Of a stretch of 64,000 nt of DNA, positions 1 through 64,000 are shown piece by piece. Source of the DNA: Saccharicrinis fermentans DSM 9555 = JCM 21142 (GTDB taxonomy: Bacteria; Bacteroidota; Bacteroidia; Bacteroidales; Marinilabiliaceae); contig NZ_KI912107.1 of NCBI RefSeq assembly GCF_000517085.1, positions 5,453,980-5,517,979 of the forward strand. Direction: 5' to 3'. The position numbers and the translations under genes are program-made. Every line of letters starts with the position of its first letter. Position 1 is the first letter of the stretch. The notes under the pieces were generated by a model. The model saw only the letters and a list, made by a program, of their open reading frames with translations, was not told the DNA's origin and made no database searches.

Positions 1-411
1 AAAATTTTTGATCCCATCCGTAAAAAGAGAGTGGCTCTTACTCCTGAAGAATGGGTGAGGCAAAATTTTATCATGTTCCTTACACAAGACAAAGGTTATC
101 CGGCTTCTTTAATAGCTGTTGAAAGCCTTGTGAATATTAATGGTCTCTCGCAACGGGCCGATATTGTTGTGTATAATAAACAGCGTCAACCGGTATTGGT
201 AGTAGAATGTAAAGCTCCCTCGGTTAAAATATCCAGAGAGGTATTTGAACAGGTGAGTCGATATAATATTCAATTAAAAACAAAGTTGATTTGTGTAACG
301 AATGGTTTACAACATTTCTGTGCCTTGCTGGATAAAAAGGGTACAGGATATAACTTTTTACAAGAGATACCTGAGTATTCATTTGTAAAAAGTTATATGG
401 CCGAATATTAG
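1..411 (+). CDS. HsdR N-terminal-domain (PD-(D/E)XK nuclease fold) protein, 5' end missing
   Basis: The reading frame is open from base 1, so the true start lies upstream of the window; the GTG at 31 is internal, because the preceding codons (KIFDPIRKKR) fit the family. The visible part is 136 residues. The PD-(D/E)XK core is recognisable as RADIVV (Asp at about visible residue 54) followed by VLVVECKAP (Glu and Lys at about 69 and 71), the pattern of the type I restriction enzyme R-subunit N-terminal domain. In Bacteroidota this short stand-alone protein is a common housekeeping neighbour rather than part of a restriction system, and no hsdM or hsdS is visible here. Function is unknown; a nuclease or nucleic-acid-binding role is inferred from the fold. 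Fairly sure of family, unsure of role. Confidence 0.75.
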   Translation, partial: KIFDPIRKKRVALTPEEWVRQNFIMFLTQDKGYPASLIAVESLVNINGLSQRADIVVYNKQRQPVLVVECKAPSVKISREVFEQVSRYNIQLKTKLICVTNGLQHFCALLDKKGTGYNFLQEIPEYSFVKSYMAEY

Positions 412-465
412 GAGTGCGGACTACTTTATTGTTATGGTAGGCGTTTGTTGAGATGAGCACTTCCT

Positions 466-984
466 TTATCTTAGATTCAGGAGTTGATAAAAACCTTCGT
501 CTACGTACTCCCTTCCTACTTTTCTCCATTTTTTTCTTATTCCTGTTAATTCGAATCCTTTTTTTTCGAATAGATGGATGCTTTTTTGGTTATTTACTAA
601 TATTGAGCAATATAATTGTTGTATACCCAGCGTATTAAAGCAATAGTCAATAAATAAATCGAGCGCAGCAGACGCATAGCCGTAGCCCTCGTACTTTTTA
701 TGAACCATAATTCCTACGCCGGCCCTATTGTGGTAGGGATCAAAGTCAAATAAGTCAATAATGCCAATGGGACTAGGTTGTTCACCTTCGCTTTCAATCA
801 ATAGTTTAAGTTCCTTGGATTGATATATATCCAAATTAATTCCTTGGATGTACTGTTTGAGCTGTTGCTTTGAGAAGGGCTTTAAGGTTTCTGAATATAT
901 CCATAAAGCCATGTCGTTTTCCCATTTGTACAAGATGTCTACATCTTCAGGTTCTAAAGCCCTCAGCGCCACCTCTTTTTTCAT
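466..984 (-). CDS. GNAT family N-acetyltransferase (RimJ/RimL-like)
   Basis: A 172-residue protein with a complete GNAT fold: an N-terminal substrate segment (LRALEPEDVDILYKWEND), an acetyl-CoA pyrophosphate-binding loop near residues 95-105 (HKKYEGYGYA, matching the Q/R-x-x-G-x-G/A motif loosely), and the C-terminal NQKSIHLFEKKGFE segment typical of RimJ/RimL and SpeG-like enzymes. It should transfer an acetyl group from acetyl-CoA to an amine, either a protein N-terminus or a small molecule; the substrate cannot be read from sequence. It stands alone on the minus strand between oppositely oriented or separate transcription units. Its start codon is preceded by a leader containing CCATATGG that also occurs before two unrelated genes in this window (see 985-1043). 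Confidence 0.85.
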   Translation of the reverse strand: MKKEVALRALEPEDVDILYKWENDMALWIYSETLKPFSKQQLKQYIQGINLDIYQSKELKLLIESEGEQPSPIGIIDLFDFDPYHNRAGVGIMVHKKYEGYGYASAALDLFIDYCFNTLGIQQLYCSILVNNQKSIHLFEKKGFELTGIRKKWRKVGREYVDEGFYQLLNLR

Positions 985-1043
985 GTGTTTATATTTTTCT
1001 TTTAAAGGCCATATGGAACTCCCTGCAATGAATCATTTCCCTG
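985..1043 (-). promoter_or_regulatory. CCATATGG leader element, copy 1
   Basis: Upstream of the acetyltransferase start, reading on the minus strand, the sequence carries GAGTTCCATATGGCCTTT followed by an A-rich stretch and AAACACATG. The CCATATGG core (1009-1016) ends exactly 24 nt before the start codon. The same block, including a partly conserved CAGGG...ATGATT segment about 20 nt further upstream, is found before the glycoside hydrolase at 63066 (also 24 nt) and, in a diverged form, before the gene at 18233 (21 nt). The genes share no function, so the element is probably a 5' untranslated or mobile leader. Its role is unknown. Confidence 0.6.
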
Positions 1044-1065
1044 GCTCGTTTTTCGTATTTTCTTT

Positions 1066-3039
1066 TTAATTCTCAGATTTCATTTTTTGAAGTTGCCAAA
1101 AATAGCGAACAAAAGGATCGCTATAGCCTGTCGCTTTTATTAGCTCTTCTTTAACTTTTTTTGCATCTTTAAAGTAAGTGAAGCTACCATAGACGTATCT
1201 GTAATTGCCATCATTACATTTGTATACTTGTATTTTACTGGTGTCGAGCTGTATGAATTTATCGTAATTTTCCAGGGGCATTTTTAATGTGATAAATTGA
1301 ACGGTATATTTTCCTGTTGTCTCAGTTGTTTGGTTGCTAGTTGTAGATGTGGTTTTTAAATCTGTTGCAACAGCATCTCCTTGGGTAGAAGTGACGGGTG
1401 TTTGTTGAGAATTTAATTGTTCCTGAGGTATTAAGCCAGTTACCATGATGTCGCCTATACTTACCGATTGTTGATTGTTTAAGTAAGTCATCTCACGTGT
1501 AATCGTAAGGTCCGATTTGGTGTCTTGGATACTATTTCCTCGGATGGTGATATCGTAGTTTTTTTCAGCTTCTAATATCATCAGGTATTTACCTGAAACC
1601 GGGTTGGGCCTGTATTCACCAATCAAAAGATCATTATCTTTTTCTTTAACGGAGATAACAATATTGTCCCATGGATAAGGTCTGCCCGCATTCAGCCGTC
1701 CATTTACCACAGCCATGCGGTTGATTTCAGGTTCTTCATATTCTATCATATATAAGTCGGAGCCGCCATAGTTTTCTTTAAAACGCGAGGATGCCATATA
1801 GGCTCTGTTCTCTGCCACTGTGGGAACGAAAAAGAAGTCGTCATCCGGTGTATTAATGGGATATCCCATGTTTACAGGTTCGTTCCAGCTACTGTCGGCA
1901 TTCATATGGCTATAAAAAATATCAAACTTGCCCATGGTGTTTCTACCTTCCGAACTAAAAAACAAAGTTTTACCGTCCGGGTGAATCATGGGTGTCTCTT
2001 CGTCGTAAGGACTATTGATGTTATTGCCTAAGTTGACTGATTTACCCCAGTTCCCGTTGGGTAGTTTTCTGACCATATATATATCTAAACCTCCCAGTCC
2101 TCCTTTTCTGTCACTGGTAAAAAAGAGTACAGACTTGTCTGCGTTAATGGATGCGTGCGTTTCATTGTAACGACTATTGATACCTTCGGGCAATAAATAG
2201 GGTTCGCTCCAGTTGTCTCCATCATATTCACTTACATAAAGATTTTGTCCTTGAAAATCACTGCGTAAGATATAAAGTTCATTTCCGTCGGCCGATAGGC
2301 AAACGCCAGATTCATGGGCATCTCTTTCCAATACCTCTTTCAATGCTTTTGCTTTCTTCCAGTTTTCACCTTCCTTGTTGGCGATGTATATTTTTTCAGA
2401 GAACTGACCATCTTCTAATATCTGCGAATAGGATGATCTACGACGAGAGATGAACAATACGATTGATTCGTCGGCGCTTACCAGCGGGCTGTGGTCGTCG
2501 TATGAGGAGTTAACATTACTTCCCAGGTTATGCACTTCCAGTTTTACGGGATTTTTCATGAAATGAATGCCGTTGTTGCATATTTCTATTTCCCGGTCGA
2601 TTTCTTCCTGCAGGGTGTTCATATCCGGCCCAATAAAAGTTGACATTTTGTTATAGGTAGCCATGGCATCCTCGTATTTATATAACAATTGTTGTGTCTT
2701 GGCCAAAGAAAGATGCAAGTCTATGCCGATATCTGTATTGTAATCATCATCATCTAACAACTCAATGGATCTTTTGAAATAGACTGCAGCGGAGTCGTGT
2801 CTATCATTGATATTTAAATAGCAATTCCCCAAATTGTAGAGTACGTTTTTATTTTCGGGCTCTTTTTCAAGTACCTTTTTAAATAATGGGATTGCTTTCT
2901 CATAATCTTGTTTTTTAGCGTATTCTGCCGCACGGTTAAATAACTTCGTGACGCTTGAGCTCTGGGCTTGAGCTGTTGCGGGCATTATTACAGCCAGTAA
3001 TGCGATACAAGCTGCTAAGTGTTTAAGTTTAAGAAACAT
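1066..3039 (-). CDS. TPR and PD40 beta-propeller envelope protein with SPOR-like C-terminus
   Basis: A 657-residue exported protein. A signal peptide covers about residues 1-25. TPR-type helices (AAEYAKKQDYEKAIPLFKK and similar) follow to about 130. From about 170 to 430 there are PD40/WD40-like blades with repeated LFFTSDR, GGLDIYMV and HPDGKTLFFSSEG signatures, then a carboxypeptidase-regulatory-like beta domain (about 445-540), a Thr/Gln-rich linker, and a terminal domain starting GKYTVQFITLK that resembles a SPOR peptidoglycan-binding fold. This order recalls PorE/OmpA-type Bacteroidota envelope proteins (TPR-PD40-CRD-OmpA), but the OmpA domain is absent. It lies just downstream of a paralogue at 3143-4729 in the same direction. 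A role linked to peptidoglycan or type IX secretion is inference. Confidence 0.8.
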   Translation of the reverse strand: MFLKLKHLAACIALLAVIMPATAQAQSSSVTKLFNRAAEYAKKQDYEKAIPLFKKVLEKEPENKNVLYNLGNCYLNINDRHDSAAVYFKRSIELLDDDDYNTDIGIDLHLSLAKTQQLLYKYEDAMATYNKMSTFIGPDMNTLQEEIDREIEICNNGIHFMKNPVKLEVHNLGSNVNSSYDDHSPLVSADESIVLFISRRRSSYSQILEDGQFSEKIYIANKEGENWKKAKALKEVLERDAHESGVCLSADGNELYILRSDFQGQNLYVSEYDGDNWSEPYLLPEGINSRYNETHASINADKSVLFFTSDRKGGLGGLDIYMVRKLPNGNWGKSVNLGNNINSPYDEETPMIHPDGKTLFFSSEGRNTMGKFDIFYSHMNADSSWNEPVNMGYPINTPDDDFFFVPTVAENRAYMASSRFKENYGGSDLYMIEYEEPEINRMAVVNGRLNAGRPYPWDNIVISVKEKDNDLLIGEYRPNPVSGKYLMILEAEKNYDITIRGNSIQDTKSDLTITREMTYLNNQQSVSIGDIMVTGLIPQEQLNSQQTPVTSTQGDAVATDLKTTSTTSNQTTETTGKYTVQFITLKMPLENYDKFIQLDTSKIQVYKCNDGNYRYVYGSFTYFKDAKKVKEELIKATGYSDPFVRYFWQLQKMKSEN

Positions 3040-3064
3040 AGTTATGAGTTTACTAATTTACAGA

Positions 3065-3096
3065 CGAAGGTACGAAATAGCTTATTAAAGGTCAAA
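3065..3096 (-). promoter_or_regulatory. Candidate promoter of the TPR-PD40 gene
   Basis: On the minus strand TTTG (3096-3093), a 20-bp spacer and TACCTTCG (3072-3065) approximate the Bacteroidota TTTG/TAnnTTTG promoter with one mismatch. It lies about 26 nt before the start at 3039, which suggests that the two paralogues are transcribed separately rather than as a strict operon. Confidence 0.45.
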
Positions 3097-3142
3097 GGCC
3101 TTTTGGTGTAATACCTATAAAACCTTATGAAATAGCAATATT

Positions 3143-4729
3143 TTACTTGTCTACCTTCAAAACCAATGGGTCAAGATAAAAAGTGGTTTTTTTACGGGCG
3201 AAGGATTTGCCGGATGGAACTTTAAAATCTTTTATCACTGTTTTGTGTTTGTTTAATTCTATTTCCATTGTATAGCTCTGGCCACAAGGTATAATGAAAA
3301 TATACTTTCCATTGTTGGCGTTGGGACGATAAACGCCTTCTTTGTTGCCTGTTTTCTTTTCGCGGACGGTGATTTTTGCTTCGCTTGCTGGGGCACCATC
3401 AGGGGTATAAACAAAGCCGCCAACCACAGATAGCTCATTGGGGTGGTCGTTGGGGAATTCAATTAAATAAATATCAGAGCCACCAAGACCATCATCTCTT
3501 TTAGATGCATAATATACACGTTGTTCGTCAATGGTGGGCGCGTAAAATAGGTCGTCGAATGGCGTATTAATGGGGTATCCTATATTTTTTGCTTCTCCCC
3601 ATTCTCCATCTTCGTTCCGGATGGCTTTAAAGATATCAAATCCACCCATGGATTGATGGCCTTCGGAACTAAAATACAGGGTCTTGTTGTTGGGGTGAAT
3701 ATATGGACTCTCTTCGTCAAACTCGGTGTTGATATCTGGTCCCAAGTTACGAACTTTACCCCATTCTCCATTGGGTAATTGGTTTACTGAGTATATGTCC
3801 TTTCCTCCAAATCCTCCAATTCGATCACTGGTAAAGAACAGTGTTTTACCGTCCATCGAAAAGGATGCATGCGTTTCGTTAGCCATTGTATTGATGGGGG
3901 AGGGTAGCTTTTGTAGTTCACCCCATTGATCGTTTTTCATCTCGCATACATAGATATTACCGACGATTCCATCATTTTGATATATCAGTAATTTTGTTCC
4001 GTCGGGTGATATTCCAATGGTTGCATTGTTGGCCTCCGTATTTAGATCCATGGCTCTGGTTGTGATCCATTTTTTATCGCGATAGCGCGAATAGAATATA
4101 TTCTCAACGTAAAGCTCACCCTTTTCGGCCTGTGCTATTGTAGTCTCCCGGTTGGAGGTGAAGAGTAGCAGGTCTTCGTGCAAGTTAATGACAGGACTGT
4201 GTTCGTCATATTCTGTATTAATGATTGGACCTAGATTTGTAATAGAGAACTGAACCGGCTTGCTTTTTAGTTCAAGGGCATTCTTACAATATTGCATTTC
4301 TCGCTTTATTTTGGCGATTGCCTCGAACCTTTTGGGAGGGATTTGGGACTTTAGTTTTTCAAATGTTTTTAAAGCATCCTCAAAACGACCGTTTAAATGA
4401 TAGGCTTGTCCCAGGTAAAACCTGGCTTCGATAGCCTGGATGTTGCCTTTGTTCTCAATGGGATATTGAGGTACGACTTTTTCAAGCAGTTCAATGCATT
4501 TACCTAATCTCCCCTCAGAAAAAAGATAGCATTCACCGGCTTTAAATTGTATGTAAACATCATCGGGATATTTTTTAACGAGCTCGTCATAAATGAGTGC
4601 GGCCTTGTTATAATTCTCAAACCGGAGTAAATCGTCGGCTTTTATGATCTCCTTTTTATATTCTTTTAATTGGCCGTGTATGCTTGCAAAGGAAAACAAA
4701 AACAGAAGTAGAAAGTATAGATTCCTCAT
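3143..4729 (-). CDS. TPR and PD40 beta-propeller envelope protein
   Basis: A 528-residue exported protein, paralogous to the neighbour at 1066-3039. A signal peptide spans about residues 1-19 (cleavage near SIHG-Q). TPR helices occupy about 20-140. Four to five PD40 blades span about 175-420 (SPVINLHEDLLLFTSNR, HASFSMDGKTLFFTSDR, ESPYIHPNNKTLYFSSEG, RVYYASKRDDGLGGSDIYLI), followed by a carboxypeptidase-regulatory-like domain with GGFVYTPDGAPASEAKI. It ends soon after that domain, so it lacks both the OmpA domain of PorE-type proteins and the SPOR-like tail of its paralogue. A CAAAAATA (TATTTTTG on the minus strand) at 4770-4777 is a plausible -7 element. Likely periplasmic or outer-membrane associated; exact role unknown. 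Confidence 0.8.
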   Translation of the reverse strand: MRNLYFLLLFLFSFASIHGQLKEYKKEIIKADDLLRFENYNKAALIYDELVKKYPDDVYIQFKAGECYLFSEGRLGKCIELLEKVVPQYPIENKGNIQAIEARFYLGQAYHLNGRFEDALKTFEKLKSQIPPKRFEAIAKIKREMQYCKNALELKSKPVQFSITNLGPIINTEYDEHSPVINLHEDLLLFTSNRETTIAQAEKGELYVENIFYSRYRDKKWITTRAMDLNTEANNATIGISPDGTKLLIYQNDGIVGNIYVCEMKNDQWGELQKLPSPINTMANETHASFSMDGKTLFFTSDRIGGFGGKDIYSVNQLPNGEWGKVRNLGPDINTEFDEESPYIHPNNKTLYFSSEGHQSMGGFDIFKAIRNEDGEWGEAKNIGYPINTPFDDLFYAPTIDEQRVYYASKRDDGLGGSDIYLIEFPNDHPNELSVVGGFVYTPDGAPASEAKITVREKKTGNKEGVYRPNANNGKYIFIIPCGQSYTMEIELNKHKTVIKDFKVPSGKSFARKKTTFYLDPLVLKVDK

Positions 4730-4893
4730 AAAGGCATTTAAATTTTAATGAATGTTTCTTGCTGAACCGCAAAAATACATATGGGTTAAAAAATATTGTT
4801 GGTTATAAATATTGATGTGCGATGATTTGATGGCACTATTCGTTTACAATGACCTAAAAATAGAGAATTGTTTTTACAATACAATGCTTTTTA

Positions 4894-6045
4894 TCAAAGC
4901 CTGAGTGTAAGTCCTGTATTAAATGCATGGTCACTTCCAATCATCATTAACTTTTGCGGATCCAGAAAACGATATTTGAATTTTTTTTTGTAAGTGTCCA
5001 TGGTGTGAATCATTTCGGAATAGCTCACAATACCTTGTACAAATACAAGTGTTCCTCCTTTTGATTTAGCGAGATTTTTAATGATGCAAACTTCAAATTT
5101 TTTGCGAAGGATTTGTATTACGTCCTGCGAAGGAAGCTGGCTTTTTAGTATTAGAATCCGCTTGTCGGGCTTGTCGGCGGCTTGCTGACTTTGTGAGCGA
5201 TGGTTTTTTAGGTAAGAAAAAAGACGAATGATATATATCCCAGTGTAAATGAGCATCTTAAATAGAAAGCCATAAGATTTGCTAAAGTGTTTCCAGGAAA
5301 ACCGTATCATGGCCTTGTGAAACCTATTTACATATGTTTGGTCTTTAACGGTACTTTCTCCCTTGAAATGAATAATGGATACATCTGAAAAATAGTAGTT
5401 TTGATAGCCATTTTTTATGGCACGATACGATAGATCAATATCTTCGCCATACATAAAAAAAGCTTCGTCCAGTAGTCCTATGTGGTTTAATACATCTCGC
5501 TTAAAAAGCATAAATGCCCCCGATAAAATTTCTATGGGATGATTTTCTTTTTCATGTAGATAGCCTTTGTGATAATTTCCAAAGTATCTGGAATTAGGAA
5601 ACAGACTTGATAATCCTGTTACCTTGGTAAAGGATACCCACGGGGATGGGATGCCACGTTTTGATTCTGGTAAAAAGCATCCTGATCCGTCCAGCATACG
5701 TATTCCCAGACCTGCCGCCCGGGGTTTATTTTCTATGAAAGAGAGTGCTTTCTTAAGACAGTCTTCGCCAAGTATGGTGTCGGGGTTGAGGATTAATACA
5801 TATTGCCCTTTTGCTTTTTGTATGGCCAGGTTGTTGGCAATGGCAAAACCAGGATTGGTTTTGTTGGTGATGAGTTTGCAGAGAGGGAATTCGTTCTTCA
5901 CCATTTCTGTTGTATTGTCTTGTGAGTGGTTGTCCACCACAAAAACTTCCGCTTCTATATCTTTGCAAGCGGTAAAAACCGAACTTAGTGTCAATCTTAA
6001 AAAATGGACACTGTTATAACTCACTATGATAACGGATAATTTCAA
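4894..6045 (-). CDS. Family 2 glycosyltransferase (rhamnosyltransferase-like)
   Basis: A 383-residue GT-A enzyme. The N-terminus LSVIIVSYNS is the usual nucleotide-sugar-binding strand. It is followed by EVFVVDNHSQDN (about 34-45), the LILNPDT metal-binding segment (about 81-87), and EDIDLSYR (about 206-213), which carries the catalytic acidic residues. A hydrophobic segment near 262-282 probably anchors it to the inner membrane, and a roughly 90-residue C-terminal tail has no function I recognise. The start is TTG at 6045: the catalytic strand begins there and no in-frame ATG lies nearby upstream. It begins 4 nt after the stop of the HAD gene, so the two are co-transcribed. It probably adds a sugar to a surface polysaccharide or lipid-linked glycan. 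Confidence 0.85.
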   Translation of the reverse strand: MKLSVIIVSYNSVHFLRLTLSSVFTACKDIEAEVFVVDNHSQDNTTEMVKNEFPLCKLITNKTNPGFAIANNLAIQKAKGQYVLILNPDTILGEDCLKKALSFIENKPRAAGLGIRMLDGSGCFLPESKRGIPSPWVSFTKVTGLSSLFPNSRYFGNYHKGYLHEKENHPIEILSGAFMLFKRDVLNHIGLLDEAFFMYGEDIDLSYRAIKNGYQNYYFSDVSIIHFKGESTVKDQTYVNRFHKAMIRFSWKHFSKSYGFLFKMLIYTGIYIIRLFSYLKNHRSQSQQAADKPDKRILILKSQLPSQDVIQILRKKFEVCIIKNLAKSKGGTLVFVQGIVSYSEMIHTMDTYKKKFKYRFLDPQKLMMIGSDHAFNTGLTLRL

Positions 6046-6049
6046 GGTC

Positions 6050-6484
6050 TTATTCTCTACAAAAAAGTGATTTAAAAAGGTTGCACCATCTACTCCTTGA
6101 CGAACGCTCCAATTTACGCCTTATTTTCTCTGTTTCCTCATCAGATCCCAGTCCTAATTCATGCCAGATTTCTCCCCATCCATAAAAGCCACCGACATTG
6201 CGGTCGTCGATAAATAAGTCGGCGTTTATTTTTCTGCTAGACTCTTTTTCGTTAAAGACCTCTTCGGGATAACTTTTGTTAACGGCAAAAAATTCGACTC
6301 CTCTTTTTTGGCAATACGCAACGGCCTCGTCCAACTCTTTACCCGATCGGTAGGTCCATAATATTAATAAATGACCTGCTTTTTGCATGGCTTTTAGGGT
6401 TTCAAACGCAAACAATTTTTCCTTGCCTATGGCAGGGTATTTATGTTCTACGATAGTTCCGTCAAAATCAACAGCTATTGTCAT
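6050..6484 (-). CDS. Small HAD-fold hydrolase (BT0820-like)
   Basis: A 144-residue protein whose N-terminus AVDFDGTIVEHKYP is HAD motif I, with the nucleophile and acid/base pair Asp6 and Asp8. Motif II is seen in LLILWTYRSG (about 58-67) and the C-terminal acidic motif as LFIDDRNVGG (about 110-119). There is no large cap domain, as in the minimal hydrolases of the Bacteroides BT0820 type. It should hydrolyse a phosphate ester, but the substrate is unknown. The C-terminus is basic and Arg/Ser-rich. It lies upstream of the glycosyltransferase with a 4-nt gap, so a joint role in glycan or nucleotide-sugar metabolism is possible but not shown. Confidence 0.8.
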   Translation of the reverse strand: MTIAVDFDGTIVEHKYPAIGKEKLFAFETLKAMQKAGHLLILWTYRSGKELDEAVAYCQKRGVEFFAVNKSYPEEVFNEKESSRKINADLFIDDRNVGGFYGWGEIWHELGLGSDEETEKIRRKLERSSRSRWCNLFKSLFCRE

Positions 6485-6516
6485 ATTTTAATATTGTAAT
6501 AGGGTTTGCTATGTGA

Positions 6517-6987
6517 TTAATTTAGTGCTTCTTTATCTTCTTCACTCAAGGCCAGATCGCTACTGATACGTTGGCGGGTAGGTGCATGAATGATAAAAAG
6601 GATAAACACGACTCCAAACATATATAAAAATGATTTGTCGGCTGTTACCAGGTATCCTATTGTCGATAGCAAGCCAATGCCTTCAAGCATGACGATGCGG
6701 ACAATAAAAGCCACCCTAAACATCGCTATCTTTTGTGCTAGCTTGAGTGATTCGTTGATGTGTTTAATCTTTTTGTGATAAAAAATGTGGCTGACCGGAA
6801 TGCCTACTAATAAAGCGATAATGACAAGTGATTTAATCATATTTAATGAATCAGGTTCAAAAATATGAATGCCTCCTGTTTTAAATACCAGATACATGGT
6901 TAACACGGCTGCCATTGACATGGAACCGAGGATTAGCATGTAAATTATATTTAATTCTTTGAATTTCTTTTTGATGTTTGTATCCAT
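6517..6987 (-). CDS. Four-helix integral membrane protein, unknown function
   Basis: A 156-residue protein with four predicted membrane segments: about 14-36 (IIYMLILGSMSMAAVLTMYL), 50-68 (LVIIALLVGIPVSHIFYH), 90-113 (VAFIVRIVMLEGIGLLSTIG) and 120-136 (FLYMFGVVFILFIIH). A short cytoplasmic-looking charged tail follows. No enzymatic motif is visible. The start codon directly abuts the recR stop (TAA then ATG with no gap), so translation is likely coupled to recR. This recR-membrane protein pairing is familiar in Bacteroidota, but I know of no assigned function. Confidence 0.7.
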   Translation of the reverse strand: MDTNIKKKFKELNIIYMLILGSMSMAAVLTMYLVFKTGGIHIFEPDSLNMIKSLVIIALLVGIPVSHIFYHKKIKHINESLKLAQKIAMFRVAFIVRIVMLEGIGLLSTIGYLVTADKSFLYMFGVVFILFIIHAPTRQRISSDLALSEEDKEALN

Positions 6988-7608
6988 TTATAGTGTCTTT
7001 TCAAAAGGTAAACGGTTTATCAGGGAGCGCCCCAGTGTCACCTCATCGGTGTATTCCAATTCATCGCCTATGGAAACTCCGCGAGCCAATGTCGTAATTT
7101 TTATGTTGGTATCACTAAATTTACGGTAAAGATAAAAATTTGTTGTATCTCCTTCCATGGTTGTTGGCAGGGCAAAAATCAGTTCTTTTATTTGACCGGC
7201 TTTTACTTTTTCAAGCAAAGGGTTCACGGTAATGTCGTCCGGACCGATTCCATCCATGGGCGATATCACACCACCCAGAACGTGATAAATACCAAAATAT
7301 TGTTGTGTGTTTTCTACAGCCATCACATCTTTGATATTTTCAACAACACAAACGGTTGAGTGGTCACGTTTAGGGCTGGCGCAAATTTGGCAAACCTCTG
7401 TGTCTGAAATATTATAACAGGATTTACAATAGACAATTTCTTCGCGTAACTTACGCAATGAATCAGCAAAGCGAAACACATCGTTTTTTTCCTGTTTCAA
7501 CAGATATAGTACCAAACGGAGTGCTGTTTTTTTACCTACTCCCGGTAGTTGAGCAAACTCCCTGACGGCGTTTGCGAGTATTTGCGAGGGATAACTATCA
7601 GAATTCAT
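6988..7608 (-). CDS. recR: Recombination mediator protein RecR
   Basis: A 206-residue protein of typical RecR length. It has the N-terminal helix-hairpin-helix ([18 protein letters not shown], about 20-37), a zinc finger with four cysteines ([16 protein letters not shown], about 57-72), and a Toprim domain ([16 protein letters not shown], then [14 protein letters not shown]). RecR works with RecF and RecO to load RecA on gapped single-stranded DNA. I chose ATG at 7608; a TTG three codons upstream would also be in frame but is less likely. A TAACTTTG on the minus strand (7639-7632) is a plausible -7 promoter element. The next gene begins immediately after its stop codon. Confidence 0.95.
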
Positions 7609-7729
7609 TATTGCCAACCATTAAAATCGTTCAAAGTTAAAAAAAATATCTAGGTAGAAATGATTATATAGTTATTTGAACAATAGTAATGGAGCTAAGT
7701 TTGAAATTATCAGAATATCTTTATTTTTA

Positions 7730-7737
7730 TATATTTG
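7730..7737 (+). promoter_or_regulatory. -7 element for the symporter gene
   Basis: TATATTTG matches the Bacteroidota -7 consensus TAnnTTTG and lies 21 nt before the ATG at 7759. A TTTG occurs at 7700-7703, but the 26-bp spacing is longer than for other promoters in this window. The placement argues against the TTG at 7735 being the start codon. Confidence 0.5.
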
Positions 7738-7758
7738 CTATCGTTTAAAAATAATTTT

Positions 7759-9225
7759 ATGACCCCACTACATACCAGTCTGCTAGTCTTACTTTATTTT
7801 ATCATATTGATGGTAATTTCGTATATCACAGGCAGAAAATCCGATAATGAGAATTTTTTTCGCGGCAATCGTCAATCTCCGTGGTATATTGTTTCTATTG
7901 GAATGATAGGGGCTAGTCTATCGGGGGTCACTTTTATCTCAGTGCCCGGGTGGGTTAATAATACCCAGTTCACTTATCTTCAGATGGTGGGAGGGTATTT
8001 CTTAGGTTACTTGATTATAGCACATGTGTTGCTTCCTGTTTATTATCGTCTGAACCTGACCTCCATCTATACTTATCTGGAACAACGCTTTGGGAAAAGA
8101 AGTTATAAAACAGGGGCCTGGTTATTTTTGATTTCGCGTACCATAGGTGCTTCAGCTAGGTTGTATTTGATGGCCAATGTGCTGCAAATTAGTTTGTTTA
8201 ATGCCCTGGGTATTCCTTTTGCTATTACCGTTATTATTACGATTGCTCTTATATGGCTTTATACCTACCGAGGAGGTGTAAAAACTATTATATGGACAGA
8301 TACCTTGCAGACTGTTTTTATGCTTACATCTGTTGTTATTACCATTGTCTATATTGCGAAGTCAATGAATTTAAATGTAAGTGGGGTAGTTGAACTAATT
8401 AGTCAGAGTGAGCTTTCTCGGGTTTTTGTATGGGATGATTGGAGTTCGAAACAGCATTTTTTAAAGCAGTTTATCAGTGGTGCTTTTATTACTATTGTGA
8501 TGACCGGGCTGGATCAGGATATGATGCAAAAGAATCTGTCCTGTAAAAATTTGAAAGAAGCCCAAAAAAATATGAAATGGTATGGCTTTGCTTTTATTCC
8601 TACTAATGTACTTTTTTTGTCGTTGGGCGTGTTGTTGTATGTCTTTGCTCAGCGTGAGGGGCTGGCCTTACCTGAACGCTCCGACGACCTCTTTCCTATG
8701 ATTGTAAATAGTGGAGCATTGCCGGCAGTGGTAGGGGTCTTTTTTATTATTGGTTTGGTAGCGGCAGCATATAGTAGCGCCGATTCGGCTTTGACCTCTT
8801 TAACGACTTCCTTTACGGTGGATATAATGGGTTCATCAAACCACGGTGAAAACCTATCCAAAAGAACCCGCATTTTGGTGCATCTTACTTTTTCGGTATT
8901 GTTGATACTTGTGATACTGATATTTAGAGCACTCAAAGAAGATAGTATTATAAGCACTGTGTTTACCATAGCAGGATATACCTATGGTCCTTTGTTGGGA
9001 TTGTATGCTTTTGGATTGTTTTCAAAGATAAAGGTCAAGGATTATTGGGTGCCTTGGGTAGCTATTACGGCTCCCCTGGTTACCGGATTGCTGGACTATC
9101 ACTCCGTTGATTGGTTTGGCTTTCAATTGGGCTTCGAAAAGTTGGTACTGAATGGGCTCCTGATGTTTATTGGACTGCTGAGTATTTGTGAGTATAAAAT
9201 GTTCAATGGGCATAGGCTTGGCTAG
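7759..9225 (+). CDS. Sodium:solute symporter family (SSS) transporter
   Basis: A 488-residue polytopic membrane protein with about 13 predicted helices, as usual for SSS/SLC5 transporters. Family features include GRKSDNENFFRGNRQSPWY after TM1, GMIGASLSGVTFISVPGW in TM2, YRLNLTSIYTYLEQRFG before TM3, and AAYSSADSALTSLTTSFTVD in TM8, the conserved sodium-binding Ser-Ser region. It should couple sodium influx to uptake of an organic solute such as a sugar, amino acid or acid, which sequence alone does not reveal. The start is ATG at 7759; the in-frame TTG eight codons upstream overlaps the likely promoter. The gene stands alone between recR (divergent) and the PspA operon. Confidence 0.92.
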   Translation: MTPLHTSLLVLLYFIILMVISYITGRKSDNENFFRGNRQSPWYIVSIGMIGASLSGVTFISVPGWVNNTQFTYLQMVGGYFLGYLIIAHVLLPVYYRLNLTSIYTYLEQRFGKRSYKTGAWLFLISRTIGASARLYLMANVLQISLFNALGIPFAITVIITIALIWLYTYRGGVKTIIWTDTLQTVFMLTSVVITIVYIAKSMNLNVSGVVELISQSELSRVFVWDDWSSKQHFLKQFISGAFITIVMTGLDQDMMQKNLSCKNLKEAQKNMKWYGFAFIPTNVLFLSLGVLLYVFAQREGLALPERSDDLFPMIVNSGALPAVVGVFFIIGLVAAAYSSADSALTSLTTSFTVDIMGSSNHGENLSKRTRILVHLTFSVLLILVILIFRALKEDSIISTVFTIAGYTYGPLLGLYAFGLFSKIKVKDYWVPWVAITAPLVTGLLDYHSVDWFGFQLGFEKLVLNGLLMFIGLLSICEYKMFNGHRLG

Positions 9226-9533
9226 TTTTTTTGCATACCACAAACAAATGATATGTTTAAATTTGACATAAGAAACTCGGCGAACTTAATCATTTCCCTG
9301 TGTGGGAAATACTTTATTATGGCTCATTTTATGCAATAAAAAATCACTTAGTTATTTATCGATTCATTTTTTTTTATTAATATTGTGCTACGCTTGTCTT
9401 TCAAACAAAACCAAAAATAATTTTTGATGCAGTTTACATATCAATCTCAAAAGGATGTGCGCATATACGAAGTTTTTGGTGAAGTAAATCAGTTTTTTAA
9501 TTTTATCAACTTATCATTCAAACAAAAATTGCT
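9226..9533 (+). other. Intergenic region between symporter and PspA operon
   Basis: A 308-nt AT-rich gap without a credible coding frame. It holds a 7-bp perfect hairpin (ATTTCCC/GGGAAAT, 9292-9310), which may end symporter transcription, and a weak -7-like TACGCTTG about 130 nt before the operon. Nothing else stands out. Confidence 0.4.
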
Positions 9534-9929
9534 ATGAGTGAATATTTTAACAGGGTAAAAGATTACCTTATGGATTTGGAATACCGCATTGTTACTGAGG
9601 ATGCAGCGGAAGAGCTTGTTGTCATCGAAAAAGAGGAAGATGGTATCAGCAATGTGGTGATTGATTGCGAGGACAGCATTGTGATAATCGAAGGTCTTTT
9701 ATTTGAAATGAATGCTGGGTCAGCAGATATTTTCAAATCTTTATTGATGAAAAACCGCGAAGTGGTTCACGGTGCTTTTGCATTGGACGAAACAGGTAAA
9801 AGAGTTATTTTTCGCGACACCCTTCAGTTGGAGAATCTGGATTTAAATGAGTTGGAAGCATCATTGAACTCATTGAAGCTAGTGTTGTCGGAGTACTCCG
9901 CTGAGTTAATCGAATTTTCAAAAGCTTAA
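9534..9929 (+). CDS. YbjN/DUF2170-like (YjfI-type) protein
   Basis: A 131-residue acidic protein without signal peptide or membrane segment. The alternating strands and helices (EELVVIEKEEDGISNVVIDCEDSIV, LLMKNREVVHGAFALDET, then the helix LDLNELEASLNSLKLVLSEY) match the type III-chaperone-like fold of YbjN and DUF2170 proteins. DUF2170 members such as YjfI are commonly encoded immediately before a PspA-type protein, as here (12-nt gap to pspA). A scaffold or chaperone function for the PspA partner is inference from fold and context. It is the first gene of the apparent eight-gene operon running to 15990. Confidence 0.65.
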   Translation: MSEYFNRVKDYLMDLEYRIVTEDAAEELVVIEKEEDGISNVVIDCEDSIVIIEGLLFEMNAGSADIFKSLLMKNREVVHGAFALDETGKRVIFRDTLQLENLDLNELEASLNSLKLVLSEYSAELIEFSKA

Positions 9930-9941
9930 AACGAAAAAAAA

Positions 9942-10643
9942 ATGGGAATTTTCAATAGGATATTTAAAGTAGGGCAAGCAGAAGCCCATGCAGTAGTGGA
10001 TAAACTGGAAGATCCAATAAAAATGACAGAACAGGGTATCCGGGATTTAAAAAAAGATTTGGATAAAAGTCTGCAAGCCTTGGCCGAAGTGAAGGCAATG
10101 GCTATTCGTAGTAAAAAGGATCTGATGACCAATAAAGAGATGGCTAAGAATTATGAACAAAAGGCTATCTTATTGATTCAGAAGACAGAAAAAGGAGAGT
10201 TGGATCCTGCAGAGGCCGATAGGTTGGCAACAGAAGCTTTAACCCGGAAAGAAGAGGCTGTTGCTGAGGCTTCCAGGGCTCAAACAGAAGTGGATCGTTT
10301 TGAAACGAATATTGCTTCTTTGGATAAAAATATTAAAAAACTTAAAAGTACGATTGTGAGTTATGAAAATGAGCTGCGTACTTTGAAAGCACGTGCAAGG
10401 GTGAGCTCTGCAACTCAGAAAATCAATAAGCAATTGAGTGGCATTGATAGTACAGGTACTGTTTCTATGCTGGAGAAAATGAAGGAGAAAGTGGCACAGC
10501 AAGAAGCTATGAGCGAAGCTTATGGTGAGATTGCAATGGATAGCCGAAGTATTGATGATGAAATTGATGATGTGCTTTCAGAGAATAGTGTGAAAGCCAC
10601 TAATTCACTGGAGGAGTTAAAAGCCAGGCTTAAACAACAGTAG
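9942..10643 (+). CDS. pspA: PspA/IM30 (ESCRT-III superfamily) membrane-stress protein
   Basis: A 233-residue, almost entirely helical protein. The N-terminus MGIFNRIFKVGQAEAHAVVDKLEDPIK is the amphipathic membrane-binding helix plus the conserved start of PspA/IM30. Long coiled coils follow (about 30-165), with the EAEASRAQTEVDRFE-type heptads. PspA polymers coat and repair the inner membrane and limit proton leakage. The C-terminal part (SRSIDDEIDDVLSENS, then ELKARLKQQ) resembles the YjfJ subgroup rather than classical PspA linked to PspF; no PspB, PspC or PspF gene is present. The neighbours (YbjN/DUF2170, DUF4178, DUF350, polyamine enzymes, K+ channel) support the YjfJ-like assignment. 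Confidence 0.9.
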   Translation: MGIFNRIFKVGQAEAHAVVDKLEDPIKMTEQGIRDLKKDLDKSLQALAEVKAMAIRSKKDLMTNKEMAKNYEQKAILLIQKTEKGELDPAEADRLATEALTRKEEAVAEASRAQTEVDRFETNIASLDKNIKKLKSTIVSYENELRTLKARARVSSATQKINKQLSGIDSTGTVSMLEKMKEKVAQQEAMSEAYGEIAMDSRSIDDEIDDVLSENSVKATNSLEELKARLKQQ

Positions 10644-10670
10644 TTTTTTATAATGCAATAATAAGCGAAT

Positions 10671-11213
10671 ATGGGTATCTTTGATATTTTTAAGAAAAAA
10701 GAACCTCATTACGATAGCACCAACATCCGGGTACAAGACCTGGATGTTGGTTTTGTTTTTGAGTATGATCTCTCTACATGGGAGGTGCAGGCCATCTATG
10801 AATACGACTGGGGAGATGATTATTTCACGCGTGAGTTTAAAGTAAGCAATGGGGCTCTGACTCGTTATCTGGCTATTGAAGAAGATGATGAACTGGAGAT
10901 CAGTCTGTCAGAGAAAGTGAAGATCAGAACTTTGGGTGTGGATTTGATGAGTAGTTTGATGGAGCGTCAAAAGCCGCCACAAACAATAAACTATAACGGA
11001 GTAAGCTATCTATTAGAAAAAGAGGCTCCTGGTTATTTTCATGATATCGCGAAAGGTGATAGTTGGGAAGAGTTTAGATCCTGGGATTTTGTGGATAAAG
11101 AAGGTAAACATATTCTGACCATAGAACAATGGGGAGATAAAGAATTTGAAGCTTCGGTAGGCATTATCTTGCAGGAATTTGAAATTTCAAATATATTACC
11201 AGCCTCTAACTAA
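10671..11213 (+). CDS. DUF4178 domain protein
   Basis: A 180-residue soluble protein. It starts MGIFDIFKKKEPHYD, then shows the beta-rich DUF4178 pattern: DLDVGFVFEYDLSTWEVQAIYEYDWGDDYFTREFKV, YLAIEEDDELEISLSEKV, and a second half with INYNGVSYLLEKEAPGYFHD and WDFVDKEGKHILTIEQWGD. DUF4178 proteins recur beside PspA and DUF350 genes; YjfK of enterobacteria occupies the same place in the yjf operon. The biochemical role is unknown; a beta-barrel adaptor that binds a membrane partner is a guess. It lies 27 nt after pspA and 40 nt before the next gene. Confidence 0.75.
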   Translation: MGIFDIFKKKEPHYDSTNIRVQDLDVGFVFEYDLSTWEVQAIYEYDWGDDYFTREFKVSNGALTRYLAIEEDDELEISLSEKVKIRTLGVDLMSSLMERQKPPQTINYNGVSYLLEKEAPGYFHDIAKGDSWEEFRSWDFVDKEGKHILTIEQWGDKEFEASVGIILQEFEISNILPASN

Positions 11214-11253
11214 GTTTTATTACATTTATTTTTAATGTATAATATTCATTCTT

Positions 11254-12084
11254 ATGAACAATGGAATTGCTAAAGTCATTATCGTCGTTATTATCGGCTT
11301 TTTCGTATTGAAAACCTGTAATATCCGAAAGTCGACACAACCTTATACAAATGCATTAACACAAACAGCTCAAAGTTGGGAGAAGTCTCCGGTGGACGAT
11401 CTGGTGCGAGATCTCTCGTCTGAAAATAATTTTTCGATTATATTACTCGATATGGATTCGAGAAGCGGGAAATACTTTCATAAATATAACATTATTGTAG
11501 AAAAAGCGGATACCGTATTAGCTAATCAAACAGATTGGACAGAGGTTCCTGAATCTTTCTTTGCCATTAATGTTGATAATATGGGTATGGAGATTGTCAG
11601 CAAGAAGGATGGTAAAGTATCTAAAGTGGCAGCTCCTGCAGGATATAGTAATTATATCGGCAACGAAAAATATGGTCATTGGCGCCAAAGAGATGGCTAT
11701 TCCTTCTGGGAGTTTTATGGTCAATATGCTTTTATGTCATCTATGTTTAATTTGATGACTTATCCGGCACGGCGTTCTTATTACAACGATTATCATCGTG
11801 GAGGATACTATGGCTCACGTCCTTATTATGGTCCTAAAGGAAGCAGTGTTTACGGAACAAAATCGTATACCTCTAGAAGTGGAAAGAGTACTACATGGGG
11901 TTCTAAATCGTCATCATTTAAGAATCAGGTTCGTAGTTCCGTGTCGCGTTCTACCAGCGCAAGTAAATCCCGTAGTTATTCATCCGGCTCACGTTACTCA
12001 GGAAGTAGTGCAAGAACATCTCGTAGTTCTTCAAGATACAGTGGCTCATCATCACGAAGCCGTAGTGGTGGATTTGGTAAATAA
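11254..12084 (+). CDS. Membrane-anchored protein with Ser/Arg/Tyr-rich tail
   Basis: A 276-residue protein I do not recognise by family. An N-terminal hydrophobic helix (about 5-21, IAKVIIVVIIGFFVLKTC) probably anchors it, with a Cys at about 22 that could be lipidated, though the lipobox is poor. A folded region spans about 40-165. From about 175 to the end the sequence is low-complexity, dominated by Ser, Arg, Tyr and Gly, and finishes SRSRSGGFGK. E. coli YgiB/YjfM (DUF1190), found in the equivalent operon, also end in low-complexity Gly/Ser tails, so this may be a functional counterpart. That is inference from position and composition only. The tail is strongly basic and could bind polyanions. 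Confidence 0.6.
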   Translation: MNNGIAKVIIVVIIGFFVLKTCNIRKSTQPYTNALTQTAQSWEKSPVDDLVRDLSSENNFSIILLDMDSRSGKYFHKYNIIVEKADTVLANQTDWTEVPESFFAINVDNMGMEIVSKKDGKVSKVAAPAGYSNYIGNEKYGHWRQRDGYSFWEFYGQYAFMSSMFNLMTYPARRSYYNDYHRGGYYGSRPYYGPKGSSVYGTKSYTSRSGKSTTWGSKSSSFKNQVRSSVSRSTSASKSRSYSSGSRYSGSSARTSRSSSRYSGSSSRSRSGGFGK

Positions 12085-12115
12085 AGAATAAGCGAAACCT
12101 CGAAAATAAATACAT

Positions 12116-12991
12116 ATGAATTTGTCAGATATTTCAACAATACTTTACGAAGCGATTGCTTATATCGCAATCGGCTTCGTTATATTTTTTTTAGGGAAAT
12201 TAGTTTACCAATGGGTGCATAAAGGATTTAGTGTTAAGGAAGAATTGGTTGAAAAGGATAACCTGGCCTTTGCTTTTGCACATGTGGGTTATTTTATAGG
12301 TCTGTTATTGGCTATTGGAAGTGCTATAGTGGGTCCCTCAAATGGTTTGGTACAGGATGTTATAGATATTCTTATATATGGTGTGCTGGCTATTATTTTG
12401 CTGAATGTTTCTATTTGGTTTAATGATAAAATTATCCTGCGTAAATTTTCAGTCATAAAAGAAATTATAGAAGACCGTAATTCAGGTACCGGAGTTATTG
12501 AGGGTGCTGTTTCCATCGCATCAGGACTCATTATTTTTGGTGCCGTTAGTGGTGAAACAGAAATGGGAGGCCTAGGTCATGGTATTTTAACGGCTATTGT
12601 TTTTTGGTTTGTAGGACAATTGGCTTTGATTGTTGCTGCTGCTGTTTATCAGGGGATTACGCCTTATGATGTTCATGATGAAATAGAGAAGGATAACGTA
12701 GCTGTTGGAGTGGGCTTTGCCGGAGCTTTAATTGCCATTGCTAACCTAATTCGTCATGGTGTGGCCGGTGATTTTGAAGGGTGGATACCTACTTTTACCG
12801 AAGCAGGCTTTGAATTGGTATTGGGTATTATTTTATTGCCTGTAATGCGCTTTTTAACAGATAAAATATTGTTACCCGGCCAGCGTTTGACGGATGAAAT
12901 TGTAAATCAGGAACATCCCAATGTGGGGGCAGCCATTATTGAAGCGTTTGCCTATATAGGTGGTTCTGTGTTGATAACCTGGTGTTTGTAG
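12116..12991 (+). CDS. DUF350 family integral membrane protein (YjfL-like), duplicated
   Basis: A 291-residue protein made of two tandem DUF350 units, giving about eight membrane helices. Each unit carries the conserved pattern of a charged segment followed by a helix: KEELVEKDNLAFAFAHVGYF (about 40-60) in the first half and HDEIEKDNVAVGVGFAGALI (about 184-203) in the second. The paired D-N-A/V residues are typical of the family. DUF350 proteins are found in yjf-type operons beside PspA and glutathionylspermidine-synthase-like or spermidine-synthase-like enzymes. A channel or transporter role is often suspected but not established. The stop lies 5 nt before the ATG of the spermidine synthase gene, implying translational coupling. 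Confidence 0.85.
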   Translation: MNLSDISTILYEAIAYIAIGFVIFFLGKLVYQWVHKGFSVKEELVEKDNLAFAFAHVGYFIGLLLAIGSAIVGPSNGLVQDVIDILIYGVLAIILLNVSIWFNDKIILRKFSVIKEIIEDRNSGTGVIEGAVSIASGLIIFGAVSGETEMGGLGHGILTAIVFWFVGQLALIVAAAVYQGITPYDVHDEIEKDNVAVGVGFAGALIAIANLIRHGVAGDFEGWIPTFTEAGFELVLGIILLPVMRFLTDKILLPGQRLTDEIVNQEHPNVGAAIIEAFAYIGGSVLITWCL

Positions 12992-12996
12992 TTGTA

Positions 12997-14550
12997 ATGT
13001 TTAAAGTAAAAAACAGGTATTCCGCCATATTGATGGCGGCTATTTTTGCTACCGGATTCAGTGGAATCGTAGCAGAGTATCTTCTTTCGACGCTGGCAAG
13101 CTATTTTTTGGGTGATTCTACCGTGCAATGGGCCCTCATTGTGTCTACTATGATGTTTTCTATGGGATTAGGAAGCCGCATAAGTAAGTCGTTTGAGAGT
13201 CGCCTGACGGAGAAGTTTTTAATGTTGGAGTTTATTCTTTCACTGGTTGTCTCCTTTGTGCCGCTGATTGTTTATACCGCTTCAGCTTACATGCAATCGC
13301 TGTCTATCCTTATTTATTCCTGTAGCATAACGATTGGTATTCTTATTGGTATGGAGATTCCATTGGTTACCCGTATTAATGATCAATATGATGATTTAAG
13401 GGTAAATATCTCAAAAGTACTGGAAAACGATTATTATGGGAGTCTGTTAGGTGGTGTTTTTTTTGCTTTTATTGGTATTCCCTTTTTAGGTATTAATTAT
13501 ACTCCTTTTGTTTTGGGGCTGGTCAACTTTAGTGTGGCTATTGGGGTATATATATTCTTAAAAAAGTATATTGATTCCGGATTCAAGAAATATTTTAACG
13601 TGGCCATCGTCTTTATATCTATTATCATTATAGGTGGAGCTTTTATGGCGGATCCGATTATTAAATATGGCGAGCAAAGAAAATATAAAGACAAGGTTGT
13701 TTATGCTGAGCAAACAAGATATCAAAGAATTGTAATTACGCAGTGGAAAAAGGATTTTTGGCTTTATTTGAATGGGAACCAACAGCTGTGTACGATGGAT
13801 GAAATGATGTATCACGAACCCTTGGTTCATCCGGCTATGAGTTTGCATCCTCTCCCCAAAGATGTTTTAGTGTTTGGAGGGGGAGATGGATGTGCTGTTC
13901 GGGAGATATTAAAGTATCAGACGACTGACAAAATTACCTTGGTGGATCTTGATCCTGCTATGACTAAGTTGGGAATGGAATATCCATTGTTGACAGAACT
14001 TAATAAGGGAGCACTATCAAATAAAAAAGTGGAAATACTGAATAAGGATGGCTTTGTGTTTTTGAACGAGGATACTGCCTTTTACGATGTAGTGATCATT
14101 GACCTTCCTGATCCGCGAACGGTGGAGTTGGGAAGACTGTATTCGGAAGAATTTTACAGAACGGCGTATAAACATCTCAGACCTGGCGGGGTTATCATTA
14201 CGCAAGCAGGAAGTCCTTATTTTGCAACCAAAGCTTTTAAATGTATTATTAAAACGATGGAGAGTGCCGGTTTTAATACCATAGCTCTGCATAATCAAGT
14301 GATTACCCTAGGTGAATGGGGGTGGAGTCTAGGTGTTAAGACAGATGGGGCTTATCCATTGAAAAAAGCACTTCAATCCTTGCGTTTTAAAGATATTGAA
14401 ACACGTTGGATCGATCATGAAGCCATGCAGTTAATAACTTCCTTTGGAAAAAATATTTATCCCGGTCAAAGTGATTCTGTTCAGGTAAATAAAATTCAGG
14501 ATCCAGTACTTTACAGGTATTATTTAAAGGGTAATTGGGATTTGTATTAA
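12997..14550 (+). CDS. Membrane-bound spermidine synthase-like aminopropyltransferase
   Basis: A 517-residue fusion. The first about 220 residues are six or seven membrane helices (SAILMAAIFATGFSGIVAEYLL onward), the rest a spermidine-synthase-type methyltransferase fold. Key features: YQRIVIT and the LYLNGNQQLCTMDEMMYHE segment of polyamine aminopropyltransferases (about 243-270), motif I VFGGGDGCAVREIL (about 288-301), the acidic VDLDPAM (about 312-318), and the IIDLPDPRTVELGRLYS loop containing the catalytic-type Asp. It probably transfers an aminopropyl group from decarboxylated AdoMet, supplied by the SpeD homologue encoded next, to a diamine or related amine. The in-frame GTG five codons upstream overlaps the preceding gene and is less likely as start. 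Confidence 0.85.
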   Translation: MFKVKNRYSAILMAAIFATGFSGIVAEYLLSTLASYFLGDSTVQWALIVSTMMFSMGLGSRISKSFESRLTEKFLMLEFILSLVVSFVPLIVYTASAYMQSLSILIYSCSITIGILIGMEIPLVTRINDQYDDLRVNISKVLENDYYGSLLGGVFFAFIGIPFLGINYTPFVLGLVNFSVAIGVYIFLKKYIDSGFKKYFNVAIVFISIIIIGGAFMADPIIKYGEQRKYKDKVVYAEQTRYQRIVITQWKKDFWLYLNGNQQLCTMDEMMYHEPLVHPAMSLHPLPKDVLVFGGGDGCAVREILKYQTTDKITLVDLDPAMTKLGMEYPLLTELNKGALSNKKVEILNKDGFVFLNEDTAFYDVVIIDLPDPRTVELGRLYSEEFYRTAYKHLRPGGVIITQAGSPYFATKAFKCIIKTMESAGFNTIALHNQVITLGEWGWSLGVKTDGAYPLKKALQSLRFKDIETRWIDHEAMQLITSFGKNIYPGQSDSVQVNKIQDPVLYRYYLKGNWDLY

Positions 14551-14563
14551 TGATTGAAACAGT

Positions 14564-14926
14564 ATGAAAGAGATACAACATAAACACCTTCCGCCTCAAA
14601 TATTCAATTTAAAAGCTTGGGTTGTTTTGGTGGATGAGAGTCAATTACAAAAGATTTTTTCAGATATTCTGTCTAGGGCTGGATTTAACGTGCTGGATTA
14701 CTCTTCGCATCAATTTCCGGTAAATGGTTTTTCTGCTTTTTGGTTGTTGGCGGAGTCGCATTTAGCTATACATACTTTTACCAACAGTGGCTGGTGTTAT
14801 GTTGAGTTATCTAGTTGTAATAAAGAAAAGGCCTTTCGGTTTAAAGAATTGGTGAAAGAGGCTTTGGTGAAGGTCACTTGGGATGATGAGATTAAGTGTA
14901 GTGAGCCAAATACACAATATAGTTAA
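14564..14926 (+). CDS. speD: S-adenosylmethionine decarboxylase (SpeD) proenzyme homologue
   Basis: A 120-residue protein of the short class Ib SpeD type. The self-cleavage site is AESHLAIHTF: Glu64-Ser65, with Ser65 predicted to become the pyruvoyl group. His70 and Cys85 keep the spacing (+5 and +20) of the processing His68 and proton-donor Cys83 of the Thermotoga maritima enzyme (Ser63), so it looks active. The product, decarboxylated AdoMet, is the aminopropyl donor for the upstream synthase (13-nt gap). A 120-residue length matches the prokaryotic single-domain form. Confidence 0.85.
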   Translation: MKEIQHKHLPPQIFNLKAWVVLVDESQLQKIFSDILSRAGFNVLDYSSHQFPVNGFSAFWLLAESHLAIHTFTNSGWCYVELSSCNKEKAFRFKELVKEALVKVTWDDEIKCSEPNTQYS

Positions 14927-14964
14927 ATCAATGGCTTTATGTATCTGATTGATGATTCTGTTGT

Positions 14965-15990
14965 ATGAAAAATAAAAAGCTATTATACTTAGGTGTTGTT
15001 GTTTACGTTATCCTTATTTATATTATTGCGCTTATAGAGAAATCAGCTCCGAATGCCAATATAAAATCTTTAACAGATGCAGTATGGTATACGGTTGTTA
15101 CCCTGACTACCGTTGGCTATGGCGATTTTTATCCAGTGACAACAGTAGGAAAGGTGCTTGGGTTGTTTATTATCCTGGGAAGTATGGGTATACTCGGGTA
15201 TTTAATAGGTGAAGTTACATACAGAATAAATATTTATATGGATAAAAAGAAAACCGGGTATTTTGGGACAACCTTCGAGGATCATTTTGTGATCATTGGT
15301 TGGAATATATTTGCCCATCAGGTGGCCGATCAGATATACAATGCAGGTCATAAAATTGCCTTGGTGACCAATTCTAAAAATGATTTGGAGTTGTTCAATG
15401 ATTTGTATGAAAGTGATCATAGCTTTGCTTTGTTTGCTGACTACAAAAATATGGAGGCCTACAAAAAGATTAATATCACCAAGAGTAAAGCTGTTTTTAT
15501 TAATTTTAAGGAAGATACTGAAACACTGGTTTTTGTGTTGAATATTAAGAAGGAATTCCCTCGTTTAAATATTGTGATTAACTGTACAAATCCGGAATTG
15601 AAAGCAACCTTGGAGAACACAGGGGTTAATCATGTAGTCGCCCGCCACGAAGTAGCTTCAAGGATGGTGGCCAGCTTTTTGTTTGAGCCACACGTGGCTG
15701 AATTTACCGCGGACCTTATTTCCACAGGAGTTGATGATTATGATCAGGATATACGACAGTTTAAAGTAGGGGATACTAATCCCTATGTGGGACAAAGGTA
15801 TTTGGATGCTTTTGTTAATATGAAAAGGGAATTAAATATTATTTTGATTGGTTTGGTGGTAGATGGTAAACTAATAAAGAACCCGGCCGATGATCAGCTC
15901 ATTGCACCGGATAATTATCTGATTGTTATCTCAAGAGGGAGTGATAAGGCTAGGTTGGAAAAAATATTTGCGGTCAGGGAAGGATTCTGA
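14965..15990 (+). CDS. Two-TM potassium channel with RCK (TrkA-N/TrkA-C) domains
   Basis: A 341-residue K+ channel of the MthK/Kch type. TM1 is about residues 7-24 (LYLGVVVYVILIYIIALI), the pore helix and selectivity filter TVGYGD are at 49-54, and TM2 is about 62-85. A Rossmann RCK domain follows (DHFVIIGWNIFAHQVADQI, about 106-124), with a TrkA-C-like domain near 235-340 (VGQRYLDAFVNMKRELNIILIGL). In family terms the RCK domains gate the pore in response to Ca2+, nucleotides or redox. The gene closes the PspA/polyamine operon; polyamines are classical modulators of cation channels, so a functional link is attractive but inferred. No terminator is obvious downstream. Confidence 0.9.
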   Translation: MKNKKLLYLGVVVYVILIYIIALIEKSAPNANIKSLTDAVWYTVVTLTTVGYGDFYPVTTVGKVLGLFIILGSMGILGYLIGEVTYRINIYMDKKKTGYFGTTFEDHFVIIGWNIFAHQVADQIYNAGHKIALVTNSKNDLELFNDLYESDHSFALFADYKNMEAYKKINITKSKAVFINFKEDTETLVFVLNIKKEFPRLNIVINCTNPELKATLENTGVNHVVARHEVASRMVASFLFEPHVAEFTADLISTGVDDYDQDIRQFKVGDTNPYVGQRYLDAFVNMKRELNIILIGLVVDGKLIKNPADDQLIAPDNYLIVISRGSDKARLEKIFAVREGF

Positions 15991-16170
15991 TATTCGAATT
16001 TTGAGGTGTTGATGGTTGTCTTTATGCAGGGATCGGTTTCTGCAGGGATAAATTGAATGCAACTAAGGGATTTTTATTTGCATTTTGATAAATAATTTCA
16101 CTAAATTGTAATAGTCAATCTATTAATAGCTTTAGCATTGTAGCAATGATGCAAGTGAAACCCTGAGCTT

Positions 16171-18105
16171 ATGTCGTTTGTGTTATTTAACAGAATTGTT
16201 AGTTGCCCGTGGCCAAGTAAGTCAAGAACTTATTTCTTGTTTTTTCTTGTCTTGTTTACTCATTTGTTGCAATATGCGGATGCCCAAGATGCCATTTATG
16301 ATGCCAATGGGGAGGAGATAAATGTTGAAGCTTATTTTAGCAAGGCAGAGGAAAATATTGCTTTGGGAGATATCAAGGAAGCAACCAGATATATCAATGC
16401 TGTTGCTGAAGGATATTGGAATAAGAAGGATTATTATAAGGCTATTGAATATTATATTAGGTCGATTAAGTTAAATTCAGAGATAGGTAACGAAAGTGGA
16501 ATCGGGGCGATATCCTGTAATTTAGGAATGATTCATGCCGATCTGCAAGATTATGAAACTTCGTTAAAGTATTTTAATACGGCTATTTCTATCCGAAAAA
16601 AACTAAAAGAGACCAATGGTTTAATTTCTGCACATATCAATGCATCGGTGGTTCTGAATAAGTTGGAGCGCTATGCTGAATCTATAGAGAATCTTGAAGA
16701 TGCCCTTTTGTTAGCCACCGAAAATAGTGATGCCGACCAGATGAAAAGTTGTTATGGTATGCTGGCTGAAACATATGAAAAACAGGGGGATGGCGAAAAA
16801 ATGATAGCTTATTATAACCTGTATCGTACATTTCATGAACTAGTGGAGCGTAGCAAAAGGCAGGATGTGCTGGAAAAGGCCCGTGAAGCAGAACTGAAAG
16901 CGCAGAACCTTGCCTCCCAAAAAAGAATCAAAGAATTAGAGTTGATCAATGCGCAACAAAAATTGGCAGAACAGAAAAAATTATTGACGCAAAAGGATAC
17001 GGTGTACAACCAATTGATGCTGGAACATTCTAAAAGTGAGTTGGCCAATGCTTTGATCAATAATTATCTACAACTGAAAGACCTAAAAATTTCTCAGAGT
17101 ACAGAAAAGTTAAAAAGAGAAGAGATATTTGTTCGTGTATTGTCAATTCTGGTATTGACTGTTTTGACTTTGTTACTTCTTTTGTTTTATTTTCATCAGC
17201 AAAAGCGAAAATCTAATAAGGTACTTAGTAAGCAGAATGCCGAAATAAATCGTCAACACCATGAAATTCTAGAACAACAAAAAGAACTGGAAAGGTATTA
17301 CAACATCATCAGTTTAAGGAACGAGCATATTACCAGTAGTATCAACTATGCCAAGTTGATACAGCAGGCTGTTCTTGGAAAAAAAAGTGATATCAGTGCA
17401 TTGTTTAAAGACGCCTTTATATTCTTTAGGCCCAAGGATATTGTAAGTGGTGATTTTTACTGGTTCAAAAAGGTGAATGGATATGCGATGTTGGCAGTGG
17501 CCGATTGTACAGGTCATGGTGTGCCGGGAGCTCTGATGTCTATGTTAGGTATTAATTTAATTAATCAGATAACCAATAGTGGTATTCATGAGGTAGATGC
17601 TATACTGGAGCAGTTAAGTATTGGTGTTAACAAGGCTTTAAATGAGAATGTTAATATGGTGAGTAGTGATGGTATGGATATTTCCTTACTGTGTATTGAC
17701 GAAAAAAATAAACAGATGTATTTTTCTGGGGCAAAGCACAATCTATACTACATACAGGATAAGAAATTGAAGGTGCTAAAGGGTGATCGTTGTTCAATAG
17801 GTAGTTATGGAGCGTCTCATTTTAAAACTAAGAGATTCACTAAGTACCAGGTGGATATTTCACTGCCCACATCGATTTATGCTTTTTCTGATGGTATAGT
17901 GGATCAGTTTAATGAAAGTGATGATAAGAAGTTTATGCGCTCGCGATTGAGGTCGCTTCTGCTTAGAATTTATACGAAAACAGGGGCCGAACAAAAAGCC
18001 TTGATCAGTAAGACCTTTAACGATTGGAAAGGGCGGCAAACACAAACAGATGATGTTCTGTTGATAGGTGTTAATTGGCAACCTATACATGAAGTTATGA
18101 TGTGA
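16171..18105 (+). CDS. TPR sensor with SpoIIE/PP2C-type serine phosphatase domain
   Basis: A 644-residue membrane protein. A signal or anchor helix covers about 20-38. Periplasmic TPR motifs follow (about 60-230: AISCNLGMIHADLQDYETSLKYFNTAI and similar), then a coiled coil, a transmembrane helix at about 313-332 (ILSILVLTVLTLLLLLFYF), another coiled coil, and a cytoplasmic PP2C domain from about 400. The domain has the metal-binding DIVSGDFYWF and ADCTGHGVPGALMSMLG motifs and a terminal QTDDVLLIGV. This TPR-TM-SpoIIE layout is common in Bacteroidota, where it likely dephosphorylates an anti-sigma-factor antagonist (STAS protein). No STAS or anti-sigma kinase gene is next to it, so the target is unknown. 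Confidence 0.88.
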   Translation: MSFVLFNRIVSCPWPSKSRTYFLFFLVLFTHLLQYADAQDAIYDANGEEINVEAYFSKAEENIALGDIKEATRYINAVAEGYWNKKDYYKAIEYYIRSIKLNSEIGNESGIGAISCNLGMIHADLQDYETSLKYFNTAISIRKKLKETNGLISAHINASVVLNKLERYAESIENLEDALLLATENSDADQMKSCYGMLAETYEKQGDGEKMIAYYNLYRTFHELVERSKRQDVLEKAREAELKAQNLASQKRIKELELINAQQKLAEQKKLLTQKDTVYNQLMLEHSKSELANALINNYLQLKDLKISQSTEKLKREEIFVRVLSILVLTVLTLLLLLFYFHQQKRKSNKVLSKQNAEINRQHHEILEQQKELERYYNIISLRNEHITSSINYAKLIQQAVLGKKSDISALFKDAFIFFRPKDIVSGDFYWFKKVNGYAMLAVADCTGHGVPGALMSMLGINLINQITNSGIHEVDAILEQLSIGVNKALNENVNMVSSDGMDISLLCIDEKNKQMYFSGAKHNLYYIQDKKLKVLKGDRCSIGSYGASHFKTKRFTKYQVDISLPTSIYAFSDGIVDQFNESDDKKFMRSRLRSLLLRIYTKTGAEQKALISKTFNDWKGRQTQTDDVLLIGVNWQPIHEVMM

Positions 18106-18178
18106 ATCTGTTCGTCACAATGGATATGCAAGTGATGATGTTATTTTGAGAGTGTTATAGGAACATTGGTCTTACTCC

Positions 18179-18232
18179 CATAGGTGACTAAGTCTGGTGC
18201 GTTCCATATGGCATTGAAAAAAAATTGAACAT
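18179..18232 (+). promoter_or_regulatory. CCATATGG leader element, copy 2 (diverged)
   Basis: TCTGGTGCGTTCCATATGGC followed by an A-rich tract precedes the ATG at 18233. The CCATATGG core (18204-18211) ends 21 nt before the start. The upstream part CATAGGTGACTAAGTCTGG aligns loosely with CAGGGGATGATTAATTCTGG at copy 3. It is the most diverged of the three copies. Confidence 0.5.
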
Positions 18233-19951
18233 ATGAAAAAACTTACCTCTTCTAGTGCTTTATTTTTAATGGCTATGTGCTGTTTGTTGGAGTCTGTTGT
18301 GGCTCAGAAACCTATTGTTCCAGATCCTACATTTTATGTGGATAGCTTGAATCGCTATTATATGCAGGCAGATCTTCCTGTTTTCTTATCAATTTCGCAT
18401 GATTTAGATAGTGAGGGGAAAAAATTGGCTCCTTCTGATCAGGGAGATGTGATGAATGAGCGAAAGGCGATTTATATGGATGGGCATGGCAAACATAAAC
18501 TCAGACATATGGATGGGCATCAGGGGAAAACGTTGGATGCTTTTACCATATATGCGGATGGAAGAGCCCCAAAGACCTACGTTAGACCTAATGATGCCCC
18601 TATTTATAAGGGTAAGGATCGTCTGTTTTTTGGCGCTGGTCTGGTTCTTTCCTTGGAGGCAAGGGATGAGATGTCGGGTTTGAAGCGTATTTATATCTCT
18701 AAAAATAAAGAGCCTTTTAGTGGTTTCGTGGATGATTTAGAGGTGTTGCAAGAAGGAGATTATTTATTGCAATATTATGCTACAGATCGTGTGGGAAATA
18801 CTGAAGCAACGAAGCAATATCGGTTTACGCTGGATTTAACGCCGCCCAAAACCTATTATCATATCGTGGGAATAGCCAAGAATCAAATTATTTCAACCAG
18901 CACCCGCTTGTACCTTACATCCTCCGATAGTTTGTCTGGTGTGGCACATACTTATTATTGTTTTGATGAGGACGTATGGAAAGTCTATAGTGGTAGTGAT
19001 TTTGATGTAGCGCAATTGGCTGATGGACACCATACTTTAAGCTATTATTCTGTGGATATGGTCAATAATAAAGCCGCAAAAGAACAGCTGAAGTTTTATC
19101 TGGATAAAACGGCTCCGATTGTTTCGGCGGATGTTTTAGGAGATAAATTTATAGTGGGCGACAAGGTTTATTATTCGGGACGAACGAAGTTGAAGTTGAC
19201 CGCTGTAGATAATAAGTCTGGTATTAAGGACGTCTTGTATGCAATAGATAATGATGAGTTTGGAGCTTATACGGATCCTTTTTATTTGCCCGGCAAAACA
19301 GGTAAACATATTGTGAAGTATTTTGCCCGAGATAATGTTGATAACGATAAGAAATATTCGGAATATAAGCATGTGGTTGGTATTGTTTATGTGGATTTGA
19401 CAGGGCCGGATTTAAACTATGTGCTAAAAGGAGCCCATTTTAAAAAGGGAAACATGCATTATATTTCAGCGAAAACGGATGTCGTTCTCCAAGCATCAGA
19501 TCGGGAATCGGGGTTGAAACAAATTAAATATAGAATTGATGGAAGTGAGGAATTGGATTATATTAAACCATTGAATATTGAAGAGGATGGGTTGCATAAA
19601 ATTACAATTGTAGGTTATGATAATGTGAATAATCGGAATGTGGAGCATTTTGAATGTACGGTCGATAATGTACCTTCCGATATTTTTGTAACTTATTCGG
19701 CCTCTCCAATGGATACGATCAACCAAATACCCGTGTATCCATCTTATACTTCTATCTTTTTAGCCGGAACAGATGCCGGAACAGAATGTCATCGAATTTC
19801 TTATTCCATAAACGGACAAGCTTTTCAGGTTTATGATAATAAAATTACCGGATTCAAAAAGAATGTAGATGTGGAGTTAAAGATTGTGGCAGAAGATAAG
19901 GTTAATAATAAATCGGAGATAGTGATTAATTTTAAAACCAATTCATTGTAA
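18233..19951 (+). CDS. Secreted multi-repeat Ig-like (OmpL47-type) protein
   Basis: A 572-residue exported protein with a signal peptide (about 1-24, ending ESVVAQ). From about 125 to 570 it is built of at least four repeats of about 95-100 residues. They show recurrent motifs: LEARDEMSGLKRIYISKN, LTSSDSLSGVAHTYYCF, LTAVDNKSGIKDVLYAID and LQASDRESGLKQIKYRID, each followed after about 30 residues by G-x-H-x-x-x-Y-x-x-x-D. This is the OmpL47/Ig-like beta-repeat found in many Bacteroidota surface or periplasmic proteins. No catalytic motif is visible, and the role is presumably structural or adhesive. No type IX sorting domain is present. Confidence 0.75.
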   Translation: MKKLTSSSALFLMAMCCLLESVVAQKPIVPDPTFYVDSLNRYYMQADLPVFLSISHDLDSEGKKLAPSDQGDVMNERKAIYMDGHGKHKLRHMDGHQGKTLDAFTIYADGRAPKTYVRPNDAPIYKGKDRLFFGAGLVLSLEARDEMSGLKRIYISKNKEPFSGFVDDLEVLQEGDYLLQYYATDRVGNTEATKQYRFTLDLTPPKTYYHIVGIAKNQIISTSTRLYLTSSDSLSGVAHTYYCFDEDVWKVYSGSDFDVAQLADGHHTLSYYSVDMVNNKAAKEQLKFYLDKTAPIVSADVLGDKFIVGDKVYYSGRTKLKLTAVDNKSGIKDVLYAIDNDEFGAYTDPFYLPGKTGKHIVKYFARDNVDNDKKYSEYKHVVGIVYVDLTGPDLNYVLKGAHFKKGNMHYISAKTDVVLQASDRESGLKQIKYRIDGSEELDYIKPLNIEEDGLHKITIVGYDNVNNRNVEHFECTVDNVPSDIFVTYSASPMDTINQIPVYPSYTSIFLAGTDAGTECHRISYSINGQAFQVYDNKITGFKKNVDVELKIVAEDKVNNKSEIVINFKTNSL

Positions 19952-20032
19952 TCATATTTTAGTCTGCCATCAAGTGAAGGTGATTAGGTTGGTTAATTAT
20001 GTGTGAGATGTGTAGGGTATCTGATAGTCTGT

Positions 20033-21853
20033 TTATTCACCATTAAAACTGATGGATCCTTTGTTTTCTTCATGGGCATCGTAGGCATATATTTTACGTA
20101 ATAAGTCGGCATACTTATTATATAAAACCCTTCGTTTCAGCTTTAAGGTGGCTGACAGTTCACCCGTAGGTGCAGTCCACGGTTCACAAACTACTCGAAA
20201 GCGTTTGATTTGTTCGTGTTGTCCCAATTGTTTGTTTGCATGGTTCACTTCTTTTTGATAGGTTTTTAGAACCATTTGATTTTTAATTAGTTCTTTGTTG
20301 TCGCGGTAGTGTATTTTATGTTCGTGCGCAAAGGAGTGCAGGTGGTCGAAATTGGGAGAAATTAGGGCGCTGGCATATTTCTCGCTTTCACCAACAACCA
20401 TGGCTTGCTCAATGAATATGGATTCTTTCATTAAGTTTTCAATGGCTTGAGGGGCGATGTATTTTCCGCTGGATGTTTTGAACATCTCTTTTTTTCTATC
20501 GGTAATTTTTAAAAATCTGCCGTTGATAATCTCCCCCACATCTCCTGTGTGGAACCACCCATCTTTATCAATTACCTCGGCGGTAAGTTTAGGAGCTTTG
20601 TAATAACCTTTCATCACACAGGGTCCTTTGGTAAGTATCTCACCATCTTCATCTATGCGAACTTCAATATTTTTCATAATAGGTCCTACCGTTCCTATCA
20701 TTAAATTGCCTGGAGTTTTTGAGTAATTGGTGGCAATAACTGGAGATGTTTCGGTTAGTCCATAACCTTCCATTAAGTGAATGCCAGCAGCAAAAAAGAG
20801 TCTGCTTAATCGAGGTTGAAGAGCTGCACCACCCGAGATTACAAAATGCAGATGGCCACCAAAAGATTCTTGCCACTTACTAAAGACGAGCTTACGTGCT
20901 ATCTTGAGTTTCCAGCTATATAGTAGGTTGTTATTGTTTTCCTTGCTGTATCGTTCACCTAGGCGCATGGCCCAAAAGAAGATGATTTTTTTAATGCCTG
21001 ATAAGTCTTCTCCCTTTGAAACGATTTTATCATAGATGCGTTCAATTACTCGCGGAACCGTAGCAAAGGCATTGGCTTTTACGGAAGCCATGTCGGCTGC
21101 AATAGTACCCAGGTTTTCTGCGTAATAAATAGTGCAGCCCTTGGCTTGAAAGAGATAGTTGACCAAGCGTTCATATACGTGACACAAAGGTAAAAAACTT
21201 AGGACTCTGGTGTCTTCGTTTAGCTCAAACAAATCCCAAACGCCTTGCATATTACTCATCAGATTACTGTGAGTAAGCATTACTCCTTTGGGTAAGCCGG
21301 TTGTTCCTGAGGTGTAAATAATTGTTGCTACATCTTCTGGTGTAATGTTTTTTTGAATTTCTTTATAACGAGCATTGTACTTTGTTTTTTGATCTGCCCC
21401 TGCTTGAGAAATAACACTCCAGCAACGGGCTCCTTCAACATCGTTAAAGGTAAGTACTTCTTGAACCGTACCCACTTTATTGGTGATGGGTTTGATTCTA
21501 TTGTAGAGGGACGTGTCAGAGACAATGGCCATACGAACTTCTGAGTGCTTGAAAATATGTTCGAATTCTTCTTCGCTGATGGTAGGATACACGGGAACAT
21601 GAATGACGCCTATCATAGCCATGCCCATGTCAACAAAGTTCCATTCGGGGCGGTTGTTTGAAACGGTGGCAATTTTGTCTCCCGGCTCAAATCCCATGCT
21701 TAAAAGACCCAAAGCAAACTTTTTGGCATTGTCGTAATATTCTTTTGCATTGGATTTATACCAATGACCATTGCTCTTTGAACAAAGGATTTGATTTTGA
21801 GGCTTGGTTTTTTTTAGGTGTTTTAAAATATCAAAGGTTCTCTCAAAAATCAT
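20033..21853 (-). CDS. Long-chain acyl-CoA synthetase (AMP-forming)
   Basis: A 606-residue ANL-superfamily enzyme that activates long-chain fatty acids with ATP and CoA. Diagnostic segments: the P-loop-like YTSGTTGLPKG (about 182-192), the linker motif GYGLTETSP (about 373-381), WFHTGDVGEI with the ribose-binding Asp (about 435-444), and the hinge-region KITDRKKEMFKTSSGKYIAP with its catalytic Lys (about 450-470). Length and motifs match FadD15-like enzymes of Bacteroidota. ATG at 21853 is chosen as start; a TTG seven codons upstream is in frame but less likely. The protein is cytosolic, peripheral to the inner membrane, and feeds lipid synthesis or beta-oxidation. The gene is monocistronic and divergent from capA. 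Confidence 0.93.
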   Translation of the reverse strand: MIFERTFDILKHLKKTKPQNQILCSKSNGHWYKSNAKEYYDNAKKFALGLLSMGFEPGDKIATVSNNRPEWNFVDMGMAMIGVIHVPVYPTISEEEFEHIFKHSEVRMAIVSDTSLYNRIKPITNKVGTVQEVLTFNDVEGARCWSVISQAGADQKTKYNARYKEIQKNITPEDVATIIYTSGTTGLPKGVMLTHSNLMSNMQGVWDLFELNEDTRVLSFLPLCHVYERLVNYLFQAKGCTIYYAENLGTIAADMASVKANAFATVPRVIERIYDKIVSKGEDLSGIKKIIFFWAMRLGERYSKENNNNLLYSWKLKIARKLVFSKWQESFGGHLHFVISGGAALQPRLSRLFFAAGIHLMEGYGLTETSPVIATNYSKTPGNLMIGTVGPIMKNIEVRIDEDGEILTKGPCVMKGYYKAPKLTAEVIDKDGWFHTGDVGEIINGRFLKITDRKKEMFKTSSGKYIAPQAIENLMKESIFIEQAMVVGESEKYASALISPNFDHLHSFAHEHKIHYRDNKELIKNQMVLKTYQKEVNHANKQLGQHEQIKRFRVVCEPWTAPTGELSATLKLKRRVLYNKYADLLRKIYAYDAHEENKGSISFNGE

Positions 21854-21986
21854 CTTATTATTACTATTTTTCAAACAAATGAGCTATTGGGGCATATAAA
21901 ATTTGTGTAACCAAAATCATTTATTACTTTTCGATGTTGCATTAAAGGGGTGCAATTTAGCATTTATTTGAATAAAAGAAATCGTG

Positions 21987-23129
21987 ATGGCATTAAAAAA
22001 ATGGCTTGTAGTATTTATCGTTTTTATTGTTAGTAATGGTCTTCTGTATGCGCAAGAGGCGGCATCTGTATCGCTTGTTTTTGTGGGAGACGTGATGGGA
22101 CATGGTACGCAAATAAAAAGTGCCTTTGTTCCAGAGACCAAGCAATACAGTTATGAAGGTTGTTTTAAGTATGTACGTAATATTTTTGAGGAAGCTGATT
22201 TTACCATCGCTAATTTGGAGGTGACATTGGCAGGGCCTCCATTTAAAGGGTATCCACAATTTAGTTCTCCCGATGCACTGGCTATTGCCATGAAAGATGC
22301 AGGTGTTAATGCTATGGTAACGGCTAATAATCACTGTGTTGACAGACGAAGAAAAGGCCTGGAAAGAACCATTGATGTGTTGGATAGCCTTGCTATTCCG
22401 CATACGGGCACATTTAAAAATCAGTCGGATAATGAACGTAATAATCCTATGTTATTGCGTAAAAACGGAATTAAAATTGCTCTTATTAACTATACTTATG
22501 GAACCAATGGAATACCTGTGAGTAAACCCAATGTGGTGAATTTTTTGGAGAAGGATGTTGTAGTGGCAGATATAGAAAAGGCGAAAAAACTTCGGCCGGA
22601 TAAGATCATTGCCTTTGTACATTGGGGATTGGAATATCAAACACAAGCCAATAAAGAACAGAAGATGTTTAATCAGGTTTTTAAAGAGAACGGGGTGGAT
22701 GTGGTGATTGGTTCGCACCCTCACGTAGTACAGCCTATTGAATATGAAGAAGATCATTTTGTGGTTTACTCCTTGGGTAACTTTATTTCTAATCAGCGGA
22801 CAGCTCCCCGGGATGGAGGGGTGATGGTTCGTTTGGAACTGACAAAGATTGGCGATAAAACTGAAGTAAGTGATGCCGGTTATTACTTGACCTGGGTTTA
22901 TACCCCCATCATAAATGGTAAAAAGGAGTTTATGGTATTGCCTGTTACTGCTTTTGAACAGGATGCACAGTTTATGGATGCCAAGGCACATAAACGCCTA
23001 ATAAAATATGGTCAAGAGGCTCGGAATATTTATAAGAATAATATTAAAATAAAAGAGTATTTCTTTGATAAGAATTTACCAGGATGGGTGAAGAATTCGC
23101 CGCTGTTATCTGGAGTCGGCCAACCGTAA
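21987..23129 (+). CDS. CapA family (PGA_cap) metallophosphatase-like protein
   Basis: A 380-residue exported protein with signal peptide about 1-22 (LVVFIVFIVSNGLLYAQEA). The calcineurin-like CapA fold is shown by FVGDVMGHG (about 33-41), ADFTIANLEVTLAGP, VTANNHCVDRRRKGLERT (about 112-129), FVHWGLEYQ and VVIGSHPHVVQPIEYEEDHFVVYSLGNFISNQ (about 240-270). CapA/PgsA proteins take part in poly-gamma-glutamate capsule synthesis, but most homologues sit outside such operons. None of capB, capC or pgsE is present here, so the link to a capsule is weak. ATG at 21987 follows directly after an in-frame GTG. Confidence 0.88.
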   Translation: MALKKWLVVFIVFIVSNGLLYAQEAASVSLVFVGDVMGHGTQIKSAFVPETKQYSYEGCFKYVRNIFEEADFTIANLEVTLAGPPFKGYPQFSSPDALAIAMKDAGVNAMVTANNHCVDRRRKGLERTIDVLDSLAIPHTGTFKNQSDNERNNPMLLRKNGIKIALINYTYGTNGIPVSKPNVVNFLEKDVVVADIEKAKKLRPDKIIAFVHWGLEYQTQANKEQKMFNQVFKENGVDVVIGSHPHVVQPIEYEEDHFVVYSLGNFISNQRTAPRDGGVMVRLELTKIGDKTEVSDAGYYLTWVYTPIINGKKEFMVLPVTAFEQDAQFMDAKAHKRLIKYGQEARNIYKNNIKIKEYFFDKNLPGWVKNSPLLSGVGQP

Positions 23130-23134
23130 AATAT

Positions 23135-23168
23135 TTTGTAGATACCCCAATTGATTTAATTATCTTTG
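23135..23168 (+). promoter_or_regulatory. Candidate promoter of the FtsB/DivIC gene
   Basis: TTTG (23135-23138), a 22-bp spacer and TATCTTTG (23161-23168) fit the Bacteroidota promoter. The ATG at 23186 is 17 nt further on, so the leader would be about 10 nt long. Confidence 0.5.
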
Positions 23169-23185
23169 CCTAAAACAGAACGATT

Positions 23186-23491
23186 ATGAAATTACCAGTT
23201 ATCAACCTGCCACCCTTGTTAAAAAATAAGTATATCCTTTCATTAGTGGTATTTGGTGTTTGGGTAACTTTCTTTGATCAGAATAACCTTTGGGACAGGG
23301 CCAAATTGTCATCTAGGATCAATCAGTTAGAGAAACAAAAGCACCACTACGAGGTAGAGATAGAACAAAACGAACGTAAGCTTAGTGAAATAAAAGAAAG
23401 TCCGGAAAGTCTGGAGAAGTTTGCCCGTGAGCAGTATCTGATGAAAAAGAAAAACGAAGATATTTTTGTGGTGATTGAAAAAGAAGATTAA
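23186..23491 (+). CDS. Septum formation initiator (FtsB/DivIC family)
   Basis: A 101-residue bitopic membrane protein. A short cytoplasmic N-terminus precedes one TM helix (about 14-32, YILSLVVFGVWVTFFDQNN), then a periplasmic coiled coil (about 38-78, RINQLEKQKHHYEVEIEQNERKLSEI in spirit) and the family tail SLEKFAREQYLMKKKNEDIFVV. FtsB/DivIC bridges FtsL and FtsQ in the divisome and helps activate septal peptidoglycan synthesis. The length matches. It has its own candidate promoter, and a hairpin follows its stop. Confidence 0.9.
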   Translation: MKLPVINLPPLLKNKYILSLVVFGVWVTFFDQNNLWDRAKLSSRINQLEKQKHHYEVEIEQNERKLSEIKESPESLEKFAREQYLMKKKNEDIFVVIEKED

Positions 23492-23520
23492 GGACAGTAT
23501 ATCTTGTGTATACAGTCCTT
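23490..23520. terminator. Hairpin between convergent FtsB and MnmD genes
   Basis: AAGGACAGTATA and TGTATACAGTCCTT pair with one internal A-A mismatch, and T-rich sequence follows on the plus strand. It lies in the 44-nt gap between convergent genes and could serve both directions. Confidence 0.5.
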
Positions 23521-23535
23521 CATGTTTTTAAATTT

Positions 23536-24195
23536 TTATTGTGGCTTAGTAGCTCGTATCATCTCTCTTTTACCTGGAGGTCCAGCCAGTCTTTCTACGT
23601 TAAATCCAATGTCTTGCATGGTTCTGCGCACAATGCCTTTTGCGCAATAAGTGGTCAGGATGCCACCGGGAAGCAACGCTTGATAAGCTTTTTTAAATAT
23701 TTCTTTGGTCCATAATTTAGGTTGAATCTCCGGAGCAAAAGCATCAAAATAAATCAAGTGGTATTGCTGTTGGAGGATAACCTTTTTAAAATCAACTTTT
23801 TGTTTGTTGAGGTAAAAGTTATCCTCTATTCTGTTTTCTTTTTCCCATTTGGATAGATGAAGCTGTTCAAATAGCTCCTTGTGTTTGCCCTCAAAAAAAT
23901 TACCGTAGTTAAGTTGGCTAAGCAGTTTTTGATCTAAGGGGTATTTTTCTAATGAATGGTAATGGATTTCATGATCTTTTTTATGTATAGCCGTTAAAAA
24001 GGCATTTAATCCTGTTCCAAACCCAAATTCAAGGATGTTTATTTTGCGGCATGATATCTGGTGTAAGCCCGCCTCTATAAATACGTGTATTGATTCTTGA
24101 ACAGCTCCATTGGTAGAGTGGTAATGTTCGTTCAGTTCTGGTACAAATAGTGTATGAGAACCGTCTTTGGATGTGATGATCTCTGTTTTGCTCAT
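23536..24195 (-). CDS. mnmD: tRNA 5-aminomethyl-2-thiouridine methyltransferase (MnmD)
   Basis: A 219-residue SAM-dependent methyltransferase. N-terminal ITSKDGSHTLFVPELNEHYHS is the conserved MnmC-methyltransferase signature. It is followed by motif I ILEFGFGTGLNAFL, the YHLIYFDAFAPEIQPKLWT catalytic stretch with D-A-F-A-P, and YCAKGIVRRTMQDIGFNVERL. This is the stand-alone MnmD form without the FAD-dependent MnmC2 domain, which methylates nm5s2U34 at the wobble position of certain tRNAs. ATG at 24195 is chosen: a -7 element TAAATTTG (minus strand, 24221-24214) lies between it and the upstream ATG at 24243, and homologues begin near MSKTEI. Confidence 0.9.
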   Translation of the reverse strand: MSKTEIITSKDGSHTLFVPELNEHYHSTNGAVQESIHVFIEAGLHQISCRKINILEFGFGTGLNAFLTAIHKKDHEIHYHSLEKYPLDQKLLSQLNYGNFFEGKHKELFEQLHLSKWEKENRIEDNFYLNKQKVDFKKVILQQQYHLIYFDAFAPEIQPKLWTKEIFKKAYQALLPGGILTTYCAKGIVRRTMQDIGFNVERLAGPPGKREMIRATKPQ

Positions 24196-24213
24196 AAAAG
24201 TATTATTCAACGA

Positions 24214-24221
24214 CAAATTTA
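24214..24221 (-). promoter_or_regulatory. -7 promoter element for mnmD
   Basis: TAAATTTG on the minus strand matches TAnnTTTG and lies 18 nt before the chosen ATG at 24195. It decides against the longer reading from 24243, because that start codon would be upstream of the transcript. Confidence 0.45.
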
Positions 24222-24317
24222 GGAAAAGGGATTCTTTTACCATCGTTATGAAGTAAAAAACTATTTTTACGGGATATATGTGGATGAGAGCTAACTATAG
24301 AAAGAGAACGAAAAGAG

Positions 24318-25385
24318 ATGCGAAAGATTATTCATGTTGATATGGATGCGTTTTTTGCTTCTGTGGAGCAGCGCGATTTTCCAGCCTTAAAAGGTAAGCC
24401 TGTGGTGGTGGGAAGCCCTTCGATGCGAGGCGTGATTGCAGCTGCCAGTTATGAGGCGCGTAAGTATGGCGTAAAGTCGGCGATGCCATCTCAGACGGCC
24501 CTTAAAAGGTGTCCGCACCTGATATTTCAGCCCCATCGCTTTGATGTGTACAAAGCAGTTTCGGCACAGGTGATGGATATTTTACATCAATATACTGACC
24601 TGGTGGAACCATTGAGTATTGATGAGGCCTTTCTGGATGTAACCACCAATAAAAAAAATCATAAATCGGCCACTATCATTGCCCGTGAAATTAAACAACA
24701 AGTGTTTGAGAAAACGCAGTTGACTGCTTCGGCCGGTATCAGTGTTAATAAGTTTTTGGCTAAGATAGCTTCAGATCAGGATAAGCCTAATGGATTGTTT
24801 GTGATTAAGCCGGATGAAGTACTGCCCTTTATTGAAAAATTGTCTATCAAGGATTTTTTTGGGGTAGGTAAAAAAACTGCTGAGAAAATGAATAGACTGG
24901 GCATATTTACGGGTAAGGATTTGCAAGCCTGGAGTTTAAATGGGTTGGTGAAACATTTTGGGAAAGTGGGTAACTTCTATTATTCTATCTCCAGAGGGGT
25001 TGATGATCGTCCGGTGGTTCCCAATAGAATCAGAAAGTCCGTGGGTATTGAAAATACCTTTGTACATGATTTGGAAACGGCCGTGGAACGACAAAAACAA
25101 TTGGAGCTCCTCATAGAAGGTTTGTGGGAGCGAGTGCATTCATCAAAAAAGTATGGGAGAACAATGACCCTGAAAATAAAGTTCAATGATTTTAAACAAC
25201 TTACCCGTAGTAAAACGGTTTTGCATCGGATAGAAACATTAGAAGGATTGTCTAATATGGCAATACAGCTAATGGACGAAGTGGAGTTTCAGAAGAAAGT
25301 TCGCTTAATGGGCCTAAGTGTATCTAACATGGAGGGTGAGCAGAGTCATAATGACCCTGTGCAATTGACAATAGACTTTGATTGA
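24318..25385 (+). CDS. dinB: DNA polymerase IV (Y-family translesion polymerase)
   Basis: A 355-residue DinB. The catalytic palm residues are seen in HVDMDAFFASVEQRD (Asp7, Asp9) and PLSIDEAFLDVT (Asp-Glu near 100). The thumb HhH region (VGKKTAEKMNRLGIFTGKDL) and little-finger domain follow. The C-terminus ends VQLTIDFD, a plausible beta-clamp-binding motif. It copies past damaged bases at low fidelity. No LexA-type box is evident upstream. A strong convergent terminator hairpin follows. Confidence 0.95.
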   Translation: MRKIIHVDMDAFFASVEQRDFPALKGKPVVVGSPSMRGVIAAASYEARKYGVKSAMPSQTALKRCPHLIFQPHRFDVYKAVSAQVMDILHQYTDLVEPLSIDEAFLDVTTNKKNHKSATIIAREIKQQVFEKTQLTASAGISVNKFLAKIASDQDKPNGLFVIKPDEVLPFIEKLSIKDFFGVGKKTAEKMNRLGIFTGKDLQAWSLNGLVKHFGKVGNFYYSISRGVDDRPVVPNRIRKSVGIENTFVHDLETAVERQKQLELLIEGLWERVHSSKKYGRTMTLKIKFNDFKQLTRSKTVLHRIETLEGLSNMAIQLMDEVEFQKKVRLMGLSVSNMEGEQSHNDPVQLTIDFD

Positions 25386-25390
25386 TAAAA

Positions 25391-25429
25391 ATCCACTTTT
25401 CCAAAGTGTGATAATCTGGAAAAGTGGAT
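25391..25429. terminator. Bidirectional terminator after dinB
   Basis: A perfect 13-bp stem, ATCCACTTTTCCA paired with TGGAAAAGTGGAT around a 13-nt loop, lies between the convergent genes dinB and 25436-25717. T-rich sequence follows on the plus strand. Confidence 0.8.
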
Positions 25430-25435
25430 GTTTAT

Positions 25436-25717
25436 TTATTGAACCGCCTGTATTTGGTCCAGTAACTCTAGCGACTTAGACATTAGGTCTGTTCGCAATT
25501 TGTTGTAATATTTCTTTACCAGTTTACGGTTGTTTTTACCGTCGGGGTGATTGGTTCTCGCTATGAATTCATTCCGCATTCTGATTGCCTCAGTAAGTAT
25601 AGGAGTAATATCTTCTTCCTTAACAGTATTCATAAGTGTAAGCTTCAAATAACCTTGTGTTACAATTTCTGAAGCCAGATAATTGATGTCTTTTTTTAGT
25701 TCTCTAATATTTGCCAT
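25436..25717 (-). CDS. Conserved small helical Bacteroidota protein, unknown function
   Basis: A 93-residue protein starting MANIRELKKDINYLASEIV. It is predicted to be all-helical, with LTLMNTVKEEDITPILTEAIRMRNEFIARTNHPD-type amphipathic segments and a C-terminal LMSKSLELLDQIQAVQ. I know close relatives as conserved hypotheticals throughout Bacteroidales but no function. ATG at 25717 is preferred over a TTG 11 codons upstream. It is convergent with dinB. Confidence 0.7.
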   Translation of the reverse strand: MANIRELKKDINYLASEIVTQGYLKLTLMNTVKEEDITPILTEAIRMRNEFIARTNHPDGKNNRKLVKKYYNKLRTDLMSKSLELLDQIQAVQ

Positions 25718-26030
25718 GATCTTATATTTTATGGTATAATAATGATGCAATATACATTATATTTTGCAGGCGTCAAGCGATGTCTAATGGAATCTGTAAA
25801 ATGCTTGATGGATTAATCAGAGAATTAAACATGTTCGTAAAATTAAACATCCCCTTAACCCTATATTTCAGTATTTGAGCATGATAATTGTTATTTTAGC
25901 ATTATTGCGTTAAGATGTGCTATCGGATGATTTGAATAGGTTACACCATCGAATGATAACTTCAAATATCCAGCGTATAAAAAGAACTTGCGCATTGTTA
26001 GTATTGTCATCATCAATAATATTTAAACAC

Positions 26031-26411
26031 ATGAAGAAAGTGTATTATTTATCAACCTGTTCTACCTGTCGCAGGATAATTAAGGAGGTTGAGCCCGATA
26101 ATGATTTCATATTTCAGGATATAAAAAATGAGCCACTAAGCAAAGAGCAATTGGATGATATTTTTGCACTTGCGGGTAGTTATCAAAGTATTTTTAATAA
26201 GCAAGCACGAAAATATCGAGAGTTGGGACTACATTCTCAGGAATTGAGCGAAGATAAGATGCGTGAGCTAATACTTGAAGAATATACTTTTTTAAAGCGC
26301 CCTGTTTTTATAATCGATAACCAGATATTTATTGGGAATAGTCGTAAGGTTATTAATGAATTAAGTGCATTTATGCAGGTTCATAAAAAGCATTCGCTTT
26401 CTTCCCATTAA
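26031..26411 (+). CDS. ArsC/Spx family thioredoxin-fold protein
   Basis: A 126-residue protein beginning MKKVYYLSTCSTCRRII. The CxxC (Cys10, Cys13) at the end of strand 1 is the Spx/ArsC/YffB signature. The segment LILEEYTFLKRPVFIIDNQIFIGNSRKVI contains the cis-Pro strand (KRPV) of the family. Spx-type members bind RNA polymerase, while ArsC types reduce arsenate using glutathione or other thiols. The missing conserved Arg triad and the Bacteroidota context make YffB-like reductase or unknown function more likely than true arsenate reductase. The reading frame is open further upstream from a GTG at 25917, but that extension lacks family similarity. Its stop overlaps the convergent response-regulator stop by 4 nt. 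Confidence 0.8.
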   Translation: MKKVYYLSTCSTCRRIIKEVEPDNDFIFQDIKNEPLSKEQLDDIFALAGSYQSIFNKQARKYRELGLHSQELSEDKMRELILEEYTFLKRPVFIIDNQIFIGNSRKVINELSAFMQVHKKHSLSSH

Positions 26412-27184
26412 CTGTCGAGCCATTCTTTAAATACAGAAGCCTTAGCCCTGCTGACCACAAATTTCTCGTCGAACTGAGGTAAAAGTTTTACTACTAATTT
26501 ACCGCCAAAATAATTTTCAAGCGAATGAATGGCTTTTAGGTTGACGATAGCTTGCCTGTTGGCTCTGATAAAAACGGCCGGATCCAGTTCTTCTTCTAGT
26601 TTGTCGAGGGTGAAGTTGATCATATGTTGTTTTTTGTCGAAGGTGACCGCATAGGTGGTTTTGGCTTCAAAATAGATGTAGGCAACATCTTCGACCGGGA
26701 CGGCAAAGAAAGCATCACGTTTGGATACCAGGAAGCGTTTTCGGTATTTGGCTTCTCCTTCTTTTATGCCTTTAACCAGTTCGGCATAATTGATGTTTAT
26801 TTGGTTTTCGTTTTCGAAAAGCTGCATTACATTTTCCATCTTTTTGATGGCTGCCAATAAGGATTCTTCCTTAACCGGTTTTAGAATGTAATCAATACTG
26901 TTTAGTTTAAAAGCTTTTACAGCATACTCATCATAGGCTGTGGTGAAGATAATGGCACTCTTGACCTCTACTTTGTCAAAAATTGAAAAACTTAGTCCGT
27001 CTGCCAGTTGAATATCTAAAAATATAAGGTTAGGATGTTCATTGTTTTGGAGCCATTCAACAGTTTCAGATATACTGTCAAAAATGTCTAAAACTTTCCA
27101 TTCTGGTCTTAGTTCTTTGATCATGCTTTCCAGCATCCTAGCTGTGTGCATCTCGTCTTCTACGATTATTGTATTGAATGCCAT
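26408..27184 (-). CDS. LytTR family response regulator
   Basis: A 258-residue two-component regulator. The receiver domain (about 1-120) has the acidic pair in VEDE (Glu9-Asp10), phospho-acceptor Asp57 in LIFLDIQL, and the conserved Lys in DYILKPVK. The LytTR DNA-binding domain (about 150-256) is marked by FLVSKRDAFFAVPVEDVAYIYFE and FIRANRQAIVNLKAIHSLENYFGGKLVVKL. It is encoded 18 nt downstream of its LytS-type kinase. The pair follows the RND efflux operon in the same direction and could regulate it, but no target sites were identified. Confidence 0.93.
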   Translation of the reverse strand: MAFNTIIVEDEMHTARMLESMIKELRPEWKVLDIFDSISETVEWLQNNEHPNLIFLDIQLADGLSFSIFDKVEVKSAIIFTTAYDEYAVKAFKLNSIDYILKPVKEESLLAAIKKMENVMQLFENENQININYAELVKGIKEGEAKYRKRFLVSKRDAFFAVPVEDVAYIYFEAKTTYAVTFDKKQHMINFTLDKLEEELDPAVFIRANRQAIVNLKAIHSLENYFGGKLVVKLLPQFDEKFVVSRAKASVFKEWLDS

Positions 27185-27202
27185 TGTTTTAAATTTATAT
27201 GA

Positions 27203-28267
27203 TTAATCAATCAAGGGTATTTCTACTTTAAAGAAATGGTCATCTTCTATGATCTTGTATTCTTCGTCTGTTAAAATTTTTAAGCGTTTACCTAAGTTCG
27301 ACAAGCCTGTTTTTGTTGAATAGGTCGATTCTTTTATTTGCTTGTTGTTCTTTACAAATAGTTTTTGTCCATCCATTCCTATATGGATGGACAAAGGTTT
27401 GGAACGGGATGTAATATTGTGCTTAATGGCGTTTTCTACCAAAACCTGTAAGCTGAGGTGAGGGAGTCTTTTGTTTTGCACCTCATCGGGAACATCTACA
27501 TGGACTTTTAATCCTTCGCCAATTCTAGCAATGTGGAGTGTGGTGTAGGCATTTAAAAATTTTAATTCATCTTTGAGAGGAATGGCTGCATGTCCGGCTC
27601 CAATTAACAAGTAGCGGTATACATCCGTAAAATTTTCTGCAAAGGTAATGGCTTTGTCCTTATCAGTTCTAATAATGGCGATCAGTGTGCTCAAATTATT
27701 GAATAAAAAATGGGGGTTCACCTGATCTTGTAAGGCCTTGTAGTCGGTCAGTATTTTATCTTGTTTGAGTTTTTCATTTTCTACCATGAAATACTCTAAA
27801 CTTTTATGAAAGTTGTGGGCAATAATAAGGATGACGTAAATAATCATATATAAGATTCCAAAAGCCAATGCTAAGTTATGTGTTTCCGGATCGTCGATGA
27901 GGTTTACTACGAAAATGGGTTCCACATGTGGAACGATACGCTCCATGAAAATCATCCAGCCCAAGGAGAAACTTAGTAGCAGGAGGGTTCTTTTTTTAAC
28001 CTCCGTGTGCCAAGGATATCTTTTTGCAATTAAACGATCAAATAATAATACTGTTTCTGTGAAAATAAAAAACATGAAAAGACTAAACAAATAGCCTGTC
28101 CAGTGTAGGTGTTTTTCTTTTAAAATAAGCTCATGTACAATGTAATAAAAAGAGGAAGCCATTAATAACACAAACACAAGTCTTTTTCGGAAACTAACAA
28201 AGGTGCTGTCCTTATGCAATTTCCGCCAATGTTTACATTTGTCGTCTATGTTTTTTAGCTTTCTCAT
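27203..28267 (-). CDS. LytS/YehU-type sensor histidine kinase
   Basis: A 354-residue kinase with four N-terminal TM helices (about 28-47, 57-75, 90-109 and 128-150), a coiled-coil linker, the His_kinase domain with phospho-acceptor His in DQVNPHFLFNNLSTL, and a HATPase_c domain with LPHLSLQVLVENAIKHN (N-box) and GLSNLGKRL (G-box). It phosphorylates the LytTR regulator encoded next. No large extracellular sensor domain is present, so the stimulus is probably membrane-borne. The leader region upstream (28291-28389) can form a long stem on the transcript of this gene. Confidence 0.92.
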   Translation of the reverse strand: MRKLKNIDDKCKHWRKLHKDSTFVSFRKRLVFVLLMASSFYYIVHELILKEKHLHWTGYLFSLFMFFIFTETVLLFDRLIAKRYPWHTEVKKRTLLLLSFSLGWMIFMERIVPHVEPIFVVNLIDDPETHNLALAFGILYMIIYVILIIAHNFHKSLEYFMVENEKLKQDKILTDYKALQDQVNPHFLFNNLSTLIAIIRTDKDKAITFAENFTDVYRYLLIGAGHAAIPLKDELKFLNAYTTLHIARIGEGLKVHVDVPDEVQNKRLPHLSLQVLVENAIKHNITSRSKPLSIHIGMDGQKLFVKNNKQIKESTYSTKTGLSNLGKRLKILTDEEYKIIEDDHFFKVEIPLID

Positions 28268-28582
28268 TTATTCATTTGTTAAATGTAAAAGGTCGCCTGC
28301 AAAAAATCTAGTAATTATGAAAAGATATTTACATTGCATTTTAAAACCTAATTGTTAACACACTTTTGTATGTTTTTTTACAGGCAACCTTTGTTCTTGT
28401 TCTAATAGTCTCATCTTTGATAAATTGTTCCCGACTAAGATGCTTGATAACTAAAGTTACGAACGCACCAAAGTCGGGACACTAAACACATAATAATTAC
28501 ATTAATAAATACATAAACCGAGTTTCTGGTTTGATATAGGGTGGGCCAGTGGCAGCGCTTCCATACCGCACCGTCGGAGTAT
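28268..28582 (-). other. Structured intergenic region between tolC-type gene and lytS
   Basis: A 315-nt gap. Arms at 28374-28389 and 28291-28306 pair over 16 positions. On the minus-strand RNA two positions are G-U wobbles, while on the plus strand they would be C-A mismatches, so the structure belongs to the transcript leading into lytS. A second inverted repeat, TCCCGACT/AGTCGGGA, lies at 28429-28436 and 28472-28479. No reading frame of note. Confidence 0.5.
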
Positions 28583-29929
28583 TTATAACAAACCTAATGC
28601 TTTTTGATACCTGGTTTTTAGTACTTGAAAGTTTGCTAATGCTTTAATTTCCTGAGAGTAAGCGTCTTGCCACGAGGCTTGTGCATTGAGCAGATCTGTT
28701 GTCGTATTCAGACCTACTTCATAGCTGGCTTGTGTTTCTTCCAGACTCTCTTGTGCTTCTTGTTTGTTTTTTTGTGCCCATAGTATTGATTCGTATCCTT
28801 CTTGTAATTGAATCATCACCTGTTGTACTTCTAGCTGAACTAACTCTTGCGAATCGCTCAGATTAAGTTGAGCTTGTTCTATGCGGGCTTGTGCTGCCGA
28901 TTTTTTATGTTTTTTTTCGCCCCAGTGGAATATGGGTATCGATAAGGATGCTCCCAATGTCACCAGACCATCGTCATATAAATCGCCATACTGACTGTAT
29001 TGGTAGGCTACTTGTGCTCCCAGTTGGGGAAGAAAAGCAGCATTGACCATCTTTTTTTGATAATCAGATAGCTGCGCCTGTCCATCCAGTATTTTTAGTT
29101 CCTGGCGGCCAGCGAGTGCTTTTTCAGTACTGTTAGACATATCTGGTAAAATGGGGTTCTGATTTACCTTTTCGGTTATTTCGATATCGGTACTTAGTGG
29201 TAAACCTATTATCCGACAAAGATTCATTTGCATGATACGGTAGCCATTGCGAGCCTTTAATAGTTTTAGTTCTGCATCGTTTTTTTGAACCGTTACCCTT
29301 AGTTTTTCACTTTTAGGTACAAGGCTTAACTCATACATATCTTTTAGTTGGTCTTCGAGGCTGTCGAGCATTTGTACATACTTCTCTGCTAGCTTCACCG
29401 TCTCATTCATCGCAGCCAATTGCCAATAGGCCTGATCGGTGTTTAATATCACTTCGGCTTCCTTCAATTGGTAGGCTTGCTCACTGATTTCTACTCCGGT
29501 GCTGGCCATCTTGTTTCCTAAACGCACTTGGCCACCGGCGTATATAGCTTGCTGAGCTGTTACGCCTGCTTCAAGTATGGATAGTTTTTCTGTTTCAAGG
29601 GTCATTCCCGGAAAATAGGCATTGCTTGCTCCAGCCCCTGCTTCTGGCCCTGTAGGTAATTGAAATCCGGGGATCCCAATATTTTCTAAGGTGGGCATGA
29701 GAGAAGCAGAACCGCTGGCGTCAATGCGAGGTAAATAATTGGTGAAGGCTTCCTTCTTTTGCGCCTCGGCTTCTACTTTTTGTAAGGCCGATACTTTCAG
29801 TGACTTGTTGAACTCCAGCGCCAGGTTGCGGGTTTCTTCAAGGTTTAAAGGCTTTTTTTGTGCCTGGATAGATAGTGCAGAAACGATCCATCCGAAGCAA
29901 ATTATCCATGTTTTTATATAGTATTTCAT
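28583..29929 (-). CDS. TolC family outer membrane efflux protein
   Basis: A 448-residue outer-membrane factor. The signal peptide covers about 1-23 (cleavage near SIQAQ). Two repeats of long helices follow, with the family patterns LNLEETRNLALEFNKSLKVS, EAFTNYLPRIDASGS, LNTDQAYWQLAAMNETVKLAEKY and, in the second half, RQELKILDGQAQLSDYQKKMVNAAFLPQLG. It forms the trimeric tunnel through the outer membrane that connects to the RND pump and adaptor encoded upstream in the same operon. It is 111 nt after the pump gene. Confidence 0.93.
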   Translation of the reverse strand: MKYYIKTWIICFGWIVSALSIQAQKKPLNLEETRNLALEFNKSLKVSALQKVEAEAQKKEAFTNYLPRIDASGSASLMPTLENIGIPGFQLPTGPEAGAGASNAYFPGMTLETEKLSILEAGVTAQQAIYAGGQVRLGNKMASTGVEISEQAYQLKEAEVILNTDQAYWQLAAMNETVKLAEKYVQMLDSLEDQLKDMYELSLVPKSEKLRVTVQKNDAELKLLKARNGYRIMQMNLCRIIGLPLSTDIEITEKVNQNPILPDMSNSTEKALAGRQELKILDGQAQLSDYQKKMVNAAFLPQLGAQVAYQYSQYGDLYDDGLVTLGASLSIPIFHWGEKKHKKSAAQARIEQAQLNLSDSQELVQLEVQQVMIQLQEGYESILWAQKNKQEAQESLEETQASYEVGLNTTTDLLNAQASWQDAYSQEIKALANFQVLKTRYQKALGLL

Positions 29930-30040
29930 GTCTGAAATTTATTATTTAAGTGTATTCGATGCTACTCTCCAATAAATTTGTGCCGTCTGTTTGCGCGTTA
30001 TATGGATCATCAAATATGCATATTTTGTTGTAATCATGGT

Positions 30041-33000
30041 TTAGTCGTGTAATGTTTTGGTATTCACTCTGTAGAGGATGGCATACAATACGGGTACTAC
30101 CAGTAGGGTAACCAGTGATCCGATCAAGAGACCAAACATAACTGCCACTGCCATACCTTTAAACATAACGTCAAATAGCAAAGGTATCATACCTAAAATG
30201 GTTGTTAATGAAGCCATCATAACAGGACGCATCCTGGATACAGCAGAGTTGATAATGGCATTTAGCTGATCTACGCCGTTGTTTATCTCAAAGTTTATTT
30301 CATCGAGTAGTACAATGGCATTTTTTATCATCATACCAATGAGTCCCAGTGTACCAATGATGCCCATAAAACCAAATGGCGTAGACATAATGTGGTGACC
30401 AAGTGCTACCCCAACTAATGCCAGAGGTACAACTCCCATCACTATCATGGGTTGTTTTAAATTGTTGAACAGTAATATGATGATAAGTACCATTAGTCCG
30501 ATCGCAAGGGGCAGCAACGAGAACAGGTTTTCATTGGCTTCTGCACTATCCTTGTGATCGCCTAGCCATTCCAGCTGATAACCATGTGGTAGTTCAATGG
30601 CTTCCACACCTTTGCTAACGGAGGTCCACAGTTCGGGAGCAGTCACTCCATCAACGGGATTACATTGTGCTTTGATAGCTCTGATGCCATCGTAACGTCG
30701 GATGGTTCCATTTTGCCAGCTTACCTTCACAGAATCAATAACTTGCCCCAGGGGTGTGCTGTTCATGGTATTGCCCCAAACGGGTACGGATGCGATGTTC
30801 TCCACATGCTTACCAATGGGTTCTTCCATTTTGAGTATGACGGGAAGCATATCTTCACCCTGATACAGTGCACCTACCGGTAAACCATTGGAAGCTATAG
30901 CTAAGGAATTGGCCACGTTGCTTCTCGTGATTCCTGTTAAGCGTGCCTGATCAATAGAATATTCAGGTGTAAGTATCTTCGACTGGTTTTTCCAGTTGTC
31001 TGTTACGATTTGTGCCAGGGGACTGGCGCGCATAACTTCTTTGGCTTGTTCTGCCAAATCATGTAATACCGCAGGATCGGGCCCTGTGAATTTGGCTTCT
31101 ACCAGATATTCGCTAAATATTGGGCTGTACGTTCTTGATCTTACAAAAGCCTGTGGATATTTTTGCTGTAAAAATGGTATAATCTCAGCCGCTGTTTTTT
31201 GCGCTGTTTCAAAATCTTCGGCGTCAACAATTAACTCTCCGTAGTTATTGTTGCTTGTGTTCATGGGGCGTAAAAGTGTGTAACGGGCTGGTGTTTGTCC
31301 CAAGGCGATTGTGATGTTTTCAACTCCCTCCCAATCTTTTAGATCCTCATAAACCTGATCAAGATCTCTCTCTACCTGATAAATATCGCTACCCTGTGGT
31401 AACCAATATTCAATTACGTATTGAGGATAGTCTAGTCCTGGCATAAACTCTTGCCTAACAAATTTAAAGGACCATAGAGATACAAATAATAGTATGGTGG
31501 TTACGATAATAAAAACTGTTTTGTGCCATAACATCTGTTTTAATACGTTTTTAAACCATCTATAGATACCATTATTGTATGGGTCTTCATTTTCGTCTTG
31601 TTTTTTTGCACTTTGTTTTTTATAAAACCAACTGGCCATGTAAGGTGTTTGAATCATAGCAAATACCCAACTTAAGAATAGTGATATTGCAAGTACATAA
31701 AACAAAGATTTCAAGAATTCTCCTGCGGCACCAGGGGAGAATCCCAGAGGCATAAAGGCTAGGATGGCAATGACTGTTGCCCCCAATAGAGGTATGGCTG
31801 TTTTCTGTGCCGTATTGATAAAGGCCTTTTTTCGATCCATACTTGATTTGAGATCTATCAGAATGCCATCCGCAATTACGATTGCGTTATCGACCAACAT
31901 ACCCATGGCCACAATGATAGCAGCCAACGATACGCGTTGTAGTTCTATGCCTACTGCCTCCATGACAATAAAAGTACCAAGTATGGTAAATATTAGGCCA
32001 CTGGCGATTAGCAGACCAGAACGAAGTCCCATGGCAAATAAAAGCACAATGATCACAATTAGTACCGATTCTATTAGGTTGATCATAAAGCCATTGATGG
32101 CAATGCTAACCCTCTCTGGCTGGAAGTAGACTTTGTTAATTTCAATGCCGACAGGCAGATCTTTTTGGATTTCAGCAATTTTGTTGTCAAATATCTCTCC
32201 AATCTTTACAACGTTTACTTTGCTTTCTACGGATACAGCTAAGGACATTGCATTCTTTCCATTGTATTTAAGTCCACTTCGCTTAGGAGTATAAAAGCTT
32301 CTCTCTACAGTTGCAATTTCACCTAAGACAAAAGAACCACCACCAGGAAGTTGAACCAGTAGGTTTTTGATGTCATCGATACTTTTAAATTTGGCGCCCA
32401 GACTTAGTCGGATTCGTTCAGTACCAACCACTACGCTTCCCGGATTAACAGTGCTCGATTGGTCATTGATGGCTTGAACAATAAGCATGGGGTTAATGCC
32501 CAGTTGTGCGAACTTTTCGGTAGAGAATTTGATATCTACGGTTTCGGTTTGTTGTCCGAAGATTTCTATTCTTCGGATATTGTCTACCAATAATAGTTCT
32601 CTTTTGATGTATTCCACATAGTCATTCAGTTCGCTATAAGAGTAGCCATCTGCACTGACGGAAATAAAGATGCCATACACATCACCAAAGTCATCCATCA
32701 CAATGGGATCATTAGCGCCTGCAGGTAATGAACCTTTGGCATCGTTTATTTTTCTGCGCAAATGATCGTATAATTGTGGCATTTGTGGTGTTCGTACATT
32801 GTCGTCAACGTTGATCGTTATTTCTGACATGCCGTCCACTGAGCGAGATTCGACAAAGTCGATATTCTCCAGTTTTTGAACTGCTTTTTCTAAAACATCC
32901 GTAACCTCTAGTTCTACTTCCGCAGCGGAAGCACCAGGGTAAGGTGTTATAACAACAGCTGATTTAACTGGTATTTCAGGATTTTCAAGTTTTCCTAAAC

Positions 33001-33097
33001 CGTCAAAGGCTAAAAACCCTCCAAAAAATACAGCAAACAAAAAGGCTGTGATAAAGGCCTTTTGGTTTAATACTTTTTCTAATGTTCCTTTACTCAT
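30041..33097 (-). CDS. RND family efflux pump, inner membrane transporter (AcrB/MdtB-like)
   Basis: A 1018-residue HAE-RND transporter with the expected 12 TM helices: one before and five or six after each large periplasmic loop. The start SKGTLEKVLNQKAFITAFLFAVFFGGFLAFDGLG, PGASAAEVELEVTDVLEKAVQKLE (porter domain), MGMLVDNAIVIADGI (TM4 with the proton-relay Asp) and GMMIKNAIVLLDEINFE (TM10 region) are diagnostic. It exports drugs, detergents or other hydrophobic compounds using proton influx. Its start overlaps the end of the adaptor gene by 4 nt (ATGA), indicating tight co-translation. Confidence 0.95.
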   Translation of the reverse strand: MSKGTLEKVLNQKAFITAFLFAVFFGGFLAFDGLGKLENPEIPVKSAVVITPYPGASAAEVELEVTDVLEKAVQKLENIDFVESRSVDGMSEITINVDDNVRTPQMPQLYDHLRRKINDAKGSLPAGANDPIVMDDFGDVYGIFISVSADGYSYSELNDYVEYIKRELLLVDNIRRIEIFGQQTETVDIKFSTEKFAQLGINPMLIVQAINDQSSTVNPGSVVVGTERIRLSLGAKFKSIDDIKNLLVQLPGGGSFVLGEIATVERSFYTPKRSGLKYNGKNAMSLAVSVESKVNVVKIGEIFDNKIAEIQKDLPVGIEINKVYFQPERVSIAINGFMINLIESVLIVIIVLLFAMGLRSGLLIASGLIFTILGTFIVMEAVGIELQRVSLAAIIVAMGMLVDNAIVIADGILIDLKSSMDRKKAFINTAQKTAIPLLGATVIAILAFMPLGFSPGAAGEFLKSLFYVLAISLFLSWVFAMIQTPYMASWFYKKQSAKKQDENEDPYNNGIYRWFKNVLKQMLWHKTVFIIVTTILLFVSLWSFKFVRQEFMPGLDYPQYVIEYWLPQGSDIYQVERDLDQVYEDLKDWEGVENITIALGQTPARYTLLRPMNTSNNNYGELIVDAEDFETAQKTAAEIIPFLQQKYPQAFVRSRTYSPIFSEYLVEAKFTGPDPAVLHDLAEQAKEVMRASPLAQIVTDNWKNQSKILTPEYSIDQARLTGITRSNVANSLAIASNGLPVGALYQGEDMLPVILKMEEPIGKHVENIASVPVWGNTMNSTPLGQVIDSVKVSWQNGTIRRYDGIRAIKAQCNPVDGVTAPELWTSVSKGVEAIELPHGYQLEWLGDHKDSAEANENLFSLLPLAIGLMVLIIILLFNNLKQPMIVMGVVPLALVGVALGHHIMSTPFGFMGIIGTLGLIGMMIKNAIVLLDEINFEINNGVDQLNAIINSAVSRMRPVMMASLTTILGMIPLLFDVMFKGMAVAVMFGLLIGSLVTLLVVPVLYAILYRVNTKTLHD

Positions 33098-34167
33098 AGC
33101 AAACCTCCGATGTTAGTAGCAGATTTTTTAGGTAAAATTTTTACTTTTTGGCCTTCTATTAAAGAATGAACGCCGGCTGTTACTACTTTTTCACCTGTTT
33201 TAATTTCACTTTTAATTTCCATTAAGCCATCTCCATGAATTTTGGATGCTGTAACCTCATGTTTTTTGACACTCATATCACGGTCTATTACCCAAATATA
33301 TTGTTTTCCGGCTTGGGCAAATACGGCCTCTACTGGTACAAGTAGCCCTGCGTTTTCGCTTATTTTTTGTATTACCTTTACTTTAGCTACCATGCCAGGT
33401 TTAACCATATCTAGGCTGTCGGCATCCAAAAGTATTTTCGCTTCAAACATGCTGTCGTCACCGGTCTTTTTACTGATGGTTTTTATTTTAGCAGGAATAT
33501 TGAACAGGTTAGCATTACGTATATCACATGTGATCCTGGCTACTTCACTCATTTCGTTGATCTGACCTTCAGGAATACTTACAACAACTTCTAAATTGGA
33601 GAAGTCAAGTAATTCAACAATGGGCTGACCCGCTCCAACTGTTTGGTAGTTTTCTATCATTTTTTTGTTGATGTATCCAGAAAAAGGAGCTTTTAAATCA
33701 GTGTCAGACAGTGCATTTGCTGCCGCTTCGTATTGGCTTTTAGCCATTAGAAAACCGGCTTCTAATTTGTCTAATGTGTTTTTAGGCAGTTTTTTGCGCT
33801 CATAAAGCTCCTGATATCTTTCGTACTCTGCTTTTGCTTGTTTGTACTGAGCCTCGGTCGCTTGTACTTTCACCCTATAATCGCGCTTGTCGATGCGAGC
33901 CAGTATTTGTCCTTTTTGAACATAGTCACCAGCATCAACGGATAATTCCTGAACCGGACCCCCAACTTTAAATGATAATGTAACTTGTCGGTTTTCCTTA
34001 ACTACACCGTTGTAAATTAGTTTACTGCTTCCGTCTATGGGAAGTGCCTCCGTTGATTTTACATATTTTACATTTTCCTCTTGTTCCGTTGAGGATTTGT
34101 CTCCGCACGATGTAAACACTACGGCTGTCGTTAGCAGTAAGGATAGCCATAAACTTTTACTTTTCAT
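33094..34167 (-). CDS. RND efflux periplasmic adaptor lipoprotein (membrane fusion protein)
   Basis: A 357-residue MFP. The lipobox is TSC-G at about 19-22, so the protein is lipid-anchored. Then come a lipoyl/barrel-sandwich half-motif (VQELSVDAGDYVQKGQILARID), an alpha-hairpin (VQATEAQYKQAKAEYERYQELYERKKLP), the second lipoyl half (DLKAPFSGYINKKMIENYQTVGAGQPIVEL), a beta-barrel domain and a C-terminal membrane-proximal domain. It couples the pump to the TolC channel. It is the first gene of the operon; a -7 element TATATTTG lies about 45 nt upstream (34219-34212, minus strand). Confidence 0.92.
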   Translation of the reverse strand: MKSKSLWLSLLLTTAVVFTSCGDKSSTEQEENVKYVKSTEALPIDGSSKLIYNGVVKENRQVTLSFKVGGPVQELSVDAGDYVQKGQILARIDKRDYRVKVQATEAQYKQAKAEYERYQELYERKKLPKNTLDKLEAGFLMAKSQYEAAANALSDTDLKAPFSGYINKKMIENYQTVGAGQPIVELLDFSNLEVVVSIPEGQINEMSEVARITCDIRNANLFNIPAKIKTISKKTGDDSMFEAKILLDADSLDMVKPGMVAKVKVIQKISENAGLLVPVEAVFAQAGKQYIWVIDRDMSVKKHEVTASKIHGDGLMEIKSEIKTGEKVVTAGVHSLIEGQKVKILPKKSATNIGGLL

Positions 34168-34211
34168 TTTTATTATTTTAGATTTTATATTATGACAGTT
34201 TTATGAGGCTA

Positions 34212-34219
34212 CAAATATA
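34212..34219 (-). promoter_or_regulatory. -7 promoter element of the RND efflux operon
   Basis: TATATTTG on the minus strand matches TAnnTTTG and sits 44 nt before the adaptor start codon at 34167. No convincing TTTG -33 element is seen at the usual 19-20 bp, so the promoter may depend on an activator. Confidence 0.4.
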
Positions 34220-34406
34220 CGATTTGAACAATTACTTATAATGTTTTAATAAAATGAAATGGTTAAATATTTGATTGAAGTAAATGATGACTTTATCGGA
34301 TGGAGAATGCTTGGAGGGCTGTTAAAAAATAGGATATAAGTATTTATAAATGTTAATGATGCGTTCTTGCCTGTGGATGCGTATGTGGATTTATAATTTC
34401 AATTAT

Positions 34407-35933
34407 TTATGAAAGGGAAGAAACTAGCTTGAGGGGAACTGTAAATATAAATCGGCTGCCTTTACCTAGTTTGCTCTCTACCCATATGCGGCCATTGTTC
34501 TTTTTGATAAATTCTTTGCAAAGGATAAGTCCTAAACCAGTTCCTGTTTCGTTGGCCGTGCCCATTTGAGTTAGCTTGTTGTCTATCTTAAATAGCTGGC
34601 AGATATCTTCTTTTTTTATGCCAATGCCGGTGTCTGATACCTCAAACTGCATGTGGTATTTGACTTGTTGGGCCGTAATTTTTACCTGGCCTTGGGGACT
34701 GGTAAATTTGAGTGCATTGGAAATCATGTTACGAAGTACAGTGGCAATCATGTCCTGGTCGGCCCATAATGCTTGGTTGGAATTTATATGGAAATGTAAA
34801 GCTATATTTTTTGATAGAGCCATTGGCTTGTATTGTGCCACAACCCTGTATATAATATCAGAGGCTTTAAAAATGGCTGGTTTGGGTTTTAATCCGTTGG
34901 ATTGCAGTTGTGACCATTCTAAAAGGTTTTCTAATAAATGGTAGGTTTGATCTGCGGCTTCGTTTATAGATTGGGCGTATTTTTGTATGTTTTCCACATC
35001 ATTTTCTGCCACATTTTCTACCAAAAGTTTGGATAAGCCCAATAATGCATTAAAAGGGTTTTTTAGGTCATGAGCAATGATTTTGAAAAATTTATCTTTT
35101 GAAGCGTTTAGTTTTGATAGTTGGTCTATCTGTTGAGAGATGAGTTCCTCTATTTCCTTTCGTTGTGTGATGTTACGTTCTATGTAAAGTACGCCTATGG
35201 GTGTGTCGTTTTCGTCACAGAGGACATTTGAATTGATCTCGCTGTAAAAATGTGTGCCATTTTTGCGAACCATTAATAACTCCACTGCTCCCGAAAGATT
35301 TCCTTTTATCATTTCTCCAATAAAATAAGTCGCTTTTTCGTGGTACTTGGGGTGTATAAACTCCAGTACGTTTCTTTGAATAATTTCGTCGGGAGAAGAA
35401 TAGCCCCATTGGGAGACTATTTTAGAAGTAACATATTGTACCTTTCCTTTTAAATTGGTGATGGCAATTCCATCCGGAGAGGTTTCAATAATGGTTTTAA
35501 ATTTTTGTTCGCTTTTTTTGAGAGCGCGTTCAAATTGATCTTTTTCTTTCAGGGAGTAGATTAATTTATTAAAATATAATGATAGATCGCCCAGGTAGTC
35601 TATGTTTTGATTTAAATCGCCTTCCGCAATTCTTTGTATTTGCCAAACCAAGTGGTTTAAATTGGCATGAAGTTGTTTGTATGCAGATACCCACTGGTTA
35701 TTTGTGGGGGGTGTTGTTTGTATATTGCCTTTGGATAATTCTTCGATATAGTTTTTTGATTCGTTGTTTTTTTGCGATAAGGTTAGGATGGAATTAAAAA
35801 GGGTTTTATCGTCACCATCAGGTAGTTGTTCAACTTCTGTTTGTATGTCATAGAGCGAAGCTTTGGTATACTCTCCTTTTGCAATGCTATTTACTATTTG
35901 AGTAAGCCGTTGCTTCAAATTCGGTGATGTCAT
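34407..35933 (-). CDS. PAS domain sensor histidine kinase (soluble)
   Basis: A 508-residue hybrid-less kinase without membrane helices. Residues about 70-130 form a HAMP-like helical linker (LHANLNHLVWQIQRIAEGDLNQNI). A PAS domain follows at about 140-265 (FKTIIETSPDGIAITNLKGKVQYV, then GTHFYSEINSNVLCDENDTPIGVLYIERNIT). HisKA has the His of KIIAHDLKNPFNALLG, and HATPase_c carries the N, G1 and G2 boxes (RNMISNALKFTS, DTGIGIKKED, GTGLGLILCKEFI). Its ATG directly follows the stop of the V4R protein gene, so the two are translated together; V4R is the probable input. No response regulator is adjacent. Confidence 0.9.
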   Translation of the reverse strand: MTSPNLKQRLTQIVNSIAKGEYTKASLYDIQTEVEQLPDGDDKTLFNSILTLSQKNNESKNYIEELSKGNIQTTPPTNNQWVSAYKQLHANLNHLVWQIQRIAEGDLNQNIDYLGDLSLYFNKLIYSLKEKDQFERALKKSEQKFKTIIETSPDGIAITNLKGKVQYVTSKIVSQWGYSSPDEIIQRNVLEFIHPKYHEKATYFIGEMIKGNLSGAVELLMVRKNGTHFYSEINSNVLCDENDTPIGVLYIERNITQRKEIEELISQQIDQLSKLNASKDKFFKIIAHDLKNPFNALLGLSKLLVENVAENDVENIQKYAQSINEAADQTYHLLENLLEWSQLQSNGLKPKPAIFKASDIIYRVVAQYKPMALSKNIALHFHINSNQALWADQDMIATVLRNMISNALKFTSPQGQVKITAQQVKYHMQFEVSDTGIGIKKEDICQLFKIDNKLTQMGTANETGTGLGLILCKEFIKKNNGRIWVESKLGKGSRFIFTVPLKLVSSLS

Positions 35934-36449
35934 TTATTTTATATTTATTTCAAAGCGGCAAACTCTGGCACCTGTGCTCCAGCAATCCACCTCTGTAACA
36001 CTAAATTCATTTCCTGTATAGGCCTTGAATATGCCGGCCAAAAGACCTTCGTCAAAATCGCAGGTGGTTGCATCCGTAATGGGCAAGCCGGAGCAATCTA
36101 AATCTTCGGACAAAACCAGTGTGAATTGTTGATTCTCTAAATCTGTTTTTTCAATTCTCAAGATGCTTGAGTTTAGTTCTTTAAGTGCCTTTTGTAAGTC
36201 CGCAATAAAGTCGTAAAATTCTTTTTTTATATCCAGTGCATGGGTACAAAACTCTATGCCTGCAATATATCCTGCTTTGTAAAAAAAATGTTGGGTGGCT
36301 TCTTTTCCCAGCTCCATTTCTAACACATTCCGTAAGGAATATTGCATAAGTCTGTATGTTACAACACTTGTGCTATTGCCTAAATTGGGCCTTCCCAGCT
36401 CAATATCGCCAAGGTCAGACCATTTAAAACTATAGGAAATTGGTTCCAT
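35934..36449 (-). CDS. V4R (4-vinyl reductase type) domain sensor protein
   Basis: A 171-residue soluble protein. A helical N-terminal half (YRLMQYSLRNVLEMELGKEATQHFFYKAGYIAGIEFC) precedes a V4R domain (about 100-171). The C-terminal GLLAGIFKAYTGNEFSVTEVDCWSTGARVCRFEI contains the conserved Cys residues of this domain, plus two further Cys in LDCSGLPITDATTCDFDEG. V4R domains bind small hydrophobic ligands and, through these cysteines, possibly metal. Encoded immediately before a PAS histidine kinase (TAA and ATG adjacent), it is probably the ligand-sensing subunit of that kinase. ATG at 36449 is preferred over an upstream alternative at 36494. A TATTTTTG (minus strand, 36480-36473) is a plausible -7 element and lies between the two starts. 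Confidence 0.82.
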   Translation of the reverse strand: MEPISYSFKWSDLGDIELGRPNLGNSTSVVTYRLMQYSLRNVLEMELGKEATQHFFYKAGYIAGIEFCTHALDIKKEFYDFIADLQKALKELNSSILRIEKTDLENQQFTLVLSEDLDCSGLPITDATTCDFDEGLLAGIFKAYTGNEFSVTEVDCWSTGARVCRFEINIK

Positions 36450-36773
36450 TGTCTCCCAAATTAAATTTTGCACAAAAATAACGCAAAAACTCACTTATCC
36501 TTGTAAAAAAGTAGATTAAAAGTATTTTATTCTTTGAAAATGATTTGAATAGCACCAGGATTGTTATCTTCATATTTTCTCAACTAAACAATTTTATTGT
36601 TTTGTCAATAATGACTGAAGATAAACAAATGAGAATAGTTTGGTGTTACTACTACATTAAACAGATTAAACACACGTAGAATATTTATTATTTAACGGAT
36701 TTCTTAATTAATTTCGGTTGTGGGAAAAGGATATCTATGGCCGTCAAAATAACTATCAATTAAGTATATACCT

Positions 36774-38315
36774 ATGAATGACAATAGGATTCCATTTAAG
36801 AAGTTTCATTTGCGAAACGAACGTCTTCGGGGTCAATATGACGAGGCATATTATTCGAAACAACATGCCAAAGGAAAACTGACAGCCAGAGAGAGAATTG
36901 ATTTTTTGATGGATGAGGGCAGTTTTCGAGAAATAGATGCCTTTGTTAAACCTTTGGGAAGAGAAGATGAAGAAAAGTATGGTGATGGTGTTATTGTAGG
37001 CTACGGAACCATCAACGGGCGTAAAGTATTTTTGTTTGCACAGGATTTTACCTTTATGGGAGGTTCATTGGGAACTGTTCATGCTCGTAAAATACAAAAA
37101 GTGCAAGAGATGTCGTTAAAGATGGGGCATCCTATCATTGGCCTTATCGATTCAGGAGGCGCTCGTATACAGGAGGGTGTAGCTAGTTTAGCAGGATATG
37201 CCGGTATTTTTATGCAGAATGTTAAGAGTTCAGGTGTTATTCCACAGATATCTGTTATTCTGGGACCTGCAGCAGGAGGTGCTGTTTATTCTCCAGCACT
37301 CACCGATTTTAGGTTTATGACCAAAGATACTTCATATATGTTTGTTACGGGGCCGGAAGTGGTCAAGGAAGTATTAAATGAAGATGTGACCTTCGAGGAT
37401 CTTGGAGGAGCCGAAGTGCACGCTACGGAGAGTGGTGTGGCAGATATGATTTTTAATGATGAAGAGCATACCTTGATGGGGGTTAAGAAGCTCCTGAGTT
37501 ATCTGCCTTCTAATAATGTGGAACATCCGCCAGTAAAACGGGACGAAGATATTGAGCCTGGGAAACCTGAGAAACTTTCCTTATTATTACCAGATGACCC
37601 CAATAAGCCTTACGACGTGGTGGATGTGATTCGCTTGATTGTGGATAAGGGGTCGTTTTTTGAGATTGCGGAAAAGCATGCGCAAAATATAGTGATAGGT
37701 CTTGCTCGTTTAAATAATCAGGTTATTGGAGTGGTGGCTAATCAGCCCAAAGTAATGGCCGGCTGCCTTGATATCAATGCATCCAAAAAGGCAGCGCGTT
37801 TTGTGCGTTTTTGTGATTCTTTTAATGTTCCTGTGTTGGTGTTGGAAGATGTTCCTGGATTTATGCCAGGAAAAAGTCAGGAGCAGAATGCAATTATTAT
37901 GCATGGAGCCAAGTTGTTGTATGCCTTTGCGGAGGCTACAGTGCCTAAGGTTACGGTTATTCTACGAAAAGCTTTTGGAGGTGCCTATATTGTAATGAAT
38001 AGTAAGAATATGGGGGGTGATTTTAATTTTGCATGGCCAACGGCTCAGGTGGCAGTTATGGGACCTGAAGGAGCTGTTAAAATATTAAATAGAAAGGAAT
38101 TGGCCAGTGCAAAGGATCCCGAAGAATTAAAGCGTAAATTGATTGCCGATTACAAGGATAATGTGGCCAATCCATATGTGGCCGATGAAAAGGGATATAT
38201 TGATGAAGTGATTGATCCCTCTGAAACGCGGCAGGTTATTATCAATGCTTTTGCCTTGCTTGAAAACAAAGTTGAACAGAACCCGATACGTAAACACGGG
38301 AATATACCATTATAA
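36774..38315 (+). CDS. Acyl-CoA carboxylase beta subunit (carboxyltransferase, propionyl/methylmalonyl-CoA type)
   Basis: A 513-residue carboxyltransferase with two crotonase-like halves. The N-half has GKLTARERIDFLMDEGSF and GHPIIGLIDSGGARIQEGVASLAGYAGIF; the C-half has VPVLVLEDVPGFMPGKSQEQNAIIMHGAKLLYA and RKAFGGAYIVMNSKNMGGD, matching PccB/MmdA. It transfers CO2 between biotin and propionyl-CoA or methylmalonyl-CoA. In fermentative Bacteroidota such enzymes decarboxylate methylmalonyl-CoA on the way to propionate; whether this one carboxylates or decarboxylates is not clear, though the biotin carboxylase encoded next favours carboxylation. It is first in a three-gene operon. Confidence 0.92.
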   Translation: MNDNRIPFKKFHLRNERLRGQYDEAYYSKQHAKGKLTARERIDFLMDEGSFREIDAFVKPLGREDEEKYGDGVIVGYGTINGRKVFLFAQDFTFMGGSLGTVHARKIQKVQEMSLKMGHPIIGLIDSGGARIQEGVASLAGYAGIFMQNVKSSGVIPQISVILGPAAGGAVYSPALTDFRFMTKDTSYMFVTGPEVVKEVLNEDVTFEDLGGAEVHATESGVADMIFNDEEHTLMGVKKLLSYLPSNNVEHPPVKRDEDIEPGKPEKLSLLLPDDPNKPYDVVDVIRLIVDKGSFFEIAEKHAQNIVIGLARLNNQVIGVVANQPKVMAGCLDINASKKAARFVRFCDSFNVPVLVLEDVPGFMPGKSQEQNAIIMHGAKLLYAFAEATVPKVTVILRKAFGGAYIVMNSKNMGGDFNFAWPTAQVAVMGPEGAVKILNRKELASAKDPEELKRKLIADYKDNVANPYVADEKGYIDEVIDPSETRQVIINAFALLENKVEQNPIRKHGNIPL

Positions 38316-38404
38316 TTAAATCATAGGATCAGGTAGTATGGTGTAAAAGTTTAGGTAGCGATTATACTGGCTTTTGATACTTGATTCCGGATAGGATAAA
38401 AATC

Positions 38405-39895
38405 ATGAAAATTAACTCGATTTTAATTGCCAATCGTGGAGAAATAGCGATCAGAATAGCCCGGACGGCTAAAAGTATGGGTATAAAAACCTATATGTTT
38501 ATGTCGCATCACGAACCCAATGCCTTGCATTTAGATCATGCCGATGAGGTGATCGATGTGTCTGATAATTCTTTTATTAATGTTTATACTAATATTGATA
38601 AGCTAATAGAAACAGCATTACATTATAAGATTGATGCGATACATCCTGGGTATGGTTTTTTGTCGGAGAATCCATTTTTACCGCGTGAATGTGAGCGTAA
38701 TAATATCATTTTTATCGGACCTTCGTCAAAAGCCATTAATCAAATGGGTAATAAGGGAATGGCACGCGATATGGCTGTGAAGAATAAGATTCCTGTATTA
38801 CAGGGTAGTAAAGGCGTTATTACTACTTTGGAAGAAGCTGAAATTACAGCCAAAGATATTGGTTACCCTATTATACTGAAAGCTGTGGCCGGAGGAGGAG
38901 GTAAGGGAATGCGGGTGGTTCGTAAAAAAACAGAGCTTCCTTTGATGTTTAAGCTTGCTACCAATGAGGCAAAATCACTATTTGACAATGACTCCATGTT
39001 GATTGAGAAATATGTGGAGAATCCTCGTCATGTTGAGTTTCAGGTGTTGGCCGATAAGCATGGAAATATTATTCATCTTTATGAACGGGAATGTAGTATA
39101 CAGCGTAAGCATCAAAAGTTATTGGAGGAGGCTCCATCGGCTGCCTTGACCGAAGAATTACGACAGAAAATAGGTGCCGATGCGGTGAAGATTTGTAAAG
39201 CGACTAACTATTATAGCGCAGGTACCGTGGAGTTTTTGTTGGACGACGAGTTGAATCATTATTTTATGGAGATGAATACTCGTGTACAGGTGGAACATCC
39301 TGTTACCGAAGAAATAACGGGGGTGGACATTATTGAACAACAAATCAGAGTGGCTCAGGGAGAGGAGCTTAGTCTGAAACAGGATGATATACAAATTAAT
39401 GGATGGGCCATAGAACTTCGCGTGAATGCCGAAGACGTACAGGCTGGATTTGCCCCTTCAACTGGATTGATTGAACAGATGGATATACCTAATAAAAAGT
39501 ATTTGCGCTGTGATTCCGGTTATCAGACCGGTAAGGTGGTTGTGTCTAGCTTTGATTCATTGGTGGCCAAACTTATTATTACGGGTAAAACCAGGAATGA
39601 GGCCATCAAAAACGCTCGTACTGTTTTAAATAGTACTACTATTAAGGGTGTGAAGACAACCTTGCCTTTTTTTAAGCAGGTAATGCAAACACCATCGTTT
39701 ATAAAGGGCAATTATACCACATCTTTTATTGATAAGGACTTGGAACAGAGTTATTTTCAAGAGGATAATGAAATTATTGCTGCGGCCGCCTTGGCTATGG
39801 AAGCTTATTTGAAGGAACAGGCTAAAATTAATTCGGGAGAACTGGACAATAAACAGGTGTCTGCCTGGGCGATGAGTAAAAAGATAAAAGGGTAA
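38405..39895 (+). CDS. Biotin carboxylase subunit of acyl-CoA carboxylase
   Basis: A 496-residue ATP-grasp enzyme. INSILIANRGEIAIRIARTAKSMG is the biotin-carboxylase N-domain start. HPGYGFLSENP, AVAGGGGKGMRVV (Gly-rich ATP loop), ECSIQRKHQKLLEEAPS, EMNTRVQVEHPVTEEITGVD and the C-domain ELRVNAED follow in order. It carboxylates biotin on the carrier protein using bicarbonate and ATP. The length exceeds AccC by about 45 residues at the C-terminus (ALAMEAYLKEQAKINSGELDN), as in PCC alpha-type subunits lacking a fused BCCP. The ATG at 38405 matches the family N-terminus. It lies 89 nt after the carboxyltransferase gene. Confidence 0.93.
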   Translation: MKINSILIANRGEIAIRIARTAKSMGIKTYMFMSHHEPNALHLDHADEVIDVSDNSFINVYTNIDKLIETALHYKIDAIHPGYGFLSENPFLPRECERNNIIFIGPSSKAINQMGNKGMARDMAVKNKIPVLQGSKGVITTLEEAEITAKDIGYPIILKAVAGGGGKGMRVVRKKTELPLMFKLATNEAKSLFDNDSMLIEKYVENPRHVEFQVLADKHGNIIHLYERECSIQRKHQKLLEEAPSAALTEELRQKIGADAVKICKATNYYSAGTVEFLLDDELNHYFMEMNTRVQVEHPVTEEITGVDIIEQQIRVAQGEELSLKQDDIQINGWAIELRVNAEDVQAGFAPSTGLIEQMDIPNKKYLRCDSGYQTGKVVVSSFDSLVAKLIITGKTRNEAIKNARTVLNSTTIKGVKTTLPFFKQVMQTPSFIKGNYTTSFIDKDLEQSYFQEDNEIIAAAALAMEAYLKEQAKINSGELDNKQVSAWAMSKKIKG

Positions 39896-39997
39896 AATAG
39901 ATCAATGAATATTGGAAAAAAGTAAGGTGGTGTTTTTAAAAATAAGTATACCACGTAGCTTTTTCGGTATTTTTTTGCGTCTTAATTTTAAGTAATT

Positions 39998-40519
39998 ATG
40001 AAATTGATACATCATACCAAAAATTATACGCTAAGCGGCGATAAAAAAGTAAATATTCAGGTACGGGATAATAAACTGCATAAGATAAATAATCGGCGTA
40101 CTACCATTGATATTGAGGATATTGAAAACGATGAGTTTTTAATAAAGATCAATGGTAAATCGCATGTGGGAGAGGTTCTTGATCTTAAACAAAATGAGGT
40201 TTCGGTGGTAATTAATGGTAATACTTATCACTTTACAGTGGATACTGAGCTGGCCAGTAAACGGAAAGAAAAGTTGGCTAAAAACTCAGGAAAGAAAATA
40301 GCAAAAATTAATGCGCCATTGCCTGGCGAGATAGTGGCTGTGCTTATGAGTGAAGGGCAGGAAGTTCATAAGGGAGAGCCGGTGTTGATATTGGAAGCTA
40401 TGAAAATGCAGAACGAAATTGTAAGTCCTGTAAATGGAATTATTAAGAGTATTCAGGTGAAGGCAGAAGATACCGTGATGAAGGATCAGATGTTGTTTGA
40501 TGTAGATCCTGAGAAATAA
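39998..40519 (+). CDS. Biotin carboxyl carrier protein of acyl-CoA carboxylase
   Basis: A 173-residue protein with a C-terminal biotinyl domain: NAPLPGEIVAVLMSEGQEVHKGEPVLILEAMKMQNEI, where the Lys of EAMKMQ is the biotinylation site. The N-terminal about 100 residues form a beta-rich domain like the linker (BT-type) domain of PCC alpha subunits, seen in FLIKINGKSHVGEVLDLKQNEVSVVINGNTYHF. It carries CO2 between the carboxylase and carboxyltransferase encoded upstream. The domain normally fused to the carboxylase is split off here, as in Bacteroidota. Confidence 0.93.
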   Translation: MKLIHHTKNYTLSGDKKVNIQVRDNKLHKINNRRTTIDIEDIENDEFLIKINGKSHVGEVLDLKQNEVSVVINGNTYHFTVDTELASKRKEKLAKNSGKKIAKINAPLPGEIVAVLMSEGQEVHKGEPVLILEAMKMQNEIVSPVNGIIKSIQVKAEDTVMKDQMLFDVDPEK

Positions 40520-40690
40520 ATAGTATTGTATAAACATATACGAGGATTGCATGTGAAGCGTTTAGCCTGATCTGTGGAGAAACTTTTTTAGCTGTGTTAG
40601 ATAGCTGGTGATCGGGATGTAATAGAAATGGCTTTTAAACAATTTCTCTTTAACATGGTTTTATTGATCTAAACATATAAAAATACAACG

Positions 40691-41110
40691 ATGAGAAACC
40701 CCATGTTAATTATACATTTATTGTCTGTAGCTACTTTTATTGGAGCTGCGCTTTCGGCTTTTGTGCTAAGTAGAGTGGCTGATAAATTAGACCAGGAAGG
40801 GAAAATAAAAGTAAAAACAGCCCTGTTGTCCCTTAATTATTTGGGAAAGACTGGTTTAACCCTGTTGGTGATAACTGGAGGGTATCTGATGACTCCATAT
40901 TGGGCTGCTTTGGGAAGCATGCCACTACTGGTAACCAAGTTAATTATTGTTGTGGTTTTGTTGGTTGTTTTGGTTTTACTTAGTATCCAAGCAAAAAAAG
41001 CCAAAAAAAATCCCAGCCCAGATGCCTTTGTTGCAGTGAGTAAAATAAATACGATCAATCTTATTTTAGGTGTGGCCGTCGTTGTTCTTGCTGTTTTAAT
41101 TTTCGGTTAA
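40691..41110 (+). CDS. Small four-TM membrane protein (DUF2269/CopD-like)
   Basis: A 139-residue protein with four TM helices (about 5-24, 46-66, 76-97 and 118-138). The N-terminus MRNPMLIIHLLSVATFIGAALSAFVLSR has the His typical of DUF2269/CopD-like four-helix proteins, which may bind haem or copper. No further motif. A strong terminator at 41124-41158 follows, so it is likely transcribed alone or with the carboxylase operon. Confidence 0.65.
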   Translation: MRNPMLIIHLLSVATFIGAALSAFVLSRVADKLDQEGKIKVKTALLSLNYLGKTGLTLLVITGGYLMTPYWAALGSMPLLVTKLIIVVVLLVVLVLLSIQAKKAKKNPSPDAFVAVSKINTINLILGVAVVVLAVLIFG

Positions 41111-41123
41111 AAAAAATTATTCC

Positions 41124-41158
41124 ATCCCAATGAAGATCGTCTTCGTTGGGATTTTTTT
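41124..41158 (+). terminator. Intrinsic terminator after the DUF2269-like gene
   Basis: A 13-bp stem (ATCCCAATGAAGA with TCTTCGTTGGGAT, one T-G pair) with a 3-nt loop is followed by seven T residues. It sits 14 nt after the stop codon. Confidence 0.85.
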
Positions 41159-41281
41159 GGTAGGTGCGTCTCTCACTTGTTAGTGAAATATACCTTCTTA
41201 TTTCTTTTGTGTAGACCGCTGTACTATACTCCATGTCCTCTAAGTTAATTCGTTAAACGTGGGTTAAAGAATTTTGTACCG

Positions 41282-41313
41282 TTTGTTTTCCATCTACTAA
41301 AAGCCTATATTCG
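41282..41313 (+). promoter_or_regulatory. Candidate promoter of the FKBP genes
   Basis: TTTG (41282-41285), a 20-bp spacer and TATATTCG (41306-41313, one mismatch to TAnnTTTG). The start codon is at 41345, giving a leader of about 25 nt. Confidence 0.45.
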
Positions 41314-41344
41314 CCATCGTTTAAAAAAATAGGTATAAGAATAA

Positions 41345-41929
41345 ATGGAAAAGTTAAGTTATTCGTTAGGATTAAGCATTGCCGGAAACCTTCAAAATTC
41401 AGGTGTTGGTGAGCTAGATTATGAATCGTTTGCAAGGGGAGTGAAGCACCAGTTAGAAGGTACAAAACCGGAGGTTACTCCTGAGGAGGCGAATCAAATT
41501 ATCAATGAGTTTTTTACAGCATTGCAAAGTAAACAGTTTGAAGCAAACATAAAAGCAGGACAGGATTTTTTGGCAGAAAATGCTAAAAGAGAGGGTGTTG
41601 TGACCTTGGAGAGTGGATTACAGTATGAAGTTGTAAACGAAGGAAGTGGAGCTAAACCAACAGCCGCAGACAATGTAAAATGTCATTATCATGGAACCCT
41701 ATTGGATGGTAAGGTGTTTGATAGTTCGGTTCAACGCGGTGAGCCAGCTGTATTCCCCGTGAATGGTGTTATTGCAGGATGGGTAGAAGCTCTTCAGTTA
41801 ATGCCATTGGGGTCCAAGTGGAAATTATTTGTTCCTTCTAATCTGGCTTATGGTGAGCAAGGTGCAGGACAAGATATTCCACCTCATACTACTTTAATAT
41901 TTGAAGTAGAATTATTAGAAATTGTTTAA
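41345..41929 (+). CDS. FKBP-type peptidyl-prolyl isomerase, cytosolic
   Basis: A 194-residue FKBP with an N-terminal FkpA/Mip-like helical dimerisation segment (MEKLSYSLGLSIAGNLQNSGV, EANQIINEFFTALQSKQFEA) and an FKBP catalytic domain (about 80-194: VKCHYHGTLLDGKVFDSSVQRGEPAVFPVNGVIAGW, then YGEQGAGQDIPPHTTLIFEVELL). It interconverts cis and trans prolyl bonds. No signal peptide is visible, unlike the paralogue encoded 16 nt downstream, so the pair serves cytosol and envelope separately. Confidence 0.93.
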   Translation: MEKLSYSLGLSIAGNLQNSGVGELDYESFARGVKHQLEGTKPEVTPEEANQIINEFFTALQSKQFEANIKAGQDFLAENAKREGVVTLESGLQYEVVNEGSGAKPTAADNVKCHYHGTLLDGKVFDSSVQRGEPAVFPVNGVIAGWVEALQLMPLGSKWKLFVPSNLAYGEQGAGQDIPPHTTLIFEVELLEIV

Positions 41930-41945
41930 TCATACACAATAAACC

Positions 41946-42752
41946 ATGCAAATAAAAAATCTTATTTTAGGTCTAGGTGCAGTGGCAGTAATGGCTGTTT
42001 CTTGTACTCAAGCCCCCAGTGTAAAGAAAGTGGAGCTTAAAAACGAGGCAGACAGTGTCAGTTATGCCTTAGGTTATTTAAATGCGTCTCAAATGAGTCA
42101 GCAAGCTAAAGGACCATTTGATTCTATTGATGCCAGAGGGTTGGCGTCTGTTTATGTTAATGCAGAGTTTTCGCAAGAAATGAGAGATGGTTTATCGAAA
42201 AGTTTCGATAGTATTTCTTGGGATGTGATGAAAGCTGGATTTATCAATACGCTTTTGGGAGAAGATGGTGCTGTTTTTGATCAGCAAGGAGCCAATGCCT
42301 TTTTGCAAAGCTCTTATCAGGCAGCACAGGAACGTAAAAATATGCAACCAGGAATGCCCGGATTTGAAAACAAAAAGGCAGGGGAAGCATTTTTGGCTGA
42401 GAATGGAAAAAAAGCCAATGTAGTTACTACTGCCAGTGGCCTACAGTACGAGATCATCAAAGAAGGAAAAGGTCCAAAACCTACTCCTGCGGATAAGGTA
42501 AAAGTACATTACCACGGTACCTTATTGGATGGAACTGTATTTGATAGTTCAGTGGATAGAGGTGAGCCTGCTACTTTTGGAGTAACACAGGTGATTAAAG
42601 GGTGGACCGAAGCTTTACAGTTAATGCCTGCAGGATCAAAATATAAACTTTTTATCCCAGGAAACTTAGCCTATGGATCTCAAGGGCAAGGTGCGATTGG
42701 GCCTAATCAACTGTTGGTTTTTGAAGTTGAGTTATTGGATATTGTGAAATAA
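41946..42752 (+). CDS. FKBP-type peptidyl-prolyl isomerase lipoprotein
   Basis: A 268-residue paralogue of the preceding gene with a lipoprotein signal (about 1-19; lipobox VMAVSC). It keeps the Mip-like N-terminal helices (ADSVSYALGYLNASQMSQQ) and a complete FKBP domain (VKVHYHGTLLDGTVFDSSVDRGEPATF onward). It should act in the periplasm, assisting folding of exported and outer-membrane proteins. Co-transcribed with the cytosolic FKBP; a strong terminator follows at 42785-42810. Confidence 0.93.
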   Translation: MQIKNLILGLGAVAVMAVSCTQAPSVKKVELKNEADSVSYALGYLNASQMSQQAKGPFDSIDARGLASVYVNAEFSQEMRDGLSKSFDSISWDVMKAGFINTLLGEDGAVFDQQGANAFLQSSYQAAQERKNMQPGMPGFENKKAGEAFLAENGKKANVVTTASGLQYEIIKEGKGPKPTPADKVKVHYHGTLLDGTVFDSSVDRGEPATFGVTQVIKGWTEALQLMPAGSKYKLFIPGNLAYGSQGQGAIGPNQLLVFEVELLDIVK

Positions 42753-42784
42753 TCCATACCATTAAAATATTAGATTTTCAGATA

Positions 42785-42810
42785 AAAGAGGGACTTGTCC
42801 CTCTTTTTTG
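42785..42810 (+). terminator. Intrinsic terminator after the FKBP pair
   Basis: AAAGAGGGAC paired with GTCCCTCTTT around a TT loop, ending in a run of T. Confidence 0.9.
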
Positions 42811-42903
42811 CGTTTCAAGGTTTCTAAGAGTGGTGTATTGCGCCTTATGATAAATATATCTTTGTACTTTCATCTTAGATATTAAATTCTCTTATCCTTA
42901 ACA

Positions 42904-42934
42904 TTTGAACTTGATACTTTAAATTGTACCTTTG
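42904..42934 (+). promoter_or_regulatory. Promoter of the cyclophilin gene
   Basis: TTTG (42904-42907), a 19-bp spacer and TACCTTTG (42927-42934), a full match to the Bacteroidota consensus. The start codon is at 42964. A second TAnnTTTG (TATCTTTG, 42857-42864) lies upstream. Confidence 0.6.
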
Positions 42935-42963
42935 TTTTTATTAGAATTTAAACCGTTTGAAAG

Positions 42964-43422
42964 ATGATTAAAGCAGAAATACATACCGAGAAAGGTGTTA
43001 TGAAGGTGGATTTGTATGAAAAGGAAACACCTAAAACAGTTGAAAACTTTGTGAAGTTAGCCAAGGACGGCTTTTATGATGGCTTGGCCTTTCACCGCGT
43101 CATACCCGATTTTGTGATTCAGGGAGGATGTCCTCACTCAAAAGATATGAGTAGTCCGAAGGTGGGAACTGGTGGTCCTGGATATAGTATTGACTGTGAG
43201 ACGGATGCTGATAAGCAGTATCACGACAGAGGGGTTCTTTCTATGGCACATGCTGGAAAAAATACCGGTGGTTCACAGTTCTTTGTTTGTCACAGCCGTA
43301 ATAATACTGCTCACCTGGACGGAATGCATACCTGTTTTGGGATGGTATATGAAGGGCTGGAAGTGATTGACGCCATAGAGGCCGGCGATGGAATTGAAAC
43401 AATTAAGATTATTGAAGAATAA
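42964..43422 (+). CDS. Cyclophilin-type peptidyl-prolyl cis-trans isomerase
   Basis: A 152-residue cyclophilin of the short bacterial PpiB type. [30 protein letters not shown] and [37 protein letters not shown] contain the catalytic Arg (FHRV), the active-site Gln-Phe-Phe (GSQFF) and HLDG. No signal peptide, so cytosolic. Third prolyl isomerase in a row here; it has its own promoter and is followed 19 nt later by a DUF3127 gene. Confidence 0.95.
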
Positions 43423-43441
43423 CCATTTACAAGCAGGATAG

Positions 43442-43816
43442 ATGAATTTTGAATTAGTAGGAAATTTAATTGTAAAGGATAACGAACAAGCGATTAGTGC
43501 ATCCTTTAAGAAAAGAGAGTTTGTCATTGAAGTGATGAATGAGCGTAACTCTGATTGGAACGATTATATTAAGTTTCAGTTAACGCAGGATCGATGTGCG
43601 CAACTTGATCCCTTTAATCTGGGAGAGCCTGTAAAGGTTTCATTTAATATTCGTGGGCGTAAGTGGGAAAAAGATGGAAAAGTGAATTATTTTTCTAATC
43701 TGGAAGCATGGAGATTGGAGAAAGTGCAAGCTGCTGCTGATCCAGGAACACCTCCTCCGCCATATACTGAGGCTGAAGTTCCACCGGCAGGTGATAAGGA
43801 AGATCTACCTTTTTAG
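43442..43816 (+). CDS. DUF3127 protein (OB-fold, ssDNA-binding-like)
   Basis: A 124-residue protein of the DUF3127 family, widespread in Bacteroidota. The core (VGNLIVKDNEQAISASFKKREFVIEVM to AWRLEKVQAA) has five strands and a K/R-rich REFVIE segment resembling single-stranded DNA-binding OB folds. It is followed by an acidic Pro-rich tail ending EDLPF, which looks like the acidic C-terminal tip of SSB (DDDIPF), a partner-binding peptide. This similarity is suggestive, but function is not known. A terminator follows. Confidence 0.85.
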   Translation: MNFELVGNLIVKDNEQAISASFKKREFVIEVMNERNSDWNDYIKFQLTQDRCAQLDPFNLGEPVKVSFNIRGRKWEKDGKVNYFSNLEAWRLEKVQAAADPGTPPPPYTEAEVPPAGDKEDLPF

Positions 43817-43838
43817 AACTGATCTTTTAAGATATTTA

Positions 43839-43872
43839 AGGGGTACCAGCTACAGCTGTACCTCTTTTTTTT
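43839..43872. terminator. Terminator after the DUF3127 gene
   Basis: AGGGGTAC-AGCT pairs with AGCT-GTACCTCT (one bulged C, one G-T pair, 2-nt loop) and is followed by a run of ten T. It also lies at the end of the convergent VOC gene. Confidence 0.85.
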
Positions 43873-43906
43873 TACAGTTAACGGTTGATGACTGATAGGC
43901 GAAATG

Positions 43907-44593
43907 CTAGTCGTTAAATACAAATATGTTGTATCCACCCGGATCTTGAATGATAATATTGTCGGCAATACCTTGTGGGTTAAAAGCTGTAATTTCTTCT
44001 TTGATGGGAATGTTCGATTGGCGTATCTTGCTGATGTTTTCAAGGTTTTTTCCATTGTTGAAGAAAGTCATCGACGGGTTTGTGAATGTGTGAGGACAGC
44101 TCAAAGGAAGCATAAGACTTACGGCGAATCCGTCTGAATTAGCCAATACAATCCATCCTTGTTCTGCGGCACCGCTTACTTGCACAAAACCGAGCGTATT
44201 CCAAAAGGATATGGAGTGTTCAAAAGAAGTGGTTTCTACGCTTATTCCCATAAAATTACCTAGATAACTTCTGGATTGATGTGTATTGAATGTGATTTCC
44301 AGTTCCTTGCTCTCTATCAGGTAAATCCATACCCCATTGTTATCTCTGATCAAATATCCATCTTTTATGGGAAACGAAGGGTAACGCTCAGAGAGATAAT
44401 TAATCTCGTTTTCCCAACTTTTGTTGATTATTTTGATACCTGTTCTAGCATACTTGTCTGTATTGATTTCAATGAGGAATTTACCGTCAGATATAATAGC
44501 TGGATATTCAGACAGGGTGTAAAAATTTAATCTTTTATAGAAATCAAGGCTTGTAGCTTGGTTGGTGGATGGTGATGAGATCAGTGTTTGCAT
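43907..44593 (-). CDS. VOC superfamily (glyoxalase/dioxygenase-like) protein, two modules
   Basis: A 228-residue protein with two vicinal-oxygen-chelate modules (about 1-110 and 115-228). Module 1 has ATSLDFYKRLNFYTLSEYPAIISDGKFLIEI; module 2 has SFEHSISFWNTLGFVQVSG and ends NIIIQDPGGYNIFVFND, the usual last strand with a possible metal ligand. Metal-ligand positions are incomplete, so catalysis is uncertain. Standing alone, substrate unknown. Confidence 0.8.
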   Translation of the reverse strand: MQTLISSPSTNQATSLDFYKRLNFYTLSEYPAIISDGKFLIEINTDKYARTGIKIINKSWENEINYLSERYPSFPIKDGYLIRDNNGVWIYLIESKELEITFNTHQSRSYLGNFMGISVETTSFEHSISFWNTLGFVQVSGAAEQGWIVLANSDGFAVSLMLPLSCPHTFTNPSMTFFNNGKNLENISKIRQSNIPIKEEITAFNPQGIADNIIIQDPGGYNIFVFND

Positions 44594-44680
44594 GGGTATA
44601 TATGTGATAAGATCAGTTTAATCCGGATGATGCATTATGATTTAGTTATAGATTTTCTAATGCATTTTCTCAGGGTAAAG

Positions 44681-44726
44681 ATAATGGCTTTAGTTGGTTT
44701 GTGGAAACCAATGCTAAAGCCATTAT
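44681..44726. terminator. Long near-perfect inverted repeat after the oligopeptidase gene
   Basis: ATAATGGCTTTAG (44681-44693) and TTGGTTT (44694-44700), a GTGG loop, then AAACCAA, a TG bulge and CTAAAGCCATTAT (44714-44726). The stem is 20 bp. It lies between the oligopeptidase stop and the VOC start on the minus strand and probably ends the oligopeptidase transcript, though the T tract is weak. Confidence 0.6.
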
Positions 44727-44771
44727 TTCTGTTGTTATTGACCGCAAGGGCTGTGTGAAATGAATTTTAAA

Positions 44772-46944
44772 CTATTCAGAAATTCCCTCCAGCATAAGCA
44801 TAAAACTGTATTCAAGTGCAGTCTCTCTATATCGTTTAAACCGTCCGGAGGCTCCACCGTGTCCTGCTTCCATATTGGTATGCATGATCAGTATATTGTC
44901 ATCTGTTTTGGTGTCTCTTAGCTTGGCTAACCATTTAGCGGGTTCCCAATATTGTACTTGGGAGTCGAACAGCCCTGTGGTGATTAGCATATTCGGATAG
45001 TCCTGAGTACTCACATTATCGTAAGGAGAATATTTTAGCATATATTCGTAAGCCTCTTTGTTTTTGGGGTTACCCCATTCATCAAATTCATTGGTTGTTA
45101 GGGGAATTGTTTCGTCTAACATAGTGTTGATGACGTCCACAAAAGGTACTGCAGCGATAATGCCATTGTATAATTGGGGAGCCATATTTGCAACAGCACC
45201 CATTAGTAATCCTCCGGCACTTCCTCCCATGGCGTATAAGTGCGAAGCTGAAGTGTATTTTTGCTCAATTAGAAACTGACTACAGTCAATATAGTCATTA
45301 AAAGTATTTATTTTGTTCATCATTTTGCCGTCGTCATACCATGCGCGACCCATGGACTGTCCTCCTCTGATATGGGCGATGGCATAAACAAAGCCTCTGT
45401 CCAGCAGACTTAGTCGGGTAGAGCTGAAGCCCGGATCAATGGTCACCCCATATGAACCATATGCATATAGTAGTAAAGGAGCTGAACCATCCAACTTGGT
45501 TCCTTTTTTATAAACAATTGAAATTGGAATTTTTACACCGTCACGTGCTGTTGCCCATTGTCTTTCGGTGCGATACTCTTGTGGATTGTGGCCGCCGACA
45601 ACTTCTCTCACCTTTTTAACTTCTTTTGTTTGGGTATCCATCCATGTGATAGTCGATGGTCGAGTAGGGAGTGGTCATGGAGCTATAGCTGTACCTTAAA
45701 ATATTTGTGTCGAATTCCGGGTTTGTGGAGGTTTGAGCCACATATACATCTTCTTCAAATTTTAGGTAATGTTCTTCTTTGGTTTTTTGATTGATGATGC
45801 GGATGTGGTTTAGTGCATTTTTGCGCTCGCTGACCACCAAATAGTTTTTGAAAATATCTATGCCTTCTAATAGAACATCATCACGATGGGGAATTACTTC
45901 TTTCCAGTTGCTAATGTCAGTAGCATCCTCTGGGGTTTCCATAAGTCTGAAATTTTTTGCCTTATCATTGGTTACAATATAAAATTTATCCTGAAAGTGA
46001 CTGATGTAATATTCGTGTTCTGTACCTCTGGGAGTGAATGGTTTAAATTGTCCGGTAGGATTATTGGCATCTAGAATATGGTAGTCGCTTACCAAAGTGC
46101 TACTGGCTCCGATAATAATGTATTTGTCAGATTTGGATTTGTCTACTCCGAGGTAAAACGATGGGTCTTTCTCGTGATATACCATGACATCTTTTGTGAT
46201 ATCATCTCCCAATTTATGACGCCATATTTTTTCACTCAAAAGAGAAACTTTGTTTTTAGAAGTGTAAAAATATGTTTGGTTGTCATTGGCCCATGCACCA
46301 CCTGCCGATACATTGGGGATTTCATCTTGAATGCTTTCTCCTGTTTCTATATTTTTAAAACGAAGCGTGTAAATTCTTCTGCTGACAGTATCTTCGGCAT
46401 AGGCCAGTATCTTATTGTCTAATGAAATGGTTAAACTTCCGATGGCATAATATTCATGACCCTCTGCCAATTGGTTCACATCTAAAAATACAATTTCAGG
46501 ATTGTTTAAGGAATCTTTTTTTCTACAAAATATGGGATATTCCTTGCCTTCTTGGTATTTGACGTAATACCAGTATCCATTAGAAAAATAAGGCACTGAC
46601 TCGTCGTCTTTTTTTATGCGGCTCACTATTTCATTAAATAGATTTTCTTGCAGTTGTTTGGTGTTATGCATGACCGAATCTGTGTAATTGTTCTCTGCGT
46701 TCAAATACTGTAGGACTTTCTGTGTTTGTTCATCCGGATTCTCTGCGTTTTTTTGTTCATCGGTCAAACGCATCCAAAAGTAAGGATCTATACGTGTGTG
46801 CTCATGAAATGTAATGGCAGAGTCCTTTTTTTCGGCCAGGGGAGCTTGGGGGAGTTGTTGCGGAATCATGGTGTTTTTTTTGTGTTCAACGGTGCAGCTA
46901 ATGACGAATGTCATAACCACCAGTAAAAATAGTGTCTGTTTCAT
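44772..46944 (-). pseudogene. ptrB: Oligopeptidase B (S9A prolyl oligopeptidase family), frame-shifted
   Basis: Two overlapping frames together make one protein of about 720 residues. The N-terminal part (46944 to 45616) is a lipoprotein (lipobox VISC at about 14-17) carrying the S9A propeller (IDPYFWMRL, GKEYPIFCRKK, NETLR-like blades). It runs normally to DYHMD, then misreads into GYPNKRS and stops. The C-terminal part (45641 to 44772) resumes with MDTQTKEVKKVREVVGGHNPQEY and has an intact hydrolase domain: Ser in MGGSAGGLLMG, Asp in LFDSQ and His in EAGHGG. The break coincides with a tandem ATCC repeat (45636-45645, ATCCATCCAT on the plus strand); deleting one 4-bp unit restores the frame. 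Either a recent mutation, a switchable contingency site, or a sequence error. Start at 46944 matches the signal peptide. Confidence 0.85.
45636..45645. repeat. Tandem 4-bp repeat causing the ptrB frameshift
   Basis: ATCCATCCAT (ATGGATGGAT in the gene) is two and a half units of ATCC. Removal of one unit joins DYHM-D to TQTKE and reconstructs an uninterrupted oligopeptidase. Confidence 0.85.
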
Positions 46945-47095
46945 TTGATTAAATAATTTTTTATGTAAAGATATTTTCTTTTTGTGAATATTCAATAGTT
47001 ATTTCTAATATGCTGTTATGCTATTTTTTATGAGTGATATTTGTTGGGATATTGTTTTTGCGAAGAAATATTAAAGTAAAAAAATACCCAATTAG

Positions 47096-47126
47096 TTTGG
47101 AGTTAATGATAATATTGGTATCTTTG
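47096..47126 (+). promoter_or_regulatory. Promoter of small-RNA unit 1
   Basis: TTTG (47096-47099), exactly 19 bp, TATCTTTG (47119-47126). The conserved RNA block begins about 6 nt later. Confidence 0.7.
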
Positions 47127-47131
47127 TATCA

Positions 47132-47208
47132 ACTCATAGTTTAGGGTTAGGTTTGGTTAAAGATTGAGAGCCACTGTCAGAACGTTGACAGTGGCTCTTT
47201 TCTTTTCA
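47132..47208 (+). ncRNA. Small RNA unit 1 of a tandem pair
   Basis: A short transcript of about 70 nt is predicted: conserved ACTCATAGTTTAGGGTTAGG (47132 onward), then GTTTGGTTAAAGATTGA, then a terminator stem GAGCCACTGTCA/TGACAGTGGCTC (47168-47179 with 47186-47197, 6-nt loop) and CTTTTCTTTT. It has its own promoter and no reading frame. A second copy at 47298-47369 is nearly identical, but one stem pair changes from G-C to A-T, preserving pairing. No similarity to a known RNA family is recognised by eye. Confidence 0.7.
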
Positions 47209-47262
47209 TAAGGCTTTCCTTTATGGGATTTTGTATGTGTCTTAAAAAAAACGCTTAAAATA

Positions 47263-47293
47263 TTTGGATTTATAAAAACAGTACGTATTTTTG
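47263..47293 (+). promoter_or_regulatory. Promoter of small-RNA unit 2
   Basis: TTTG (47263-47266), exactly 19 bp, TATTTTTG (47286-47293). The conserved block begins about 5 nt later. Spacing is identical to that of unit 1, although the spacer sequence differs. Confidence 0.7.
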
Positions 47294-47297
47294 TCGT

Positions 47298-47369
47298 ACT
47301 CATAGTTTAGGGTTAGGTTTGGTTAAAGATTGAAAGCCACTGTCAGAACGTTTGACAGTGGCTTTCTTG
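47298..47369 (+). ncRNA. Small RNA unit 2 of a tandem pair
   Basis: Second copy of the unit at 47132-47208. The first about 35 nt are identical (ACTCATAGTTTAGGGTTAGG and GTTTGGTTAAAGATTGA); the stem is AAAGCCACTGTCA/TGACAGTGGCTTT (47333-47345 with 47353-47365) with a loop one nucleotide longer (GAACGTT). The T tract after the stem is weaker (CTTGTTAT) than in copy 1. Sequence between and around the copies is not conserved, so the duplicated unit is the RNA itself plus promoter motifs. Confidence 0.7.
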
Positions 47370-47384
47370 TTATCTGACGTGAGC

Positions 47385-47759
47385 TAATTTGCTAGAAGGG
47401 GCTGAGAAAGGTCCTGTGTCAGCTGTCCAAAGTTGTTTTATTTTTATTAGAACGGTATCGTATTTGACTTCAATAAGTTTTTGATGAATTGTTCTTTATA
47501 TTCTTAGGACGAAGTTTTAATACATTGTTTGGGTTGTTTGGTGTTCGTTCAGATTGTAAGGGGGAGCTAATAAATGTGTTAGGCTGTTAAAACCGAGTTG
47601 GTATTTCGGAGTGCCGCTTATATATTTCAGTTGCAATTTTGTCTATTCTGTCTGTCTTTTTTAACAAGAATATGTAAAAAAAAATAATCTTGCTTAATAA
47701 ACCTATTTGGGTGTAATTTATTTTTTAGTTATACCTGTATTTATTATAAAACGATAGTT
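47385..47759 (+). other. Intergenic region before the adenylate cyclase
   Basis: A 375-nt AT-rich gap. I see no credible reading frame, no consensus TAnnTTTG with a -33 partner, and no strong hairpin. It ends with the leader of the cyclase gene. Confidence 0.4.
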
Positions 47760-48902
47760 ATGGACTGGACACCGGTTTTGAGATCAAAATATTCCTCTTC
47801 AAAGGTTAAATATCATTTATCCTATTTGTTACTGACTTTGATATATTGGAATGTGGTGATTCGAATAGCTATTTTTGTCCGGGTACTGGGTAATAAAGGT
47901 GACAATATTGAGGGTATTTTGACGCGGGGAATGGAGTTTGTGGCAGGAGAAGTTCTTCTCTCGTCAGTTGTTGTTTCTATTTTTGGAATATTGAGCTGGT
48001 ATGTGCGTCGTTTTGTTTACCCTGTTTTAATACGTAAATATCATATCAGGCGATTGGCCATACTTGTTATTTTTATGGATGCCATCGTTTTTTTTGGTTT
48101 TGCGGTAATGCTTGGTTTTGCCCATTATCTGGTGGATAGGCAACTGTCACCCATGGAAGCTTTTCATGCTCTGGGACGTTTTTTGTTTAATCCTACGATC
48201 CTTTTCTTTTTAATTGTTTTATCCATCGGAAGTTATGTGAATCAGTTGTTGTATACATTATTTCATCAAATAGGCTTTGCGAAGCTGGGAAGGGTTATGA
48301 TGGGGTATTATCAGAAACCAAGAGAGGAAAATCTGATATTTATGTTTTTAGATTTAAGGTCATCGACTACTTTTGCTGAAAAACTGGGGCATCAGAAATA
48401 TAGTGATTTTATTCAGGATTGCTTTAGAATGTTATCGGAGCCTTTGTTACTGACTTATGGTAGGGTGTATCAATATGTGGGAGATGAAGTAGTGGTGACT
48501 TGGAATGCGAATAAGAAAGATAATTTTAAGAAAGCCGTTGATTTCTTCTTCCTATATAAATCGGAGTTGGAGAGGCATCGGGAGTATTTTGAACAAAGGT
48601 ATGGTTTGATGCCTATTTTTACTGCTTCTATCAATTCTGGTAGGGTGATGGCTGCTCAGGTTGGTGAAATTAAAAGTGAATTAGCTTTTCATGGTGATGT
48701 GCTGAATACGGCTGCCAGAATACAAAAACAATGTAAAAAATACGGAGAGGAAATTATTGTGACTAAAGAGTTTGCTGAGCATATGAACGTCGATTCTAAT
48801 GGTTATGAAGTGCAATTTATAGATCGAACAATATTGGCTGGAAAATCAAATGAGGTAGAGTTGTACGGAGTGAATGTGAAATTGGATATTCAATTGCGGT
48901 AG
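47760..48902 (+). CDS. Membrane-bound class III adenylate/guanylate cyclase
   Basis: A 380-residue protein with four TM helices in the first about 170 residues and a class III cyclase domain from about 195. EENLIFMFLDLRSSTTFAEKLG carries the first metal-binding Asp, YGRVYQYVGDEVVVTW the second, and FTASINSGRVMAAQVGEIKSELAFHGDVLNTAARIQ the transition-state Asn/Arg region. It makes cAMP (or cGMP) in response to an unknown membrane signal. There is no HAMP domain; the TM region resembles other Bacteroidota four-TM cyclases. It is monocistronic, and no CRP-like gene is nearby. Confidence 0.9.
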   Translation: MDWTPVLRSKYSSSKVKYHLSYLLLTLIYWNVVIRIAIFVRVLGNKGDNIEGILTRGMEFVAGEVLLSSVVVSIFGILSWYVRRFVYPVLIRKYHIRRLAILVIFMDAIVFFGFAVMLGFAHYLVDRQLSPMEAFHALGRFLFNPTILFFLIVLSIGSYVNQLLYTLFHQIGFAKLGRVMMGYYQKPREENLIFMFLDLRSSTTFAEKLGHQKYSDFIQDCFRMLSEPLLLTYGRVYQYVGDEVVVTWNANKKDNFKKAVDFFFLYKSELERHREYFEQRYGLMPIFTASINSGRVMAAQVGEIKSELAFHGDVLNTAARIQKQCKKYGEEIIVTKEFAEHMNVDSNGYEVQFIDRTILAGKSNEVELYGVNVKLDIQLR

Positions 48903-49102
48903 GAAATTGTTCGAATCATTAGATTGAACTATATCTATCTTATTTTATTTTACAATAGGTGATGGCTCATTAATTTTTTATACTTTTATTTTGTATTGTA
49001 GTCCGGTTTCTGTGTGATAGGTGTTAATGGAGGATTATGGCTATATGTAGATTGTTGAATTAGGTGGGTTGTGGTGAAATGTTGTATTTTTTAACTTGAT
49101 TT

Positions 49103-52100
49103 ATGAAAAAATATCTATTTTTTTTCAGTGCACTTGTTTTCATAGGAATTGGATTGAATTATTTTTTGTTCCGGGAAGAATTTTATTCGGTGTCGAAGTT
49201 AAAGCCGACTTCTTCTTTAGTTATTTTAGAACGTCAGGTTAACAGGAAGATTGAACGCAGAAAGAGAGGGTATGCGAAACCCGACAAACCCGATCATTAC
49301 ATTAATTATCTCAGGTCTTTGGTATCTCTGGATGGTCAGAGTGCTTATCAAGAAGGCTATAAAATGAAGGCCCTGGAGTCGGCTATGCTTCGCAGACAAT
49401 CATTGAAGTCGTCATCGGAAAAGCTCCCTTGGATTCAGCGCGGACCAGGAAATATAGGAGGGAGAACCCGTTGTGTTGTGGTGGATCCGGATGACCCTAC
49501 AAAGATGACATGGTTTGCCGGTGCGGTTTCTGGTGGTATATGGAAAACAGAGGATGGAGGAGTGTCCTGGGATATCATATCGCCGGATATCCCTAACTTA
49601 GCCACTGTGTGCTTAGCGATAGCCCCTTCTAATACCAATGTTATTTATGCTGGGACCGGAGAGGGGTATTACAATGTGGATGCTGTTAGAGGAGATGGTA
49701 TTTTTAAGAGTACAGATAAGGGAAATACATGGTCAGTGATCGAATCTACTTCGGGAAATAATTTGTTTTATTATGTAAACAGTCTTGTGGTGTCACACAT
49801 AGATGAGAATAGATTATGGGTTGCCACCAATCAGGGTGTTTTTAAGTCGGATGATGGCGGGGCCAGCTGGGAAGATAGTGGCTTGGATCGGGGAGATAGA
49901 TATCAAAGGATTCTTATTCATCCTTTTAATGATGCTGTTTTATGGGTTACTCGAAATAATAAAGGAATATATAAGAGTGAGGATGGTGGCGATCATTGGT
50001 TTTTAGTATATGATATGTCATCTTTGGTACCGGAAAGGATAGAGATTGCTGTTGCTGCGAATGATCCGGATGTTTTGTATGCGATGGATGTCAACTCTAA
50101 TTTTTATTATTCTCAGGATGGAGGTACGGAATGGGGCAAGTCTGTCGAAAATGGCACAGTCACTGAGTTTTTAGGTAGTCAGGGATGGTATAATAATGTT
50201 ATTGCCATTGACCCAACGGATGCGACGAAAGGTTTTATTGGAGGGATTGATTTGTATCGTTTTCAGTTGGGAAATGAAATAGCATCCTCAGGAAGACAGG
50301 CTTTTTCTGTTGAAAATAACATGACTTCATGGTTGGGTTTTGAGTATTTTGGAGGGCGTTACTCCAATGGAGGGGTGGAAATATTAGAAGGTTTTCAGAA
50401 TCAATTAAGTGAAATTCAGATTCAGTTTGGACCTGATAAAGTGCAAAAGGCACATCGCCTGGTGAAGAAGCCCTCGGAGCCGGACTTTAATAGGAATGTT
50501 GCGGATGATTTGGGTAGCCTGACCTATGCGGGATATAATGATGTTCCTTTTCGGGTTGTAGATTTGTCAACGGGAGTACAGCTGCATGTTTCTTATGTGG
50601 ATGGTAATGAAAATGGGAGCTTTGATATATATGAGGGTGGTTATGAGTTTATATTGATTCATGATGTGCCTTATGCTGAGGAGGCTGCGAATGAATCTGT
50701 GGTATCCAATGGTGGTGCTTATGAAACCATGGTAGCTCTTTATCCCAAGCTGATAGAAGGTGTTGTTTGGGCGACGTCCGGTCTGCCCGAAGGGGATCTC
50801 CGAATTCGTTCCTATGAGCTGAAGAATAGGGAATTAGAGGCTAGTCGTATAAGTAAATGGTCGGCTTTTAAGTCTGCCAGTGACTATGTCCACGCTGACC
50901 AGCATAATATCACTATCTTGGAAGAGGTTGGTGATCCTTTTTCAATTGTTGTAGGTAATGATGGGGGCGTATTTTATTCTAGTGATGGAGGTGATCATTG
51001 GGCTCATAAATCAAAAGGTTATGTTACTTCTCAGTTTTATGGAGTTACTAGGCACCCCAAGCGATATCAATATTTTGGTGGCTTACAAGACAATGGTTCT
51101 GCGCTTTCGTCTGTGAACCCAAATGGTTTGAGTGAATGGGAGGATGTTCTTGGAGGTGATGGTTTTGATGTGGTCTGGCATCCGCGCAAGACCACTCAGC
51201 TGATGGGGAGTTATTACAATAACCTGTTGCAAAAGAGTGTGGATGGTGGATTTAATTGGATTGATACCTATAAGATGATAGGTGACAATGGGGATGATGG
51301 ATCAGCACCATTTATTACGAGTATTGCCAGTTGTCTGGCCGATCCAGATTTACTGTTTGTGGGTGGAAAATCAGGGCTGTGGAAGTCAAGTGACTTTGGC
51401 GATAGTTGGAAGAATATTCAAATGGGTACTTACTGGGGGTTTACTTCTAACTCGTCTCCTAAGGTGGCTATTAGTGAGGCTGATCCTGATATTGTTTGGG
51501 CAGGTGTACGGGTGAATGCTTTGGCTGGGTATGAGATAGGAAGGGTGCATGTTTCAATGGATGGTGGTGAATCTTTTGAAGACATAGAGCCTTTTGCTAA
51601 CATGGGGGCTATCACTGATATTGTAACTCACCCGCTTGATCGGGAGACGGCTTATCTGGTCTTTTCATTGGCCAATAGACCTAAAATTGTACGAACAACA
51701 GATTTAGGTGTTACATGGGAAGATATAACGGGCTTTGGTTTAAATAATCCCAGAGCAAGCAGTAGTAATGATTTTCCGAATGTGGCTGTCAATACTCTGT
51801 TGGTAATGCCATTTGATAGCCAAACCCTTTGGGCAGGTACTGAAATAGGGCTATTTATAAGTGAGGATGATGGAGTAACGTGGACCTATGCCAATAATGG
51901 CCTTCCTGCAGTTTCTATTTGGGATATGAAAATAGTTGGTGATGAGGTGATTATGGGTACTCATGGATTGGGTGTGTGGAGTGTTAAAATGGAGCCCTTG
52001 AGTAATGATATAAAGCATCCTTTTATTCATAATGCGGGTATAAATCCTTCGGGTAATTATGTGTTACATACAATTTTTGATGTGGCATTGGATTCTTTTG

Positions 52101-53095
52101 AGTTGTATAACGACAAAGGATTGGTGCGTACGTATCGAACAGTGAAGGCAGAAGATCGGGTGTTGACCATTCCTAGTGCCGAGGGAATCTCTGAAAAATG
52201 GCATATTTATGGTTATCTAAATGGTATGAAATACAGTTCAAACGTACGCCACCTCGAACTGACTGCGGTTAGTCAAGCGCTTGTTGCTTATACAAATAAG
52301 TTTGATGAAGACGATGGTTTAGATGATTTTGTGGGTAGTTACTTCTCAATTAGTAGGGGTAGCTTTAGTAGTAATGCCATTCAATCTCCCCACCCTTATC
52401 CTGAAAATATGGATTTGACTTACACGCTGAAGCATCCAATCATTGTTTCGGGAGATGAGGATTTGGCATTTATTAAATATATTGATATTGCATACGTAGA
52501 AACGGGTGCGGCAGATGCTACCTATATGGATGAGGGATTTTATGATTATGTAGCTGTAGAAGGCAGTAAGGATGGCCTAGAATGGAAAGCCTTAGCTCCA
52601 GGATATGACTTTTCCTATAATGATGTGTGGAATCAAGGTGGTGATGATTATGCAAGTACGCCTACGGTAGCTGCGTTTACAGAACATACTATTAATCTAC
52701 TGGATAACTTTGCGGCGACGGATACCATATTAATACGTTTTAAGCTACATTCTGATCCGTTTGAAAATGGCTGGGGATGGATTATTGATAACCTTCGTAT
52801 TCAAGGGCAAATAGCTGCTGTTGAAGAAAATGTTTCCGATGACTTTGAGGTAACGCTATTCCCGAATCCAGTAGACGGGGATCACTTTAATATTCGGCTG
52901 AGGGATGCTTATGTTGGAACTGTGCAGGTGAGTATATATAATGCCTCGGGGCAGCAGTTACTGAAGAGCTCCTATTTTAAAGGAGCAGAGGTGCTTGAAG
53001 AGGAGTTGTATTTGCCAAAATTGTTGTCGGGATTTTATCTGGTAAAGATAGAAGTGGGTAATAGGCAGGTTACAAAAAAGCTAAGCTTGCGTTAA
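49103..53095 (+). CDS. Giant secreted Asp-box (BNR/sortilin-like) beta-propeller protein with type IX sorting domain
   Basis: A 1330-residue exported protein with an N-terminal signal or anchor (about 4-22). At least eleven BNR/Asp-box motifs of the form S-x-D-x-G-x-x-W are visible (TEDGGVSWD, STDKGNTWS, SDDGGASWE, SEDGGDHWF, SQDGGTEWG, SSDGGDHWA, SVDGGFNWI, SSDFGDSWK, SMDGGESFE, TTDLGVTWE, SEDDGVTWT), giving two sortilin-like propellers with an inserted beta domain at about 390-560. A further beta domain (about 1060-1240) precedes a C-terminal type IX sorting domain (about 1250-1330, LFPNPVDGDHFNIRL to GFYLVKIEVGNRQVTKKLSLR). It would be exported by the Por system and anchored at the cell surface or released. 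Sialidase catalytic residues are not apparent. Substrate or partner unknown. Confidence 0.88.
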   Translation: MKKYLFFFSALVFIGIGLNYFLFREEFYSVSKLKPTSSLVILERQVNRKIERRKRGYAKPDKPDHYINYLRSLVSLDGQSAYQEGYKMKALESAMLRRQSLKSSSEKLPWIQRGPGNIGGRTRCVVVDPDDPTKMTWFAGAVSGGIWKTEDGGVSWDIISPDIPNLATVCLAIAPSNTNVIYAGTGEGYYNVDAVRGDGIFKSTDKGNTWSVIESTSGNNLFYYVNSLVVSHIDENRLWVATNQGVFKSDDGGASWEDSGLDRGDRYQRILIHPFNDAVLWVTRNNKGIYKSEDGGDHWFLVYDMSSLVPERIEIAVAANDPDVLYAMDVNSNFYYSQDGGTEWGKSVENGTVTEFLGSQGWYNNVIAIDPTDATKGFIGGIDLYRFQLGNEIASSGRQAFSVENNMTSWLGFEYFGGRYSNGGVEILEGFQNQLSEIQIQFGPDKVQKAHRLVKKPSEPDFNRNVADDLGSLTYAGYNDVPFRVVDLSTGVQLHVSYVDGNENGSFDIYEGGYEFILIHDVPYAEEAANESVVSNGGAYETMVALYPKLIEGVVWATSGLPEGDLRIRSYELKNRELEASRISKWSAFKSASDYVHADQHNITILEEVGDPFSIVVGNDGGVFYSSDGGDHWAHKSKGYVTSQFYGVTRHPKRYQYFGGLQDNGSALSSVNPNGLSEWEDVLGGDGFDVVWHPRKTTQLMGSYYNNLLQKSVDGGFNWIDTYKMIGDNGDDGSAPFITSIASCLADPDLLFVGGKSGLWKSSDFGDSWKNIQMGTYWGFTSNSSPKVAISEADPDIVWAGVRVNALAGYEIGRVHVSMDGGESFEDIEPFANMGAITDIVTHPLDRETAYLVFSLANRPKIVRTTDLGVTWEDITGFGLNNPRASSSNDFPNVAVNTLLVMPFDSQTLWAGTEIGLFISEDDGVTWTYANNGLPAVSIWDMKIVGDEVIMGTHGLGVWSVKMEPLSNDIKHPFIHNAGINPSGNYVLHTIFDVALDSFELYNDKGLVRTYRTVKAEDRVLTIPSAEGISEKWHIYGYLNGMKYSSNVRHLELTAVSQALVAYTNKFDEDDGLDDFVGSYFSISRGSFSSNAIQSPHPYPENMDLTYTLKHPIIVSGDEDLAFIKYIDIAYVETGAADATYMDEGFYDYVAVEGSKDGLEWKALAPGYDFSYNDVWNQGGDDYASTPTVAAFTEHTINLLDNFAATDTILIRFKLHSDPFENGWGWIIDNLRIQGQIAAVEENVSDDFEVTLFPNPVDGDHFNIRLRDAYVGTVQVSIYNASGQQLLKSSYFKGAEVLEEELYLPKLLSGFYLVKIEVGNRQVTKKLSLR

Positions 53096-53301
53096 AGATG
53101 GCTAATGGACTAATAATCAAGAGTCAGCTTGAGGTGGCGATTTTTTTTTGTTTAAACTTGCATAAAAAGTTTATTGCTAAAGAAATTATTGGTAATTTAG
53201 ATTCTGTCGGCGATATGTTTTAACTATTCTGAAAAACAGCATCTTATAAAAGGTGCTATTTAGAATGATTAAAAATAAAATAATAAAAGAGTTTAAAATC
53301 C

Positions 53302-53332
53302 TTTGGTATCGTTTATAGATGACCTATATTTG
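53302..53332 (+). promoter_or_regulatory. Promoter of the ECF sigma factor gene
   Basis: TTTG (53302-53305), a 19-bp spacer and TATATTTG (53325-53332). The start codon is at 53384. It is the housekeeping Bacteroidota form rather than a distinct ECF-type promoter. Confidence 0.6.
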
Positions 53333-53383
53333 TTAAACAATTAGTGAGAGAAACAGTAACGAACAAGCCAAAAATATTATACC

Positions 53384-53881
53384 ATGACAGCAATGCAATT
53401 CAACGAAAGCTTACTGAGCTTACAGGAAAAGCTTAGATATTTTGCGCTTAGTTTAACCGCAAACGAGGAGGATGCCAATGATTTGTTACAAGAAACAACA
53501 TTAAAGGCGCTTACATATAGAAAGCAATTTGTATCTAATACAAATTTTAAGGCATGGGTGTTTACTATCATGAAAAACACTTTTATTAACAACTATCGTA
53601 GAATACAAAAAACAAGAAATACTTTCGAATCGGCAGAGGATGCCTACAGGGTTGCATTTAAAGGTAATTATGCTTCTGAAACGCCAGAAATGGTACAGTC
53701 GGTGAATGAGATGAATCAAAGTATAGAAAAGCTGGAGGATGAGTTTAAGATTCCTTTTACCATGCATACTTCCGGGTATAAATACAAGGAAATAGCAGAG
53801 AAGTTAGAGTTACCCATTGGTACGGTGAAGAGTAGGATTTTCTTTACAAGAAAAAAATTACAAAGCATGCTGGAAGATTAA
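53384..53881 (+). CDS. ECF-type RNA polymerase sigma factor
   Basis: A 165-residue sigma-70 family protein. Region 2 is about 10-75 (ANEEDANDLLQETTLKALTYRKQF, then FKAWVFTIMKNTFINNYRR) and region 4 about 110-160 (IPFTMHTSGYKYKEIAEKLELPIGTVKSRIFFTRKKL). It binds core RNA polymerase and redirects it to a regulon. There is no anti-sigma gene next to it; the next gene encodes a methionine sulfoxide reductase, and an intrinsic terminator at 53912-53949 separates them. Such orphan ECF factors are common in Bacteroidota. Confidence 0.93.
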   Translation: MTAMQFNESLLSLQEKLRYFALSLTANEEDANDLLQETTLKALTYRKQFVSNTNFKAWVFTIMKNTFINNYRRIQKTRNTFESAEDAYRVAFKGNYASETPEMVQSVNEMNQSIEKLEDEFKIPFTMHTSGYKYKEIAEKLELPIGTVKSRIFFTRKKLQSMLED

Positions 53882-53911
53882 AATAATAGCGACATAGTTT
53901 TTTAAATATTG

Positions 53912-53949
53912 TGCAAGATGAACTTTAGTGTTTATCTTGCATTTTTTTT
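53912..53949 (+). terminator. Terminator of the ECF sigma gene
   Basis: TGCAAGAT (53912-53919) and ATCTTGCA (53934-53941) form an 8-bp stem with a 14-nt loop, followed by eight T residues. Confidence 0.8.
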
Positions 53950-54066
53950 ATAAGAGGTTGTCTTTTTAACCCTGATGATAGAATTTTTTAATGTATTTGG
54001 AGGTTTAAGGATAGGATTTGTAGAAGAGAGTTTTGTAAGTTATTTAAGTTTTTACAGTATATCGAT

Positions 54067-54528
54067 ATGACAAAAGAATCGTCAAAATTGGCCAAGTATA
54101 AAAGGCTTTATGCACAAGTTGAAGAGTTAACTGCTCCTGTTGATAATCCTTTATCAAGAATGTCTACCATGGTTGCATTATTGCATCATAAGATGAAAGG
54201 TTTTTTTTGGACAGGGTTTTACTTACTGCAAGATGGTGAGTTGTTGGTAGGGCCTTATCAGGGACCCGTGGCTTGTTTGCGACTCCGAAAAGATGTGGGG
54301 GTTTGTTGGGCGGGTATCAATACCCAAAAAACTATTTTGGTGGATGATGTTGAGTGTTTTCCGGGGCATATTGCCTGTAGCTCGCTGACAAAATCTGAGA
54401 TAGTGGTGCCTCTTATGAAAGAGGGACGAGTGGTAGGCGTGTTAGATATTGATAGTCGTGATTTGGCGCAATTTGATCAGGACGACCAAGCTGGTCTTGA
54501 GCTACTGCTTGAGTTGATTTATAAGTAG
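54067..54528 (+). CDS. Free methionine-(R)-sulfoxide reductase (GAF domain)
   Basis: A 153-residue GAF-domain enzyme. Three cysteines at 70, 80 and 104 (GPVAC, GVC, HIAC) have exactly the spacing (10 and 24) of Cys84, Cys94 and Cys118 in the E. coli enzyme YebR/MsrC, whose catalytic and resolving roles these are. It reduces free methionine R-sulfoxide using thioredoxin. The residue after the second Cys is Trp (GVCW) where Gly is usual, a small deviation. Cytosolic, monocistronic. Confidence 0.9.
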   Translation: MTKESSKLAKYKRLYAQVEELTAPVDNPLSRMSTMVALLHHKMKGFFWTGFYLLQDGELLVGPYQGPVACLRLRKDVGVCWAGINTQKTILVDDVECFPGHIACSSLTKSEIVVPLMKEGRVVGVLDIDSRDLAQFDQDDQAGLELLLELIYK

Positions 54529-54628
54529 GCTTTACTTTCAATAAAGTATTATCTATTGGTATTATTGGCAAAGGTTGGTTCGTAGAATATTAGCATTTTT
54601 GTAGATGAGATAATCATAAATAAAAAAT

Positions 54629-55918
54629 ATGAATATGCGAAATTTGATGCTATCTATATGTGTTGGTATTGTTATGGTGGCTTGTGGAAGTAAAGGATCT
54701 GGAGTGTCGTTTGTAAGGGTGGAAAATGGGCGTTTTGTGGACGGAGGTAGGCCGTATGTATTTGCAGGAACCAATTATTGGCAAGGAATGCATTTGGGTT
54801 CTAGTAAATATGGGAATAGAGATCAACTAAAAAGAGAATTAGATCAATTAAAGTCTTTTGGGATTACGAATTTGCGTGTAATGGCTTCTTGTGAGGCCGA
54901 TAGTAATTCGTTGTTTTGTATGAAGCCTGCCTTGCAAGTGGCGCCTGGTGTGTATGATGAAAATTTATGGGAAGGGCTTGATTTTTTACTGGCTGAAATG
55001 GGCAAAAGGAACATGAAAGCAGTCATGGTGCTTAGTAATTTTTGGTCGTGGAGTGGTGGTTTTTCTCAATATTTAAAATGGGCAGAGCATGGTGAAATTC
55101 CTTATCCGCAAATGAAAGAGCATGATTGGTGGGAGTATGGAAATTATACCAAAGATTTTTTGACCAATGATAAATGTTTGTTATGGTATAGAAACCATGT
55201 AAAACGAGTGCTTACTCGTCGTAATTCGATTACGGGAGAATTCTATAAAGATGATCCAACCATTATGGCCTGGCAATTGGCAAATGAGCCAAGAGGTTAT
55301 GATGATTTAGAGGCGTTTTCTAAATGGATTCAGCAAACTTCGGATCTTATAAAAAGTATGGATGGGAATCATTTGGTTTCTTTAGGTTCGGAAGGGAATA
55401 CGCCCTTCGCGAAGGAGGGCTTGCGTGCTGATATTGATAATGCATATAAAAATATTGATTATATCACTTTACATATTTGGGTTCAAAATTGGAATTGGTA
55501 TACGCCTGGTCAGGGAAAATCAGCTTATGATGCTATGGTAAAAAAAGTAGATAGGTATTGGAATGATCATGTTGCAATAGCAAAAAAAATGAATAAGCCA
55601 CTTGTGCTAGAAGAATATGGTATGGCTCGTGATGATTTTTCATATGAGGTGGAGGCTTCGGTGGAGGAGCGAAATCGATACTATTGGTATATTTATAATA
55701 AGTTTGTTTCTAATGTAGAATCAGAGGGAGCTGTTCAGGGAGTTAATTTTTGGTCGTATGCTGGTGAGGGTAGACCTCTACAACCTGGAGAGTACTGGAG
55801 CCTAGGTGATGATTTTATTGGAGATCCACCACATGAGTTACAAGGATGGTATGGCGTTTATGATTCGGATGTTAGTACCCTGGAGGTGGTCAAAGAAAAT
55901 ATGACAAAGGTTAAGTAA
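54629..55918 (+). CDS. GH5 family glycoside hydrolase (beta-mannanase-like) lipoprotein
   Basis: A 429-residue surface or periplasmic lipoprotein (lipobox MVACG, Cys19 in the longer reading). The (beta/alpha)8 barrel begins FVRVENGRFVDGGRPYVFAGTNYWQGMHLG, as in GH5 subfamily 7 and related mannan endo-hydrolases. The acid/base Glu is about residue 220 in QLANEPRG and the nucleophile Glu about 329 in LVLEEYG. It probably hydrolyses beta-1,4-mannan internally. It lies just before the AraC regulator and SusC/SusD pair and is likely the extracellular depolymerase of that locus. MRNLM two residues in is an alternative start. The substrate is inferred from family. Confidence 0.88.
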   Translation: MNMRNLMLSICVGIVMVACGSKGSGVSFVRVENGRFVDGGRPYVFAGTNYWQGMHLGSSKYGNRDQLKRELDQLKSFGITNLRVMASCEADSNSLFCMKPALQVAPGVYDENLWEGLDFLLAEMGKRNMKAVMVLSNFWSWSGGFSQYLKWAEHGEIPYPQMKEHDWWEYGNYTKDFLTNDKCLLWYRNHVKRVLTRRNSITGEFYKDDPTIMAWQLANEPRGYDDLEAFSKWIQQTSDLIKSMDGNHLVSLGSEGNTPFAKEGLRADIDNAYKNIDYITLHIWVQNWNWYTPGQGKSAYDAMVKKVDRYWNDHVAIAKKMNKPLVLEEYGMARDDFSYEVEASVEERNRYYWYIYNKFVSNVESEGAVQGVNFWSYAGEGRPLQPGEYWSLGDDFIGDPPHELQGWYGVYDSDVSTLEVVKENMTKVK

Positions 55919-56035
55919 TTAAAAAGACAGTGGTTTGTACCGTTTGTTCTAATTTATCCAAGCGATGCTAAGTCTTATTTTAGAGGGGTGTTGATTGGTT
56001 CTTTTTGATTCTTATGACCTAGTTCTAATGCATCA

Positions 56036-56896
56036 TTAATGAATTGTAACGAGTTTTTGTTGTGATCTGAATTCGCTGGGAGTGCATCCTTTTTGAGATT
56101 TGAAAGAACGATTAAAGTTGGAGATGTTGCTGAAGCCACATTCATAGCAAATTTCGGATATGTTTCTATCGGAATCGATGAGCATTCGTGCTGCTATTCC
56201 AATTCTCATTTCTGTAAGGTATTCTGTAAAAGATCTTTGTGTTCGTTTTTTAAAAAAATGACTAAAGGCTGAAGGTGACATGTTAACCAATTCTGCTACC
56301 TCATTTATTTTGATGGTGTTATGTATGTTTTTGGTGAGGTAGTTGTTTACCATGTTGATTCTCCGGCTTTTTGTTGTGTCGAACTTTTTTACATAAGCCG
56401 AAGATGAAAGGTTGGTTTTGTTTCGTGAAGTAGCTAGGTCGTATAAGAGTGAAAGCATGTCTAAAACAGAGTCAAATCCATGTTGGTTAGATAGTTTAGT
56501 AATGCGACCTATCATTTCTTCGGTAATTTGTTGGCCAAATAAAATACCCATTTTCGACTGTTCAAGTAAATCTTTGATGGGTAAGGATAGTTTTTTTGTG
56601 AGAAAATTATCACTGGGAAAGTTGGAGTGAAATTGCAAGGTGATCACTTGTGCATTGGGAGAGTTACCTGTCCATGCATGAGGGGTGTTGGGGCCAATCA
56701 TTACTAAATCTGGTGAAGAGAACTCCATGATGGAGTCGCCAATGATTCTTTTCCCTTTCGCATTTAGTACCAAATTTATCTCGTATTCAGGATGAAAATG
56801 AACCGGGAAGTCAAATTTTGCATTCTGATGGTTCATGATTACAAAGAAATCATCTTCTGATAAAGGGGCTATTTCTCTTATTATTCTTCCGTTCAT
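56036..56896 (-). CDS. AraC family transcriptional regulator with cupin sensor
   Basis: A 286-residue regulator. The N-terminal AraC-type cupin (about 15-110) has FDFPVHFHPEYEINLVLNAKGKRIIGDSIMEFSSPDLVMIGPNTPHAW. The C-terminal two-HTH AraC domain (about 180-280) has INEVAELVNMSPSAFSHFFKKRTQRSFTEYLTEMRIGIAARML and ISEICYECGFSNISNFNRSFKSQKGCTPSEFR. It is transcribed away from susC across a 265-nt gap that holds candidate binding sites (56938-56950 and 57036-57048, one overlapping its own promoter). It likely activates the locus on sensing a sugar. This contrasts with the hybrid two-component or SusR regulators usual in Bacteroidota. Confidence 0.9.
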   Translation of the reverse strand: MNGRIIREIAPLSEDDFFVIMNHQNAKFDFPVHFHPEYEINLVLNAKGKRIIGDSIMEFSSPDLVMIGPNTPHAWTGNSPNAQVITLQFHSNFPSDNFLTKKLSLPIKDLLEQSKMGILFGQQITEEMIGRITKLSNQHGFDSVLDMLSLLYDLATSRNKTNLSSSAYVKKFDTTKSRRINMVNNYLTKNIHNTIKINEVAELVNMSPSAFSHFFKKRTQRSFTEYLTEMRIGIAARMLIDSDRNISEICYECGFSNISNFNRSFKSQKGCTPSEFRSQQKLVTIH

Positions 56897-56921
56897 CTTA
56901 ATGGTCTTATGATATTTTTTA

Positions 56922-56929
56922 CAAATGTA
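56922..56929 (-). promoter_or_regulatory. -7 promoter element of the AraC gene
   Basis: TACATTTG on the minus strand (56929-56922) matches TAnnTTTG and lies 26 nt before the start codon at 56896. The repeated TTCATAATATCAT site begins 9 bp upstream of it, where a -33 element would be. Confidence 0.5.
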
Positions 56930-56937
56930 ATTAAAAT

Positions 56938-57048
56938 TTCATAATATCATTGCATACATATATTTTTTAAGTGCTTATAAATAAGGTGTAAAGGTGGATG
57001 TTGTGTAGATATATTGCTTTTATGTTGTAAATTTATTCATAATATCAT
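56938..57048. promoter_or_regulatory. Duplicated operator TTCATAATATCAT between araC and susC
   Basis: The 13-mer TTCATAATATCAT occurs at 56938-56950 and 57036-57048. The first copy overlaps the -33 region of the araC promoter; the second lies 45 bp upstream of the susC -7 element. Spacing of 98 bp start to start is about nine helical turns, compatible with looping. Confidence 0.55.
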
Positions 57049-57049
57049 C

Positions 57050-57079
57050 ATATTTTAACATGAAAAACATATTTTAACA
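57050..57079 (+). promoter_or_regulatory. Direct repeat ATATTTTAACA upstream of susC
   Basis: ATATTTTAACA occurs at 57050-57060 and 57069-57079, 19 bp apart. Together they sit 14 to 43 bp upstream of the TATTTTTG -7 element, the position of AraC-family half sites that contact RNA polymerase. Confidence 0.5.
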
Positions 57080-57092
57080 AATATAAACGATC

Positions 57093-57100
57093 TATTTTTG
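57093..57100 (+). promoter_or_regulatory. -7 promoter element of susC
   Basis: TATTTTTG matches TAnnTTTG and lies 61 nt before the start codon at 57162. A standard TTTG -33 motif is absent, consistent with activator dependence. Confidence 0.55.
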
Positions 57101-57161
57101 TTTTGTGATTAATCATCAAATTATTAATTAAATAGGTTAGTTAACGTAAACAGTTATTTCT

Positions 57162-60100
57162 ATGAAATGTTGGACAAATAAATTTAGAGTTTTGTTCTTT
57201 ATTTTCTCCATGTGTTCGCTTTCCTTTGTTGCAAAAGGACAACTGAGGATCAAAGGAGAAGTTAAAGATTTTTTGGGGGCAACTCTTCCTGGTGTCAATG
57301 TATATGAAAAAGGTACAACAAGAGGAACCATAACAGATATTAATGGATTATATGAGCTGGAGGTTTCTTCGGAGAATGCAATTGTTGTTTACTCATCAAT
57401 TGGTATGGTGACACAGGAGATTGTTGTTGGTCAGCAAAACATCATTGATGTTGTTTTAGAAGAGGAATTGCTTGGTTTGGATGAAGTGTTGGTTGTGGGG
57501 TATGGGTCTGTTAAAAAAAGTGATTTAACAGGTTCGGTGGCTAGTGTTAAGACTGAGAAGTTGCAATCTATTCCTGCGAACTCCATTGATGGGGTATTGC
57601 AAGGACGTGTAGCTGGGATGCAAGTTATTAATTCGTCACAAGAACCAGGTGCTAGTTCTACCATTAGAATAAGAGGTGCCAGCTCCTTTAGCGGAAGCAA
57701 TGATCCTTTGGTTGTTGTTGATGGGTTTCCATTGGGTAGTGCAGGAAATTTAAAACAGATTAATCCTTCAGACATAGCATCTATTGAAGTAATGAAAGAT
57801 GCTTCCGCCTCTGCTATATACGGTTCTCGAGGAGCCAATGGTGTAATCATGATTACCACAAAGAAAGCAAAAGCCGGAAAAGCAACCATCGAAGTCAACC
57901 ATCAAACTTCGGTCAAGGATTTTACTTCAAATCTAATTCAATGGGAAGATCCTCTGTTGATGGCTCAGTTGAGTAATGAGAGGAGTGTGAATGATGGGAT
58001 GGTGCCATATTATACAGGGCAATCTATTGACCAGGTTTATTATCCTTCGTTGTCTGAGATATCGAGTGGTGCTTGGCCCTATAATACCGATTGGGGAGAT
58101 GTTGTTTTTAGGAATCATCCTATCTCTCATAATTCCACGGTCTCCTTACGTGGCGCCAATGAAACGACATCTTTTAATATTAGTGCCAACTACTTATCAG
58201 AACAAGGTGTGTATATAAAAGATGATTATGAAAAAATGATAATAAACCTTGGTGTTTCTCACCAATTTAATGATTGGTTAAAGGTGGTATCATCTAACAT
58301 CTTGTCTAAAAATAAGCGTGATAAAAATGACGGTTTAGCCTATTGGAGAAACCCTTTATGGCCTGTATATGATGAGAGTGGAGATTATTGGAGAACTTCT
58401 TCGCAGGATTTTGACCATCCATTGGCTTATACCGATAATGTGTTGAATACCACCAAAGGACTAGATGTTATATCATCTTATTTGTTTGATTTTACATTGA
58501 GTGATCACTTGAATATTAAAACGCAGTTGAACTATAAATATGGCTCTACAATTGCCGATAAATACTACCCCAAAGATTATACATGGGAAGGTAATTATTT
58601 TGATGGGGTAGCCTATATTGATAACTGGCAGTCGGAAGATATTTTATCGGAGACATTTGCTACCTATAAAAACGATTTTGGAGTGCATAAGTTAGATGTG
58701 ATGGCTGGGCATTCGTATAAAAATTACGTAAGTAGATCGTCGCAATTAAAAGCAAAAGGGTTTGTTAATGAAGCCCTTCTCAATGAAAATATGAGTGCAG
58801 GTGATCCTGAATCTAATGAGTTATCAAATGATAAGATCAAAACCCAACTATTGTCTTTTTATAGTCGGGTAAACTATAGTTTTAAAAATAAATATTTATT
58901 TACAGGAACTGTGCGTGCAGACGGATCTTCGAAGTTTGGTGAGAATAATAAATGGGGATATTTCCCTTCGGCAGCTATTAGCTGGAAAGCACATGAAGAA
59001 CCTTTTATTCAGAGTTTAGGCGTATTTCAGGAATTAAAAGCTCGTTTGAGCTATGGAGTTTCCGGAAATCAAGGTATTTCAGCTTATCAAACATTGAGTA
59101 GATATGGTATTGAAAACTATTATGACCAAGGACAATGGAAAACGGTTATTGGGCCAGGCTATATTAGTGGACAGTATGGGCCAGATTATCGTTATAATTA
59201 TTGGTCAGGTATTCCTAATAAGGATTTAAAGTGGGAGTCTACTACTCAGTTAAACTTTGGGTTAGATATGGCATTCTTTCAGCGAAGACTTAGGGCAACG
59301 GTCGATTTGTATAGTAAGGAAACCAACGATCTATTGCGTCAAAAGTTCTTGCCTTTGTCCTCAAGTTATAGTCGAATATGGGTGAATGATGGAACAATAT
59401 TGAATAAAGGTGTTGAGGTATCACTCGAAGGTAATATCATTAGTGGAAAAGATGTAAGTCTTACTTCTAATTTGATGTTATCTGTCAATCGAAATGAAGT
59501 TCAGGATCTTGGGAATAGTGCTGCCATGGGGCTGCTAAAGGACTCTAATACAGGTATGGAGTATGAGTTTCAGGGCGAAGGCTTTGATACTTTTGGAATG
59601 GCTACTGCAAATATTTATGCTGTTGGCGAGCCGTTGAATGTATTTTATGGGTATAAAACCAACGGAATCATCCAGAGTGAGGAGGAAGGACTTGCTGCTG
59701 GATTAACGGGCGATATGGCTTTGCCCGGAGAATTTAAATATGTAGATATTAATGAAGATGGGGTGTTTGATGAGGAGGATAGAACAATTATAGGTGATCC
59801 TAATCCTGATTTTATTGCAAGTTTAGGTCTGGATTTTACCTATAAAAACTTTGACATCTCGCTTTTCTTCAATGGAGTTTTTGGTAATGATATATTTTAT
59901 CCCGGAAAATTAGATCAGGCGAATATCATGCCTTTAAGATGGACCATGGATCATCCAACAAATGATTATCCGAAATTGAAAAGTATAAGAGATTTAAGAT
60001 TAAGTGATTGGTTTATTGAGGATGGTTCTTTTGTACGTATTCAAAATATGACCGTTGGATATCGTTTTAATGTGGATGATATATCGTTTATATCGAAAGC

Positions 60101-60248
60101 GAGACTTTATTTGAATGCGACAAACTTGTATACGTTTACATTTAGTGACTTCACTGGGTATGATCCTGAAGTAGGTTTGGATGGAATATATTGGGGCGGT
60201 TATCCTCGTACTAGAAATGTAACACTGGGTTTAAATGTAACTTTTTAA
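57162..60248 (+). CDS. SusC/RagA family TonB-linked outer membrane transporter
   Basis: A 1028-residue TonB-dependent transporter. Signal peptide about 1-26; carboxypeptidase-regulatory-like domain about 27-115 (IKGEVKDFLGATLPGVNVYEKGTTRGTITDINGLYEL); TonB box-like LDEVLVVGYGSVKKSDLTGSV (about 107-127); plug domain with GVLQGRVAGMQV, SIRIRGASSF-like TIRIRGASSFSGSNDPLVVVDGFPLG and SIEVMKDASASAIYGSRGANGVIMI; then a 22-strand barrel ending in Phe (VTLGLNVTF). It imports oligosaccharides captured by the SusD partner, 11 nt downstream. It lacks an STN domain, so it is not coupled to an anti-sigma factor, in line with AraC-type control. Confidence 0.95.
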   Translation: MKCWTNKFRVLFFIFSMCSLSFVAKGQLRIKGEVKDFLGATLPGVNVYEKGTTRGTITDINGLYELEVSSENAIVVYSSIGMVTQEIVVGQQNIIDVVLEEELLGLDEVLVVGYGSVKKSDLTGSVASVKTEKLQSIPANSIDGVLQGRVAGMQVINSSQEPGASSTIRIRGASSFSGSNDPLVVVDGFPLGSAGNLKQINPSDIASIEVMKDASASAIYGSRGANGVIMITTKKAKAGKATIEVNHQTSVKDFTSNLIQWEDPLLMAQLSNERSVNDGMVPYYTGQSIDQVYYPSLSEISSGAWPYNTDWGDVVFRNHPISHNSTVSLRGANETTSFNISANYLSEQGVYIKDDYEKMIINLGVSHQFNDWLKVVSSNILSKNKRDKNDGLAYWRNPLWPVYDESGDYWRTSSQDFDHPLAYTDNVLNTTKGLDVISSYLFDFTLSDHLNIKTQLNYKYGSTIADKYYPKDYTWEGNYFDGVAYIDNWQSEDILSETFATYKNDFGVHKLDVMAGHSYKNYVSRSSQLKAKGFVNEALLNENMSAGDPESNELSNDKIKTQLLSFYSRVNYSFKNKYLFTGTVRADGSSKFGENNKWGYFPSAAISWKAHEEPFIQSLGVFQELKARLSYGVSGNQGISAYQTLSRYGIENYYDQGQWKTVIGPGYISGQYGPDYRYNYWSGIPNKDLKWESTTQLNFGLDMAFFQRRLRATVDLYSKETNDLLRQKFLPLSSSYSRIWVNDGTILNKGVEVSLEGNIISGKDVSLTSNLMLSVNRNEVQDLGNSAAMGLLKDSNTGMEYEFQGEGFDTFGMATANIYAVGEPLNVFYGYKTNGIIQSEEEGLAAGLTGDMALPGEFKYVDINEDGVFDEEDRTIIGDPNPDFIASLGLDFTYKNFDISLFFNGVFGNDIFYPGKLDQANIMPLRWTMDHPTNDYPKLKSIRDLRLSDWFIEDGSFVRIQNMTVGYRFNVDDISFISKARLYLNATNLYTFTFSDFTGYDPEVGLDGIYWGGYPRTRNVTLGLNVTF

Positions 60249-60259
60249 TCTGAAGAACA

Positions 60260-61756
60260 ATGAAAAATAAAATTATATATCTATTTACAATAATAGTGGC
60301 CTTGAGTTCTTGTGATTTGTCGGAGGAGCCTTATGGTTTTTACTCTGATGATAACTTTTATAAAACAGTAGAAGATGCTGATGCTGCACTGCTGTACGCT
60401 TATCGTGCATTCAACTATCAGGGATATAATAGAGGGATTATTGATACGGGCGACTTGCCTTCTGAAACGATGACAGTAAAGGTGGGGGAAGGAAATGGTG
60501 TACAGGAGTTGAATTCTTGGAAGGTAAACAATACCAATGGCACCCTGTCTGATTTTTTTCAGTATTGTTATATCGCCATAAATAGAGCCAATGGTGTTAT
60601 CGAAAATGTGAAAGATGAAAGTTTTAACCAAGAAGATAAAGAGCGTATCCTTGGTGAAGCTTATACCATTAGAGCTTGGAGTTATTTTAGCCTAGTTCGT
60701 GTTTTTGGACGGGTTCCTATGTTAAAACAATTAGTGGTTACAGAGGGGCAGACGAATCCCGTGTTGGCAGAAGATTTGGATGAGGTGTATGATTTTATTC
60801 TTGAAGACTTAACCTTGGCTGAATCTTATTTGCAAATTGGCAGAAAGGTTGGACGTTTTGATAAAGTAGCCACCTGGGCGATATTGGCAAAGGTGTATTT
60901 GAACATTGCTTCTGGTATGGATAATGGTGCAGCCGGCTATCGTGATATGGCTAAAGATGTTAATGCCATGTATAATGAAGCCGCGTTGTGGTCGGCAAAG
61001 GTGCTAAATGACCAAGCAGAATATGCTTTTGACGAAGAGCTAAGTGATATTTATAATGTAGAAAAACCTGATGGTCCTGAGCATATATGGATTATTAGTA
61101 TGGATAGAACAGGTGATAATACCGAGGAGTTTGGTTCATCACAATTAATGTGGTTGCCTTGGGGTCCTGGTGTCTCATATTATGTAACAAATGCAGATGG
61201 TGTGCTGGAACCTGCCCAGAATGGCTGGGAAGTATATCGTATCACTGACGACTTTAGGTCGACATTTGATTCTGGAGATAAGCGTATGACAGCTTTGATG
61301 GATGATACAATTTATGATAAGGATGGTAATGTAATTGGAAGTGTGGAGGATGGAAATGTGCCAGGGTTTTTCAGTAAAAAATATTTAGATCCTTTTTTTA
61401 ATGGTAATAGATCCAGCTGTAGGCCCTTAATGATCCGTTTTACAGATATCGCATTGACGTATGCTGAAGCTGTAGGTCCAACTGCTGAGGGAGAAGCTTG
61501 GTTGAATAGAGTGCGTGCTCGTGCAGGTGTTGATCCGGTAACAACAGGAATGAGCACGGAGGATTTTAGAAAAGCTGTACTACAGGAGAGGAGTTGGGAA
61601 TTAGCATTTGAAGGTCATCGTTTGTATGATTTAAGAAGGACGGCTTCGGTAACATCTACTATTACAGCAGCTAAGGTGGCTGGTGTAACGGAAGATGATG
61701 CTGCATTTTATCCAATTCCGTTAAGGGAACTAGACTTAAATCCTAATGCCAGATAA
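60260..61756 (+). CDS. SusD/RagB family glycan-binding outer membrane lipoprotein
   Basis: A 498-residue lipoprotein (lipobox ALSSC, Cys19). It has the TPR-like helical scaffold of SusD: NFYKTVEDADAALLYAYRAF near the start, GEAYTIRAWSYFSLVRVFGRVPM (about 130-152), MIRFTDIALTYAEAVG and NRVRARAGVDPV, then RKAVLQERSWELAFEGHRLYDLRRTASV. It forms the lid of the SusC transporter and binds glycan at the cell surface. Co-transcribed with susC. Confidence 0.95.
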   Translation: MKNKIIYLFTIIVALSSCDLSEEPYGFYSDDNFYKTVEDADAALLYAYRAFNYQGYNRGIIDTGDLPSETMTVKVGEGNGVQELNSWKVNNTNGTLSDFFQYCYIAINRANGVIENVKDESFNQEDKERILGEAYTIRAWSYFSLVRVFGRVPMLKQLVVTEGQTNPVLAEDLDEVYDFILEDLTLAESYLQIGRKVGRFDKVATWAILAKVYLNIASGMDNGAAGYRDMAKDVNAMYNEAALWSAKVLNDQAEYAFDEELSDIYNVEKPDGPEHIWIISMDRTGDNTEEFGSSQLMWLPWGPGVSYYVTNADGVLEPAQNGWEVYRITDDFRSTFDSGDKRMTALMDDTIYDKDGNVIGSVEDGNVPGFFSKKYLDPFFNGNRSSCRPLMIRFTDIALTYAEAVGPTAEGEAWLNRVRARAGVDPVTTGMSTEDFRKAVLQERSWELAFEGHRLYDLRRTASVTSTITAAKVAGVTEDDAAFYPIPLRELDLNPNAR

Positions 61757-61791
61757 TGGTTTCAGCGATAGGTGTCAAAGTGTAAAAGTAG

Positions 61792-61811
61792 CAAAACGAG
61801 TTTGCGTTTTG
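61792..61811 (+). terminator. Possible attenuator hairpin after susD
   Basis: CAAAACG/CGTTTTG with a 6-nt loop 36 nt after the susD stop. No T tract follows, so it is more likely to attenuate or stabilise than to terminate. Confidence 0.3.
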
Positions 61812-61976
61812 TTGGTAGGATATATGTTTTAATACCTGTTTAGATCCTTTAGGTGGAAATTGTTTAGGGTGAATGATGAAAAATTTATACATGAAACGAG
61901 CAATGGAAATGAATTCACTCACGAGAGTATGATTAATTTCGGCGCGTTTCATGCAACAAATGAAAATTATAAACGC

Positions 61977-62870
61977 ATGAAAACAACAATATATAGTATT
62001 CTAATTCTGATAACAGCCTTGCTGTTTCATTCTTGTGAGAAAGACTTGATGGATGAGGTGAATGAGGGTAACTGGAATAATGAACGTAATATTTTAGGTA
62101 TCAACTTAAATAAGCAGATTGGAGAGGCTGTTATTAAAAGAACAGCAGATGAAGCAACAATAAATATTACAGTTAATGCAGTTGATTTAGATCTTTCGGC
62201 AATTGCTATTACAGACCTTACTTTGTCTTATGACGCCACGGCAAATACATCTGTTGGTGAAAAATTGGATTTTGATAATCCAGAAAATAAAGCTTCAATT
62301 ACGGTGACTTCAAAGAAAGGAGAAACACTTATTTGGGATGTTTTTATTGAACCTTTTGTGAATGAACTGGAAGGATCATGGTCCATTTCGAGTTTCTATT
62401 TTATGTGGGATGATGGATTTGGTTGGGGAAATGCAGGAGAGGATGAGGTAGCTGCCTTATTGCCCGCATCAGCGTCCGGACTTGATGATGTGATTACTTT
62501 TGGCGAGGTGAAAGGTGCTGATAGTGATGGTAGAGTGTTCGGCGACTATGAGCGTACAACAGGTGATGATGGGGCTGTAGCTTCGTTTGTTTATGAATCA
62601 ACAGGGGTTGATTGGAGTAGCTTGTTTGGTCAGTTGCCAGTAGGAACTGGGCAGTGGGTATTAAATAAAGATAATTCAATAACCATTACCGTTGATGATA
62701 AATCTTATACCACTAGCATATTTCAGAAGGAGGATGAATCAACTCTTAAAATTCCATTAAATACAGGTGCCCAAGAGCTTGATAAGATAAATTGGGACAA
62801 TTATTATGGTGATCATTCAAATAAATTTATTGCTGGTACTGCGTTGTATTATACTTTAATGAGATTGTAA
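61977..62870 (+). CDS. Surface lipoprotein, probable SusE-like glycan-binding protein
   Basis: A 297-residue lipoprotein (lipobox LLFHSC, Cys19). The N-terminal about 100 residues form an Ig-like domain similar to DUF5018-type modules (GINLNKQIGEAVIKRTADEATINITVNAVDLDLS, then ASITVTSKKGETLIWDVFIEPF). The C-terminal beta-rich domain (ELEGSWSISSFYFMWDDGFGWGNAG onward) is rich in Trp and Asp, as in carbohydrate-binding surfaces. Position after susD suggests a surface glycan-binding protein. I recognise no precise family. The ATG at 61977 is chosen for the signal peptide; the frame is open from an upstream TTG with no coding character. Confidence 0.7.
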   Translation: MKTTIYSILILITALLFHSCEKDLMDEVNEGNWNNERNILGINLNKQIGEAVIKRTADEATINITVNAVDLDLSAIAITDLTLSYDATANTSVGEKLDFDNPENKASITVTSKKGETLIWDVFIEPFVNELEGSWSISSFYFMWDDGFGWGNAGEDEVAALLPASASGLDDVITFGEVKGADSDGRVFGDYERTTGDDGAVASFVYESTGVDWSSLFGQLPVGTGQWVLNKDNSITITVDDKSYTTSIFQKEDESTLKIPLNTGAQELDKINWDNYYGDHSNKFIAGTALYYTLMRL

Positions 62871-63007
62871 ATAGACGTAAGGTTTTGATGTTCTATATTC
62901 AATAAGTTAGTTATAAAAAAAGAGTTAAGGCTTACTTTAATAAAAATAAGATAATGATGGAACGCGCTATGATTGTGTAATTAACTCCGCTGATCTTTTA
63001 TTCACAG

Positions 63008-63065
63008 CAGGGGATGATTAATTCTGGCGAGTTCCATATGGCCTTTGAAAAATAAATTTAAACAC
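63008..63065 (+). promoter_or_regulatory. CCATATGG leader element, copy 3
   Basis: GAGTTCCATATGGCCTTT followed by an A-rich stretch and AAACACATG precedes the hydrolase start at 63066. The CCATATGG core (63034-63041) ends 24 nt before the start codon, the same distance as copy 1, with which it shares about 18 consecutive bases. Confidence 0.6.
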
Positions 63066-64000
63066 ATGAAAAAAGTTTTAATTTTTATAGGATTACTTTC
63101 TTTGGTGCTTTCTGTTTCTGCTTGTGATAGTGAAGATAGAGGTGTTCCAGAAAATGTAATGAAGAATAGGGTAATAAATATTACTTCAGAAGTAATATCC
63201 ACTGATTATGTGGGTAATGGAGCTCAGTGGGGAGGCTATGAATCAACACAGGATTGGATAGGTTCGGAAACGTTGAGTGATGAAGATTGGAATACGCTCT
63301 ATCAGCGAATAGATTTTATGCGTCCACCTTTTCTAAGGATAATGGTGAATGCATCGTCTTATATCAGCGAGGGTGTTTATAATGAAACGGCTAATTCTAG
63401 CTCTTTGTTTAAGATGTTAGACTATGCACAAAGCCGTGATATAGAAATTGCATACGGAGAGTGGGGACATCACTACAGCAACAATAACTTGCAGGATATA
63501 GATCTTGATTGGATTTCTCAATCAGTTAAGTTTTTAAATTTTTTGGTAAATGAAAAAGGTTACTCCTGTATTAAAACAGTGAATATCATTAATGAGCCCA
63601 ATGGAGAATGGTCCAGTGCAAAAGGTGATTATACGGCATGGAAAAATGCCCAAAGTGCTTATTTGGCTGAAATGGATAAGTATAGCGGGCTTTCTGCGGT
63701 TCAACTGATGGGACCTGATATTGCTATCTTTAACAGTGTGAGTGGAATAGACTGGATAACCAATGCTCATCATGATTTTGATGAATCGATTGGATTGTAT
63801 GATATTCACGTTTATCCCAAGCAGTTGATTGTGAGGAATGGTGATTATACAGAGATGCTCAAAGCTTATAGGGATGTTGTGCCAAATGAAAAGAAAATAG
63901 TGTTAAGTGAGATTGGTTTTAAATATGATGAGGTTGATTATGAACTAAAAGAAGCCAATGATAGAGCCATAGCAAATGATCCATATGCTGGAGATGATTC
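63066..64000 (+). CDS. Clan GH-A glycoside hydrolase lipoprotein, 3' end missing
   Basis: The frame is open from ATG 63066 to the end of the window (311 codons visible). A lipoprotein signal covers residues 1-19 (lipobox SVSAC, Cys20). The TIM barrel shows FMRPPFLRIMVNASSY (about 84-99), the acid/base Glu177 in IINEPNGEW and the nucleophile Glu282 in VLSEIGF, the spacing and context of clan GH-A (GH5, GH39 and relatives). It is probably a secreted or surface exo- or endo-hydrolase of the locus, complementing the GH5 enzyme at 54629. The exact family cannot be set from this part. Confidence 0.8.
   Translation, partial: MKKVLIFIGLLSLVLSVSACDSEDRGVPENVMKNRVINITSEVISTDYVGNGAQWGGYESTQDWIGSETLSDEDWNTLYQRIDFMRPPFLRIMVNASSYISEGVYNETANSSSLFKMLDYAQSRDIEIAYGEWGHHYSNNNLQDIDLDWISQSVKFLNFLVNEKGYSCIKTVNIINEPNGEWSSAKGDYTAWKNAQSAYLAEMDKYSGLSAVQLMGPDIAIFNSVSGIDWITNAHHDFDESIGLYDIHVYPKQLIVRNGDYTEMLKAYRDVVPNEKKIVLSEIGFKYDEVDYELKEANDRAIANDPYAGDD

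Follow-up and report, generated by a model that had tools for sequence, protein, structure and literature searches.

Introduction

Small-RNA control in the Bacteroidota is known from few species, and FopS, together with the protein RbpB, is a main multi-copy example. In the portions of the primary report drawn on here, FopS comprises 14 paralogous Bacteroides sRNAs of ~65–70 nt with a universal single-stranded 5' end, a Rho-independent terminator and sigma-ABfr promoters, which block translation of SusC-type mRNAs and are opposed by RbpB, an RRM-1 protein that binds FopS in its 5' region (PMC11697453). The same portions describe the FopS 5' segment as nearly constant, yet acting by pairing (PMC11697453). 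GibS, as described in the cited parts of two reports, is a 145-nt single-copy Bacteroides sRNA that shares its seed with the short, multi-copy FopS (PMC11697453, PMC7366714).

Here we describe two short units of Saccharicrinis fermentans DSM 9555, found in a 64,000-nucleotide stretch of its genome (the window, in which the positions of Table 1 are counted), and the family to which they belong. On balance, and with modest confidence, we favour the view that both units are self-contained genes, each encoding a trans-acting regulatory RNA of ~72 nt and of FopS type. A search of the open-licence literature returned no description of this family, the relevant papers being those that concern FopS and GibS.

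Anatomy of the two window units

Both units lie in the same direction in the gap between a prolyl oligopeptidase gene (5' side at 46995, minus strand) and a nucleotide cyclase gene (Table 1), a gap in which no ORF of at least 60 aa was found; a tRNA/tmRNA search of the window also returned none. An earlier reading of the locus, made from the sequence only, had described two promoter-bearing units at a spacing of 166, and direct reading confirms TTTG-N19-TAnnTTTG in both. Each unit follows the same layout, namely TTTG, 19 nt, TAnnTTTG, 4–5 nt, ACTCATAGTTTAGGGTTAGGTTTGGTTAAAGATT, a hairpin and a T-rich stretch. The 34-nt 5' segment is identical between the copies and forms part of a 55-nt repeat of 98% identity, at the same 166-nt spacing. 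The first 46 nt are 98% identical, against 42% for the 50 nt upstream (promoter included) and 20% for the 50 nt downstream.

Table 1. Features of the two units and the adjacent cyclase gene, positions in the window
Feature	Position	Strand	Remarks
Promoter, copy 1, TTTG-N19-TATCTTTG	47096..47126	+	Bacteroidota primary-sigma type
Promoter boxes, copy 1	TTTG 47096-47099, N19, TATCTTTG 47119-47126	+	Read from sequence
sRNA gene, copy 1, about 72 nt	47132..47204	+	Begins ACTCATAG; 5' end inferred at its A; predicted transcript
Constant single-stranded 5' segment, copy 1, ACTCATAGTTTAGGGTTAGGTTTGGTTAAAGATT	47132..47165	+	Family alignment
Core GGGTTAGGTTTGGTTAA, copy 1	47144..47160	+	Retained in five relatives without CTCATAG
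Terminator stem-loop, copy 1	47166..47199	+	Stem arms 47166-47179/47186-47199; family covariation
Promoter, copy 2, TTTG-N19-TATTTTTG	47263..47293	+	TTTG 47263-47266, TATTTTTG 47286-47293
sRNA gene, copy 2, about 72 nt	47298..47371	+	Begins ACTCATAG; predicted transcript
Constant single-stranded 5' segment, copy 2	47298..47331	+	Family alignment
Core GGGTTAGGTTTGGTTAA, copy 2	47310..47326	+	
Terminator stem-loop, copy 2	47332..47366	+	Stem arms 47332-47345/47353-47366; one A-T pair vs G-C in copy 1
Nucleotide cyclase gene	47760-48902		Identified by Pfam

The terminator stems noted earlier are present, with a length of 14–15 bp rather than the 12–13 bp first given, and the exchange of one stem pair, from G-C in copy 1 (47168/47197) to A-T in copy 2 (47334/47364), is real. 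The outermost stem pair shows a one-sided change between the copies, G-T to G-C, and copy 2 has a weak T-tract (TTGTTATC). Folding z-scores are -5.07 for copy 1 and -4.85 for copy 2, with 0/200 shuffles equally stable in each case, and the interval 46996–47759 holds 2 terminator-like sites against 0.4 ± 0.8 in shuffles. A 4-bp mini-hairpin is also predicted in the 5' segment, and its pairs never vary. A lone compensatory pair between two copies is weak evidence by itself; the rest is supplied by the family data.

A dispersed multi-copy family

A search of the 5.98 Mb genome with the first 20 nt, permitting up to 3 mismatches, gives 3 forward and 0 reverse matches (control 0), which are the window pair and a third copy at C3:3161347. 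The exact 20-mer recurs in a scan of genome contigs as 22 units on 21 stretches of six other named genomes: Labilibacter marinus (5), L. sediminis (6), Plebeiobacterium sediminum (5), P. marinum (4) and two Saccharicrinis MAGs (1 each). This distribution, with its forward bias at home and exact copies elsewhere, argues that the window units are not chance occurrences. In L. sediminis several copies sit at the ends of contigs and could be pieces of one array; the contigs of L026, L027, L011 and L012 from this species end at the repeats, so that an array may have collapsed in assembly. Units in L026 are spaced about 3.2 kb from each other and stand before secreted-protein genes; a second repeat, of 47 nt, is close by.

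The 14 nt that follow the search 20-mer, and hence lie outside the pattern, are the same in 22/22 units. In an alignment of 21 units (the 3 from the own genome and 18 of the 22, leaving out the repeats L011, L012, L027 and one L026 copy), columns 2–34 are invariant in 21/21, the first 20 nt being the search pattern for 18 of them. Constancy is not absolute, as L061 and L062, from two other genera, carry single-letter differences within the 5' segment.

The hairpin behaves otherwise. Among 20 distinct copies 93.0% of 257 cells are standard pairs, against 80.0 ± 1.5 in shuffles and 42–64% when the structure is slid along the alignment, and double-change cells number 29 against 8.4 ± 2.4 (0/500 shuffles as high). 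Of the five measures of covariation, two are unremarkable, namely pairs with a double change (7 vs 4.8, 29/500 shuffles as high) and further pair types (20 vs 18.1, 91/500 as high). Upstream, TAnnTTTG stands 3–7 nt before ACTCATAG in 14/23 distinct short-form sequences (500 shuffles, mean 0.25, maximum 3), accompanied in 13 of the 14 by TTG a further 18–21 nt upstream. The count rises to 16/23 if one mismatch is permitted at 4–5 nt, leaving 7/23 that satisfy neither the strict nor the relaxed rule, the L. sediminis repeat copies among them.

The sequences show the anatomy, conservation, covariation, copy number and promoter of the window family, and the window units belong to a dispersed multi-copy RNA family with promoters and terminators that is under selection. 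The sequence-only reading had proposed two parallel RNA genes under selection, and had held that homologues without a conserved promoter and stem would speak against this. The proposal is supported: the relatives keep the promoter (14/23 under the strict rule) and a covarying stem, and their 5' segment is constant.

Short and longer forms

A search of the taxonomic family with the covariance model R1 gives, at E <= 0.01, matches in 60/71 genomes and 20/21 genera; many that score less than about 45 bits could be terminators hit by chance. At E <= 2e-10 there are 2–9 strong matches in each of the nine genomes of the own genus (3 in the own genome), which as defined here includes Labilibacter; genus labels such as g20 and g21 are those of this analysis. 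The other 62 genomes of the family comprise 24 with one such match, G019 with two, G030 with three and 36 with none.

The exact core GGGTTAGGTTTGGTTAA occurs in 54 distinct units in the loci examined, immediately preceded by CTCATAGTTTA in 49/54. An abutting promoter is found in 17/54, all from the own genus (assigned by locus or sequence identity). A longer form, which carries AA(A/G)TTTTCTCATAG, accounts for 26/54 units from 25 genomes and 7 genera, and in many of these a promoter lies some 60–110 nt upstream and is followed by a small variable hairpin; 11/54 fit neither rule. The longer form is preceded by a DUF3078 gene in 4/4 Pfam-tested loci (L003, L039, L056, L058), and by a similar C-terminus, judged by eye, in the remaining longer-form loci compared. 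The third copy of the own genome (C3:3161347) is of the longer form, with a predicted RNA of ~130 nt. Five units (G045, G050) are without CTCATAG and keep the core, two of the five with a promoter right before it. At positions 1199–1300 of L058, and also in L221 and L222, a different module, TTTTTTCATAGGTTTAGGTTAGGTTAATTAGG, with its own hairpin stands upstream of the longer form; this module is found at the DUF3078 site of three genomes.

Candidate targets and protein partners

A near-perfect complement of the 5' segment (20–22 nt, up to 3 mismatches) was found nowhere in the own genome besides the genes themselves. Further searches used a sample of 1.66 Mb in 81 pieces with 1181 genes. Among 1815 candidate starts the seed has 56 start-anchored complements where shuffled seeds have 54.5 ± 18, which is no excess, and the complement of the core over the 1.66 Mb does no better than shuffled sequence. 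A duplex energy of -12 kcal/mol or below is reached at 532/1181 gene starts against 444 ± 54 for shuffled seeds, a marginal signal (2/70 shuffles as high), and in a smaller set of 299 starts at 123 against 91.8 ± 16. Stricter energies give no significant excess among the 1181 starts (42 vs 30 ± 10 at -18 kcal/mol). At SusC starts, for which 50/56 matches were read by eye, no complementarity was evident, and none is found in the top 40 when complements of the 5' segment at ATGs are ranked; the top places go to the units, to further sRNA loci and, among these, to sites that match by chance. The strongest single candidate, the start of a 481-aa frame in L279 (-25.3 kcal/mol), is conspicuous by its own sequence; it is not claimed as a target, shuffled seeds averaging 2.9 starts at or below -22. 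For the sister RNA at C3:4824283 start-anchored matches number 101 against 52.9 ± 16.4 (threshold 25; 0.6% of shuffles as high), an excess to which we give little weight because its A-rich complement resembles generic start regions. The base-pairing role raised by the sequence-only reading is possible; the target searches found none, bar the one marginal aggregate signal, and the pairing mechanism rests on analogy. The idea of start-codon pairing is weakened by the five copies that keep the core but lack the CAU.

A domain search for RRM_1 (PF00076, the domain of RbpB) found it in 0/9 genomes of the own genus, including the own genome, with a positive control in Bacteroides ihuae; it was detected in 44/62 other genomes of the family. 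Any FopS-like action in the own genus would therefore not use an RbpB homologue of that type. The 18/62 without RRM_1, which belong mostly to genera g20 and g21, do not show the short form, so that loss of the protein and multiplication of the RNA need not coincide. Within the own genus the short form and the missing RRM_1 coincide on one branch of the tree, and this coincidence counts once.

Protein binding, too, would account for a long constant segment that has no mRNA complement in sight, and this keeps alive the rival that the 5' segment titrates or delivers an RNA-binding protein, copy number being the amount of decoy. CsrB-like sponges are the comparison for such a mode, and a putative five-nucleotide rhythm, GGUUA-GGUUU-GGUUA, read by eye in the 5' segment, would belong to it. 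In favour are the constancy of this long segment across paralogues with no complementary mRNA found, and the retention of the core where CTCATAG is lost. RbpB binding in the 5' region of FopS, as given in the cited portions of that report (PMC11697453), points the same way. Against it, RRM_1, the protein class known for FopS, was not found in the own genus, and the FopS segment, described there as likewise near-constant, works by pairing. We regard a protein decoy as rather unlikely, at perhaps a quarter of our expectation.

Genomic neighbourhood

In Labilibacter marinus (L016) one copy adjoins a 727-aa homologue of the window oligopeptidase, and by this shared position the site is old. The window S9 prolyl oligopeptidase is itself read as two overlapping frames on the minus strand (44772–45641 and 45616–46995, catalytic part and propeller part), and its L016 relative as a single frame of 727 aa. 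The other neighbours are unrelated, among them a mechanosensitive channel, pyruvate phosphate dikinase, a sulfatase, the DNA polymerase III delta subunit (PF13177), a rhodanese, an AraC regulator and Por_Secre_tail proteins (10 genes tested, one without a family). The downstream gene, over 22 cases, has the same orientation in 10, the opposite in 8 and is missing in 4 by the first ORF rule, and 7, 11 and 4 by an alternative rule. Unrelated neighbours and mixed orientation argue that the units are self-contained rather than leaders.

These data argue against a second rival, in which the units are cis-acting leaders or attenuators, transcription starting at the promoter and the hairpin conditionally stopping it before a downstream gene. 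The L026 copies do precede secreted-protein genes, one with Por_Secre_tail (Pfam), and the L007 copy precedes a Sortilin-like Por_Secre_tail gene, a type of protein also encoded further downstream in the window (49103–53095); set against the unrelated neighbours and the orientation counts, they leave a leader function very unlikely. Least probable of all, and scarcely credible to us, is the reading of the units as a repetitive or small mobile element that multiplies by copying and is not kept for function. Copies that are dispersed, paired in tandem or arrayed (G030, G045, Labilibacter sediminis) might be invoked for it, but the flanks of the window copies are not shared, the stems diverge with pairing kept, the promoter is kept and the oligopeptidase-side position is common to L. 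marinus, while a phage, plasmid or viral origin was rejected on finding copy 1 unmatched in phage and plasmid records and its 20-mer without an exact match in viral contigs.

Proposed action of the RNA

In the FopS-type regulatory RNA that we favour, a primary-sigma promoter would start the transcript at ACUCAUAG, the first ~34 nt, mostly unpaired, would be the effector, and the hairpin would terminate transcription and shield the 3' end. Transcription, the 5' end and action in trans are what we infer from this arrangement. The window pair would be a tandem duplicate inside the dispersed multi-copy family of the own genus, and the short family probably derives from the longer RNA found beside the DUF3078 gene in several genera, a relation somewhat like that of single-copy GibS to multi-copy FopS in Bacteroides. 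Only by analogy with FopS, the 5' segment, with a CAU to face AUG and a G/U-rich core, would bind several mRNAs at their translation start regions by imperfect pairing and reduce their translation, at a dose given by the number of copies.

A FopS-like family outside the gut genera, in a genus in which no RRM-1 protein was found, makes it testable if such RNAs need the protein and if control of the FopS type goes back to the ancestor of the order. With its constant 5' segment the family also offers a clean bait for finding partners.

Relationship to FopS and other known RNAs

The sequence-only reading recognised no known RNA family. This stands at Rfam gathering thresholds, with 0 matches in the window and 0 in 20 related loci, but model R2 provides a distant tie to FopS. 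In Rfam FopS is RF04319, with a cut-off of 56 bits. For the window, the units are absent from the 27 RF04319 matches at E <= 10, and the FopS score of at least 56 bits is not reached. The best match in the own genome, of 34.6 bits, lies elsewhere than the window units, and those at C3:4694114, 4685891, 4824283 and 4863766 score 30.7–34.6 bits, below the cut-off. Two of these, C3:4694114 (34.6 bits) and C3:4685891 (30.7 bits), are found by R1 too. A single-copy RNA of two Bacteroides-like genomes (L094, L095) is picked up by R1 and RF04319 alike, in each case below cut-off, and three intermediates from another family (L240, L245) score 32–43 bits to RF04319. The R1 score of genuine FopS is only 12.3 bits.

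Model R2 was built from 12 intermediate sequences, with neither FopS nor a window unit included. Since RNAalifold returned no shared structure for alignment A3, the model is without base pairs and tests primary sequence only. In 158 kb it ranks genuine FopS (L135, 76.8 bits to RF04319) first, with E 2.8e-5, and the window units second and fourth (E 2.2e-4 and 4.5e-4), E-values of models of the R1 and R2 type being rough. It recovers 10/11 known window-family units in the sequences searched (L058:1501 is missed), does not find L129 and, in 80 kb of own-genome stretches drawn at random, has no hit with E <= 1. A single profile of intermediates thus retrieves both FopS and the window family, partly circularly for the latter since the intermediates were chosen by likeness to it. 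The window family also shares with FopS a short RNA with an unpaired conserved 5' end and a terminator hairpin, and multi-copy paralogues with primary-sigma-type promoters. We hold that the two are probably distant relatives.

Several other RNAs were noted during these searches. A sister group with TTTTTTCATAGATTAGGGTTTAGGTTA and a terminator occurs in the own genome at C3:4685891–4685960 (L126) and C3:4694114–4694180 (L127), both on the minus strand, and in G045 on C69 (L133); L126 and L133 have two TTTTTTCATAGATTAGGGTTTAGGTTA modules in tandem, and G045 has three dispersed two-module copies. A pair of RNAs with TTTTTTTTCATAGATTTAGATTTGGTTAAC and a terminator some 40–50 nt on lies at C3:4824283 (L128) and C3:4863766 (L129), plus strand, with 34.3 and 33.8 bits to RF04319. 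The genuine FopS of 76.8 bits is at G064 C41:116–182 (L135), from a genome that is classed with the own taxonomic family; its place near the end of a 5.5-kb contig makes contamination possible.

Beyond the taxonomic family, the motif TCATAG-N1-4-TAGG-N1-4-TAGGTT gives 18 matches inside and 22 outside the family in 392 genomes of the order. The terminator detector has low sensitivity, with 6 of 11 matches recognised in the own family. The reversed pattern gives 21 outside, so that the motif alone is not enriched there. A strict terminator follows downstream in 8/22 outside matches, against 9/3601 random positions and 0/22 upstream; the 8 come from three taxonomic families, six of them from one. 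Five outside matches sit at gene starts on the opposite strand; in three of these (L219, L220 and L238) the complement of the motif is the start region of genes with signal-peptide-like N termini, a target-like arrangement seen with no control set. One could go further and place FopS and GibS as a single branch in a superfamily of start-codon-facing sRNAs that spans the order, marked by UUCAUAG, UUAGG repeats and a terminator, in which the own genus lost RRM-1 and its RNA was cut to 72 nt and multiplied, a FopS-type network running without its known protein partner. The 18 other family genomes that lack RRM_1 and do not show the short form speak against it. As a joint claim this is speculative, and we would expect it to be wrong in about three cases of four.

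Among known RNAs, BTnc231 (RF04180) has a model consensus that starts UUUUUUUCAUAG and contains UUUAG motifs, but it spans 154 positions with several stems and scores 21 bits at the window against a cut-off of 80.4; its weak match, and those of rli40 and the PyrG leader, are far under their cut-offs and are taken as chance. The Flavobacterium sRNA Rfp18 looks unrelated, as far as its description in the cited part of PMC9723704 goes. GibS, whose marks are a PM2 promoter and two seeds that bear the names R1 and R2 (not to be confused with our models), is named in none of the Rfam search outputs for the window and its relatives. From its published description, in the parts cited above, the relation of a long to a short multi-copy RNA parallels that of our family to the longer form beside DUF3078 genes, whereas genomic position differs and the shared seed of GibS is at its 5' end, the shared segment of the longer form being in the 3' part, before the terminator. 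FopS differs from the window family in several respects: the 5' segment of the latter reads CUCAUAG-UUUAGGG-UUAGGUUUGGUUAA, its units are unmatched by RF04319, the own genus has no detected RRM_1 proteins and SusC pairing was not found. Common to FopS and the predicted window RNAs are a length of about 70 nt, sigma-ABfr-type promoters, a Rho-independent terminator, many dispersed copies and a near-constant single-stranded 5' segment, which in the FopS consensus contains UCAU(A/G)G and UUAG/GGUUAA motifs.
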